Assembly (NCBI GenBank): GCA_021772835.1
Contig: JAJFLE010000014.1
Coordinates: forward strand, 1-39,953
Direction: 5' to 3'
DNA: 39,953 bases
DNA from: Mariprofundus sp.
Lineage (GTDB): Bacteria; Pseudomonadota; Zetaproteobacteria; Mariprofundales; Mariprofundaceae
The notes under the pieces were generated by a model. It saw nothing but the letters and a program-made list of their open reading frames with translations, was not told where the DNA came from and did no database searches. Shown one piece after another: positions 1 through 39,953 of the stretch. The translations under genes were made by a program, and so were the position numbers. Position 1 is the first letter of the stretch. Every line of letters begins with the position of its first letter.

Positions 1-487
1 GCAGACGCTTCACATCATAATGGTGACGTACCAGTACGGAGAGGCCACCATAGGTTTTACTGCCGGGACCGGCAGCAATGCGGTCAGCTACTTCACGCTG
101 ATACATCAGCACCATGCCGCCGGAGAGTTGAAAACCGGCAAGTTTGGCGGTGAGTGGTCCGCTGAGGTTGTAGGGCAGATTGCCTGCAATCCAATTCGGA
201 TTTACGGATGCAACCGTATCACTGAGCACCTTCATCACATCACCGTGAACAACGGAAAGCACAGGGTTTTCCTGCGCAATGCTTTGCCAGTGGCTGGCAA
301 ATCGGTCATCCATTTCAATGACACAGAGTTTTCCTACACGGGCAAGCAGGGATTCGGTAATGGCGCCTGGTCCGGGGCCAATTTCAATGCTTATGGCACC
401 TTCGGGAACGGCGGTCGCGATACGTCGAATAGCATTGTGGTCGCGCAGAAAATGCTGCCCGAGTGATTTTTTGGCATGATCGTTCAT
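1..487 (-). CDS. rsmA: 16S rRNA dimethyladenosine methyltransferase RsmA (KsgA), 3' part missing
   Basis: The reverse strand gives about 162 residues beginning MNDHAKKSLGQHFLRD, the characteristic N-terminus of KsgA, which dimethylates two adjacent adenines in the 3' hairpin of 16S rRNA during 30S assembly. The SAM-binding motif EIGPGPGAIT lies near residues 32-41, and the catalytic NLPY motif, which positions the target adenine, follows near residue 100. The family is usually about 260-270 residues, so the C-terminal 100 or so lie beyond the window edge. It starts about 90 bases downstream of the DUF3240 gene and may be read from the same transcript, although its function is unrelated to efflux. 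The ATG at 487 is chosen because it places the KKSLGQHFL motif at its usual distance from the start. Confidence 0.95.
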   Translation of the reverse strand, partial: MNDHAKKSLGQHFLRDHNAIRRIATAVPEGAISIEIGPGPGAITESLLARVGKLCVIEMDDRFASHWQSIAQENPVLSVVHGDVMKVLSDTVASVNPNWIAGNLPYNLSGPLTAKLAGFQLSGGMVLMYQREVADRIAAGPGSKTYGGLSVLVRHHYDVKRL

Positions 488-579
488 GTGCCAAGGCTAA
501 CCGATCAAAGCGCCCTGGCATAAGCTTTACCGTATAGCGGGCTCACGGGCGAGTGTCACGAGCATCCTGCAGCTCTGTT

Positions 580-888
580 TTAGAGCAGGCCTGATTGCTC
601 AACGGGTGTAACCCAGTAGATGCCCTGATCACGCGCGTGGTTCACAACGCTACGAAGCTGTTCCAGTACTGCGGAGATGTGCTCATCCTCCAGCATGATC
701 TCGACCCTGATGTGCGGAGAGTATCCGACCACTCTGTCGCGCATGGAGAGGAACGAGTCTTTTGCATCCCTGGAACCATGGCCCTGTACTTCACTAAAGG
801 TGAAATCTTTGACGCACTTGATCGTGCGTAACTGGTCAGCCAGATCATTCTGCATATTGGCATGTACTACGAGTACAAGGTTTTTCAT
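580..888 (-). CDS. PII-like DUF3240 protein of a metal-efflux operon
   Basis: This 102-residue protein has the size and alternating strand-helix pattern of PII/CutA-type ferredoxin-like trimers. The EVQGHGSR stretch in the middle and the YWVTPVEQSG ending match the DUF3240 group as I know it, which is repeatedly found beside heavy-metal RND pumps. Its ATG overlaps the stop codon of the RND gene in an ATGA, so the two are probably translationally coupled. No T-loop tyrosine of classical GlnB is visible, so nitrogen signalling is unlikely. A role as a metal or small-ligand sensor that tunes the pump is inferred from position only. Confidence 0.75.
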   Translation of the reverse strand: MKNLVLVVHANMQNDLADQLRTIKCVKDFTFSEVQGHGSRDAKDSFLSMRDRVVGYSPHIRVEIMLEDEHISAVLEQLRSVVNHARDQGIYWVTPVEQSGLL

Positions 889-3800
889 GCCTGAACCTCC
901 GATTGTCGTTTGCGCTCGGCACCGCCTTCGATCCAGTCATACAGCATGGGAAGCAGGATCAGTGTAAGCAGGGTGGATGTCACAAGTCCGCCGATAATGA
1001 CCACGGCAAGCGGTTGCTGCAGTTCGGAACCGATGCCGGTGGCTGTGAGCAACGGCAGCAGGCCGAGGCTGGCAATCATCGCGGTCATTAATACCGGGCG
1101 CAGGCGTCGTTCGGCACCGAGCCGTACCGCATCGGCTACACTGTAACCTGATTCACGCAGCTGATTGAAGTAGCTGATCATCACCACGCCGTTGAGTACG
1201 GCGACTCCAAACAGGGTAATGAAACCGACTGAGGCTGGTACTGACAGATAGAGCCCTGAAAGATAGAGGCTGACCACGCCGCCAATCATGGCGAAGGGGA
1301 TATTCAGCAATATCAGACCAGCCTGTCGCATGGATCTAAAGGTGAGGAAAAGCATGAGAAAAATCAGCACGATGGAAATCGGAACCACCAGTGCAAGGCG
1401 TGCAGCGGCACGCTGCTGGTTTTCAAACTGACCGCCATAGGTGACAAAGTATCCGGCGGGCAGTTTCACATCTCGGGCGATGGCTGCCTGCACTTCATTG
1501 ACGAAGCCGACCACATCACGCCCATGCACATTTGCCTGAATGACCACCTGACGTTGTGCTGATTGACGGGAAATCTCAACAGGCCCGTCGATGGTGTGAA
1601 TATCAGCGAGCAGGCGCAGCGGAACTTTTACCATGCCCGGTGTTTGAATCAGCAGATTACCAATGGCTTTTGGTGCGTTGCGAGATGCCTCAGGGAATCG
1701 AAGCAGGACACTGGCACGGCGATTACCTTCAATGACTTCAGTAACGACCTGACCTGCAACAGCAGTTTCAATGGCTCTGTTGATATCTTCAGCATTGATA
1801 CCGTAACGTGCCATGACAGACGATTTCATGTCGATCTGCAGGTAATTCTGACCGGTGAGTCTGCTGCGGAAAATGTCTACGGCACCGGGTATGGCGGTCA
1901 GGCTGATTTCGATCTGTGCTGAAAACGCTTCAAGTTTGTCGATGTCACTGCCGTAAAGCTTGATTGCCATGGCAGCCCTGACGCCTGTCAGCATTTCGGA
2001 AACCCGCATGTCGATAGGCTGGGTGAAGGCAAAGTCGATGCCCTCAAATTGCTCCAGTTTCTGACGCAATTCATCCTGAAATTCACTCAGGGGGCGAGTC
2101 CACTCTTCGCGTGGAATGGTGATCAGGAAGTTGTCTGTCTGGTAGAGGCCCATTGGATCCATGCGCAGCTCATCTGCCCCGGTACGTGATACAACGCCGG
2201 TCACTTCTGCGACTTCCATCAGTGCTTTCTGAATCGGGCCATCCATGGCAAGGGAGTCTTCCAGTGAGATGTTCGAGTCCTTTTCTACGATGATGACGGT
2301 AGTGCCTTCATCCATAACCGGCATGAACTCCTTGCCGATTTTGGGGAACAGTATGCCTGCTCCAACAAGACCAGCCAGAGCAACAGTGAGTGCTGCAAAT
2401 CGGTAGCGCAGTGCCAGTTCTACCAGGGGGCGGTAGATGCGCTTGAGCAGGCCTACCAGCCAGCCATCCTGTTCATGATCGCTTTTCTCACCGCTATGCT
2501 GCTTCATAAAGAAACTGGCCAGTACAGGAATCACAGTGAGTGAGAGGATGAGTGAGCCTATCAGGGCAAATGAGATGGTGATGGCAAGTGGCTTGAACAT
2601 TTTACCTTCCAGGCCGGTAAGGCTGAGCAGCGGCAGGAATACGATGATAATAATGGTAATACCGGCGATAACCGGCGTAGCGACCTCCATGGTGGCACGG
2701 TAGATCGTATGCAATTTATCAACTTTGTTAGAGCCTTGGGAGAGGCGTGAGTGGATATTTTCCACCACCACGACTGCGGCATCGACCAGAATACCGATGG
2801 CAATCGCCAAGCCTCCGAGTGACATCAGGTTGGCACTGATGCCAAAGAGATACATCAGGGTGAAGGTGAACAGGACTGAAAGAGGCAGAATCAGGGCGAC
2901 AGTGAGCGCACTGCGCAGGTCTCCCAGCATAATAATCAGTACAATCAGCACCAATACAACGGCTTCACCCAGTGCTTTCTGAACAGTCCAGACCGATGCG
3001 GAGACCAGCTCACTGCGGTCGTAAAACGAGGTGATGCTCACGCCTTCCGGCAGGGTTGACTTGAGCTCCTCCAGCGCATGTTTCAGCCCGACTATTGCGG
3101 TGCGGCTGTTGGCATCACGCGATAGCAGTGCAAGTCCGGTAACAACTTCACCTTCTCCATCTGCGGTTACGGCACCATAGCGGGTCAAAGCACCGATTTT
3201 TACGGTTGCGATATCACTGATATGAATCGGCCTGCCCTGGCGACTGGCGACCGTGATGTTTTTGATGTCATCGATACTGTTGATCTGTCCAATGCTGCGT
3301 ACATAGTAAATACCGGAATCCATAGTGATCCGGTTGCCCCCGGCATTGCGGTTGTTCTCTGACAGGGCTGTCTGCAGTTCATTCAGACCCAGGCCATAAC
3401 GTACCAGTTTATCCGGGTCGGGAATGACATGATAGGAGCGAACCTCTCCACCCAGTGAATTGATATCTGCAATGCCTTCAACGGTTCTCAAGCGTGGTCG
3501 AATCAGCCAGTCCTGCAGGCTGCGCAGTTCGCTGTTGCTGTAACCTTCGCCGTGAATGCGGTACATGAAGATCTCACCCAGCGGAGTGGTGATGGGTGCC
3601 AGACCACCCTCTACGCCTGCAGGCAGAGCCAGCCATACCTGAGCCAGTCGTTCCGAGACCTGTTGGCGCGCCCAGTAGATGTCCGTGCCCTCTTCAAAGT
3701 CAATAATAATACTGGCCAGGGCGTTCTTGGTTGTGGAGCGCATCACGGTCTGTTTTGCAAGCCCCTGCATCTCCATCTCAATCGGGAAGGTGATACGACT

Positions 3801-3986
3801 CTCTACCTCTTCGGGTGCCATGCCCGGTGCTTTGACAATGATCATCACCTGAGGTGATGAGACATCAGGGAAGGCGTCGATAGGAAGCTTCTGGAAGGCT
3901 GTGATACCGGCGGCAGTTAATACCAGCACCATGAGAGTGAGCATCAATCGCTGGATGAGAGAAGAACGAATTAATGCTGCAATCAT
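885..3986 (-). CDS. HME-RND heavy-metal efflux permease (CusA/CzcA family)
   Basis: The 1033-residue length is typical of inner-membrane RND proton antiporters that export metal ions from the periplasm or cytoplasm through a tripartite channel. TM1 lies at about residues 10-28, followed by the LPIDAFPDVS motif conserved in the heavy-metal branch. The TM4 region near residues 390-412 reads GGLAIAIGILVDAAVVVVEN, with the charged D and E of the proton relay. It lacks the DFG form seen in CzcA and is closer to the CusA-like subgroup, though the substrate cannot be read with confidence. A second TM block starts near 860. The gene overlaps the TolC-like gene upstream and the DUF3240 gene downstream by 4 bases each. 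No periplasmic adaptor (CusB/CzcB) gene is present nearby. Confidence 0.93.
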   Translation of the reverse strand: MIAALIRSSLIQRLMLTLMVLVLTAAGITAFQKLPIDAFPDVSSPQVMIIVKAPGMAPEEVESRITFPIEMEMQGLAKQTVMRSTTKNALASIIIDFEEGTDIYWARQQVSERLAQVWLALPAGVEGGLAPITTPLGEIFMYRIHGEGYSNSELRSLQDWLIRPRLRTVEGIADINSLGGEVRSYHVIPDPDKLVRYGLGLNELQTALSENNRNAGGNRITMDSGIYYVRSIGQINSIDDIKNITVASRQGRPIHISDIATVKIGALTRYGAVTADGEGEVVTGLALLSRDANSRTAIVGLKHALEELKSTLPEGVSITSFYDRSELVSASVWTVQKALGEAVVLVLIVLIIMLGDLRSALTVALILPLSVLFTFTLMYLFGISANLMSLGGLAIAIGILVDAAVVVVENIHSRLSQGSNKVDKLHTIYRATMEVATPVIAGITIIIIVFLPLLSLTGLEGKMFKPLAITISFALIGSLILSLTVIPVLASFFMKQHSGEKSDHEQDGWLVGLLKRIYRPLVELALRYRFAALTVALAGLVGAGILFPKIGKEFMPVMDEGTTVIIVEKDSNISLEDSLAMDGPIQKALMEVAEVTGVVSRTGADELRMDPMGLYQTDNFLITIPREEWTRPLSEFQDELRQKLEQFEGIDFAFTQPIDMRVSEMLTGVRAAMAIKLYGSDIDKLEAFSAQIEISLTAIPGAVDIFRSRLTGQNYLQIDMKSSVMARYGINAEDINRAIETAVAGQVVTEVIEGNRRASVLLRFPEASRNAPKAIGNLLIQTPGMVKVPLRLLADIHTIDGPVEISRQSAQRQVVIQANVHGRDVVGFVNEVQAAIARDVKLPAGYFVTYGGQFENQQRAAARLALVVPISIVLIFLMLFLTFRSMRQAGLILLNIPFAMIGGVVSLYLSGLYLSVPASVGFITLFGVAVLNGVVMISYFNQLRESGYSVADAVRLGAERRLRPVLMTAMIASLGLLPLLTATGIGSELQQPLAVVIIGGLVTSTLLTLILLPMLYDWIEGGAERKRQSEVQA

Positions 3987-5269
3987 TGCTGAACCTCGGG
4001 CTGTACTGCATAAATAGAAGGGTCACCAATCGACTGATACAGCTCGGTAGCCGCCAGATTAGATCTGTATATCAGGTTCAGGTTGCTGTTCAGGGCATCG
4101 AAATAAGCGTTGTAAGCATCAATCAAATTAAGGCTGTTTACTTCACCTACAGTATAACTCTTGCGAGTGAGCTTGAGCAGGTGTTGGGCAGGTTCGATCA
4201 TCTGTTTTTGAAATGTGCGGGCCTGCTCCAGCAGATGTGTCAGCTGCAGGTGATTCTGTTCCAGTTGTGCCAGGTTATTGCGGCGAGTGATCTGCAGACG
4301 TGATTCACGCCTCATGGTTTCGGCTTCAGCTCTGGCGATATTACCTTCGTTACGATCCCAGAGTGGAACGGACATGCTGAGCATGATGCCCTGAAAATTC
4401 TGTCGTCGACCGGCCAGAATGTCGCGCTCATGGATCAGACTTAGCTCCGGGTCATTGAACCTTCTGGCTCGTTCAAGTGCTATATTAGCCTGTCCTGCTT
4501 CCACCTGATACTGCATCTGATTCATTGAAGCTGATGACTCATCAAATCGTAGTTTTAAGGTATTCAGAGTCAGTGGGGCGGTAGCTGCCAGCATAGCCGG
4601 CAACTGTATCTCCTCCTGCTCATCCAATTGCAGGCGAAGGCGGAACAGCTGCAGTGTTTCAGTATAGGCTGCACGGGCAGTGAGCACTCCTCGATGGGCG
4701 GTTTCATCCAGTAGTTCGATACGATGGCGATCCAGCGGATTGATATAGCGCACGACCTGGCTACGTTGTTTCGAATGGGAATCAACGATGGTATCGGTGA
4801 AATCCTGTCGTTGCTCGGCAAGTAGCAGTTTTTCATGATTAAACTGGAGCGCATAATAGAGGCGTGCAATATCACTGTGCACATTCAACAGTGACTGATC
4901 GGCGGATGCTTTTTCGGCAGATAACTGGCTTTTTGCAACATTCTGTTGCTGTTGGAGTCGCCAGACTGGCAGAGGCTGGCTGATTGTTATCTGGTCGAGG
5001 TTATAGCCACCGGCACCATCATCAATGCCCAGTCTGTTCTGGCCGCGCAGGCTGACCGTGGGGTTGGGCCAGGCACCTGCCTGTTGAAGTTCACTTTTAC
5101 GAACTGCTATCCCCGCAAGTGCTTCCTGCTGCTCCGGTGAGCCGTCGAGCGCGCGCTGTGTACTTTTTTCCAGTGTCCATACTTCAGCCGTTGCTGGAGA
5201 TGCTCCGACGAGCATGATGGTTAAGATCGATAACAGATGGTGGCTTAACAGATGACGTGCTTTGAACAT
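3983..5269 (-). CDS. TolC-family outer-membrane efflux protein (CusC/CzcC-like)
   Basis: The protein forms the outer-membrane and periplasmic tunnel of a tripartite pump. I take the ATG at 5269, giving 428 residues: it is preceded by AAAGGGGAAATA, a good ribosome binding site, and opens with a signal peptide (basic MFKARH, hydrophobic core, ASPATA-EV cleavage region). A longer reading from 5389 would put 40 unlikely residues ahead of the signal. The mature part is rich in Gln, Glu, Ala and Leu heptads, as expected of the long TolC helices, with two OEP-type repeats (about residues 35-210 and 235-420). The stop overlaps the permease start by 4 bases, so it is the first gene of the operon. Confidence 0.9.
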   Translation of the reverse strand: MFKARHLLSHHLLSILTIMLVGASPATAEVWTLEKSTQRALDGSPEQQEALAGIAVRKSELQQAGAWPNPTVSLRGQNRLGIDDGAGGYNLDQITISQPLPVWRLQQQQNVAKSQLSAEKASADQSLLNVHSDIARLYYALQFNHEKLLLAEQRQDFTDTIVDSHSKQRSQVVRYINPLDRHRIELLDETAHRGVLTARAAYTETLQLFRLRLQLDEQEEIQLPAMLAATAPLTLNTLKLRFDESSASMNQMQYQVEAGQANIALERARRFNDPELSLIHERDILAGRRQNFQGIMLSMSVPLWDRNEGNIARAEAETMRRESRLQITRRNNLAQLEQNHLQLTHLLEQARTFQKQMIEPAQHLLKLTRKSYTVGEVNSLNLIDAYNAYFDALNSNLNLIYRSNLAATELYQSIGDPSIYAVQPEVQQ

Positions 5270-5496
5270 TATTTCCCCTTTAGCCCGTTGGCTGTTTAAC
5301 CCCGGAATCGGAGCGCGGCGCAGCTTATTGGGGAAAAATGAAACAGAGATGAATGGCTGACATAGATAATTTAATAAACATTGATACATCTACGGTTTTG
5401 TTGCGAGAGAAGGGAGTGAGGTCTGTTTGAGGTGCTTATGTTTAAATGGAAAAAACCGCGTCCAAATCATTTTGAGCCGGGAGCCTCTGATTTCCC

Positions 5497-5524
5497 TTGC
5501 CTTATAAGGCATTCTTTCTAGAAT
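5497..5524 (+). promoter_or_regulatory. Likely sigma-70 promoter of tpiA
   Basis: TTGCCT (5497-5502) and TAGAAT (5519-5524) are separated by 16 bases and precede the tpiA start by about 50 bases. This lies in the roughly 300-base divergent gap between the efflux operon and tpiA; the efflux promoter must lie in the same gap but I cannot place it. Confidence 0.5.
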
Positions 5525-5573
5525 CCGCGTCCCTTTTCGAGCCGTCAAGGTTGAAATTCTTCGGAGGTCAGAC

Positions 5574-6323
5574 ATGAGCAACGATAAACGCCTATTGATT
5601 GCGGGTAACTGGAAAATGAATGGCCTGCTGCAGGAAGCCAACGATTTCATGGATGCCTTTGGTGGTAATCCGGCTCCCGAACAGGTGGAAATTGCACTGA
5701 TGCCTCCGTTCACATTGTTACATTCCATGGCGGATCGTCTGGCTGCAATGGGCGTGGCACTCGGTGCACAGAATGTATACTACGAAGACAAGGGCGCTTT
5801 TACCGGTTCGATTTGTCCGATGATGCTGCGTGATGCGGGCTGCCACTATGTGATTCTTGGCCATTCCGAGCGTCGTAGCATTATTGGCGAAAGCAATGCC
5901 CAGATTCGTTCAAAGATGAATACAGCATGGCTGCACGGGCTTGAGCCGATTCTTTGCATCGGCGAAACGCTGGAACAGCGCGAGCAGGGAGTGACCAATG
6001 TTGTGCTGGCCGAGCAATTGGCCGTGTTGAAAGGTGCACCGAAAGATGCACCACTGACTGTAGCCTACGAGCCTGTTTGGGCGATTGGCACTGGTCGTAC
6101 TGCATCAGTAGAACAGGTAACAGATACGCATGCATTCGTGCATGAAGAGCTTATTCGTCTGGGGCACGATTGCCGTGTACTTTACGGTGGTAGTGTGAAT
6201 CCGGGTAATGCTGAAGAGTTGATGGGTTGCCCAGGTGTTGAAGGCGCGCTGGTCGGCGGAGCGAGCCTGAAAGCAGACTCGTTTATGGATATTGTGAAAG
6301 CCGCAGCGAAAGCCGCGAGCTAA
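5574..6323 (+). CDS. tpiA: Triosephosphate isomerase
   Basis: This glycolytic and gluconeogenic enzyme interconverts dihydroxyacetone phosphate and glyceraldehyde 3-phosphate in the cytoplasm. All catalytic landmarks are present in 249 residues: Lys14 in GNWKMNG, His97 in ILGHSERR, Glu166 in AYEPVWAIGTG (the start of flexible loop 6), and the phosphate-binding LYGGSV near residue 205. Length and motif spacing are normal. A strong ribosome binding site (CGGAGGT) sits 6 bases before the ATG. secG follows after 14 bases, a tpiA-secG pairing common in proteobacteria. Confidence 0.98.
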   Translation: MSNDKRLLIAGNWKMNGLLQEANDFMDAFGGNPAPEQVEIALMPPFTLLHSMADRLAAMGVALGAQNVYYEDKGAFTGSICPMMLRDAGCHYVILGHSERRSIIGESNAQIRSKMNTAWLHGLEPILCIGETLEQREQGVTNVVLAEQLAVLKGAPKDAPLTVAYEPVWAIGTGRTASVEQVTDTHAFVHEELIRLGHDCRVLYGGSVNPGNAEELMGCPGVEGALVGGASLKADSFMDIVKAAAKAAS

Positions 6324-6337
6324 GGAGTAACACGTTA

Positions 6338-6715
6338 ATGACAACAGTTCTGATTATTATTCATGTAATTATTGCACTGATGCTGATTGGCACGGTGCTG
6401 GTTCAGCGCGGACAGGGTGCTGATATCGGTGCTTCTTTTGGTGGCGGTGGTGCGCAGACACTGTTCGGTAGCCGCGGTTCAGGATCTTTCCTGGGTAAAA
6501 TGACCGGTGGTCTGGCTGCAGCATTCATGATGACCAGCCTGACGCTGGCCTTCTTTTCCCAGCAGCAGACTGGTTCTGTAGTTGAACGCACGATTGTGGA
6601 CGACATTCCGTTTGAGCAGCCAGTTGACTCTCAGCCTGCACAGGGTGGTTTTGATCCATCCAAGCTGAAGAGTGAAGCACCTGCACCGGCTGATGGTCTG
6701 CCAGGCGCTGAATAA
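6338..6715 (+). CDS. secG: Protein-export membrane protein SecG
   Basis: SecG is the small third subunit of the SecYEG translocon and assists preprotein transport. The 125 residues show two membrane segments (about 3-22 and 55-75) joined by the Gly-rich loop GADIGASFGGGGAQTLFGSRGSG that identifies the family. The C-terminal tail is Pro- and Ala-rich and poorly conserved, as usual. It probably forms a two-gene unit with tpiA, closed by the terminator at 6740. Confidence 0.95.
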   Translation: MTTVLIIIHVIIALMLIGTVLVQRGQGADIGASFGGGGAQTLFGSRGSGSFLGKMTGGLAAAFMMTSLTLAFFSQQQTGSVVERTIVDDIPFEQPVDSQPAQGGFDPSKLKSEAPAPADGLPGAE

Positions 6716-6739
6716 ACAGATTCAACAACAATGATTCAC

Positions 6740-6776
6740 AAAAGGGGAAACAACTCAGGTTGCTTCCCCTTTTTTG
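6740..6776 (+). terminator. Rho-independent terminator after secG
   Basis: The arms AAAGGGGAA and TTCCCCTTT are extended by CAAC/GTTG pairing around a short CTCAG loop and run into a T tract. It closes the tpiA-secG unit. Confidence 0.9.
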
Positions 6777-6822
6777 TTGTATGCCACTGAACAAATCGGG
6801 ATGACTTCGTTAACCTGTCCCC

Positions 6823-7719
6823 ATGTTTGATTTGCTCTGTGTCGGCCATGCCTCCTACGATATTTCCATGGCAATAGAAAAGCATCCGGATCCGGATGAG
6901 AAAGTATTTGCTGATGCCATGAACCTTGCCGGTGGTGGTCCCGCAGCCAATGCTGCGGTGTGCATAGCGCGCCTTGGTGGCAACGCAGCCTTTTGCGGAT
7001 ATCTGGGTAACGACCTGTTCGGAGATCTGCATATGGCGGAGTTATCGGCTGAAGGTGTAGATGTTACGTTGGTTCAGCGCGGCCCTTACCCTTCACCGGT
7101 TTCTCAGATCCTTGCCAAACCGGATGGAAGGCGTGCTCTGGTCAACTTCAAAGGTGATACGCCGTGGCTGGATGCGGATGCAGTTGTCATGCCTTCACTG
7201 CCCAAAGTAATACTGTTTGATGGCCATGAACCGCAACTCTCTGTTCGACTCTGTCACTGGGCTGCTGAACGGGGCATCCCGACCATACTGGATGCGGGTT
7301 CCTTGCATCAGGGTAGCGAAGCACTTGCAGGTCTGGTTGATTATCTCGTGGCTTCTGAAAAGTTCGCGCGCCAGTGGTGTCAAACAGAGGATATGGGAAG
7401 AGCGCTGGATGAACTGCTTGTCATTTCGGAAAATGTGGTGATTACACAAGGTGAATGCGGCCTGGTCTGGGCAGCAGGTGGAAGAAAGGGTGAGATGAAT
7501 GCCTTTGCAGTTCATGCGGTAGATTCGACCGGTGCTGGCGATGCCTTTCATGGTGCATTTGCACTGGGGCTGGCAAGGAAGATGGCGTGGGATGAACTGC
7601 TGCGTTTTGCTTCTGCGGCAGGAGCACTGACCTGTACCCTACTGGGGGCCAGAATCGCTCTTCCCGCCCTGGCTGATACCATTCGTTTATTGAACGAACA
7701 GGAGGCAGGAGATGGATAA
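6823..7719 (+). CDS. PfkB/ribokinase-family carbohydrate kinase
   Basis: The 298-residue cytoplasmic kinase carries the PfkB N-terminal glycine signature (GGGPAANAAVCIARLGG, residues about 43-59). The C-terminal signature DSTGAGDAFHGAF, with the catalytic Asp, lies near residues 233-246. PfkB enzymes phosphorylate sugars or nucleosides with ATP; the sequence does not show which substrate is used here. It begins after the secG terminator and overlaps the next gene by 8 bases, so the two are probably co-transcribed. The best guess is ribokinase-like or fructose-type, and no neighbouring sugar pathway helps to decide. Confidence 0.88.
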   Translation: MFDLLCVGHASYDISMAIEKHPDPDEKVFADAMNLAGGGPAANAAVCIARLGGNAAFCGYLGNDLFGDLHMAELSAEGVDVTLVQRGPYPSPVSQILAKPDGRRALVNFKGDTPWLDADAVVMPSLPKVILFDGHEPQLSVRLCHWAAERGIPTILDAGSLHQGSEALAGLVDYLVASEKFARQWCQTEDMGRALDELLVISENVVITQGECGLVWAAGGRKGEMNAFAVHAVDSTGAGDAFHGAFALGLARKMAWDELLRFASAAGALTCTLLGARIALPALADTIRLLNEQEAGDG

Positions 7720-8035
7720 ACGCTACAGTGATGAACAGTTGTTGCGTATTGTTGATCAGGCTATGGTGTATCAGTGCGCCTGCCCTGCGCAGGTGGCTTC
7801 GGTCATGCGGGAGTTACGCAGGGTGGAAGTCTATCAGCAACGATGCCTCAATTTGACCGGGACCGATGAGGCCGTTCACCAACGCATCTCAGAGGATGTC
7901 AGAATTGTCCATGCGACCATGGAAGGTTGCCTGACCGCAGTGCTGGAGATGGAAGGCTGGGATATGGAAACATTGGAAATGCCGGACAACCTGAAAAAAC
8001 AGATGTCAAATCCAGTCAGTGCACCAAACAGCTAG
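7712..8035 (+). CDS. Conserved-looking small protein of unknown function
   Basis: It encodes 107 residues, mostly helical by composition and acidic, with no signal peptide or membrane segment and no motif I recognise. Two Cys in YQCACPAQ (residues 20-27) and single Cys at about 46 and 73 could bind metal, but the spacing fits no known site. It overlaps the sugar kinase by 8 bases and is preceded by AGGAGG within that gene (CAGGAGGCAGGAG), which supports translation. Function unknown. Confidence 0.65.
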   Translation: MDKRYSDEQLLRIVDQAMVYQCACPAQVASVMRELRRVEVYQQRCLNLTGTDEAVHQRISEDVRIVHATMEGCLTAVLEMEGWDMETLEMPDNLKKQMSNPVSAPNS

Positions 8036-8104
8036 GTTGCGGTAGCGATTGAGCGGCTGCTGAAAACTGTTTTCATTTGTGGCGGGTATGCCTACGCTGG
8101 TCGC

Positions 8105-8785
8105 ATGCGTATTTGGGATATCGATCCGGGTTACTTGGCCCGCCAGCAACTGCTCGGAGAACATCGTGAGCTGCACGGGCTTTACAATATTCTTACCCTG
8201 GGTAAAAAAGGATATGCAAGCCATCCGGAAACACTGCGCTGGGTGGGTTGTGTCGATGCGCTGTGCAGTCGCCACCAATCACTGCTCTGCGAGATGACAC
8301 TGCGAGGATACAATCACCACTCTCAGTTGCCGGAGGTACCGGCTGAATGCCTCCGGCCTGAGCGCTTTATCGATCCACCGGGCACACAGTTTCGTCTGTT
8401 GGCGGCGAAGTATGCTGATGATGATCGTAGTGGTCGTATTCCGTTGCCGAAAAACTGCCAGCAACTATGGGCGCAGCATAAGTATTCAGTGATGGCGCAT
8501 GACCCGAATCTATACCGCGAGCTGGGTTCGCAAGTGGCACATGGCTGTTACCGGGACGATTTTGACGGGTTGGCCTTGCTGCTGATTCAGGCTATATCCC
8601 GGCCGCCGCAACCCGGCCATCTGTTGAATGCCCTGCAGCATATGTGGGGTTACTTCAGTGGTAGAGGTAAACCGCCTGAGCAGCCAGCGGAATTTCTGAC
8701 TTCTATTCAGGATCTTGCCATAGAGCAGAAAAAAACCTATCTGTTGCATTCAACCGCCCTTTGCGAGCTGGCATTGTGGGTTTAG
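8105..8785 (+). CDS. Fusion: pyrimidine-dimer DNA glycosylase (T4 endonuclease V-like) + DUF1722
   Basis: Residues 1-about 118 match the Pyr_excise family as I know it: MRIWDIDPGYL, GEHRELHG (the Glu corresponding to Glu23 of T4 endonuclease V), HPETLRW and EMTLRGYNHHS. Such enzymes remove the 5' base of UV cyclobutane dimers and nick the backbone, using the N-terminal amine after Met removal. Residues about 122-226 match DUF1722: LWAQHKYSVMAHDPNLYRELG, GLALLLIQAISRPP, GHLLNALQHMWGYF. DUF1722 is normally attached to DUF523 in YbgA/RudS-type proteins, where it is thought to bind tRNA. Here DUF523 is encoded separately, starting 9 bases downstream. Both domains look complete and the catalytic Glu is present. 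The ATG at 8105 is fixed by the need for a free N-terminus. Confidence 0.85.
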   Translation: MRIWDIDPGYLARQQLLGEHRELHGLYNILTLGKKGYASHPETLRWVGCVDALCSRHQSLLCEMTLRGYNHHSQLPEVPAECLRPERFIDPPGTQFRLLAAKYADDDRSGRIPLPKNCQQLWAQHKYSVMAHDPNLYRELGSQVAHGCYRDDFDGLALLLIQAISRPPQPGHLLNALQHMWGYFSGRGKPPEQPAEFLTSIQDLAIEQKKTYLLHSTALCELALWV

Positions 8786-8794
8786 TGTCACTGC

Positions 8795-9316
8795 ATGCAG
8801 AAGATTCTGGTCAGTGCCTGCCTGCTTGGGGAGAAGGTTCGTTATGACGGCGGTGATTGTCGTCAGGGTGGCCTGCTGAAGCAATGGCAGCGAGAAGGGC
8901 GAATCATAATGCTCTGTCCTGAAGTGGCAGGCGGCCTGCCGATCCCCCGCCCTGCGGCTGAAATCATTGATGGCGATGCCGATGCTGTTTTGCGTGGTGA
9001 AAACCGCGTGCAAACGGAAAATGGAAGCGATGTGACCGATGCATTTGTCGAAGGTGCTGAAAAGGCACTGGCTCTCTGCATCAGGCACGGTATAAAAGTC
9101 GCCATACTCAAAGAGGGCAGCCCTTCTTGCGGCGTAAACAGGGTGAATGACGGCAGCTTCAATAAACAGAAAGTCGATGGTATGGGTGTGACGACAAGTC
9201 TGTTACAGCGCCATGGCATTGCGGTTTTCAGTGAGCAGCAGTTGCCGCTGGCGATACGGAAGCTGAACGGCCTGGAATCAGCAAGCTCAATGATCGTGGC
9301 AAAGGCGAAAAAATGA
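8795..9316 (+). CDS. DUF523 protein (TudS-like thiouracil/thiouridine desulfidase)
   Basis: The 173-residue protein is a stand-alone DUF523. The three cysteines expected to hold a [4Fe-4S] cluster are present: Cys9 in VSACLLG, Cys41 in LCPEVAGGLPIPRP, and Cys112 in KEGSPSCG. Members of this family remove sulfur from 2-thiouracil (TudS), or from tRNA 4-thiouridine when joined to DUF1722 (RudS). The missing DUF1722 partner lies in the gene 9 bases upstream, so the two products may act as a split RudS. The stop overlaps the start of the ZIP transporter gene by 4 bases. The family is clear; the exact substrate is inferred. Confidence 0.88.
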   Translation: MQKILVSACLLGEKVRYDGGDCRQGGLLKQWQREGRIIMLCPEVAGGLPIPRPAAEIIDGDADAVLRGENRVQTENGSDVTDAFVEGAEKALALCIRHGIKVAILKEGSPSCGVNRVNDGSFNKQKVDGMGVTTSLLQRHGIAVFSEQQLPLAIRKLNGLESASSMIVAKAKK

Positions 9317-10038
9317 TGGAGTGGTTCAATATTGTTTGGATGAGTGCAGCTGCAGGGCTTTGCATCCCGGTTGGAGGGTTTATCGCCAGTAGGGAACATA
9401 TTCATTCTGACTGGCTTGAAAAGGAGCTGCGTCATTTTGTGATTGCGTTGGGCGGGGGCATTCTGATTGGTGCTGTGGCACTGGTGCTGATTCCCGAGGG
9501 CATCAGCTATATGCACCATTCAATGGTGGCGATTCCTGTTCTGCTTGGCGGTGGCCTGACATTTTTTATGCTGGAGCGTGCCCTGGCACTGCGTCGGCGT
9601 GAAGCGCCACAGCTTTCGGGTATGTTACTGGACTATTTGCCGGAATCGATAGCCTTGGGAGGGATGATGGCTGCAGGCTCATCAATGGCACCACTTCTGG
9701 CGCTCTTTATTGGCTTACAGAATCTGCCGGAAGGGTTCAATACGTACCGGGAACTGAGGGGGATGGGCCATCATACTCCGAAACGGGTATTAACATTGAT
9801 GCTGGCGCTGGGGCCTTTGGGGCCGATACTGGCGTTGACAGGGTTCTTTTTTTTGTCAGATCATTTTGCCGTACTGGGCGGGCTTATGATGTTTGCATCT
9901 GGTGGAATCCTGTATCTGATCTTTCAGGATATTGCTCCGCAATCGCGGATGAAGCATCACTGGGCTCCACCATTGGGGGCAGTTTTAGGCTTCACGCTGG
10001 CACTGTTTGCAGCAATGATTGTGACAAGTGGGCCATAG
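9313..10038 (+). CDS. ZIP-family divalent metal transporter
   Basis: The 241-residue integral membrane protein has seven or eight hydrophobic segments. The ZIP metal-site motifs are LLDYLPESIALGG near residue 105 and GLQNLPEGFNTYRE near residue 138, whose Pro-Glu pairs line the transport path in helices 4 and 5. The usual His of these motifs is replaced (YLPES and NLPEG instead of HNLPEG), as in some bacterial ZIP branches. ZIP proteins import Zn, Fe or other divalent ions, and no His-rich loop indicates the substrate. Translation is probably coupled to the DUF523 gene by the ATGA overlap; one of two adjacent ATG codons (9313, 9316) is used. Confidence 0.82.
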   Translation: MMEWFNIVWMSAAAGLCIPVGGFIASREHIHSDWLEKELRHFVIALGGGILIGAVALVLIPEGISYMHHSMVAIPVLLGGGLTFFMLERALALRRREAPQLSGMLLDYLPESIALGGMMAAGSSMAPLLALFIGLQNLPEGFNTYRELRGMGHHTPKRVLTLMLALGPLGPILALTGFFFLSDHFAVLGGLMMFASGGILYLIFQDIAPQSRMKHHWAPPLGAVLGFTLALFAAMIVTSGP

Positions 10039-10152
10039 ATTTGTTATGGCGCACAGGCACCGGGGAATTGGCACGCTGTGTATGCTGTAACCCGGTCTAT
10101 GCAAAATAATTTTTATTGCCATAATTTAGCTGCAGCGATTCGGAGGTATGTC

Positions 10153-10488
10153 ATGTTTGCAACGTATAGCTCGAAATCATTGAAAACCATACTTGCAGCA
10201 CTGTGTCTTGCTCTGCTCTTTACTGCGACGCCTGCTATGGCCGGTGAGAGTAATTCACAAGACTTTGATGCCAATGGTGACGGTCAGGTGACCTTTGAGG
10301 AGGTGATGAAGCGACTGGAATCATCTGCTCGCACGGCTTTTGACTCAATGGACCACAATAAAGATGGCGTGCTTTCTGACAAGGATTTTGATGATGTTCG
10401 CAAAGGCATGGAGAAGCTGGAGCAGTGGCTGGAGGATCTGCTCAAGCCATTTATGCCTGAGCAAGAACCGGAACGAACGGAAGTTTAG
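10153..10488 (+). CDS. Secreted EF-hand calcium-binding protein (two EF-hands)
   Basis: From the ATG at 10153, preceded by CGGAGGT, the product is 111 residues with a signal peptide (about 1-30, ending TPAMAGES). Two calcium loops follow: DANGDGQVTFEE and DHNKDGVLSDKD, both with acidic or amide ligands at positions 1, 3 and 5 and Asp or Glu at 12. This suggests a periplasmic calcium buffer or sensor. An upstream reading from 10078 would add 25 residues and spoil the signal peptide, so it is rejected. The gene stands alone; a hairpin without a T run (10525-10544) lies downstream. Confidence 0.82.
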   Translation: MFATYSSKSLKTILAALCLALLFTATPAMAGESNSQDFDANGDGQVTFEEVMKRLESSARTAFDSMDHNKDGVLSDKDFDDVRKGMEKLEQWLEDLLKPFMPEQEPERTEV

Positions 10489-10524
10489 GTTAGCTGATAA
10501 CCCGCGTGGTTTCAGCTGGTGAGA

Positions 10525-10544
10525 GCCGTGAGCCAGCTCACGGC
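10525..10544 (+). other. Short hairpin downstream of the EF-hand gene
   Basis: GCCGTGAG and CTCACGGC pair perfectly around CCAG. No T run follows, so it is not a canonical terminator. It could be a weak terminator or an mRNA 3'-end stabiliser. Confidence 0.4.
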
Positions 10545-10591
10545 ACCCAGAAGACTTATTCCGAATAATAGACCTTCACCCCGGAGGTAAT

Positions 10592-11236
10592 ATGGCCAGC
10601 TTTCAAACTCATATAGCAGTTGCTGCTGCAGGCTCACTGACTGCAAGTGCTGTATGTATCGAGACAGGCCTGATCAACCAGCCTCAGGCATTGGCATTGT
10701 TCGCTTTGGGTATATTGGCTGGCATTCTGCCCGATATCGATTCGGATCACTCCATACCCACCCGTCTGGTGTTTAATATTCTTAGCTTTGCGGTGGCCAT
10801 TTCAGCCATCTTGATTTTTCAGGGTCAGATGAACCTGTTCTATCTGTTGGCGCTGGCATTGATGAGTGCCCTGTCTGTCCGATATATCGTGTATACATTG
10901 TTTGCCAGAGTGACTGAACATCGCGGCCTTTTCCACTCGGTCCCGGCGGCTTTGCTGTTTGGCTTGAGCACCTTCGCGCTTGCATTTTATTTGTTAAGCT
11001 TGTCATTAAATCTGGCCTGGTTGTCGGCAGCATTTGTCTCAGGCGGTTATATTTTGCATCTGCTGCTGGATGAGCTGTACAGCGTGAACTTTATCGGTGT
11101 TTCCATGAAAAAATCTTTTGGCTCTGCCCTGAGTTTTTTCAGCCGCTCCTCCTGGTTATCATACCTGCTGTTATATGCAGCAATTGGCCTGGGCTTATAT
11201 ATATTACCCCTGCCTTATGACATCGTGCTGATTTGA
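10592..11236 (+). CDS. YdjM/DUF457-type membrane-bound predicted metal-dependent hydrolase
   Basis: The 214-residue inner-membrane protein has about five hydrophobic helices. It keeps the family's candidate metal ligands: His7 (FQTHIAV), the Asp pair in GILPDIDSDHS (residues 46-56), TEHRGLFHS near 109-117 and LHLLLDELYS near 155. In E. coli YdjM is LexA-regulated and its biochemical role is unknown; no LexA site is evident here. A good ribosome binding site (CCGGAGGTAAT) precedes the ATG. EF-hand genes sit on both sides but are separately spaced. Confidence 0.82.
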   Translation: MASFQTHIAVAAAGSLTASAVCIETGLINQPQALALFALGILAGILPDIDSDHSIPTRLVFNILSFAVAISAILIFQGQMNLFYLLALALMSALSVRYIVYTLFARVTEHRGLFHSVPAALLFGLSTFALAFYLLSLSLNLAWLSAAFVSGGYILHLLLDELYSVNFIGVSMKKSFGSALSFFSRSSWLSYLLLYAAIGLGLYILPLPYDIVLI

Positions 11237-11430
11237 TATAGCGCTGTTACGTTCCAAAGCATTACAGGTTAATTATTACATATCAATTTACTAATAAGCT
11301 GTCGGCGCTATGATCCGGTCACAATCTAGGCAGGTTTCTTTTGTGTGAAAGCCGAGTTGCATGCGTTATTGTTGCAGCCATCAGGTTTCATCAGCTGCAT
11401 GAGAAACAGCGTTTGCAGAAAGGAAGTGTA

Positions 11431-11919
11431 ATGAAAAAGACGATATTTATTGCTGCAGGTCTATGCCTCGCAATGCCCGGGTATGCAGTAGCACTGCCAA
11501 CCTATAACCCGGAAGAAATAGCAGACCAACAACTGGCCACGCTGGACGCCGATCATAGTAAGACCATTGATGCTGCCGAGTTCGAACGAGCGGCCATGAC
11601 TCATTTCAACAATATCGATGCCAATGGCGACGGTATTCTCAGTGGCGATGAGATGTTTAATTTCCGTTATGCCGACCGGCCAGACATGCTGAAAAGCAGC
11701 ATCAAAAATAAACTCATCGTTAATATTTTGAAGCGATGGGATAGCGATAAAGATGGGCAAATCAGCTTAGATGAAAAACTCAAGTTTCGCCGTGCAGAGT
11801 TCAGGTTCATTGATCGCGATGAGAGTGAAAGCATTACACGTGAAGAGCTGATAGCACACTGGCAGCGCAAAAAAATAGAGATGGAAAGCAGCCGCCACGA
11901 CAGCAAGAGCAAAGATTAA
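11431..11919 (+). CDS. Secreted EF-hand protein (four EF-hand loops)
   Basis: The ATG at 11431 follows AAAGGAAGTGTA and gives 162 residues with a signal peptide (MKKTIFIAAGLCLAMPGYAVA). Four EF-hand-like loops follow: DADHSKTIDAAE, DANGDGILSGDE, DSDKDGQISLDE and DRDESESITREE. The second and third are canonical; the first and fourth have weaker ligands at position 5. This is probably a periplasmic calcium-binding protein, related in plan to the two-loop protein 1 kb upstream. The longer reading from 11341 is rejected because it hides the signal peptide. Confidence 0.82.
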   Translation: MKKTIFIAAGLCLAMPGYAVALPTYNPEEIADQQLATLDADHSKTIDAAEFERAAMTHFNNIDANGDGILSGDEMFNFRYADRPDMLKSSIKNKLIVNILKRWDSDKDGQISLDEKLKFRRAEFRFIDRDESESITREELIAHWQRKKIEMESSRHDSKSKD

Positions 11920-11995
11920 CAAGGCATTGGGAACCATGGGTGTTGTTCAAAATTTGCGCGACTAGTCCAAAGCGCACCCGGTAATCGTTGTACTT

Positions 11996-12955
11996 TTACC
12001 CGAACGCGTCGGTATGAATGTCAGAATCGTCGGTGCCATGGGCGAAACACACTTTGCGCATGGCATTGACCATTTCAGAGTCACCACAAAGGAAAATACG
12101 CCAGTTATGCTCAGCCTTGAGTATCTGTTGCAGTTGGTCATCGACAGAGCCCTGAACACCGCCTTCAGGGGCTTCACCGTTTAATACACAAGGTTGATAA
12201 GTGAAATGGTCATACCGTTGAGCGAGCTGCTGTAATTGCTCCTGATAGTAGAGCCCATCGCTATTGAGGCCGCCGTGCAGAAGATGGATGTCCTGATGAT
12301 GGCCGGAAGCAATCGCATCGCGAACTATACCGTATAGTGGTGCCAGACCAGTGCCTGTACCGGCCAGTAACAAAGGATAGTCGCTGTAAGCCTTATTGTA
12401 ACAACAGTTCCCCATGGCATCCGAGACAAACAGAAATGTACCGTTTTCAACCTTATCGGCAATCCAGCCGCTCATGCGACCGTCAGGAATCAGACGGATG
12501 TGGAATTCAAGGAAGTTGTCATCGCGAGTGCTGGCCAGAGAGTAGCTGCGTGTGAGCCCAAGTTCAGGCTGCAGAAGATTCACAAATTGTCCCGGTTGAT
12601 AGATAAAACCGTCAGGGCGGCTGCAGCGCAGGCGAATCACAGATGCATTGAGAAACAGTTTTTCGAATACGATGGATGAATGGTATTTGTCGGCGGGATC
12701 GGGAAGTTCCACTTCCATGTCCGATTCGGCTTTGCACAGGCAGGAGAGAAAATAACCCTTCTCTTTCAGCTTCTTCTCAAGGCCTGCCTGCGCATCTTCA
12801 GATGGCATGCCATGGGTTGCTTTGAGCATGCAAGCCTGACAGATGCCTGCACGACAGCCGAAAGGAAGATTGAGGCCCTGCCTGTTCAGGGTTTCAAGTA
12901 GCGGTTCGTCAGTATCACATTGAAACGACTGGCCCTGAAATGTGATCGTTGGCAT
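11996..12955 (-). CDS. Ferredoxin-FAD-NAD(P)H oxidoreductase (CDP-glucoseen reductase-like)
   Basis: The 319-residue electron-transfer protein has three domains in order. First is a plant-type [2Fe-2S] ferredoxin (1-90) with Cys34, Cys39 and Cys42 in CRAGICQAC and Cys72 in LSCLC. Next is an FAD-binding barrel (about 95-195) with the RSYSLAS motif. Last is an NAD(P)-binding domain with GTGTGLAPLYG near 198 and a C-terminal CGDSEMV. The same layout occurs in AscD/RfbI and in phenol or methane monooxygenase reductases. No oxygenase or deoxysugar gene lies nearby, so its partner is unknown. It is monocistronic and divergent from the next gene. Confidence 0.88.
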   Translation of the reverse strand: MPTITFQGQSFQCDTDEPLLETLNRQGLNLPFGCRAGICQACMLKATHGMPSEDAQAGLEKKLKEKGYFLSCLCKAESDMEVELPDPADKYHSSIVFEKLFLNASVIRLRCSRPDGFIYQPGQFVNLLQPELGLTRSYSLASTRDDNFLEFHIRLIPDGRMSGWIADKVENGTFLFVSDAMGNCCYNKAYSDYPLLLAGTGTGLAPLYGIVRDAIASGHHQDIHLLHGGLNSDGLYYQEQLQQLAQRYDHFTYQPCVLNGEAPEGGVQGSVDDQLQQILKAEHNWRIFLCGDSEMVNAMRKVCFAHGTDDSDIHTDAFG

Positions 12956-13021
12956 GAGGCTCTCCCTGGCTGATATGCGACGCCATTCTGATCAGTACTC
13001 TGATTGATTCAATCCTAAAGC

Positions 13022-13321
13022 TTGTGGCGGTATTGGCCTGTCGTTGGGGCGCTGGTGTTATCCGACGATGATAAAACAGAGTGGCGCTATCGCTTCATGG
13101 CCATCACGGGGGTAGCCGGTGCGACACAGGCCCTCGAGCAGTCAGGGAGCCATGCAGACATTATCAATGCGACAGATTTCGAAAAAGCCTTGGCTTACCA
13201 CCATGCGTGGATCTGCCTGGCCTGTGATGAAACTAATGGATACACGTTGTCCGGGTTTATCAGTAAACCGTGTACGCCGGATGAATTCATGGCCAAGGTG
13301 AGTGAAGTGTTGTCACAGTAA
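13022..13321 (+). CDS. Small unknown protein with a receiver-like C-terminus
   Basis: The open frame begins with TTG at 13022 (99 residues); an internal ATG at 13097 gives 74. The last 25 residues (GFISKPCTPDEFMAKVSEVL) look like the beta5-alpha5 end of a response-regulator receiver domain, including the KP dipeptide. The N-terminal part does not show the full beta1 acidic pair and phospho-Asp arrangement. It may be a degenerate receiver or an unrelated protein. Low confidence in the start and moderate confidence that it is a gene. Confidence 0.45.
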   Translation: MWRYWPVVGALVLSDDDKTEWRYRFMAITGVAGATQALEQSGSHADIINATDFEKALAYHHAWICLACDETNGYTLSGFISKPCTPDEFMAKVSEVLSQ

Positions 13322-13366
13322 AAGCTATCGGGTGCATTGCCGGCAACTGTTCTTTAAGCTGAGCGA

Positions 13367-14620
13367 ATGATACGTGTTCTGATGATCGGTAGCGTGTGGC
13401 CGGAGCCGGGTTCATCCGGGGCGGGTTTGCGCATGATGGAGCTTATGCAGCTGTTTATTCGCCAGCACTGGCAGGTGAGGTTTGCCTGTACAGCAGCGGA
13501 GTCGGAACACATGGCCGATCTGGATGAGCTTGGCATTCAGCGGCAGGAAATTCTAATCAATGACAGCAGCTTTGACGTGTTTCTGGAAGATTACAGACCG
13601 GACATGGTGGTTTTTGATCGATTTCCAATCGAAGAGCAGTTTGGCTGGCGGGTAGAAAAGGTATGCCCGAACGCGCTGCGCATACTTGAAACCATCGACT
13701 TGCACTGCCTGCGCCACGCCCGACATCAGGTATTCAAGCGGCAGGCAGGAGCTGTGCGGGAGGTGGTGAAGGACGTGGCAACGTCCGATCTCTATAACGA
13801 GATCGCGCTCAGGGAGATTGCTGCCATCCTGCGCTGCGACCTCTCCATCATGGTCTCGGATTATGAGATGGATTTGTTACAAAAGCGCTTCTCCATTGAT
13901 GCCTCTCTCCTGCACCTGTGCCCGTTTATGTTTGCCGAGCAGCAAATCCAGCGAGAAAGCCCATCGTTTGAGCAGCGGCAGCATTTTGTAAGCATAGGTA
14001 ATTTCCGTCATGCCCCGAACTGGGATGCCGTTTTGTGGTTGAAGCAGGAGATATGGCCGCGTATCAGAAGCAGGCTTCCAAAGGCAGAACTTCATATCTA
14101 CGGGGCCTATACACCGCCCAAAGCGGCAGCTTTGCACAAACCCAACGATGGTTTCTTTATTCAGGGGCGCGCAGAAGATGTTAATCCGGTGATGTTATCT
14201 GCCAGGGTCTGTCTGGCACCACTGCGCTTTGGGGCAGGCATTAAAACCAAGCTGGCCGATGCCATGTTGAACGGCACCCCGAATGTCACCACCACTGTTG
14301 GATCTGAAGGCATGACAGCAGATACGTCCTGGAGTGGTTTAATCGCTGATTCAGCGGATGATTTCAGTGAGCAGGCTATCAGCCTGTATCAGGACAAAAC
14401 AACGTGGCTGCAATGCCAGCAGCATGGTTTCAGGATTGTACAACATATGTTTAACGCGGTTGAAAATGGCGAATCCCTGATTCAGCGCATCCAACAGATC
14501 AGGGAAAATCTTGCCGAACACCGGCAGAATAATTTTACCGGATCCATGCTGCGTTATCACCATCATCGCAGTACCGAATTCATGTCGCGCTGGATAGAGG
14601 CCAAGAACCGCCTGGCGTAA
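13367..14620 (+). CDS. GT4-type glycosyltransferase
   Basis: The 417-residue cytoplasmic protein is a GT-B fold transferase. The N-terminal half opens with VLMIGSVWPEPGSSGAGLRMMEL, the acceptor-side Gly-rich turn. The C-terminal half has VSIGNFRHAPNWDAVLWL, LHIYGAY, and the nucleotide-sugar segment APLRFGAGIKTKLADAMLNG. It resembles enzymes that transfer a sugar from an activated donor to a cell-surface glycan or lipid carrier, but no polysaccharide genes surround it. It starts about 45 bases after the preceding small gene, with no strong ribosome binding site. Confidence 0.8.
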   Translation: MIRVLMIGSVWPEPGSSGAGLRMMELMQLFIRQHWQVRFACTAAESEHMADLDELGIQRQEILINDSSFDVFLEDYRPDMVVFDRFPIEEQFGWRVEKVCPNALRILETIDLHCLRHARHQVFKRQAGAVREVVKDVATSDLYNEIALREIAAILRCDLSIMVSDYEMDLLQKRFSIDASLLHLCPFMFAEQQIQRESPSFEQRQHFVSIGNFRHAPNWDAVLWLKQEIWPRIRSRLPKAELHIYGAYTPPKAAALHKPNDGFFIQGRAEDVNPVMLSARVCLAPLRFGAGIKTKLADAMLNGTPNVTTTVGSEGMTADTSWSGLIADSADDFSEQAISLYQDKTTWLQCQQHGFRIVQHMFNAVENGESLIQRIQQIRENLAEHRQNNFTGSMLRYHHHRSTEFMSRWIEAKNRLA

Positions 14621-14673
14621 GAATTCTGCCGTTGGGAGCAAGAACTGCGCGTTTTCAGCTTTCCAGCTTTTGG

Positions 14674-14922
14674 TATAATGTATGCATGGACAAGAACATG
14701 GATACCCGACACAGCCACCAGCAGATGCGACTGCAACTACCGGCCGCGAGCGAATGCCACACGTTCCGTATGCGCATGGTTGCCCAGTTGTATCAGATCG
14801 AATGTTATCGCAGGGAGCAGTGGAAACAATGCGGTCGCCTGCTTAGCCATAATCAGGCTGCTGTAGAATGGATCGCCTGTTATGCCGCAGATTTTCCGCA
14901 TGCTGTTGCAGGTAGCTCCTGA
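14674..14922 (+). CDS. Small unknown protein, possibly translated from a leaderless mRNA
   Basis: The likely coding part runs from the ATG at 14686 (78 residues) and includes the upstream TATAAT in the listed interval. The product is rich in Gln, His, Cys and Arg, with no membrane segment and no motif I know. A perfect TATAAT at 14674-14679 ends 6 bases before the ATG, so transcription would start at or beside the start codon. No ribosome binding site is possible. A longer reading from 14632 would run through that promoter element. Confidence 0.5.
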   Translation, partial: YNVCMDKNMDTRHSHQQMRLQLPAASECHTFRMRMVAQLYQIECYRREQWKQCGRLLSHNQAAVEWIACYAADFPHAVAGSS

Positions 14923-14973
14923 GAAGCAGGCCGCGTTTTTAACCCTTTAACTCAGAGTCAAATAAAGGGCGGA

Positions 14974-15219
14974 TTAGAAATTTACCACCAGCGTAATCGC
15001 TGTTTCAATATCCGGATTTTTGGTCGCAGCAGGCGCTTTACTATTATGATTCAGTTTTAGTGAAATTTTATTCGAAAGGCTGGCGTTCAGCTTATGCTGC
15101 AAGCCGGTCACCGATTCCCGGCCGCTTTTGCCACCTTCGGTGGAGAGCTCCTGTGTTAGCTTGGCAGAGTCACTGATATCCCAGCGTATATTTACTGGCA
15201 GAGCGGACGATGGCCTCAT
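14974..15219 (-). pseudogene. Remnant of a DUF481 outer-membrane beta-barrel gene (C-terminal part)
   Basis: About 80 residues on the minus strand end in alternating beta-strand sequence (GLQHKLNASLSNKISLKLNH, then DIETAITLVVNF) closing on a C-terminal Phe. This is the normal last part of DUF481/YdiY-type salt-induced outer-membrane barrels, which are 240-300 residues long. No signal peptide or upstream strands are found in any frame before 15219, so the first two thirds are lost. The fragment cannot be exported as it stands. Confidence 0.6.
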
Positions 15220-15326
15220 TCATTTTGCTGCGGACGGTTAAGGTGATGAAGCTTAGATGCCAGCGAATTATTGCTTCTGATGGAAAGTCGGCGGCGGCTG
15301 TCCTGTTTGTGTGATAGACTCTAGTT

Positions 15327-15518
15327 ATGAGCAGGAATCATGAAATGATAATCGATATGGACCGTCTCATGGATGATCCACAGGTGCTGGAAAAGTTCCA
15401 TGAGTGTGCCAATCTGATGATTCAGTCTGACCATGCCGAGCAGGTGGAGCTTGGTTACCGCATGCTCAACGTGGTTGATGCATGTTTGGCCCGACTGGAA
15501 AAAGATTCCACCCGATAA
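15327..15518 (+). CDS. Small acidic helical protein, unknown function
   Basis: It encodes 63 residues from the ATG at 15327. An ATG at 15345 with AGCAGGAA about 8 bases ahead is an equally good start and gives 57 residues (MIIDMDRLMDDPQVLEKF...). The composition is helical and acidic with two Cys, without a signal or membrane segment. It is followed directly by the hairpin array at 15588-15732. No family recognised. Confidence 0.5.
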   Translation: MSRNHEMIIDMDRLMDDPQVLEKFHECANLMIQSDHAEQVELGYRMLNVVDACLARLEKDSTR

Positions 15519-15587
15519 TAGAGACCAAAGCTAGCATTGCTTCCCGTTTGCTATCAATCGTGAAAGTCTGTGGCAGTTCGGGAGATG

Positions 15588-15732
15588 CTGATTATTGGTA
15601 TCTTGCCAATAATCAGTTTGCAATAAACAAAAGTGTGCTTTTGTTTATGCAGACAAAATCAATGGCGTATGCCATCAATGTTGGCGGCCCGTCCATGGGC
15701 CGCATGAAGTCGCTGAATTTATCAGCGATTTC
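15588..15732 (+). promoter_or_regulatory. Five consecutive hairpins in the leader of the membrane-protein gene at 15747
   Basis: Five inverted repeats follow one another with short gaps. (1) CTGATTATTGG/CCAATAATCAG, 15588-15616, 11 pairs. (2) ATAAACAAAAG/CTTTTGTTTAT, 15623-15648, 11 pairs plus an outer GC clamp with a bulged A. (3) ATGGC/GCCAT, 15662-15675. (4) GCGGCCC/GGGCCGC, 15684-15703. (5) an 11-pair stem with one G-U, 15706-15732, ending just before the GGGGG ribosome binding site of the next gene. None has a T run, so they are not ordinary terminators. I do not recognise a known riboswitch fold. Confidence 0.7.
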
Positions 15733-15746
15733 ATAGGGGGCCTGGC

Positions 15747-16172
15747 ATGAATAGTGAATTGATATCGGTTACGCTGTTTCTCTTCTCCGCCAATGTCGTG
15801 GCTGGTGTGATCTATATGTTTGGCAAGGAAAAGGTCGGGCTGTTATGGATAGAATACCCGTTCATCTATGCACCTCTGATTATCTTCCAGCTGCTGATGC
15901 CCCAGTTCATGTCGATTCCGGAGCTGGCCGAGAACGCCAACTCATTGAAGTACTTTCTGTTTATGCTGCAGGGGTTCAGTTGTGGCGTGATCGGCGGCAT
16001 GATCCTGTTGCCCCGCTTTTTCATTCCGGCCACCACAACCATGGAGAAGCTGAAGGTTACGGCATATAGCTGCCTTGCCTTGTCGGCAGGATATCTGGTT
16101 ACCCGCTGGATCTTTTTTGAGGCATTGCGTTTTCTGCTTCCACAGATGCACGGCGGTTATGTGGGCGGTTGA
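15747..16172 (+). CDS. Small integral membrane protein, unknown function
   Basis: It encodes 141 residues with four predicted membrane segments (about 5-24, 35-52, 68-90 and 103-125). The sequence around the first two (ANVVAGVIYMFGKEKVGLLW) has a Lys/Glu cluster in a short loop. No family motif is recognised. It is preceded by GGGGGCC and by the five-hairpin leader, so structured-RNA control of its expression is plausible. It ends before the convergent minus-strand ppiC gene. Confidence 0.65.
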   Translation: MNSELISVTLFLFSANVVAGVIYMFGKEKVGLLWIEYPFIYAPLIIFQLLMPQFMSIPELAENANSLKYFLFMLQGFSCGVIGGMILLPRFFIPATTTMEKLKVTAYSCLALSAGYLVTRWIFFEALRFLLPQMHGGYVGG

Positions 16173-16270
16173 GCTGGTTGGCGCAGGGAAATGCGAACCG
16201 CACAGCTGTCAGGGATGAATGCCACCTTTACGTTTTGCCTTCAGGCTGTGTTGTTCCCTGCAGGCAATGA

Positions 16271-16588
16271 TCAGCCTGATTCTTTGTCAGTTGAACGTTC
16301 GGAAATTTCGATCAGGTGATAGCCAAACTGGGTTTTGACCGGACCGTGTACCTTGTGCAGCTCAGCTGAGAAGACCACATCGTTGAATGGCTTGACCATC
16401 TGACGTTCACGAAAAGAACCCAGATCGCCACCTTTTGTGCCTGATGGACAGGTGGAGTGCTGTTTTGCCACTTCAGCAAAATCAGCGCCATTTTCAATCT
16501 CGGTTTTCAGAGCTTCACACTGCTCACGGTCGGCCACGAGAATATGCCTTGCTGAGGCTGTTGCCCTTTTTTTGTTCCATGCAAACAT
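16271..16588 (-). CDS. Parvulin-type peptidyl-prolyl cis-trans isomerase
   Basis: The 105-residue single-domain parvulin catalyses cis-trans isomerisation of X-Pro bonds. It has the family signature ASARHILVADRE at the start, FAEVAKQHSTCPSGTKGGDLG in the centre, and FSAELHKVHGPVKTQFGYHLIEI at the end. It lacks a signal peptide, so it is cytoplasmic like E. coli PpiC, to which its length is close. A strong ribosome binding site (AGGAAGGTGA) precedes the ATG. It lies 35 bases downstream of tcdA on the same strand and may be the last gene of the tatD-tcdA unit. Confidence 0.92.
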   Translation of the reverse strand: MFAWNKKRATASARHILVADREQCEALKTEIENGADFAEVAKQHSTCPSGTKGGDLGSFRERQMVKPFNDVVFSAELHKVHGPVKTQFGYHLIEISERSTDKESG

Positions 16589-16623
16589 GACTCACCTTCC
16601 TGATTAGTGTTGCAACGCTGTTG

Positions 16624-17361
16624 TCAGACTGGCTGTTTATCAAGCAGCTGTTTGATGACAAAGCCTGCCAGCATAAAGCCAAACAGGTTAGGCATATAAG
16701 AGATGGTACCATTGACGGCCCTTGGCAGGTGATTCGGATCATTGCCAACCGGCGCTTGCGGCAGGGGTTTGATTGGAAACTCACCGGAGAAGACAACCGG
16801 ATAGTCCAGTGAAGCGCCCGCGCGGCGAAGTTTACGCCTCAGATTCACAGCCAGGCCACAGTTGTAGGTTTTATCCAATGTGGTGATCTCAGCTTTTGTG
16901 ACATCCAGCCTGCCGCCAGCCCCCAAGCTGGAGGCCACGGGGATATTCAATGCCTGAGATGTGGCTACCAGTACCGTTTTACAGGCCACCGAATCAATGC
17001 AATCGATGACATAATCGAAATCGCCGGCTTTAAGGAATGACTCCATATTTTCATAATTGAGAAAACCGACATGGGCGTTGAGCTGAATATCGGGATTAAT
17101 GTCGAGAACTCTGGCGCCCATCGCAGTGGCTTTGTCCTGCCCTATGGCAGAGTGCGTGCAGACCAGCTGCCGGTTCATATTCGATAGCCCTACACTGTCA
17201 TGATCGACAATGGTTAAACGACCAATGCCTGCGCGTGCAACAGCTTCAACGGCTGCACCACCTACACCGCCAAGCCCCACAACAAGTACATTCAGGCCTT
17301 GTAAATAATTCAGTCCCTGTTTACCGATCAGTATTTCTGTACGTTCCTGTGTCTGGCTCAT
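16624..17361 (-). CDS. tcdA: tRNA threonylcarbamoyladenosine dehydratase
   Basis: This E1-like enzyme uses ATP to cyclise t6A37 of ANN-decoding tRNAs to ct6A. The ATG at 17361 gives 245 residues and overlaps the tatD stop in an ATGA. The nucleotide-binding LVVGLGGVGGAAVEAVARAG (about residues 25-44) and the NMNRQ motif characteristic of E1/MoeB folds are present. The YNCGLAVNLRRKLRR stretch is typical of TcdA/CsdL. A hydrophobic C-terminal segment (FGFMLAGFVIKQLL) matches the membrane-associated tail of the family. Confidence 0.92.
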   Translation of the reverse strand: MSQTQERTEILIGKQGLNYLQGLNVLVVGLGGVGGAAVEAVARAGIGRLTIVDHDSVGLSNMNRQLVCTHSAIGQDKATAMGARVLDINPDIQLNAHVGFLNYENMESFLKAGDFDYVIDCIDSVACKTVLVATSQALNIPVASSLGAGGRLDVTKAEITTLDKTYNCGLAVNLRRKLRRAGASLDYPVVFSGEFPIKPLPQAPVGNDPNHLPRAVNGTISYMPNLFGFMLAGFVIKQLLDKQPV

Positions 17362-18113
17362 AAGTTGAATAATTCCTTTGCATTGGCGTTGCAAATATCA
17401 GCGATCTCATTTGTATGCATGTCGCGAAGCCTAGCGACATGCTCGGCAATTTCGATGAGAAATGCCGGTTCATTTCTTTTGCCACGCTGAGTATAGGGCG
17501 CTTGATCCGGCGCATCGGTTTCAATCAGAATGTTTGCCAATGGCAGTTGTTTGATCAGATCGTGCGATTTGTTTGCCTGCGGACGTGTGATAGCACCGCC
17601 AAAACCAAGGTAGAAGCCGAGATCGATCAGCTGCTGTGCCTGTTGCAGACTGCCTGAATAACTGTGAACTACACCTTGCAATCCCGGCCATTTTTTGATT
17701 TCGCCGATAAGCATGTCGGTGGCTTTAAGGCTGTGAAGAATCACCGGAAGATTGAAATCGCGCGCCAGCTGCAGCTGAGGGCGAAGCCAGCTTAACTGGG
17801 TTCCGGCATCAGTTTTACAGAGTCCGAAATCCAGACCGCACTCACCTACGGCGATGGCAGAATGAAGATACTCCGCCAGCAGATCAAAATCGTTATCGTG
17901 ATGGTTGTCGCAGAACCAGGGGTGAAATCCGTAAGCGGGATACATCTCATCATGCTGCTGACTCAGGGTGAACAGTTTGTGGCAGCTATCGGCATGAACA
18001 GCAGGCACGATGAATGTATTGATACCGATATCAGCTGCGCGTCTGAGCACATCCGACCTATCCGGGTCAAAGCGTTCATCATCAAGGTGGCAGTGGCTGT
18101 CGATAAGCTCCAT
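17358..18113 (-). CDS. TatD-family metal-dependent DNase (YjjV-like)
   Basis: The 251-residue TIM-barrel hydrolase keeps the metal ligands of the family. They are His7 and His9 in DSHCHLD, Glu in AVGECGLDFG (about 94), His in PVILHSL (about 126), His in VVHSYSG (about 149) and Asp in LIETDAPD (about 200). TatD proteins are 3'-5' DNases or RNases acting in DNA repair and RNA turnover; YjjV is the closest of the E. coli paralogues in feel. It overlaps tcdA by 4 bases. Confidence 0.92.
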   Translation of the reverse strand: MELIDSHCHLDDERFDPDRSDVLRRAADIGINTFIVPAVHADSCHKLFTLSQQHDEMYPAYGFHPWFCDNHHDNDFDLLAEYLHSAIAVGECGLDFGLCKTDAGTQLSWLRPQLQLARDFNLPVILHSLKATDMLIGEIKKWPGLQGVVHSYSGSLQQAQQLIDLGFYLGFGGAITRPQANKSHDLIKQLPLANILIETDAPDQAPYTQRGKRNEPAFLIEIAEHVARLRDMHTNEIADICNANAKELFNL

Positions 18114-18242
18114 CGGGCTATTCTGCCTGCACTGTTTAGTCCATTAAAGCAGGCAGCTGCATCGCGGCTGTGTAAGCCGATTGTTGCAGCGCTATCCAGC
18201 GAGCCGATTCATCGGTTGCTCGGATTGCTTCGAACCTGCGAT

Positions 18243-18258
18243 GCTATCTTCAGATAGC
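18243..18258. other. Small perfect hairpin between trx and tatD
   Basis: GCTATCT and AGATAGC flank TC, immediately beyond the thioredoxin stop codon. There is no T run. It may serve as an mRNA 3'-end structure for the thioredoxin transcript. Confidence 0.35.
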
Positions 18259-18261
18259 CAG

Positions 18262-18630
18262 TCAGGTGGATAGTTTTTGTTGGGCTATTTCGGCATGTAC
18301 CTGTTGCATATCAATGGCCAGCGCCTTTTGGACCACATCGCTCAGGGCATCTTTGGGCAGTGCGCCAGCCTGGGAGAAAACTATGATATTGTCGCGCAAG
18401 ATCATCAGCGTGGGGATAGAGCGGATATTAAAGTGGGCACCCAGCTCCTGCTCAATCTCGGTGTTCACCTTGGCGAACAATATCTCGGGGAATGTTTCGG
18501 AAACACTCTCATAGGTTGGAGCAAAGCTCTTGCATGGCCCACACCACGGTGCCCAGAAATCAAGCACAGTCATTTTACCGGATGAGACCTCTGCCTCGAA
18601 ATTTCCTTTATTCAGTTCCACCGTTGCCAT
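18262..18630 (-). CDS. Thioredoxin
   Basis: The ATG at 18630 follows GGAGACAATC and gives a 122-residue protein with one thioredoxin fold. The redox motif WCGPCK lies at residues 29-34 and the cis-Pro at IPTLM near 77. No signal peptide is present, so it is a cytoplasmic dithiol reductant. The C-terminal tail is about 12 residues longer than E. coli TrxA. A longer start at 18657 is possible, but its extra 9 residues precede the ribosome binding site. The large noncoding stretch lies upstream. Confidence 0.92.
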   Translation of the reverse strand: MATVELNKGNFEAEVSSGKMTVLDFWAPWCGPCKSFAPTYESVSETFPEILFAKVNTEIEQELGAHFNIRSIPTLMILRDNIIVFSQAGALPKDALSDVVQKALAIDMQQVHAEIAQQKLST

Positions 18631-18699
18631 GATTGTCTCCGTGTTCAGATGAGTCACGGCACAATATATAATTAAAAGCTAATGCAACAACCCTGTGCG

Positions 18700-19407
18700 C
18701 AGTGTGAGCTTACGGCAGGCATAAAAAAGCGGTTCATCGCGAATTAGCGGGAATATGGCTGAAGGAAAATTTTTGATCCCCGTTAGATAGATACATTCAA
18801 AGTTACTACTCTGCTAAAGCAAGAGCATCCCCCTTTCTTTAGCGGTAAAGAAAGGGGTGAAAGAAAGCCGCCCCGGAACCGGCCTGCCCTGCGGGTTCCC
18901 GATTTTGCATTCTAACAAATCAGCTATCCTGCTGATTTGGACGCTCTTTAGAGCGGAGTGAAACTCTGAAGGCCAAGGACGGCCTGAATCAAAATGGCCA
19001 CGGCTCCGCCGCTTTCTTCCGGTTTTGGGTATTTGTCTCGGCAGCCTGCTAGCAGGGGATCATCAAATGCTGTAGTCCAATGTGCGATAGGTCTACCAGG
19101 GTTTTCAACCCCGTTCCAAGATGCGCCGGAGTATTTATTGTTCAATGGGATGAGGCGAAAAAGGTTTCGCCCCATTGAACAATAAATACGCAGGGAGAAG
19201 CAGATTGTCGGGCAGTTTCTTTGGTTCGTTTCTTTTCTGGACAAAAAGGGAAGGAGCCGTTTGGACGAGCTTTAGCTCGCCCGCAGGGTGAGGGCCATGA
19301 TGGCCCGAATCAAAAGAAATGAACAAATAATCCCTCCATAATAGCAAGAGAGGAGCGCCCTTCAGTTCTTATTTACTAAGACTATTTCGCGGACTTCTGC
19401 GATGAAT
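18700..19407. repeat. Noncoding stretch packed with inverted repeats
   Basis: No gene is evident in about 700 bases. Perfect or near-perfect stems occur at 18830-18857 (CCCCTTTCTTT/AAAGAAAGGGG), 18917-18938 (AAATCAGC/GCTGATTT), 18942-18955 (CGCTC/GAGCG), 19131-19189, 19266-19279 (CGAGC/GCTCG) and 19292-19306 (GGGCCA/TGGCCC). A module of a GGCC...GGCC hairpin followed by GAATCAAAA appears twice (about 18970 and 19292). The right end carries TTCTTTGGTTCGTTTCTTTT and its partial complement AAAAGAAATGAAC. Short open frames here are in low-complexity or paired sequence and are not convincing. Confidence 0.75.
19131..19189. repeat. Long hairpin: 18-pair outer stem with a 7-pair inner stem
   Basis: GTATTTATTGTTCAATGG (19131-19148) pairs perfectly with 19172-19189. 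Inside it GGCGAAA pairs with TTTCGCC around the loop AAGG, leaving a 5-base bulge on the left. It is the largest palindrome in the window. Confidence 0.85.
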
Positions 19408-19443
19408 CAAAAAAACTCCGGGACTTCAAAAGTCCGGAGTTCT
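19405..19443 (-). terminator. Rho-independent terminator of the TerB-like gene
   Basis: On the minus strand AACTCCGGACT pairs with AGT(C)CCGGAGTT around TTTGA and runs into seven T. It stands about 35 bases beyond the stop of the minus-strand gene at 19476. Confidence 0.85.
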
Positions 19444-19475
19444 TTGAGCAAGCTGATTTATCGGACTTGCAAGGC

Positions 19476-19964
19476 TTAGCGGATGACCGGATTCGGTTGC
19501 TGGAAACGTTTCGACTGGTTCAGGTCCGGATAGAGCTGTTCCTGCTTCGCTTTCATCTCTGACAAGGCGCTAACCGGTACACTGAGCAAACCGGAGAGGC
19601 GATTGATGTATTGCTCTTCGAGGAAATCAATATCACCATCTGCCATGGCAACACGCCAAAGCTTGGCAAGGATTGCGGTGCGTTCGTCAACATTGAAATG
19701 TTCAACGACCTGCTTTACCACCACATCGAAGCCCAGGTCAGTACGCTCTATGTTTGCTGCCTGTTCAATCAGTTCCGTACTCTCTGCAGTAGAAAGAGAG
19801 AACTGTTCACCGAGCAACGTTACGATTTCGCCACGCTCCTCAGCATCGATTTTCCCATCCATCGACATCATGCCGACCATCAGCTTGGTCACGGCCAGCG
19901 TAAGTTCAGGCTTCTGATGGGCACCCTCTTCCCTGTTCCACCATCCCTTGATTGTTTTAAGCAT
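19476..19964 (-). CDS. TerB-like tellurite-resistance/stress protein
   Basis: The 162-residue cytoplasmic protein is all-helical and has the TerB metal-site pattern twice: MVGMMSMDGKIDAEER near residues 29-44 and LWRVAMADGDIDFLEEQYI near 101-119. Each has the DG-x-I/D-x-x-E acidic loop. TerB-like domains occur widely outside ter operons, in membrane-linked stress systems. No other ter genes are near. The ATG at 19964 is preceded by GAGAGG; a GTG two codons earlier is less likely. It is followed by its own terminator. Confidence 0.82.
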   Translation of the reverse strand: MLKTIKGWWNREEGAHQKPELTLAVTKLMVGMMSMDGKIDAEERGEIVTLLGEQFSLSTAESTELIEQAANIERTDLGFDVVVKQVVEHFNVDERTAILAKLWRVAMADGDIDFLEEQYINRLSGLLSVPVSALSEMKAKQEQLYPDLNQSKRFQQPNPVIR

Positions 19965-20010
19965 AACCACCTCTCACATTTCGGCGAGCTGTTGCCCGGC
20001 CTCAGGATCA

Positions 20011-20445
20011 TTATATTGCATCTAAAGCAAAATCCGTGCCTTTAATATTGGCAGGCTGCTGTTGCCAGCTCAAACGTTCTTTCAATCCAGAGTATAGACA
20101 GATCTGTTTGTCTGAGTCTTTGTTTTGTATCAACGGTATTTTCTCTTCTACGCTCCAGGCAAAACATCCGAATAGACAGGGGAATGGGGTCAGCAGCTGC
20201 GCAACGATCTGCGCCATTGCCTGTCTGGCGGCAAAAAGATGACGAGCATGTGTCAGCAACGTTGCTTTGCTGACTCTCCTGTCGCCCGGTGGTGAGACAA
20301 TGCGAGAGCCAATGCGCTGTGCCGTCAGCAACGTTCTGCTAGTGCGCAGTATGAAAACCGGCGGATTCCATAGTCCCATTTTGAGCGCTGGCGACAAGGT
20401 CTGAAACGTTTTCCCGACGGAGAATTTCACCTTTGGTTGAAACAA
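20011..20445 (-). CDS. Hypothetical protein, doubtful
   Basis: This is a 144-residue open frame between the TerB-like gene and hpf, on the minus strand. It is basic, with a hydrophobic patch in the middle (IVAQLLTPFPCLFGCFAWSV) and no recognised motif. The frame is long for a chance one and no plus-strand alternative covers the space, so it is listed. No clear ribosome binding site supports the ATG at 20445. Confidence 0.4.
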   Translation of the reverse strand: MFQPKVKFSVGKTFQTLSPALKMGLWNPPVFILRTSRTLLTAQRIGSRIVSPPGDRRVSKATLLTHARHLFAARQAMAQIVAQLLTPFPCLFGCFAWSVEEKIPLIQNKDSDKQICLYSGLKERLSWQQQPANIKGTDFALDAI

Positions 20446-20473
20446 CCATACTTTGCTCGCCGCCCGAATGGTC

Positions 20474-20479
20474 TATAAT
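20474..20479 (+). promoter_or_regulatory. -10 element of hpf
   Basis: A perfect TATAAT lies 20 bases before the hpf start codon, ahead of CCGGAGGTGG, a strong ribosome binding site. The -35 region (TTTGCT, 20452) is a poor match. This suggests a short leader and possible activation or an alternative sigma factor. Confidence 0.5.
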
Positions 20480-20499
20480 GACGATGCCGGAGGTGGCTT

Positions 20500-20850
20500 A
20501 TGCAGCATGCTTTACAGATCACCTGTCACAACGTTTCTTGCTCCGAAGCAGTTGAGGAGAGAATCCGCAGCAGGGTAGCCAAGCTCGAACGTTTCTCGGA
20601 TCAGATCATCAGCTGCCATGTGACGATTGATGCGCCGCATCAGCACAAGAGAAAGGGCGAGCTTTTTTATGTGCATATCAACATCGCCGTGCCCGGCGAA
20701 GTGCTGGCAGTAAAACACGAACCAGCTGAGGATCTTTATGTCGCCATTCGTGGTGCCTTTGATGCCGCACGTCGCAAACTACAGGAGCATGTAGAGCGCC
20801 GGTCCGGCGAAGCGCGGCGACATTCAGGCAAGCCAGTGTTTTCGGTTTGA
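20500..20850 (+). CDS. hpf: Ribosome hibernation-promoting factor, short form
   Basis: The 116-residue protein binds the small ribosomal subunit in stationary phase, blocks the mRNA and tRNA sites and favours inactive ribosomes. The fold is visible in order: LQITCHNVSCSEAVEERIRSR, LERFSDQIISCHVTID, LFYVHINIAVPGEVLAVK and DLYVAIRGAFDAARRKLQEHV, which is the RaiA/HPF signature. It lacks the C-terminal dimerisation domain of long HPF. It is not in the usual rpoN-hpf-ptsN neighbourhood. A terminator follows at 20875. Confidence 0.93.
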   Translation: MQHALQITCHNVSCSEAVEERIRSRVAKLERFSDQIISCHVTIDAPHQHKRKGELFYVHINIAVPGEVLAVKHEPAEDLYVAIRGAFDAARRKLQEHVERRSGEARRHSGKPVFSV

Positions 20851-20874
20851 TAGCATAGCTGGCAATCAGATTTC

Positions 20875-20905
20875 GTTGTCCCCCATTTGGGGGACAACAT
20901 TTATT
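20875..20905 (+). terminator. Terminator-like palindrome after hpf
   Basis: GTTGTCCCCC and GGGGGACAAC pair perfectly around ATTT and are followed by ATTTATTTTC, a loose T run. It may work in both directions. Confidence 0.65.
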
Positions 20906-20984
20906 TTCTGTTCGGTATAAACTTTGCGATTGCAATGGATGCATCAGGGAGCAGGAGCAAAACGTCCCTAGTAGAGCTTTGTCG

Positions 20985-21971
20985 ATGGTCAGAAGAAATA
21001 AAGTATCCGCGAGGGAACTGCTGCTCGCCTTGCTGTTGTGGCTCTCCGGGCTGCTCGCAGCTGCAGCATTGTTCGGTCCCGATATGCTCAGCCAACTATT
21101 CACGGCCAACCCGAGCCAAGCGGGTGTACCGATCTGGCAGGTTTTTGCAACGACTACTGAGCAGTTCTCCCCCTATCTGGCGGCAGGGCTATTCATTGTT
21201 GCGCTCATCGTTCTTGGCAAAGAGGCCAGGAGCTACAGGAAAAAACACCCCGCGAAAGCCGATTCTGTCCGGCAGGCTGCGGTAGACTCCGGTGGGCAGC
21301 AAGCTCACCCGTCAAGCAGAGCAGCAAACGCACACCAGCGTTTCTGACATGCTTGCCGACAGGGTCTGGGCGGATGATCAACCGGTGGTCACACCGGGAA
21401 AGTGTAGCCTCGAAATATTACAGTCGCTGGAGTGGAAATCTTTTGAGGCACCGACTGAAGCCTTTCTCAACGAAACCGGCCCGGATGCCGGATGCACACC
21501 GCTTGGGGCAGATGGGGACGTAGATATCGATATCTACTCCAGGACAGAGCCGAACAGGATTTCAGCCATTGCCCAGTGCAAAGCCTGGTCACATCCTGTC
21601 GACGTAAAACACGTCAGAGAGCTTTACGGTGTCATGTCCGCAAAGGATGTTAACAAGGGCTATTTCATTACATCCTCATCATTCACTGGCGACGCCCTCA
21701 CATTCGGAGAAGCAGACGGAATCAGCCTGATCGGTGGAAAGAAATTACTGCAAATAATAAGCGCACTTTCGCCAGAGAAGTCCGATAAACCGCTTCAACT
21801 GGCGGTTGAGGGTGACTACACGACCCCAACCTGTCCGGCCTGCGGTTGGAAACTGGTTTCAAGAACAGCACAAGATCAGGTAATCAATTTTGGGGCTGCA
21901 GCAGCTACCCACGCTGTAAAGGTAAGCTCAATATGAACAGCAAAAGGGTATCGTCCCCTTTAGCCTTATGA
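20985..21971 (+). pseudogene. Membrane-anchored Mrr-type restriction endonuclease, frameshifted twice
   Basis: The first frame (20985-21347) encodes two membrane helices (about residues 12-31 and 63-82). The next frame (about 21286-21890) encodes an Mrr_cat nuclease domain: LEILQSLEWKSFE, the Gly-Ala-Asp-Gly-x-Val-Asp-Ile core GADGDVDIDI, AQCKAW (catalytic Gln/Lys) and VRELYGVMSAKDVNKGYFITSS. It ends with the first half of a zinc ribbon, CPACGWKL. The second half (FWGCSSYPRCKGKLNM) continues in the original frame from 21888, so one base appears lost in the TTTTGGGG tract. A TAG at 21283 places the first shift between 21286 and 21345. Intact relatives have two helices, nuclease and zinc ribbon in one protein. 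A sequencing error at either place is possible. Confidence 0.75.
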
Positions 21972-21983
21972 GATAAGCTGAGT

Positions 21984-22889
21984 ATGGCTCATCTGTTCTC
22001 TCTATTAGCTGTGGTGGCAGTCATGGTGGTCCCACTATTATTGATAGTAGCCATAGCCATGGTTTTCTCCAAAATTAGAAAACAGAAAAAACGCAGCCCT
22101 TTTACTCAGGACTTCTTACGAGAACCTGGCCATAGCTTGCGCCTGCAGATTGAAGCAATCGATGAAAAATTCTATGGATACATTGTGCTTATAATGGGTG
22201 GGCCGATGTACTTTTATGCAGCCCATATCTCCCAATCTTATTTGGCAGAACGAGAGGAAACTACGTTTAGAGTTGTTTTTTCATCGCTTCTGGCTATTTC
22301 GATAGTTGTTTATGCCGCGATGAAAATCGTGAAGATCGCAAAAGAAAGACAGAGCAAGCGATTAGGTTTGGAAGGCGAAATTGCTGTTGGTCAAATGCTG
22401 GAGCCTCTCTTACGAGAAGGAGGCTGGGTGTTTCACGACTTTCAAGCTGGCAAATTCAATATTGATCATATTCTTGTGAATCAGGCCGGTGTGTTTGCCA
22501 TTGAAACAAAAACACGCAGTAAAGCCAATGGAGAACGCGGGACACAAGCTGTAAAGGTTGTCTTTGATGGGAAGCAACTGAACTTTCCAAGTCATTCAGA
22601 ATCTCAGTCGATTGATCAGGCTCGCAGACAAGCCAAGTGGCTGTCTCAATGGTTAGAGGGTGCAGTTGGTCAAAAGATTAGCGTACAGCCAGTAGTTACT
22701 ATTCCGGGCTGGTTCGTGGAGCGGACGGGGCGATCCGATGTCATCGTAACAAACCCCAAAAAGCCAGAATTCTTAGCCAAGCCAATGAACGGCCAGCCCG
22801 GATTAAACCCACAGCAAGTAACACAAATTGTTTTTCAGTTAGACCGTCACTGCAGGGACTTCGTGCCCGGCACAGAAAATGCGAGCTAG
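21984..22889 (+). CDS. Membrane protein with NERD (nuclease-related) domain
   Basis: The 301-residue protein has an N-terminal membrane helix (5-28), a pair of hydrophobic segments at about 64-80 and 98-112, then a cytoplasmic NERD domain. The domain shows GLEGEIAVGQMLEPLL near residue 131, FNIDHILVNQAGVFAIETKTRSK near 158-180 (Asp and the Glu-x-Lys of a PD-(D/E)XK-like core) and QARRQAKWLSQWL. NERD proteins are thought to process nucleic acids, and several sit in phage-defence loci. It begins 13 bases after the restored end of the Mrr-type gene, so the pair looks like an operon. Confidence 0.82.
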   Translation: MAHLFSLLAVVAVMVVPLLLIVAIAMVFSKIRKQKKRSPFTQDFLREPGHSLRLQIEAIDEKFYGYIVLIMGGPMYFYAAHISQSYLAEREETTFRVVFSSLLAISIVVYAAMKIVKIAKERQSKRLGLEGEIAVGQMLEPLLREGGWVFHDFQAGKFNIDHILVNQAGVFAIETKTRSKANGERGTQAVKVVFDGKQLNFPSHSESQSIDQARRQAKWLSQWLEGAVGQKISVQPVVTIPGWFVERTGRSDVIVTNPKKPEFLAKPMNGQPGLNPQQVTQIVFQLDRHCRDFVPGTENAS

Positions 22890-23049
22890 TAATATGCATA
22901 TGCAAACTATGAGGGCGACCAAACAACTCAATAGCTCAGCCATACAGCGGCAGCACAGGATAGCCCAGCCGTTTTCAAGTTCCAAACCATCGCAGCGGCG
23001 TAGTGGATGTGATTTTCAATCATTCGCAACGAAGAAATGAGGTATAAAA

Positions 23050-24084
23050 ATGTATTTTGAAAATAAAAGTCTATTAAGTCCTCCAACCAATCGGGCCGCA
23101 TACAGCGATCGCACTGCCTGGATTATGGCTGAATTGGCTAGGCTAGCTTATTTCAAATTCGAAGGGTCTATTGATATAGAAGATGTGGCTAACTCATTAT
23201 CAACAGAGTCGGACTCAACTTCCATTCGAAAGACTCTGGAGAAGCTGCTGGATGATAAGCAACAAACAAAGGATAAAGCTAATGCTGAACTTAACAGCTA
23301 CCTCTCCTTATGTGACTTTAATCTGGTTGCCATATTCAATACCAATGGAACACAAGCTTTCCTGGCATCCAGTAGAGCCTACCAGATCAATGTTCTTTCT
23401 TTCAGGGGAACCGAGGCAGAGATTCAGGATATCAAGGCTGACCTTAAGGCGACCACGATTGAGGTTGACGGACATAAAATACATAGCGGTTTTTATCAGG
23501 CTTTTTCCGGTGTCAAAGAGGATATTGAGCGTGAACTGGAGGCATTGAAGGGTAATGGTTATCCGTTATATATCACGGGCCATTCGCTGGGCGGGGCGTT
23601 GGCACTACTAGCAACAAAGTTTCTTGCCGCCGACAGCATGGGAGCTTGCTATACATTTGGTAGCCCGCGCGTTGCTTCATCCGAGTTTGGTGATGCTATC
23701 AAAACACCGATATACCGGCTTGTGAATGCCGCTGATTTGGTACCCCGGGTGCCACCTGCATATGCGCAGCACATACTCATCGCTCTGTTCGAGTTGATCC
23801 GTATTCCCTTCCTAAGTAAAATGTTAGTAACCATCCTTAAGAAAACTGTCGGATACTGTCATCATGGCGACATGAGGTTTCTTACTGCCTGCAGTAAGAG
23901 TGACTACAGTGACCTTCGGTTGTTACAAAACCCAAATATCATTGATAGGGCCATGCGGCTTATCACGCGACTTATCAGCACGGGCTTCAAAGCCGGGGCA
24001 ACGGATCACTTTGTTTTGGGCTATAGTAAGAAGTTAGCTGCTTATGCCGAGACGAGAAATAAGGGTGACGGTGCCTGGTCTTGA
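23050..24084 (+). CDS. Class 3 lipase / alpha-beta hydrolase
   Basis: The 344-residue protein is a class 3 lipase. The oxyanion strand is VLSFRGTEA near residues 117-125. The nucleophile Ser lies in ITGHSLGGALALLA (about 174-187), Asp in NAADLVPRVPP (about 225) and His in GYCHHGDMRFL (about 273-283), completing the triad. There is no signal peptide, so it would act inside the cell or need another export route. Lipases of this kind appear as effectors in some defence and toxin systems, but here that is only suggested by neighbours. GAGGT precedes the ATG. Its 3' end is copied at 25484-25506. Confidence 0.87.
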   Translation: MYFENKSLLSPPTNRAAYSDRTAWIMAELARLAYFKFEGSIDIEDVANSLSTESDSTSIRKTLEKLLDDKQQTKDKANAELNSYLSLCDFNLVAIFNTNGTQAFLASSRAYQINVLSFRGTEAEIQDIKADLKATTIEVDGHKIHSGFYQAFSGVKEDIERELEALKGNGYPLYITGHSLGGALALLATKFLAADSMGACYTFGSPRVASSEFGDAIKTPIYRLVNAADLVPRVPPAYAQHILIALFELIRIPFLSKMLVTILKKTVGYCHHGDMRFLTACSKSDYSDLRLLQNPNIIDRAMRLITRLISTGFKAGATDHFVLGYSKKLAAYAETRNKGDGAWS

Positions 24085-24181
24085 ATCGTGCGTTATCACG
24101 GCTTAACAGATGCAATGATTAAACTGTTGGACTAAGCTAATCGTTCAATGGGAGAGTCTTGATGCAAACAGTAATGGTGTT

Positions 24182-24967
24182 ATGACGGTCAATCGTTGGA
24201 CGAAGGAGCAGTTGAAGCTGGCATTCAATCTTTATTGTCAGTTGCCGTTCGGGAAGTTGCACAAGGGTAATAACGAGATCATCGAGCTTGCGGGTTTGAT
24301 TGGACGAACGCCATCGGCTTTGGCGATGAAGCTGTGCAATATCGCCAGTCTTGATCCGGCGATCACCAGTAGCGGACGCAGTGGGTTGGGCAATGCTTCG
24401 GCGCTGGACCGTGAGGTTTGGGATGAGTTTCATGCCGATTGGGATCGGTTGGCTTTGGAATGCGCTCATATTCATGAGCAGTTTCGGGTGGAGAAGGGGT
24501 TGTCCGAAACCAAAGAATCGTTCGATGACGGGTTGGAAGATTTTGACGACTTTACCGGCGAGACACGGCGTGTGGTGACCGAGCAGCGTATTCGGCAGAA
24601 TTTCTTTCGCCGGGCTGTACTCAGCAGTTATCGAGAGCGCTGTTGCATGTCTGGGCTATCGGATACCCGCCTGCTGATCGCAAGCCATATCGTGCCGTGG
24701 AGCAAGGATCGTGAGAATCGCCTTAATCCGCGCAACGGTCTGTGTCTGTCGGCTTTGCATGACAAGGCGTTTGATCGCGGACTAATTGCATTGGATGACG
24801 ATTTTCGCGTGATCCTTTCAAAGGATTTGGAACAACGAGACGAGCCATTTGTGCAGCAGTTCTTTCATCCGTTGGCGGGGCAAGTCATCACGCTCCCCGA
24901 ACGATTTGTTCCCGATATAAATTTTTTGGCGCGGCACCGGGAAGTGGTGTTTGTAGACAATGCCTGA
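24182..24967 (+). CDS. HNH endonuclease (HNH_2 type)
   Basis: The 261-residue protein has an N-terminal DNA-binding-like region (WTKEQLKLAFNLYCQLPFGKLHKGNNEIIELAGLIGRTPSALAMKLCNIASLD, written in two overlapping parts in related proteins) followed by an HNH_2 nuclease near residues 155-225. The nuclease shows CCMSGL, LLIASHIVPWSKD, NPRNGLCLSALHDKAFD and DRGLIALDDDF. The metal-binding His and Asn are present. Relatives cut DNA in restriction or mobile-element contexts. It overlaps a small gene downstream by 8 bases. Decayed copies of its 3' end lie at 25360 and 26974. Confidence 0.85.
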   Translation: MTVNRWTKEQLKLAFNLYCQLPFGKLHKGNNEIIELAGLIGRTPSALAMKLCNIASLDPAITSSGRSGLGNASALDREVWDEFHADWDRLALECAHIHEQFRVEKGLSETKESFDDGLEDFDDFTGETRRVVTEQRIRQNFFRRAVLSSYRERCCMSGLSDTRLLIASHIVPWSKDRENRLNPRNGLCLSALHDKAFDRGLIALDDDFRVILSKDLEQRDEPFVQQFFHPLAGQVITLPERFVPDINFLARHREVVFVDNA

Positions 24968-25325
24968 CCAGAGCACCGAACCCATGCTGACACTGCACGA
25001 AGATGCGTTTTACGAGTTCTTTCGCCCTTATTGCCACCCACAAGCCAGTTGCGATATCTGGGGTGGAATCGGGCTGGAAACCTTTGGTGAGGATTTTGAG
25101 TTAGTAAGATCACTGCCTGCTTCCGCAGTCTGGACGGTTGTGGATGGCGATGGCGACCAGTGGATTTTACCCGGCATTCATACCGTTAACCGGGTCTGTT
25201 ATCTGGTTACCGAAGTGGCACACGACTGGAAGGATTTGCAGTTTCGGATACCTGCACGGGGCTATTCGTTGACCCGGCTGGGGCTACTTCGTCAGGTCAA
25301 TAAAGCTAGAAAATTCATGCGGTAA
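24960..25325 (+). CDS. Small unknown protein paired with the HNH nuclease
   Basis: It encodes 121 residues with many aromatic and acidic positions, a central EFGEDFEL-like acidic run (residues 43-50), and beta-rich sequence (VWTVVDGDGDQWILPGIH) followed by a basic helix at the C-terminus. No signal or membrane segment and no recognised family. Overlap with the HNH gene implies co-translation, so an accessory or immunity partner is a reasonable but untested idea. Confidence 0.6.
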   Translation: MPDQSTEPMLTLHEDAFYEFFRPYCHPQASCDIWGGIGLETFGEDFELVRSLPASAVWTVVDGDGDQWILPGIHTVNRVCYLVTEVAHDWKDLQFRIPARGYSLTRLGLLRQVNKARKFMR

Positions 25326-25359
25326 AAAGAGGCTCTTCCTTTTAGTAGGCTATACGAAA

Positions 25360-25475
25360 TTGGAGCCGAGAGAGGAACCATTTGCGTAGCAGTGCTTTCT
25401 TCCGTTGGCAGGGCAAACCATCACACTTCCCTAGCGATTTATGCCTGATAGAGCTTTTCTGGAGCGGCACCGGCA
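25360..25475 (+). pseudogene. Decayed copy of the HNH gene 3' end
   Basis: The stretch aligns base for base with 24827-24941: CCATTTG, AGCAGT, CTTTC, TCCGTTGGC, GGGCAA, CATCAC, CGATTT, GATA and GCGGCACCGG are all in the same order, with scattered substitutions that break the frame. It ends 9 bases before a copy of the lipase 3' end (25484-25506, 22 of 23 bases matching 24068-24090). Confidence 0.75.
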
Positions 25476-25544
25476 AGAATGAAACGGTGCCTGGCCTTGA
25501 ATCGTGAATTTATTGGAATGTTTGAGATGAACCAGATTAATCGA

Positions 25545-26693
25545 CTACCTCTGATGACGCAGGTCGAATGAGAGACACGGGTCCATCACCGCCCACTTTC
25601 CGTCGGTTTGATAAACCATATCCATGCTTTTCAGGTAGCCGAATGAATCCCTGACGGTACTCAACGCCCTGCCCAGACGACCCAGGAATTCGGCACCGGT
25701 CACATAGGCTTCCGGGCTTTGGGCCAGCTGGCTCAGGATCGCTTTCTGGGTGGCCGATAGTCGGGCGAAATCATTGCGCAGTACGGGCATGTACTCATCA
25801 ACAACCTGCACCCACGCAGGCAGAATATCTGCCAGCGTGGGCGGCTGTGGCTCTGCCCATAAACGACTGCAAAGCGCATTAACATAGAATGGATGACGCT
25901 CTGTCAATGTGAGAATCTGATCGTTGGCTTCATCAGAGAGCCCCTTCCGCCATTGAATCTGTGCGGCATCTTGCAGATGCATGCGGTAAGGCGACGCATC
26001 AATGCGCTCCAGCCGGATGATTCGACAAAGGTTGTAGAACGGACGGGATTTGTCCGAGAACATCTGTTCGAGCAGATGCCTGTTCGAACCTAAAAAGATA
26101 TACGTGGTCGCCCGCGCATATTGAACTGCATCCCTGATTTGCGCCTCTATGGCGTGGCCGGTTTCAAGACCGCCGATTTGCTGAAACTCGTCCATTTCGA
26201 ACAGGATATTCCAGCCCTCCTTCAAGGCCATTTCATCCATGGATTTCAACAACTCACCAAGCGATGTCAAAGTGATGGCTGCTGTTTTACCACTGCCATC
26301 AAAATTGAAAGAGATACCGAATTCGGCACCGTCGGTGGTAAGACTGGCATTCAGGCCAATGCCTGAAAGCGAAGCAAGCAGCGCCTTGAACTCATCCATA
26401 TTGAAGCCGGACGTCATCTTCCTGATAGCTCTCTGGACGCCTTTGGCAATGAGTTCCAGCGCAGTTTTCTCATCATAGGCTGAGTAGAGCGATATCTTGT
26501 TGTAGATGCGCCTGCTGCTTTCCCATTCGCCTGCGACCTGGTTTGAAAGACTGCTTTTTCCATATCTGCGGGGAGCTACGAGTACCGTGTGATTGATGCG
26601 GTCAATATGGGAGCGCAGTGCTTTGCGTTCATCGCTCCTGTTGCAGAATGCATATCCGCTCGCAATGGATTGTGGAAAGATATCCTTTTTCAT
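25545..26693 (-). CDS. AAA-type ATPase with C-terminal winged helix
   Basis: The 382-residue protein is a STAND/archaeal-type ATPase. Walker A is VLVAPRRYGKSSL (residues about 36-48), Walker B is ILFEMDEFQQI (about 163-173), and a sensor-1 strand, TYIFLGSNR, lies near 195. An Asp in LERIDASPY follows near 227, and a winged-helix segment (LSATQKAILSQLAQSPEAYVTGAEF) near 312-336 suggests DNA binding. Such ATPases are common in mobile and defence loci, but no partner gene is adjacent on this strand. It is flanked on both sides by HNH gene remnants, as if inserted between them. A strong inverted repeat lies 46 bases upstream. Confidence 0.82.
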   Translation of the reverse strand: MKKDIFPQSIASGYAFCNRSDERKALRSHIDRINHTVLVAPRRYGKSSLSNQVAGEWESSRRIYNKISLYSAYDEKTALELIAKGVQRAIRKMTSGFNMDEFKALLASLSGIGLNASLTTDGAEFGISFNFDGSGKTAAITLTSLGELLKSMDEMALKEGWNILFEMDEFQQIGGLETGHAIEAQIRDAVQYARATTYIFLGSNRHLLEQMFSDKSRPFYNLCRIIRLERIDASPYRMHLQDAAQIQWRKGLSDEANDQILTLTERHPFYVNALCSRLWAEPQPPTLADILPAWVQVVDEYMPVLRNDFARLSATQKAILSQLAQSPEAYVTGAEFLGRLGRALSTVRDSFGYLKSMDMVYQTDGKWAVMDPCLSFDLRHQR

Positions 26694-26738
26694 CTGTCTA
26701 CCTCATCGATTGTTCGGTATGCAGCAATATAGCGCATA

Positions 26739-26768
26739 GGTGCGCGGCGTGTCCACACGCTGCGCACC
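26739..26768. promoter_or_regulatory. 14-base inverted repeat upstream of the ATPase gene
   Basis: GGTGCGCGGCGTGT and ACACGCTGCGCACC pair around CC with a single central mismatch, 46 bases before the ATPase start codon (which reads leftward). It may be an operator or an attenuating hairpin. The rest of the 433-base gap 26694-27126 holds the HNH remnant and nothing else I recognise. Confidence 0.6.
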
Positions 26769-26973
26769 CATACGCCTCACGCCTCTGCGGCAGCATGAAA
26801 AGGACTCGAGGGATCGGAGCTGTGATCGGGGTGCGACTTCCGGGGATGATAGCCTTATTGCAAAGGCACAAGTGCACGGTGCGTGTCGCCCGAAATAATC
26901 AATAGTGCATCAATTAGTAGATCTTGCACCGGCTTATGTGCGAATTTTGGAAAGGTGGCCATAGGAGGTGATG

Positions 26974-27040
26974 AGTGCTTACCGAGCGATTTGTGCCCGA
27001 TAAACGTACGACACCGGAGAGTGGTGTTTGTAGTTAATGT
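26974..27040 (+). pseudogene. Second decayed copy of the HNH gene 3' end
   Basis: ACCGAGCGATTTGTGCCCGATA (in two blocks) and CACCGG..AGTGGTGTTTGTAG correspond to 24897-24962 of the HNH gene, with a gap of about 8 bases between. Only the last 20 or so codons survive. Confidence 0.7.
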
Positions 27041-27126
27041 GTAATGAAACTGTGAGGCAGGGACAACACGAAGATGCTTGTTATGCATTTTTGCGTGCAG
27101 TGGGTCGTAAAGTTAAGCGGCTTCTT

Positions 27127-27546
27127 TCAGTCGTTCGGCAAGCCACCTCTTCCTTGCGCGGACTGCAATCCAAGGTGCTGCACCATGGGGTCGAAGTCCC
27201 GGTCGGACCAGAGCAGTGGCAGGTCGTGTTCAATACAATATGAGGCAATCATCACATCAATGGTTTTGCGCACGGTGATACCCTGCCGGCGCAGCATGCG
27301 GTAGTTCCCGGCAGCTTTTACTGCCGCCTCGTGGCCGAGCATGGCAACAACGGGAAAGACAGCCAGCAGCTCCCGCGCCTTGTGAAAATCGGAGTCTCTG
27401 CGAAACCCCTGCAATACTTCGGTCAGAATCAAATCGCCCATGATGATTTCATCCATCCCCAGAGACCGCTCCAGCATATCCGTTTCAGCACTCTGGCGGC
27501 CATTGAAATAGTCAACCCAGACAGAGGAGTCTACAACCAGCGGCAT
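27127..27546 (-). CDS. vapC: VapC-family PIN-domain ribonuclease toxin
   Basis: The 139-residue PIN-domain RNase has the expected acidic site: Asp6 in VVDSSVWVDYF, Glu in LTEVLQGFR (about 43), Asp in TIDVMIASY (about 97) and Asp in WSDRDFD (about 114-118). VapC toxins cleave tRNA or rRNA when released from VapB. The ATG overlaps the last base of the vapB stop codon (TGATG). The C-terminal tail extends about 15 residues beyond the PIN fold. It looks intact. Confidence 0.9.
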   Translation of the reverse strand: MPLVVDSSVWVDYFNGRQSAETDMLERSLGMDEIIMGDLILTEVLQGFRRDSDFHKARELLAVFPVVAMLGHEAAVKAAGNYRMLRRQGITVRKTIDVMIASYCIEHDLPLLWSDRDFDPMVQHLGLQSAQGRGGLPND

Positions 27547-27740
27547 CAGTGATCCGTGCGCATGGCATTCAGATCATCATCCCAGACCAGCTTGCCCCGC
27601 CATGCCCTGATTGCCTGTTGTTTTTTCAGGCGGATCAGCGTCTTAAGGCCTTCCTCGACAACACCTCGCTTGGTAGTAATACCGGTCAGTTGTCGGGCCT
27701 CGGATATCAGTTCTTCATCCAGTACAATATTCGTGCGCAT
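27546..27740 (-). CDS. vapB: VapB-family antitoxin
   Basis: The 64-residue antitoxin has an N-terminal ribbon-helix-helix-like DNA-binding half (RTNIVLDEELISEARQLTG, TTKRGVVEEGLKTLI) and a C-terminal toxin-binding tail containing WRGKLVWDDDLNAMR, the common VapB ending. It would neutralise the VapC directly downstream and repress the operon. A ribosome binding site (GAGGTGA) precedes the ATG. Confidence 0.9.
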   Translation of the reverse strand: MRTNIVLDEELISEARQLTGITTKRGVVEEGLKTLIRLKKQQAIRAWRGKLVWDDDLNAMRTDH

Positions 27741-27753
27741 AAATCACCTCAGT

Positions 27754-27779
27754 GTGTATCAACAGGATCTACTGTACAC
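27754..27779. promoter_or_regulatory. Possible vapBC operator
   Basis: GTGTA and TACAC flank a CAG-GATCTA-CTG core just upstream of vapB. Imperfect palindromes in this position are usual VapB binding sites. Tentative. Confidence 0.35.
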
Positions 27780-27962
27780 CTCTGGTTTCGGCGGTTCAAT
27801 GAGCAGAGAGACTTGTTGCAAAGCGATAATCAGGCCGAAGCGGAAATGGAAGATACGACTAACGCATCATGGTGAGTGCTTGCCGGGTTACGGGTAACCA
27901 ACAGGGAAATCCGGGCGCATGTCAAAGCTGCAACGGGGCATGGCTACGAAGTGAGAGAAGAT

Positions 27963-28289
27963 ATGAAACAATCTCTGTTTGATGCCATCGGTGGTTTGCC
28001 AGTGATGGAGACTGCGCATCAGCGGATGTATCTCACAACTGAATTGTTGGAAGTGCGGCAGGAGTTGTTGCGGCAGGCCATCGATGCCGAAGGGCTTTCA
28101 GCAGATCTGGTGAAGCGCTGTCTGAAGGTTGATCAAGCATTCTGGGGTAAACTGAATAGCGAATCGCTTGAGCGGCTCCAGCAGACGATCTGCAATATCA
28201 GAAGCCGTTGGTCGTTGAGAAGCCCGAAGGTTAAAGCAAACAGAACATTCTGGCCTTGCGGTGTTATGGAAAAAGCAGCGGTTCCCTAG
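27963..28289 (+). CDS. Unknown helical protein
   Basis: The ATG at 27963 follows GAGAGAAG and gives 108 residues; the frame is open back to 27876. The product is alpha-helical (GLPVMETAHQRMYLTTELLEVRQELLRQAIDAEG) with a basic C-terminal tail. The opening SLFDAIGG recalls truncated haemoglobins, but the proximal His context is absent. It ends 4 bases past the convergent PilZ stop. No function assigned. Confidence 0.5.
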   Translation: MKQSLFDAIGGLPVMETAHQRMYLTTELLEVRQELLRQAIDAEGLSADLVKRCLKVDQAFWGKLNSESLERLQQTICNIRSRWSLRSPKVKANRTFWPCGVMEKAAVP

Positions 28290-28699
28290 TCCGGGTTTTG
28301 ACTGCTGATTAACGCGTCGATCAGGTCTTTGTCTTCCGGGGTTTCGTAATTGAAACGAATGCCTATGCCGTGCGTTGTATGGCGTACAACTGTGCCGCCG
28401 AGTTCAACGAGTGTGGGTGAGATACTGATATCGAGCGTGATGCGAACCTGGCCGCCAGTCTCAAAGGTGTCCGGCCCTTCGATAAAGATACCTGAGGTAC
28501 TCAGGTCTTTGGCTTTCCCGTAATGCTGCCTGTCATCAGATTTGAAGCAGATCTGCTCATTGTACTGCGTGCGTGGTGAGCGACGCGAACATCTGGACCA
28601 GGCTTCAATCAGATTCAGCAGCTCAAGGCTCTGTTTGCCGGACAGTCGATGGGCAATCTCGGTCAATGCTTCAATATCTTGAGCGGGTACAGCTTCCAT
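28286..28699 (-). CDS. PilZ-domain protein (c-di-GMP receptor)
   Basis: The 137-residue protein has a helical N-terminal 35 residues and then a PilZ domain. The RRSPR (RxxxR) motif lies near residues 39-43 and DLSTSGIFIEG (D/N-x-S-x-x-G) near 66-76, which together bind cyclic di-GMP. Beta strands TGGQVRITLDI, VELGGTVVRHT and GIGIRFN complete the barrel. It probably alters motility or surface behaviour, through a partner that is not visible here. Confidence 0.88.
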   Translation of the reverse strand: MEAVPAQDIEALTEIAHRLSGKQSLELLNLIEAWSRCSRRSPRTQYNEQICFKSDDRQHYGKAKDLSTSGIFIEGPDTFETGGQVRITLDISISPTLVELGGTVVRHTTHGIGIRFNYETPEDKDLIDALISSQNPD

Positions 28700-28744
28700 A
28701 TCATGTGAATATAGCGCTCGTCAGATGATATCTCTATTACTTTT

Positions 28745-28999
28745 TCAGATGCGTTTGTCGAGGCGGGTGCCTGTGGTTTCCCAGCGATGAACAATCTTGC
28801 CGTGCAGGTCATAGGAGTCCTGACGGGAGCGATCAAAGCGATCGGGGTGTTGTTGCCATGCTGTTGCTGCAGAACTGTTAACTGGCAAGGTGCCGGTTGC
28901 AACGGAGGCTGTAAAGGTGGTCTGATGTAATACCGATGGAGGCACCACAACTGCAGGTGGGCGTTCATGGTAGAGTGTAATTCCAGATACCATCATCAT
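28745..28999 (-). CDS. Small unknown protein, possibly leaderless
   Basis: Starting in the ATG-ATG run at 28999, the product is about 84 residues, Pro/Val-rich early (ERPPAVVVPPSVLHQ) and polar later, ending in a basic RLDKRI. No signal or domain is recognised. A TATAAT ends 3 bases before the first ATG on the minus strand, so transcription would begin within the start-codon run. The longer frame to 29047 would read through that promoter element. Confidence 0.45.
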   Translation of the reverse strand: MMMVSGITLYHERPPAVVVPPSVLHQTTFTASVATGTLPVNSSAATAWQQHPDRFDRSRQDSYDLHGKIVHRWETTGTRLDKRI

Positions 29000-29103
29000 G
29001 TTATTATACGCCAATTTGATTTTTATTGCCCATTTTGGGAAAAACATCCTAACCTGATGATTTTATGGATATTTTTAGCGAAAAATTTATAACTCCATTA
29101 TAC

Positions 29104-29131
29104 TTGAGTGGATCTTTAGTATGAGTATAGT
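29104..29131 (+). promoter_or_regulatory. Promoter of tRNA-Thr
   Basis: TTGAGT (29104-29109) and TATAGT (29126-29131) are spaced by 16 bases. They predict a start about 12 bases before the mature tRNA. Confidence 0.55.
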
Positions 29132-29149
29132 TCGCCACCGTTGTGATTG

Positions 29150-29225
29150 GCCGGCATAGCTCAGTTGGTAGAGCAGCTGATTTGTAATCAGCAGGTCACG
29201 GGTTCGACTCCTGTTGCCGGCTCCA
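29150..29225 (+). tRNA. tRNA-Thr (anticodon UGU)
   Basis: The 76-base cloverleaf has acceptor arms GCCGGCA and TGCCGGC, a D arm with AGCTCAGTTGGTAGAGC, an anticodon stem GCTGA/TCAGC with loop TTTGTAA (anticodon TGT, Thr), a T arm GGGTTCGACTCC, and an encoded CCA. It stands alone and is closed by its own terminator. Confidence 0.97.
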
Positions 29226-29245
29226 GTTCAAACATCGAAGAATGA

Positions 29246-29275
29246 AATAAGGGGGCCAATCGGCTCCCTTTTTTT
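29246..29275 (+). terminator. Terminator of tRNA-Thr
   Basis: GGGGGCC and GGCTCCC pair around AATC and run into seven T. Two very similar terminators occur at 29543 and 30866. Confidence 0.9.
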
Positions 29276-29383
29276 GTGCTCATCCGACACAGCCTTGCTG
29301 CAAAGTCATCACAGATTGAGTTGCCGATAGATATATCGAAGAGGCAGGCGTACCGTATAGTCGATTAATCAGGAGCGAATACC

Positions 29384-29485
29384 ATGGGCAAAGAACAGAA
29401 GAGCAGCAGAGAAGGCAAAAAAGAAGCAGCCAAATCACCAAAAGAGAAGAAAGCAGCAAAAGCTGCCAAGAAAGCTGCCAAATAA
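29384..29485 (+). CDS. 33-residue Lys/Ala-rich basic peptide
   Basis: The short frame begins with ATG at 29384 behind AGGAG (7 bases away). It encodes MGKEQKSSREGKKEAA followed by KSPKEKK and alternating Ala-Ala-Lys to the end. About a third of residues are Lys and a third Ala, like the tail of histone H1 or of ribosome- or nucleic-acid-binding extensions. A promoter-like TATAGT lies at 29356 and a strong terminator follows, so it is a self-contained small gene. Similar tiny MGKEQKS-type proteins occur in other proteobacteria as far as I recall. Function unknown. Confidence 0.72.
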   Translation: MGKEQKSSREGKKEAAKSPKEKKAAKAAKKAAK

Positions 29486-29542
29486 AAGCGGCCTCCCGAC
29501 TGCCTGGACAGGCACTGACTGAATATGGAATAATCTTAAAAG

Positions 29543-29573
29543 AAAAAAGGGAGCCAACTGGCTCCCTTTTTTT
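29543..29573 (+). terminator. Terminator of the 33-residue peptide gene
   Basis: GGGAGCC and GGCTCCC form a perfect stem around AACT, preceded by a run of A and followed by seven T, so it may act in both directions. Confidence 0.92.
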
Positions 29574-29659
29574 ATGTCTGAACGAAACAGCTCAGGCTGC
29601 TTAAACCCAGTTCTACTCTTCGACTCAGGTTAGATAAAATCAGATACTCAGTACACTTA

Positions 29660-29696
29660 TTGACATTCCATATTCCGGATTCCGGAATATGGAATG
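29660..29696 (+). promoter_or_regulatory. Promoter with a 15-base palindromic operator
   Basis: A perfect TTGACA at 29660-29665 is overlapped by the palindrome CATTCCATATTCCGG / CCGGAATATGGAATG (29664-29696, loop ATT). The palindrome fills the spacer and -10 region ahead of the regulator gene at 29710. A protein bound here would block RNA polymerase, which fits self-repression by that HTH protein. Confidence 0.75.
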
Positions 29697-29709
29697 ATCG
29701 GAGTGCCAC

Positions 29710-30225
29710 ATGGAATTGAAACAACAGGATATATACGTTGCATTGAAGCTGGTTGTTCTTAACAACGAACCTTGCTCCATGCAACGCCTCGGTGAGTTGC
29801 TCGGCATGAGCTCATCCAGAGTGCATGAATCCATTCACCGACTCATCAAAGCCAGCCTGATTCGCAAAGACATCGGCTACCGCCCGGTACTCGCCAATCT
29901 GAAAGAGTTTATTGTACACGGTATCCGCTTTGCATTTGTGCCGGAGATTGGTGAGCCAACACGAGGGTTACCAACTGCATCCTTTGCACCACCGCTGAAC
30001 AGCGAGTTTATCGAATCACTGGAACATCCCCATGTGTGGCCAGATCCGGAAGGTGCGATTCGTGGTATATCGTTCTCGCCACTGCACAAGTCTGCAGCAT
30101 ATGCCGCGCGCAGTGACCCGGAATTCTACGCTCTACTGGCTATGGTTGATGCCATTCGTGGTGGCCGCGCGCGTGAGAGAAAAATGGCGATAGAGATGAT
30201 TGACCAGCGGTTATCATCAAAATGA
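29710..30225 (+). CDS. HTH regulator / antitoxin of a nucleotidyltransferase toxin pair
   Basis: The 171-residue protein has an N-terminal winged helix (YVALKLVVL, CSMQRLGELLGMSSSRVHESIHRLIKASLI, residues about 8-55). It continues with the family's conserved body EIGEPTRGLPTASFAPPL, HVWPDPEGAIRGISFSPLHKSA and LLAMVDAIRGGRARERKMA. Proteins of this type regularly precede AbiEii-like nucleotidyltransferase genes and are treated as antitoxins or autorepressors. Its stop overlaps the start of the partner gene (ATGA). The palindrome over its promoter is the likely binding site. The gene itself looks intact. Confidence 0.82.
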   Translation: MELKQQDIYVALKLVVLNNEPCSMQRLGELLGMSSSRVHESIHRLIKASLIRKDIGYRPVLANLKEFIVHGIRFAFVPEIGEPTRGLPTASFAPPLNSEFIESLEHPHVWPDPEGAIRGISFSPLHKSAAYAARSDPEFYALLAMVDAIRGGRARERKMAIEMIDQRLSSK

Positions 30226-30865
30226 AGCGGTATGATCCAAATATTGAAATGCTGGAGATCGCAGCTGATGGGTTAGGGGAACTGGTTGAAGAGGTTGTAT
30301 TTCTTGGTGGCTGTGCCGCAGGACTCCTGGTTACAGACCCGGCTGCCCCACTGCCAAGAGAGACAAAAGGTTTTGCGAAGACAGTAGCGGTGGTGCTCCC
30401 ATGTGCCGCTTGCTTTACCGGAGTGTAACCCTTGATGTGATGCCAACTGATAGTTCAATTCTTGGCTTTAGCAATCAATGGTATGAAGAAGCTATCTCCA
30501 GCGCGTGGCAAATGGTGCTGCCTGATGACATCAATATCCGCATGGTTTCCGCCCCACTATTCCTGGCAACAAAACTAGAGGCATTTTATGGTCGGGGTAA
30601 AAATGACTACATGGCCAGCCATGATCTTGAAGACCTGATTGCAGTGCTGGATGGAAGAGAGACCATTGTCTCTGAAGTGAAAACCTCAGGAAAGGTTTGC
30701 AACTATCTGGCGGAAGAGTTCAGGCGATTGCTACACCTGGATGAATTTCAGGACTCGGTGGCATGCCACCTGCCTGCTGATGGAGCAAGTCAGCAGAGGG
30801 GGGTATTGTATTACAACGGATGCGTCTTATCAGAAACATGGTTGAACGGTGAAATGAAACGATGA
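30222..30865 (+). pseudogene. Nucleotidyltransferase (AbiEii-like) toxin with internal deletion and frameshift
   Basis: The N-terminal part (VEEVVFLGGCAAGLLVTDPAAPLPRETK, split by nothing) runs in one frame to about 30368 and stops at 30428. The C-terminal part (EDSSGGAPMCRL, YRSVTLDVMPTD, ILGFSNQWYEEAI, RMVSAPLFLATKLEAFYGRGKNDYMASHDLEDLIAVLDGR) is in another frame from about 30375 to 30865. In intact relatives the two parts are joined by about 30 residues beginning with the DVD metal-binding pair. That stretch is missing here, so the catalytic acidic residues are gone and the protein is dead. Confidence 0.75.
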
Positions 30866-30895
30866 AAAAGGGAGCCGATTGACTCCCTTTTTTCG
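30866..30895 (+). terminator. Terminator of the HTH/nucleotidyltransferase operon
   Basis: GGGAG and CTCCC pair around CCGATTGA after a run of A and before six T. The sequence closely resembles the terminators at 29246 and 29543. Confidence 0.88.
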
Positions 30896-30923
30896 TCTCT
30901 GAACAAAAAGGTTAAAGCTGGTT

Positions 30924-31043
30924 CTATTCCTCAATCCAGCCGTTCAAAGCTTCAACAATCTGTCCGGCTTGCTTGGCGTTGGTGATATTGAATTTCGAGC
31001 GTGGCGTATATTCGCCATTGCGTTTCTGGAGGCGGCGAATGGT
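30924..31043 (-). pseudogene. Partial tandem copy of the PC4-like gene (3' end only)
   Basis: The minus strand encodes about 37 residues (RRLQKRNGEYTPRSKFNITN then AKQAGQIVEALNGWIEE and a stop) that repeat the C-terminus of the intact gene 140 bases away, with four or five changes. No start or N-terminal half is present. Confidence 0.85.
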
Positions 31044-31066
31044 GTAGTGTCCTCAACCAGGGTGAT

Positions 31067-31345
31067 TTACTCTGCAACCCAGCCCTGCAATGCCTCTATA
31101 ATCTGTTTGGCCTGCTTGGCGTTGGTGATATTGAATTTCGAGCGTGGTGTGTATTCGCCATTGCGTTTCTGAAAGCGGCGAATGGTGAACTTATCTTCTC
31201 CATATTCTTCTTTTGCTGCTTCCCAGTTCACATAACGGAACATGATGGTGGTCCATGCGCCTTTGCTGAGGATCACTTTATCCAGCTGCTTGGTGGTCAG
31301 GATGCCGCCTTCTTCGAAATCGATGGTTAAATCATCAGGTGTCAT
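31067..31345 (-). CDS. PC4-like small protein
   Basis: The 92-residue protein has the pattern of a PC4/Whirly-type single-strand nucleic-acid-binding fold: a beta-rich middle (AWTTIMFRYVNWE, EDKFTIRRFQKRNGEYTPRSKFNI, quoted in two parts) and a closing helix (NAKQAKQIIEALQGWV). Homologues I know are small hypothetical proteins in proteobacteria; PC4 membership is inference. It is single-copy and intact, but its 3' end is duplicated downstream. Confidence 0.65.
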   Translation of the reverse strand: MTPDDLTIDFEEGGILTTKQLDKVILSKGAWTTIMFRYVNWEAAKEEYGEDKFTIRRFQKRNGEYTPRSKFNITNAKQAKQIIEALQGWVAE

Positions 31346-31431
31346 AAGATCCTCTTTGTGGATATGGGGTCAGAAAAAACGGCAAGCTATCGACTTGGCC
31401 TGTTTTTGCACTACTGCGATCCATTTCTTCA

Positions 31432-32130
31432 TTAAGCCCAGTAGTGAGTGTCCTGCTTGATGTCATCAACAAGCATCTGCTGCCTGTATTGCTCAAGGGC
31501 GATTTGAACCTGTCCATGTTCGACCTGCGATGCTGATTGAGCCGCCACAGTTGATCGCGGAACAGGCACGGAAGGGGATATAAAACCAGAGGCCGGGTTA
31601 TGCGTTCTCTGCATGGCAAGGCCTGGTTCATCCCTCTGGAGATGTGACTGGCTTTCAACGGCCTGTGTCAGGGTAACTTCAGCAGGTCTTGCAGGAATCG
31701 CCGGAGCTGCGGACGGCAAATACGTTTTGTTTGCCGGTCGCGCCAGTTCGAGTACATGGTCGCCGATATCCTTACCCGTCGCGTTTGTGGAAAAAACATT
31801 GGCCACGGCTGATGCCAGGCCGGAAACCCAGCTGCCGAGCAGACCGCCGAAGATGGCACCGCCGATCATACGCGGGGCTGATCCCATCTCATCACCGCTC
31901 AACTGGCGATATATGGTCGAGATTACCGGCAGATGCTGTAATGGATTTATCATGTCGATGAAATCACCAAAGCCGAACGTGGATTTCTCCCATGCTCCTG
32001 ATGGTTTATCGATCTCTTTTGGCGCAGAGACCTGCTGCAGCGGCTCGACTTTTGGCAGCACGTGCCGAGCCTTTACAGGAGCGGATGCCACAGGAGGCGA
32101 CGGAAAGGCGATACTCGACACAGCTTGCAT
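31432..32130 (-). CDS. Conserved hypothetical protein with a Gly-rich hydrophobic core
   Basis: In its 232 residues, the N-terminal 50 are Pro/Ser/Val-rich and probably disordered. The conserved centre reads FGDFIDMINPLQHLPVIS, TIYRQLSGDE, RMIGGAIFGGLLGSWVSGLAS and TGKDIGDHV (residues about 52-130). The C-terminal 100 are low-complexity Pro/Ala/Ser and Gln-rich. The central block, with its INPLQHLPV signature, recurs in alphaproteobacterial and other hypothetical proteins as I recall; function unknown. No signal peptide is apparent. It is monocistronic. Confidence 0.65.
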   Translation of the reverse strand: MQAVSSIAFPSPPVASAPVKARHVLPKVEPLQQVSAPKEIDKPSGAWEKSTFGFGDFIDMINPLQHLPVISTIYRQLSGDEMGSAPRMIGGAIFGGLLGSWVSGLASAVANVFSTNATGKDIGDHVLELARPANKTYLPSAAPAIPARPAEVTLTQAVESQSHLQRDEPGLAMQRTHNPASGFISPSVPVPRSTVAAQSASQVEHGQVQIALEQYRQQMLVDDIKQDTHYWA

Positions 32131-32296
32131 ACAGGTATCAAAGCAAACGGGAAGCCAGCATCAGTTATCTTGCAGTATCAATACGTTAGCGCTTCGGCAC
32201 GTTTACTTATCGGCAAGATATTCCCCCTGCATCGGCAAAATGGGTAGTTTTATTTTTTGTGCGTACTACTAAAGATAAATTTACACCTTCCAGGTG

Positions 32297-32935
32297 TCAT
32301 CCGCATTTGGAGTCGCCACATTCCAGGCAGCAGTTACAATTGTCTAAACGTACGACCGCCATGGCGCCGCATTTGTCGCACTGGTTACCTTTGGCAATGG
32401 CATCTGTGCCAAGCTTCTCTTCAGCTTCCTGACGTTTGGCCTGCAGCTCGGCGTTATTGAGCTGGCCTTCCATCATGCCGATGGAAATCAGATGCTGTTG
32501 AATCACTTCACCGATCTCGGCAACGATGGAGGGCATATATTTGCCGCCGCGTTTGTAATAACCACCACGTGGATCGAATACGGCTTTCAATTCCTCAACC
32601 AGGAAGGTGACATCGCCGCCTTTGCGGAAGATGGCGGAAGTAATGCGCGTCAGCGCAACAATCCACATGAAATGTTCCATATTCTTGGAATTAATGAATA
32701 CCTCGAACGGACGACGATGAGACGAGCCGTCCGGCTCGGTAACGATGACATCGTTGATAGTGATATACATCGCGTGCTCGGAATTTGGTGTCTTGATCTT
32801 GTAGGTGCTGCCTTCAAGAATATCATCACGCTCAAGCAGTGGCGCAATCTGGTGGACCGTTGCCACCTCTTCCTGTTTTTCGCCAGGTTTCTTTACTTCG
32901 TAACCGGTAATTTTGCTGTCGATTTTAATACCCAT
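32297..32935 (-). CDS. nrdJb: Class II ribonucleotide reductase, small subunit NrdJb (TSCPD domain)
   Basis: The ATG at 32935 gives 212 residues. The TSCPD-type domain (residues about 50-150) includes HAMYITINDVIVTEPDG, RRPFEVFINSKNMEH and KGGDVTFLVEELKAVFDPRGGYYKRGGKYMPS, in the order found in P. aeruginosa NrdJb. A C-terminal zinc ribbon (CDKCGAMAVVRLDNCNCCLECGDSKCG, shown in parts elsewhere as CDKCG and CLECG) has several Cys that can serve as the redox-active tail. It completes the reductase whose main chain is encoded by the upstream nrdJa. A 267-base gap with an inverted repeat separates the two genes. Confidence 0.9.
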   Translation of the reverse strand: MGIKIDSKITGYEVKKPGEKQEEVATVHQIAPLLERDDILEGSTYKIKTPNSEHAMYITINDVIVTEPDGSSHRRPFEVFINSKNMEHFMWIVALTRITSAIFRKGGDVTFLVEELKAVFDPRGGYYKRGGKYMPSIVAEIGEVIQQHLISIGMMEGQLNNAELQAKRQEAEEKLGTDAIAKGNQCDKCGAMAVVRLDNCNCCLECGDSKCG

Positions 32936-33138
32936 TTGTTCCTCCACGCATGGCCAGAATGTGTTGCATCTGAATATGCCTAAAATGTTTCAGCGAGTTT
33001 GCATGAATTTTTCTCATGCCCGGACGCTGCGGCCGGTGATTGTGGGTGTCCTCACGTCGGTGTGAATGAAACACGGAAGAGCTGGCCAAGACCCACAGAT
33101 TTATCGGCGGAAATTTCATCTCTGCCCATTCAATCTTT

Positions 33139-33197
33139 TTCACCGCAGAAGACGCAGAGGCATATTCATTGATATTTCCCTGTGTTCTCTGTGGTGA
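33139..33197. repeat. Degenerate CCACAGAG-type inverted repeat between nrdJa and nrdJb
   Basis: TCACCGCAGAAGACGCAGAG (33140-33159) and CCCTGTGTTCTCTGTGGTGA (33178-33197) are inverted copies, about 16 of 20 matching. The motif ACCACAGAGAACACAGGG belongs to a repeat type scattered in many bacterial genomes. Confidence 0.6.
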
Positions 33198-33202
33198 TCT
33201 CA

Positions 33203-35374
33203 TCAGAATTTACCGTAGTAGCCTTCTTTCAAGGCATCGAACAAGTTGGCTGCACTGTGCATTTCACCGTCGTATTCGATCTCTTCGTTACCCTTGGCTT
33301 CGACTTCAGTGCCATCCTCGAGGGTAAACTTGTAAACAGTGTTTTCCAGATCCTGCTCTTTTACCAGCACGCCCTGGAACGCTTCCGGATTAAAGCGGAA
33401 TGTGGTGCAGCCTTTCAGGCCCTGCTCGTAGGCGTAGAGGTAGATGTTCTTGAAATCCTCGTATGGGAAATCGGTTGGCACGTTGGCAGTTTTGGAGATG
33501 GATGAATCCACCCAGCGCTGTGCTGCAGCCTGGATATCTACGTGCTGTTTCGGAGTCACTTCATCGGCAGAGATAAAGTAATCCGGTAATTTTCTTGCTT
33601 CATCTGTCGCGAAGGGCATGGCATCGGCATTGATCAGTCCGCGATAAGCCAATAGCTCATAGGAGAAGACATCCACTTTCTCTTTCGATTTTTTGCCTTC
33701 GCGGATGATGTTACGCGCATAGTGATGGGCAAAGCTTGGCTCGATACCGTTGGAGGCATTGTTGGCCAGGCTCAAAGAGATGGTGCCGGTAGGTGCGATG
33801 GATGAGTGGTGGGTAAAGCGGCAGCCCTTTTCAATCAGTGCCGCGATCATGGCCTTGTCTTCTTCCGAACCGGTGGCGAGGAACTTCTGCATATATTTGG
33901 AGTATTTACCCCAGAGGATTTTGCCAGCCAGCTTGTCGCCGATTTTGATGCCGTCATCGGCCATTTCAGGGCGTTTGGCCATCATCTCAGGTGTAACTTC
34001 GTATTCTTCCAGCAGAGCAGGAGCGACACCTTTTTCTTCGGCAAGGGAAAGACCTGCCTGGAAACCGGTACGTGCCATTTCATAGGCGATCTTGTCGGTA
34101 AACTCGAGTGAACCAGCGGTGCCATATGGTGTGCGCAGCATGGTCAAGGCAGAACCAAGCCCCAGGAAGCCCATGCCGTGGCGACGTTTGGAGAGAATCT
34201 CATTGCGCTGTTTTTCCAGTGGCAGGCCGTTGATGTCCACCACGTTGTCGAGCATGCGGGTGAAGATCGCGATGACCTCACGATAGGACTCCCAATCGAA
34301 ATACGCATTTTCCGTGAACGGGTTGCGCACAAACTTGGTTAGATTGACCGAGCCGAGCAGGCATGCGCCATATGGCGGCAGTGGCTGCTCACCGCATGGG
34401 TTGGTGGCGCGCACATCTTCACAAAACCAGTTGTTGTTCATGTCGTTCACTTCATCGATCAGGATGAAGCCGGGCTCGGCATAGTCGTAGGTCGATGCCA
34501 TGATGACATCCCACAACCGCTGTGCTTTCAGGGTTTTGTATACCTTGCAGGCGACATGGCCGCGGTCATCATGGGTGGCATCTTTGGGAGGATTGGCCAC
34601 GGTCTTGAAGACAATGCGTGTTTCCGGATCGTCGATCTCGGTGCGGGTGGCCGGGAATACCAGATCCCAGTCGGCATCGTTTTTCACAGCTTCCATAAAA
34701 TCACGGGTGATCAGGCAGGAGAGATTGAACTGGCGCAGACGGCCATCTTCACGTTTTGCACGGATAAAATCCATGGCGTCAGGATGGCTGATATCAAACG
34801 TGCCCATTTGTGCGCCGCGACGCCCTCCCGCAGAGGATACGGTGAAACACATCTTGTCATAGATATCCATGAAGGAGAGCGGGCCGGAAGTATAAGCACC
34901 GGCACCCGACACATAAGCGCCTTTCGGACGCAGTGTGGAGAACTCATAGCCGATGCCGCAACCTGCTTTCAGAGTCAGGCCTGCTTCGTGCACCATGGAG
35001 AGAATGCCATCCATCGAATCGGGAATCGTGCCGGAAACAGTGCAGTTGATGGTCGATGTGGCTGGTTTGTGCGCTTCAGCACCTGCATTGGACATGATGC
35101 GGCCGGCAGGAATTGCACCGTTAGCCAGTGCCCAGGTAAACTTGGCATACCACTCGTCACGTTTGTCTTCATCTTCAACTGCGGAGAGGGCTCTGGCAAC
35201 GCGCTCATACGTTGCTTCGATGTTTTCATCGACGCTGTTGTGAGATTTGTCTTTCAGACGATATTTTTTATCCCAGATATCAAGCGATGCTGGCTGAAAG
35301 CCGATCTCGGTAGCTTTGTCTTCATTATCCTGCTGAACCGATGCAATGCTTAAAGCATTTGATGTGATGCTCAT
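33203..35374 (-). CDS. nrdJa: Class II (adenosylcobalamin-dependent) ribonucleotide reductase NrdJa
   Basis: The 723-residue catalytic subunit uses adenosylcobalamin to make a thiyl radical and reduces ribonucleotides to deoxyribonucleotides without needing oxygen. Visible landmarks are GCGIGYEFSTLRPKGA near residue 138, RRGAQMGTFDISHPDAMDFI near 184, FNLSCLITRD, ATNPCGEQPLPPYGACLLGSVNL near 326-348 (active-site Asn-x-Cys-x-Glu), and SIAPTGTISL near 517. The ATG at 35374 is preceded by GGGAGG. The family's C-terminal TSCPD part is in nrdJb. A promoter with NrdR and DnaA-like boxes lies upstream. Confidence 0.95.
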   Translation of the reverse strand: MSITSNALSIASVQQDNEDKATEIGFQPASLDIWDKKYRLKDKSHNSVDENIEATYERVARALSAVEDEDKRDEWYAKFTWALANGAIPAGRIMSNAGAEAHKPATSTINCTVSGTIPDSMDGILSMVHEAGLTLKAGCGIGYEFSTLRPKGAYVSGAGAYTSGPLSFMDIYDKMCFTVSSAGGRRGAQMGTFDISHPDAMDFIRAKREDGRLRQFNLSCLITRDFMEAVKNDADWDLVFPATRTEIDDPETRIVFKTVANPPKDATHDDRGHVACKVYKTLKAQRLWDVIMASTYDYAEPGFILIDEVNDMNNNWFCEDVRATNPCGEQPLPPYGACLLGSVNLTKFVRNPFTENAYFDWESYREVIAIFTRMLDNVVDINGLPLEKQRNEILSKRRHGMGFLGLGSALTMLRTPYGTAGSLEFTDKIAYEMARTGFQAGLSLAEEKGVAPALLEEYEVTPEMMAKRPEMADDGIKIGDKLAGKILWGKYSKYMQKFLATGSEEDKAMIAALIEKGCRFTHHSSIAPTGTISLSLANNASNGIEPSFAHHYARNIIREGKKSKEKVDVFSYELLAYRGLINADAMPFATDEARKLPDYFISADEVTPKQHVDIQAAAQRWVDSSISKTANVPTDFPYEDFKNIYLYAYEQGLKGCTTFRFNPEAFQGVLVKEQDLENTVYKFTLEDGTEVEAKGNEEIEYDGEMHSAANLFDALKEGYYGKF

Positions 35375-35430
35375 GCGGCCTCCCAATTTAGATTCCCTCT
35401 GTGCGTGCGGAACTGTAATTCTTGGTGGCG

Positions 35431-35458
35431 AGTGTAGGCACTATATCTAGGGTGTCAA
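35431..35458 (-). promoter_or_regulatory. Promoter of nrdJ
   Basis: On the minus strand TTGACA (plus 35453-35458) and TACACT (plus 35431-35436) are spaced by 16 bases, about 55 bases before the nrdJa start codon. This is a near-consensus sigma-70 promoter. Confidence 0.7.
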
Positions 35459-35485
35459 GATATCGCGGCACACTAACTGTAGTGC
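35438..35485. promoter_or_regulatory. Pair of NrdR boxes
   Basis: GCACTATATCTAGGGT (35438-35453) matches 13 of 16 positions and ACACTAACTGTAGTGC (35470-35485) 12 of 16 of the palindrome ACACTATATATAGTGT. Their starts are 32 bases apart, the three-turn spacing typical of NrdR operators. The first fills the promoter spacer and the second lies just upstream of the -35, so binding would repress nrdJ. Confidence 0.7.
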
Positions 35486-35500
35486 TTTGCAACACACAAA

Positions 35501-35531
35501 CTATCCACCGTTTATCCACAGCTTATACACC
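35501..35531. promoter_or_regulatory. Three DnaA-like boxes spaced by exactly 11 bases
   Basis: CTATCCACC (35501), the consensus TTATCCACA (35512) and TTATACACC (35523) are in the same orientation. They are all on one face of the helix, just upstream of the NrdR boxes. Confidence 0.65.
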
Positions 35532-35683
35532 GGATCAGCTGATTTCCTGTGGGTCTCAAGGGTTAGTCGAGGCTCTCAGGGCGCCGTTAAATATACTGAA
35601 TAAGTGCATGGAAACAGTTGTACATACAGAAAATGCGGCTTTCATTTGGAGTGTGGCGGTTCGCCTGATACGATGCGCATCCC

Positions 35684-36478
35684 ATGAGTGATATATCCCG
35701 AAACATAGATAACGACACAGCATCCGGCGCTGAAAATAGCCCTACCCACTTTGGTTTCGAAACCGTGACGGGTACGGAGAAAGTCAATCGCGTGATGGGC
35801 GTATTCTCATCAGTAGCCAGCCAGTACGATATTATGAACGATGCCATGAGCGGAGGCATGCACCGCTTGTGGAAACGCAAGATGATTGCCACGGCGGCCA
35901 TTGGTGCTGGCTCGAGAGTGCTTGATGTGGCAGCTGGATCCGGCGATATTGCTATAGGTCTGGCCAAAAAGATGGGGCCGAGCGGACGCGTGGTGCTTAC
36001 CGACCTGAATGGCCCGATGTTGGCCGAAGGCGCACGCCGTGTCATTGATGAAGGGTTGTTGCCCGGTCGAGCTGATTGTATTCAATCCGATGGTACAAAG
36101 CTCGCTTTTGCCGATAACAGCTTTGATTGTATTACTATCGCTTTTGGTATCCGTAACTTCCTTGATGTCGAAGCGGGACTCGCTGAGTTTTATCGCATAT
36201 TGAAGCCGGGTGGTCAGTTTATGTGCCTGGAATTTTCGCGTCCGACGCTGCCGGGGCTGGATATTATTTATGACGCCTACTCGTTTAATGTGATTCCGCT
36301 GCTTGGTGAAAAGATCACCGGTGATCGCGACTCCTACCAGTATCTGGTTGAATCAATTCGCCGCTTTCCTGATCAGGGTCGATTTGCCAAAATGATCGGC
36401 AAGGCCGGGTTTGACTTGGTGAAATACGATAACCTGACCGGCGGCATTGTTGCATTACACAGGGGATATAAGCTATGA
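35684..36478 (+). CDS. ubiE: Ubiquinone/menaquinone C-methyltransferase UbiE
   Basis: The 264-residue SAM-dependent enzyme adds the C-5 (or C-2) methyl group to the quinone ring. After a variable tail (1-27) comes THFGFETVTGTEKVNRV, VFSSVASQYDIMNDAMSGGMHRLWK, the SAM motif VLDVAAGSGDIA (about 84-95), IAFGIRNF near 149, and LKPGGQFMCLEFSRP near 171-185, with the C-terminal GGIVALHRGYKL ending. All hallmarks are in order and the length is slightly above usual because of the N-terminal tail. It heads the ubiE-ubiJ-ubiB cluster. Confidence 0.96.
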   Translation: MSDISRNIDNDTASGAENSPTHFGFETVTGTEKVNRVMGVFSSVASQYDIMNDAMSGGMHRLWKRKMIATAAIGAGSRVLDVAAGSGDIAIGLAKKMGPSGRVVLTDLNGPMLAEGARRVIDEGLLPGRADCIQSDGTKLAFADNSFDCITIAFGIRNFLDVEAGLAEFYRILKPGGQFMCLEFSRPTLPGLDIIYDAYSFNVIPLLGEKITGDRDSYQYLVESIRRFPDQGRFAKMIGKAGFDLVKYDNLTGGIVALHRGYKL

Positions 36479-36626
36479 AAGAAGCAACATTTCCGCACAT
36501 GGAAGTGCGGCGGGCAAACGGACGCGCGCCCGTGAGTGATTCGAAAACCACGTTTTTCGAATCACGTTTAAGCTCGAGGCATGGGCGCCGCAGAGCGATG
36601 CAAACAATGAATGAGGCTTTAGCCTC
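36479..36626 (+). other. Gap between ubiE and ubiJ with two hairpins
   Basis: GTGATTCGAAAA (36536-36547) pairs perfectly with TTTTCGAATCAC (36554-36565). A second stem, GAGGC/GCCTC around TTTA, lies at about 36611-36624, touching the proposed ubiJ start. Neither has a T run. The 148-base gap is long for genes that are normally close. Confidence 0.6.
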
Positions 36627-37289
36627 ATGAGTGTAATGTTTTTGCCGTTAAGGCTGATTCCGGTGCCGGTGCAATGCGTGGTCATGACCTCTGTGCTGGA
36701 GCTAGTATTTTCGCGTGATGCATCACTAAAGCCCTATCTGGCAGATATGGAAGGTCGTATCTTCCGTATCCACGTACGTGACACCGATGCCATCATGTTC
36801 CTTGGTTTCAAACGTGGTAAAGCCTGGGTGCATTCCAATTATAGCGGCGATGTTGATGTGCGCCTTAATGCCACCACAGCCGGTTTTGCGCGCATGTGTT
36901 TCGGCCATGAAGATCCGGACGATCTGGTGTTCCAGCAGGTGTTGAGACTCTCCGGCGATTCCGATGCTATGTTACGTTTCAAGAAGCTGTTTGCAGCAGC
37001 GGATCTCGATTGGGAACGGGAGTTGCGCGCAGCATTCGGCGATTTCTTCGGTACCCGTGTAGCCAAGGCTGCCCACGCGCTGGTAGCGGCCGAACAGAAG
37101 CTGGCAGAGGGATCGAAACAGATATTAAGCAACAGATTGCGTGATTTGGATGTGCCCGATAACACACGTTTGCAGGAATGGCAGGCCGGTGTCGAACATT
37201 TTGCGCATCAGGTGTCGCGAACCAAAGGTCGCCTGACACGACTTGAACATAAGCTGGAACATCTGACAGAAGCTGTCGGGAAGCAGTGA
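36627..37289 (+). CDS. ubiJ: Ubiquinone biosynthesis accessory factor UbiJ (SCP2-like)
   Basis: From 36627 the product has 220 residues; an ATG at 36684 gives 201, the same as E. coli UbiJ, and is perhaps the better start because homology begins there (SVLELVFSRDASLKPYLADM). The SCP2-type lipid-binding domain runs to about residue 120 (FRIHVRD, VHSNYSGDVDVRL). A helical C-terminus follows with RTKGRLTRLEHKLEHLTEAV, probably a coiled coil. UbiJ binds ubiquinone intermediates in the soluble Ubi complex. Position between ubiE and ubiB supports the assignment. Confidence 0.88.
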   Translation: MSVMFLPLRLIPVPVQCVVMTSVLELVFSRDASLKPYLADMEGRIFRIHVRDTDAIMFLGFKRGKAWVHSNYSGDVDVRLNATTAGFARMCFGHEDPDDLVFQQVLRLSGDSDAMLRFKKLFAAADLDWERELRAAFGDFFGTRVAKAAHALVAAEQKLAEGSKQILSNRLRDLDVPDNTRLQEWQAGVEHFAHQVSRTKGRLTRLEHKLEHLTEAVGKQ

Positions 37290-37302
37290 TGCGGAGCCGG
37301 AC

Positions 37303-38907
37303 ATGAGACTCCCCGCCAATATCCGTCGCAATATCCGCCTGATGCGGATCGGCCATATTCTGGCCACGCATGGCATGGCGGCACTGGCGGTACGCCTGCG
37401 CCTGTTTTACCCCTATGTCTGGGTCGTGCAGCTATTCCGCGGGGATGATCTTCCGAAAGACCTTGGCACCCAGATTCGCCTGGTGCTTGAACAACTGGGG
37501 CCGACTTTTATTAAATTCGGCCAAATGCTCTCCACACGCGTGGATCTGCTGCCTTTAGATGTGGCGCTTGAGCTGAAACGTTTACAGGATGATGTGCCGC
37601 CGGAGCCGTTTGAAAAGGTAAGGCGTGTGATTGAGCAGAGTTTCAAGAAACCACTGACAGGCGAAGACGGGATTTTTGCCACATTCGATGAAAAGCCGAT
37701 TGCAGCCGCATCAATTGCCCAGGTTCATTTTGCCGAGCTGAAAGACGGACGCAAGGTTGCGGTGAAAGTGCGTCGTGATCATATCAGTCGTACGATCGAG
37801 TCCGATTTGGCTATTCTGAAGTTATTGGCCAGCCTCTTCCATCGCTATTTCCCGGAATACCATCGCCTGAAGGCGCCACAGGTTATTGAGGAGTTCGGCA
37901 CGACCATTAGAGGTGAGCTGAACCTGCGTGCCGAGGCTGCACATGCCAGCCGCTTCGCCGAGAACTTTGCCGAAGTGGACGGGGTACGGGTGCCAGAGGT
38001 GATGTGGGATTACACCCAGACCGAAGTGCTGACCACCGAACGCATTTACGGCACGCCGATTGATGAGAGAGAAAAGCTTAAAGCTGCAGGTCATGACTGT
38101 CTGAAACTGTGCGAGCGCGCGGCCACCCAGTTTTTCCGCATGGTGTTTGTCGATGGTTACTTCCATGCCGATATGCATCCGGGCAATATTTTTGTGGCCG
38201 ATAACGGTGATATCATTTTTATCGATTTCGGTATTGTTGGCAGGCTGGATATCAAATCACGGCGTTATATTGCCTCCATGCTGCTGGCTTTCCTGCAGGA
38301 GGATTATCATCGCGCTGCCGAGGTGCATGTGGAGGCGGGTTATGTGCCGGCTGATACCGATATTTCCGCTTTTGAGGATGCATTGCGCGAAATCGCAGTG
38401 CCCATTTTCAACCGGCCTTTGGCAGATATTTCTATTGCTGAACTATTGCTCTCCATGTTTGCGGTCACTGAACGTTTCAAGATGGAGACGCAGCCGCAGC
38501 TGCTGCTTTTGCAGAAGACTATGGTGGTCATTGAAGGCGTTGCCCGGGAACTGGCTGATCAGGCGAATATCTGGATGCTGGCGCGACCAATGATTTCCGA
38601 GTGGGTCGCCCGCCATATGGGGCCGATCGGTAAAGCTGAAGCGGTGGGTGAAGAGATTCGCACTCAGCTCTACGACTGGATGCAACTTCCGGCCAAGATC
38701 GACGGTGTACTCTCCCGCATTGAGCAGGGTGATGTGACATTTACCAATGAACCATCAGGCTTCACAGCTGTTGTGGGCGCCATGCTCTCTGCCGCAGGTG
38801 GCGGCTGGCTGGTCTGGAATGCAGTCAACGATGCCGGAACCGGGTTGCTGGTTGTTTCAGCAGCAGTGATGGGGCTGGGTTTTATGCTGACCGTGAGCCG
38901 TAATTAG
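37303..38907 (+). CDS. ubiB: UbiB, atypical kinase/ATPase for ubiquinone biosynthesis
   Basis: The 534-residue protein belongs to the ABC1/ADCK family. The KxGQ motif is in FIKFGQMLSTRVDLLP (about 70-85), the Ala-rich loop is AAASIAQVHFAEL followed by the Lys in VAVKVRRDHI (about 133-160), and the catalytic segments are FHADMHPGNIFV and FIDFGIVGRL (about 287-316). Two C-terminal hydrophobic helices (AVVGAMLSAAGGGWLVWNAV, LLVVSAAVMGLGFML) anchor it to the membrane. It starts 13 bases after ubiJ with GGAG ahead, so it is co-transcribed. UbiB is thought to help extract quinone precursors from the membrane. Confidence 0.96.
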   Translation: MRLPANIRRNIRLMRIGHILATHGMAALAVRLRLFYPYVWVVQLFRGDDLPKDLGTQIRLVLEQLGPTFIKFGQMLSTRVDLLPLDVALELKRLQDDVPPEPFEKVRRVIEQSFKKPLTGEDGIFATFDEKPIAAASIAQVHFAELKDGRKVAVKVRRDHISRTIESDLAILKLLASLFHRYFPEYHRLKAPQVIEEFGTTIRGELNLRAEAAHASRFAENFAEVDGVRVPEVMWDYTQTEVLTTERIYGTPIDEREKLKAAGHDCLKLCERAATQFFRMVFVDGYFHADMHPGNIFVADNGDIIFIDFGIVGRLDIKSRRYIASMLLAFLQEDYHRAAEVHVEAGYVPADTDISAFEDALREIAVPIFNRPLADISIAELLLSMFAVTERFKMETQPQLLLLQKTMVVIEGVARELADQANIWMLARPMISEWVARHMGPIGKAEAVGEEIRTQLYDWMQLPAKIDGVLSRIEQGDVTFTNEPSGFTAVVGAMLSAAGGGWLVWNAVNDAGTGLLVVSAAVMGLGFMLTVSRN

Positions 38908-38915
38908 GTGTGCTT

Positions 38916-38943
38916 TTGTAGTTTTCTTTCTTTCGTCTATACT
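38916..38943 (+). promoter_or_regulatory. Promoter of metK
   Basis: TTGTAG (38916-38921) and TATACT (38938-38943) with a 16-base spacer lie 57 bases before the start. The leader is too short for a SAM riboswitch. Confidence 0.55.
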
Positions 38944-38999
38944 GCGCACCAAATCTTCTGATAAATATTGTTCAAAACCAATCATAAGGACTGACCTAC

Positions 39000-39953
39000 A
39001 TGAGCCAAAACTTTGTTTTTACATCTGAATCTGTTTCCGAAGGACATCCGGACAAGGTCGCAGACCGTATCTCCGACAGTGTGCTGGATGCGATTCTCGA
39101 ACAGGATAAATATGCACGCGTGGCATGTGAAACGCTGGTTACTACAGGCCTTGCCCTGATTGCCGGCGAGATCACCACATCTGCCGTGATCGATTATCAG
39201 GCTGTTGTGCGCGGTGCGATCAAGGATATTGGTTATAACTCGTCTGCCATGGGTTTTGACTGGGAATCATGCTCTGTACTGGTCTCTCTCGATAAACAAT
39301 CTGTTGATATTGCAGCCGGTGTGAACGTCGGTGAAGGTATCGATCTGGATCAGGGTGCGGGTGACCAGGGGCTGATGTTCGGTTACGCATCGAATGAAAC
39401 AGACGTATTGATGCCGACTGCGATTCATTTGTCGCACCAGCTGGTCGCTAAACAGGCCGAAGTACGCAAAAACGGCACATTGAATTTCCTGCGTCCTGAT
39501 GCCAAGTCTCAGGTCACCGTACGTTACGAGAACTACAAACCTGTCGCCATTGATGCGGTTGTACTGTCAACACAGCATAATCCGGAGATCAGTCACAAGG
39601 ATCTTTCAGAAGGCATTATGGATGAAGTGATCAAGCCGATTCTTGATCCGACCGGCTTGTTACATGCAGGCACCGAATATCATATTAACCCAACTGGCCG
39701 TTTTGTTATTGGTGGCCCTGTTGGTGACTGTGGCGTCACCGGACGCAAGATTATTGTTGATACCTATGGTGGTTTTGGCCATCACGGTGGTGGTGCATTT
39801 TCTGGTAAAGATCCAACCAAGGTTGACCGCTCTGCATGTTATATGATGCGTTATGTGGCGAAAAATATTGTTGCAGCGGGTCTTGCTGATCGCTGTGAGG
39901 TGCAAGTGGCTTATGCTATTGGTGTTGCAAAACCTCTTTCTGTCATGGTTAAT
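39000..39953 (+). CDS. metK: S-adenosylmethionine synthetase, 3' end outside the window
   Basis: The 318 residues seen begin [26 protein letters not shown] and contain all early MetK landmarks: the ATP-binding GHPDK (16-20), [12 protein letters not shown] near 119-130 and [21 protein letters not shown] near 238-258. The phosphate-binding [16 protein letters not shown] follows near 263-278. MetK makes SAM from methionine and ATP. About 65-70 C-terminal residues of a usual 385-390 lie beyond the edge. It follows ubiB but has its own promoter. Confidence 0.97.

Follow-up and report, generated by a model that had tools for sequence, protein, structure and literature searches.

The window, the whole 39,953-nucleotide stretch of Mariprofundus sp. 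DNA analysed here, contains a gene (positions 8105–8785, plus strand) in which a domain of the pyrimidine-dimer glycosylases is joined to DUF1722, described in the cited sections of the RudS report as the tRNA-binding half of that enzyme (PMC11417400). Which nucleic acid does such a protein serve, and does it work together with the desulfidase encoded directly after it? The product has 226 residues. Residues 1–75 (8105–8329) match the Pyr_excise family, PF03013, over positions 1–79 of the 81 in the profile (E = 7.4e-25; 87.6 bits against a cut-off of 23), and residues 126–204 (8480–8716) match PF08349, DUF1722, over positions 1–81 of 117 (E = 1e-12; 48.8 bits against a cut-off of 22.5). Both matches are significant, so the original prediction, in which DUF1722 lay within residues 120–226 and was attached to a T4 endonuclease V-like glycosylase, holds, as does its placing of DUF523 in a separate gene, the TudS start codon lying 9 nt beyond the stop codon of the fusion. 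PF04463 was not found in the fusion, nor PF08349 in the adjoining TudS, and no NCBIfam model scored above its cut-off for either protein. The genome of the window (92.7% complete) has a single match each to DUF1722 and PF04463; as these are the two genes of this pair, no RudS was found in it.

Genome contigs were scanned with the window protein and the resulting 29 loci read in frame: 22 contain fusions, three contain stand-alone glycosylase relatives (L023, L025 and L026) and four are Bacillales DUF1722 genes without a glycosylase (L027–L030). Among the 22, L018, L021 and L022 are cut, broken or frame-shifted, and L003 and L018 share one genome. Relatives align end to end at 40–67% identity, the closest being that of Mariprofundus sp. 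KV (67%), whose genome we take to be G016, from the window's genus, judging by identical match places. The fusion is present in 12 of the 37 Mariprofundaceae genomes searched, that of the window included. In the order to which the Desulfobulbaceae MAG G066 belongs, a fusion profile matches 38 of 193 genomes at a threshold of E = 1e-10, some matches being over partial length. The architecture is conserved. An assembly artefact as its origin is ruled out by full-length relatives in many separate genomes. Among phages and plasmids, partial matches occur in 11 and 3 records, respectively, none of them spanning 80% of the query.

The putative active site lies in the first 22 residues (8105–8170). 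In the alignment with T4 denV (alignment A2, 22% identity), Met1, Arg2 and Glu22 of the fusion fall on positions 1, 2 and 22 of mature T4 pyrimidine-dimer glycosylase (T4PDG), where position 1 is a threonine. The groups implicated in T4PDG catalysis are the amino-terminal amine and Glu22, as stated in the cited part of PMC3285167. Residues were counted in 42 fusion copies, in four of which DUF1722 has decayed or is short; the count leaves out the three cut, broken or frame-shifted genes, the three stand-alone relatives and, from a second set of 16 loci, L108, L110, L112 and L118, where no fusion reading frame was recovered (one was recovered in the other 12). Glu19, His20, Arg21, Glu22 and His24 are present in all 42, and so are Arg2, Trp4 and Asp5, although 12 of the copies were chosen by a motif requiring those three. 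MRIWDIDPG is invariant in an alignment of 21 sequences (A1), and Mariprofundaceae copies vary at several of these positions. The first codon is ATG in 40 of the 42 copies and TTG in those of G003 and G006; in G006 and G011 an ATG lies in frame four codons further upstream, which makes the start there less than certain. The start codon used here is predicted to be the true one, and the methionine, which aligns with the T4 threonine, would be kept as the amino-terminal residue. In L022 (3556–4050), where the fusion is cut by the contig end, Glu22 is replaced by isoleucine, and this copy is perhaps inactive.

An AlphaFold2 model of the fusion has a mean pLDDT of 92.9 and a pTM of 0.89. Compared with the PDB using Foldseek, its top match is T4 endonuclease V (2end; probability 0.96, E = 0.74, TM-score 0.56 by target length). 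In BFVD, the chlorella virus dimer glycosylase ranks fourth (probability 1.00, E = 0.12), the top match being an uncharacterised pithovirus protein (E = 4.2e-3). Neither database gave a fold match below E = 0.001, and searching the PDB by sequence gave no credible match for the fusion.

The gene behind the fusion (8795–9316, plus strand; 173 residues) encodes a stand-alone TudS, matching PF04463 with E = 1.1e-45 (155.5 bits against a cut-off of 34.7) and the solved TudS structure 6z92 at 4.9e-40. It has Cys9, Cys41 and Cys112, corresponding to the [4Fe-4S] cysteines, and Glu43, Ser109 and Ser111, corresponding to the catalytic glutamate and serines; the matching residues are those named for TudS_P, and the preferred substrate of the TudS family is 4-thio-UMP, a product of tRNA breakdown (both from PMC10611767, cited part). 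One strong ThiI match suggests that the bacterium itself probably makes 4-thiouridine. Since ThiI matches at threshold occur in 34 of the 37 Mariprofundaceae genomes (in G007 by a weak match only), its presence is too common to be informative. In two other Mariprofundaceae genera, a stand-alone TudS gene lies about 2 kb from thiI (L077, G027:C6; L078, G033:C16).

Further along the plus strand, the TudS stop overlaps by 4 bp the start of a gene for a ZIP-like membrane protein (9313–10038), which scores below the PF02535 cut-off (30.7 against 35.1 bits). In L067 (4263–5681, from G020), a single frame of 472 residues appears to span the ZIP-like and methyltransferase genes. Upstream of the fusion are a small open reading frame (7712–8035, plus strand) that matches no Pfam family above cut-off and a PfkB-family kinase gene (6823–7719, plus strand; PF00294), both of which serve as synteny anchors: the former is also present in L063, L066 and L074, the latter in L002, L060, L063, L066, L067 and L068. 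The distance from the fusion stop to the next start is exactly 9 nt in the window and in L002, L060, L063, L066 and L067, irrespective of whether TudS, lipocalin or RudS comes next, and 4 nt in L068 (G026). The same six loci share, upstream of the fusion (about 8060–8105 in the window), a TTTC block that is conserved and is followed, after a spacer, by TACGCTG (TACCCTG in L063). This motif lies a few nucleotides 5' of the start codon, where no ribosome site is clearly recognisable, and is possibly a leaderless promoter.

Could the fusion and the adjoining TudS together be a RudS split in two, DUF1722 serving as an adaptor shared by the two proteins, as the original prediction also considered? 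The 9-nt spacing and the lack of a RudS match in the window's genome would fit a two-protein tRNA desulfidase of this kind, and the RudS authors, in the cited part of their report, allow a split in some species (PMC11417400). Two trees speak against it. In a tree of 43 desulfidase rows (41 different), 19 stand-alone TudS and 24 RudS domains part at 100/100; the window TudS falls among the stand-alone proteins, with those of G017 and G020 as its neighbours. In a tree of 59 DUF1722 rows (57 different), calculated without L018, L021 and L022, the 30 fusions form one clade (99/98) with the Bacillales DUF1722 proteins nearby, while the 24 RudS rows and E. coli YbgA are on the opposite side. Moreover, the fusion coexists with RudS and TudS in G001 and in KV, where fusion and RudS are followed by lipocalin and then stand-alone TudS. 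We reject the split on the trees and the coexistence in KV, and rate it as very improbable.

The linkage to DUF523 that the original prediction expected in other genomes exists, as a local one. In seven of the 12 Mariprofundaceae fusion genomes, the cluster also includes a stand-alone TudS; among 20 other fusion genomes (two with a broken or cut copy), TudS is adjacent in none and within 6 kb in two. Genome-wide co-occurrence was dropped as support: in the order of G066, PF04463 is nearly universal (183 of 193 genomes; 35 of the 38 with the fusion versus 148 of the 155 others) and co-occurrence is therefore uninformative. In five genomes of that order (G138, G171, G174, G200 and G203), a fusion-profile match and a PF04463 gene lie about 1 kb apart. 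L106, L107 and L109 come from three of these, and L111 from G125, where the two are about 5 kb apart; in all four loci the glycosylase domain is intact, DUF1722 has decayed or is reduced in length, and TudS- or RudS-type genes are nearby. The RudS-like gene of L107 and L109 has only about 175 codons and no DUF1722; those in L108 and L111 are of RudS length or longer.

An expected linkage to photolyase did not prove general either. PF03441 was found in five of 32 fusion genomes (12 Mariprofundaceae and 20 others) and in four of the 25 Mariprofundaceae genomes without a fusion; with three Mariprofundaceae genomes holding both, there is neither association nor strict exclusion. In the order of G066, photolyase is above cut-off in two of 193 genomes, neither of which has the fusion. 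A recurrent neighbour outside the Mariprofundaceae is a short-chain dehydrogenase (SDR), which adjoins the fusion in nine of 21 loci (L003, L005, L006, L007, L008, L009, L014, L018 and L024), as well as in L113, L117 and L119 of the second set, on the opposite side in L119. The single SDR scanned matches PF01370 and PF08338, and we presume it to be of the TIGR01777 type; likewise, a gene in L073 is presumably a ferrochelatase. In L011 the gene before the fusion encodes a lipocalin, and in G058 genes for SDR, RudS, MerR and photolyase lie within about 5 kb. Two published stress regulons contain both a photolyase and a short-chain dehydrogenase, as given in the cited parts of PMC9758184 and PMC4336711, where the SDR family may differ from that of the fusion's neighbour.

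Within the Mariprofundaceae, the fusion lies in a recurrent chromosomal neighbourhood: a variable cluster is preceded by the kinase, the small open reading frame and MipA, the last encoded on the minus strand, and is followed by a gene that we take, by eye, to be a methyltransferase (OMT) and by the genes for an EF-hand protein and YdjM. The flanks differ in part. The window is without MipA and has the ZIP-like gene where the methyltransferase sits, G026 has only the kinase and the methyltransferase in common, and the G017 contig starts near the small open reading frame. The cluster consists of fusion and TudS in the window, G012, G020 and G026; of fusion, lipocalin and TudS in G008; and of fusion, RudS, lipocalin and TudS in G001 and in G016 (KV). 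In one genome, G017, it consists of photolyase, RudS, lipocalin and TudS. The order in G008 is small open reading frame, MipA (minus strand), fusion, lipocalin, TudS, methyltransferase, EF-hand, YdjM; in G017 it is small open reading frame, MipA and glutathione peroxidase (both minus strand), photolyase, RudS, lipocalin, TudS, methyltransferase, EF-hand, YdjM. The photolyase of G017 is thus in the place of the fusion at a shared locus. The seven genomes whose cluster contains the fusion gave no match to PF03441, the only profile by which photolyases were counted, so that other photolyase types could be missed. Photolyase–RudS pairs also occur in G002, G006, G010, G011 and G014, and several of the photolyase–RudS clusters include MerR, glutathione peroxidase, lipocalin and BLUF genes. 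G006, G010 and G011 have a photolyase plus a fusion elsewhere in the genome, and in G008 and G012 a RudS gene is located elsewhere, adjoining a SOUL gene.

The reading we favour, which in our estimate could go either way, is that the fusion is a pyrimidine-dimer glycosylase/lyase that works without light, carries an extra domain for binding nucleic acid and replaces photolyase in a cluster of photostress genes. The alpha-amine of Met1, which corresponds to Thr1 in mature T4PDG, would act with Glu22 to break the glycosidic bond at a pyrimidine photodimer, presumably in DNA, after which the backbone would be cut, without need for light. The carboxy-terminal DUF1722 would be the added nucleic-acid-binding module. 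TudS would act as an independent 4-thio-UMP desulfidase and not as a subunit of the fusion; together with RudS and lipocalin in relatives, it would handle 4-thiouridine and other stress damage, while the fusion would take the role of photolyase in the cluster of this lineage, whose genes may be co-transcribed and induced by light or UV. The glycosylase part of this proposal draws on the two significant domain matches, the invariant Arg21 and Glu22 aligned with T4 denV, and fold matches led in the PDB by T4 endonuclease V and including the chlorella virus enzyme; the lack of fold matches below E = 0.001 and of credible PDB sequence matches counts against it, and we know of no activity for this fusion subfamily. 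That it stands in for photolyase is suggested by the position of the G017 gene and by the seven genomes lacking a PF03441 match. Weighing on the other side are the single photolyase genome on which the exchange rests, the three genomes with a photolyase and a fusion elsewhere, and the rarity of photolyase in the order of G066 with or without the fusion. The photostress theme is indicated by the gene content of the relatives' photolyase–RudS clusters, by the SDR and lipocalin genes adjoining fusions elsewhere and by the grouping in G058. DUF1722 itself is linked to dimer repair in E. coli, where ybgA, a stand-alone DUF1722 gene, overlaps phr by 4 bp, and in Shewanella, where ybgA shares an RpoE2 operon with phrB according to the cited part of PMC4336711. 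What remains of the original prediction of a combined photodamage module are therefore its domain calls and its theme, seen in the RudS, lipocalin and TudS neighbours and the G017 locus, without the general link to photolyase.

The main rivals concern the substrate. DUF1722 might bring the glycosylase to tRNA carrying a near-UV adduct of 4-thiouridine 8 and cytidine 13, or other pyrimidine adducts; the damaged tRNA would be cleaved and TudS would recycle the 4-thio-UMP. We regard this as unlikely, and slightly more so in its most specific form, the first tRNA-directed photodimer glycosylase, in which a T4PDG fold drawn to tRNA by DUF1722 would destroy near-UV cross-linked 4-thiouridine tRNA and TudS would recycle the sulfur-bearing nucleotide. 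The presence of ThiI, the clustering with RudS and TudS in Mariprofundaceae, the five genomes of the order of G066 with about 1 kb between the related gene and PF04463, and the TudS preference for a tRNA breakdown product are consistent with it. Against a tRNA substrate, no activity of the T4PDG family on RNA is known to us, the photolyase's place points to DNA, and L106, L107, L109 and L111 keep the glycosylase part while DUF1722 has decayed or is short. The cited literature cuts both ways: DUF1722 aids tRNA binding in RudS, yet E. coli YbgA alone left s4U unchanged (both from the cited part of PMC11417400), and T4PDG acts via an imine with the deoxyribose of DNA (cited part of PMC3285167).

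About equally doubtful is base excision of lesions other than UV dimers, such as oxidised or ring-opened bases, in a neighbourhood shaped by oxidative stress and not by light. Some carriers of the fusion come from dark habitats, which also speaks against a pure light story: L006 is from groundwater according to its record, and L015 and L024 are from DeMMO2 and SURF, presumably deep-mine sites. Glutathione peroxidase in the relatives' photolyase clusters fits as well, and the Shewanella rpoE2-chrR genes, with a regulon that includes ybgA-phrB, are induced by peroxide (PMC4336711, cited part). A dimer substrate is in turn favoured over such lesions by the photolyase at the same place in one relative, by the clustering with RudS and by the BLUF and MerR genes of the photolyase–RudS clusters. 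A catalytically inert adaptor with the PDG fold is very improbable. Nothing speaks for it directly; the cut-off L022 copy has isoleucine at position 22. Arg21 and Glu22 in all 42 copies, L022 being outside that count, argue the reverse.

The fusion differs from known systems in several respects. With T4 endonuclease V and the chlorella virus enzyme it shares the amino-terminal family PF03013, Arg2 and Glu22 (mature numbering) and probably the helical fold, but unlike T4PDG it starts with methionine in the motif MRIWD instead of threonine and carries the extra DUF1722. RudS, a TudS–DUF1722 protein, also carries DUF1722, and its gene adjoins the fusion in some relatives, but the fusion has no desulfidase domain and its DUF1722 is of another clade (RudS as described in the cited part of PMC11417400). 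TudS (DUF523; PDB 6z92), as described in the cited part of PMC10611767, corresponds to the neighbour at 8795–9316, with its catalytic residues, and not to the fusion. The YbgA–Phr pair of E. coli likewise couples DUF1722 to pyrimidine-dimer repair, there through gene overlap, but consists of two proteins, employs photolyase chemistry and has a YbgA that lies, in the tree of DUF1722 domains, on the same side as RudS.

Both halves of the fusion are known families. The combination and its position in the photolyase slot appear undescribed within the literature searched, outside which lie most subscription journals and the bioRxiv preprints: nowhere in it are DUF1722 and 'pyrimidine dimer' mentioned together, in agreement with the original prediction, which knew of no description. 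The main text of the RudS report contains neither 'pyrimidine dimer' nor 'endonuclease' (PMC11417400). The fusion would be a third coupling of DUF1722 to pyrimidine-dimer repair, beside the YbgA–photolyase overlap and the RudS–photolyase gene pairs, and the small size of the protein makes it testable which nucleic acid DUF1722 serves. The shared locus suggests that, in some bacteria, photolyase and an enzyme independent of light have been exchanged for one another at a single cluster. Among the stand-alone relatives, the dimer-glycosylase gene of a Bacteroidetes MAG (L026, 4725–6336) follows, at a distance of about 10 nt, a gene whose product combines DUF1295 and TspO domains.
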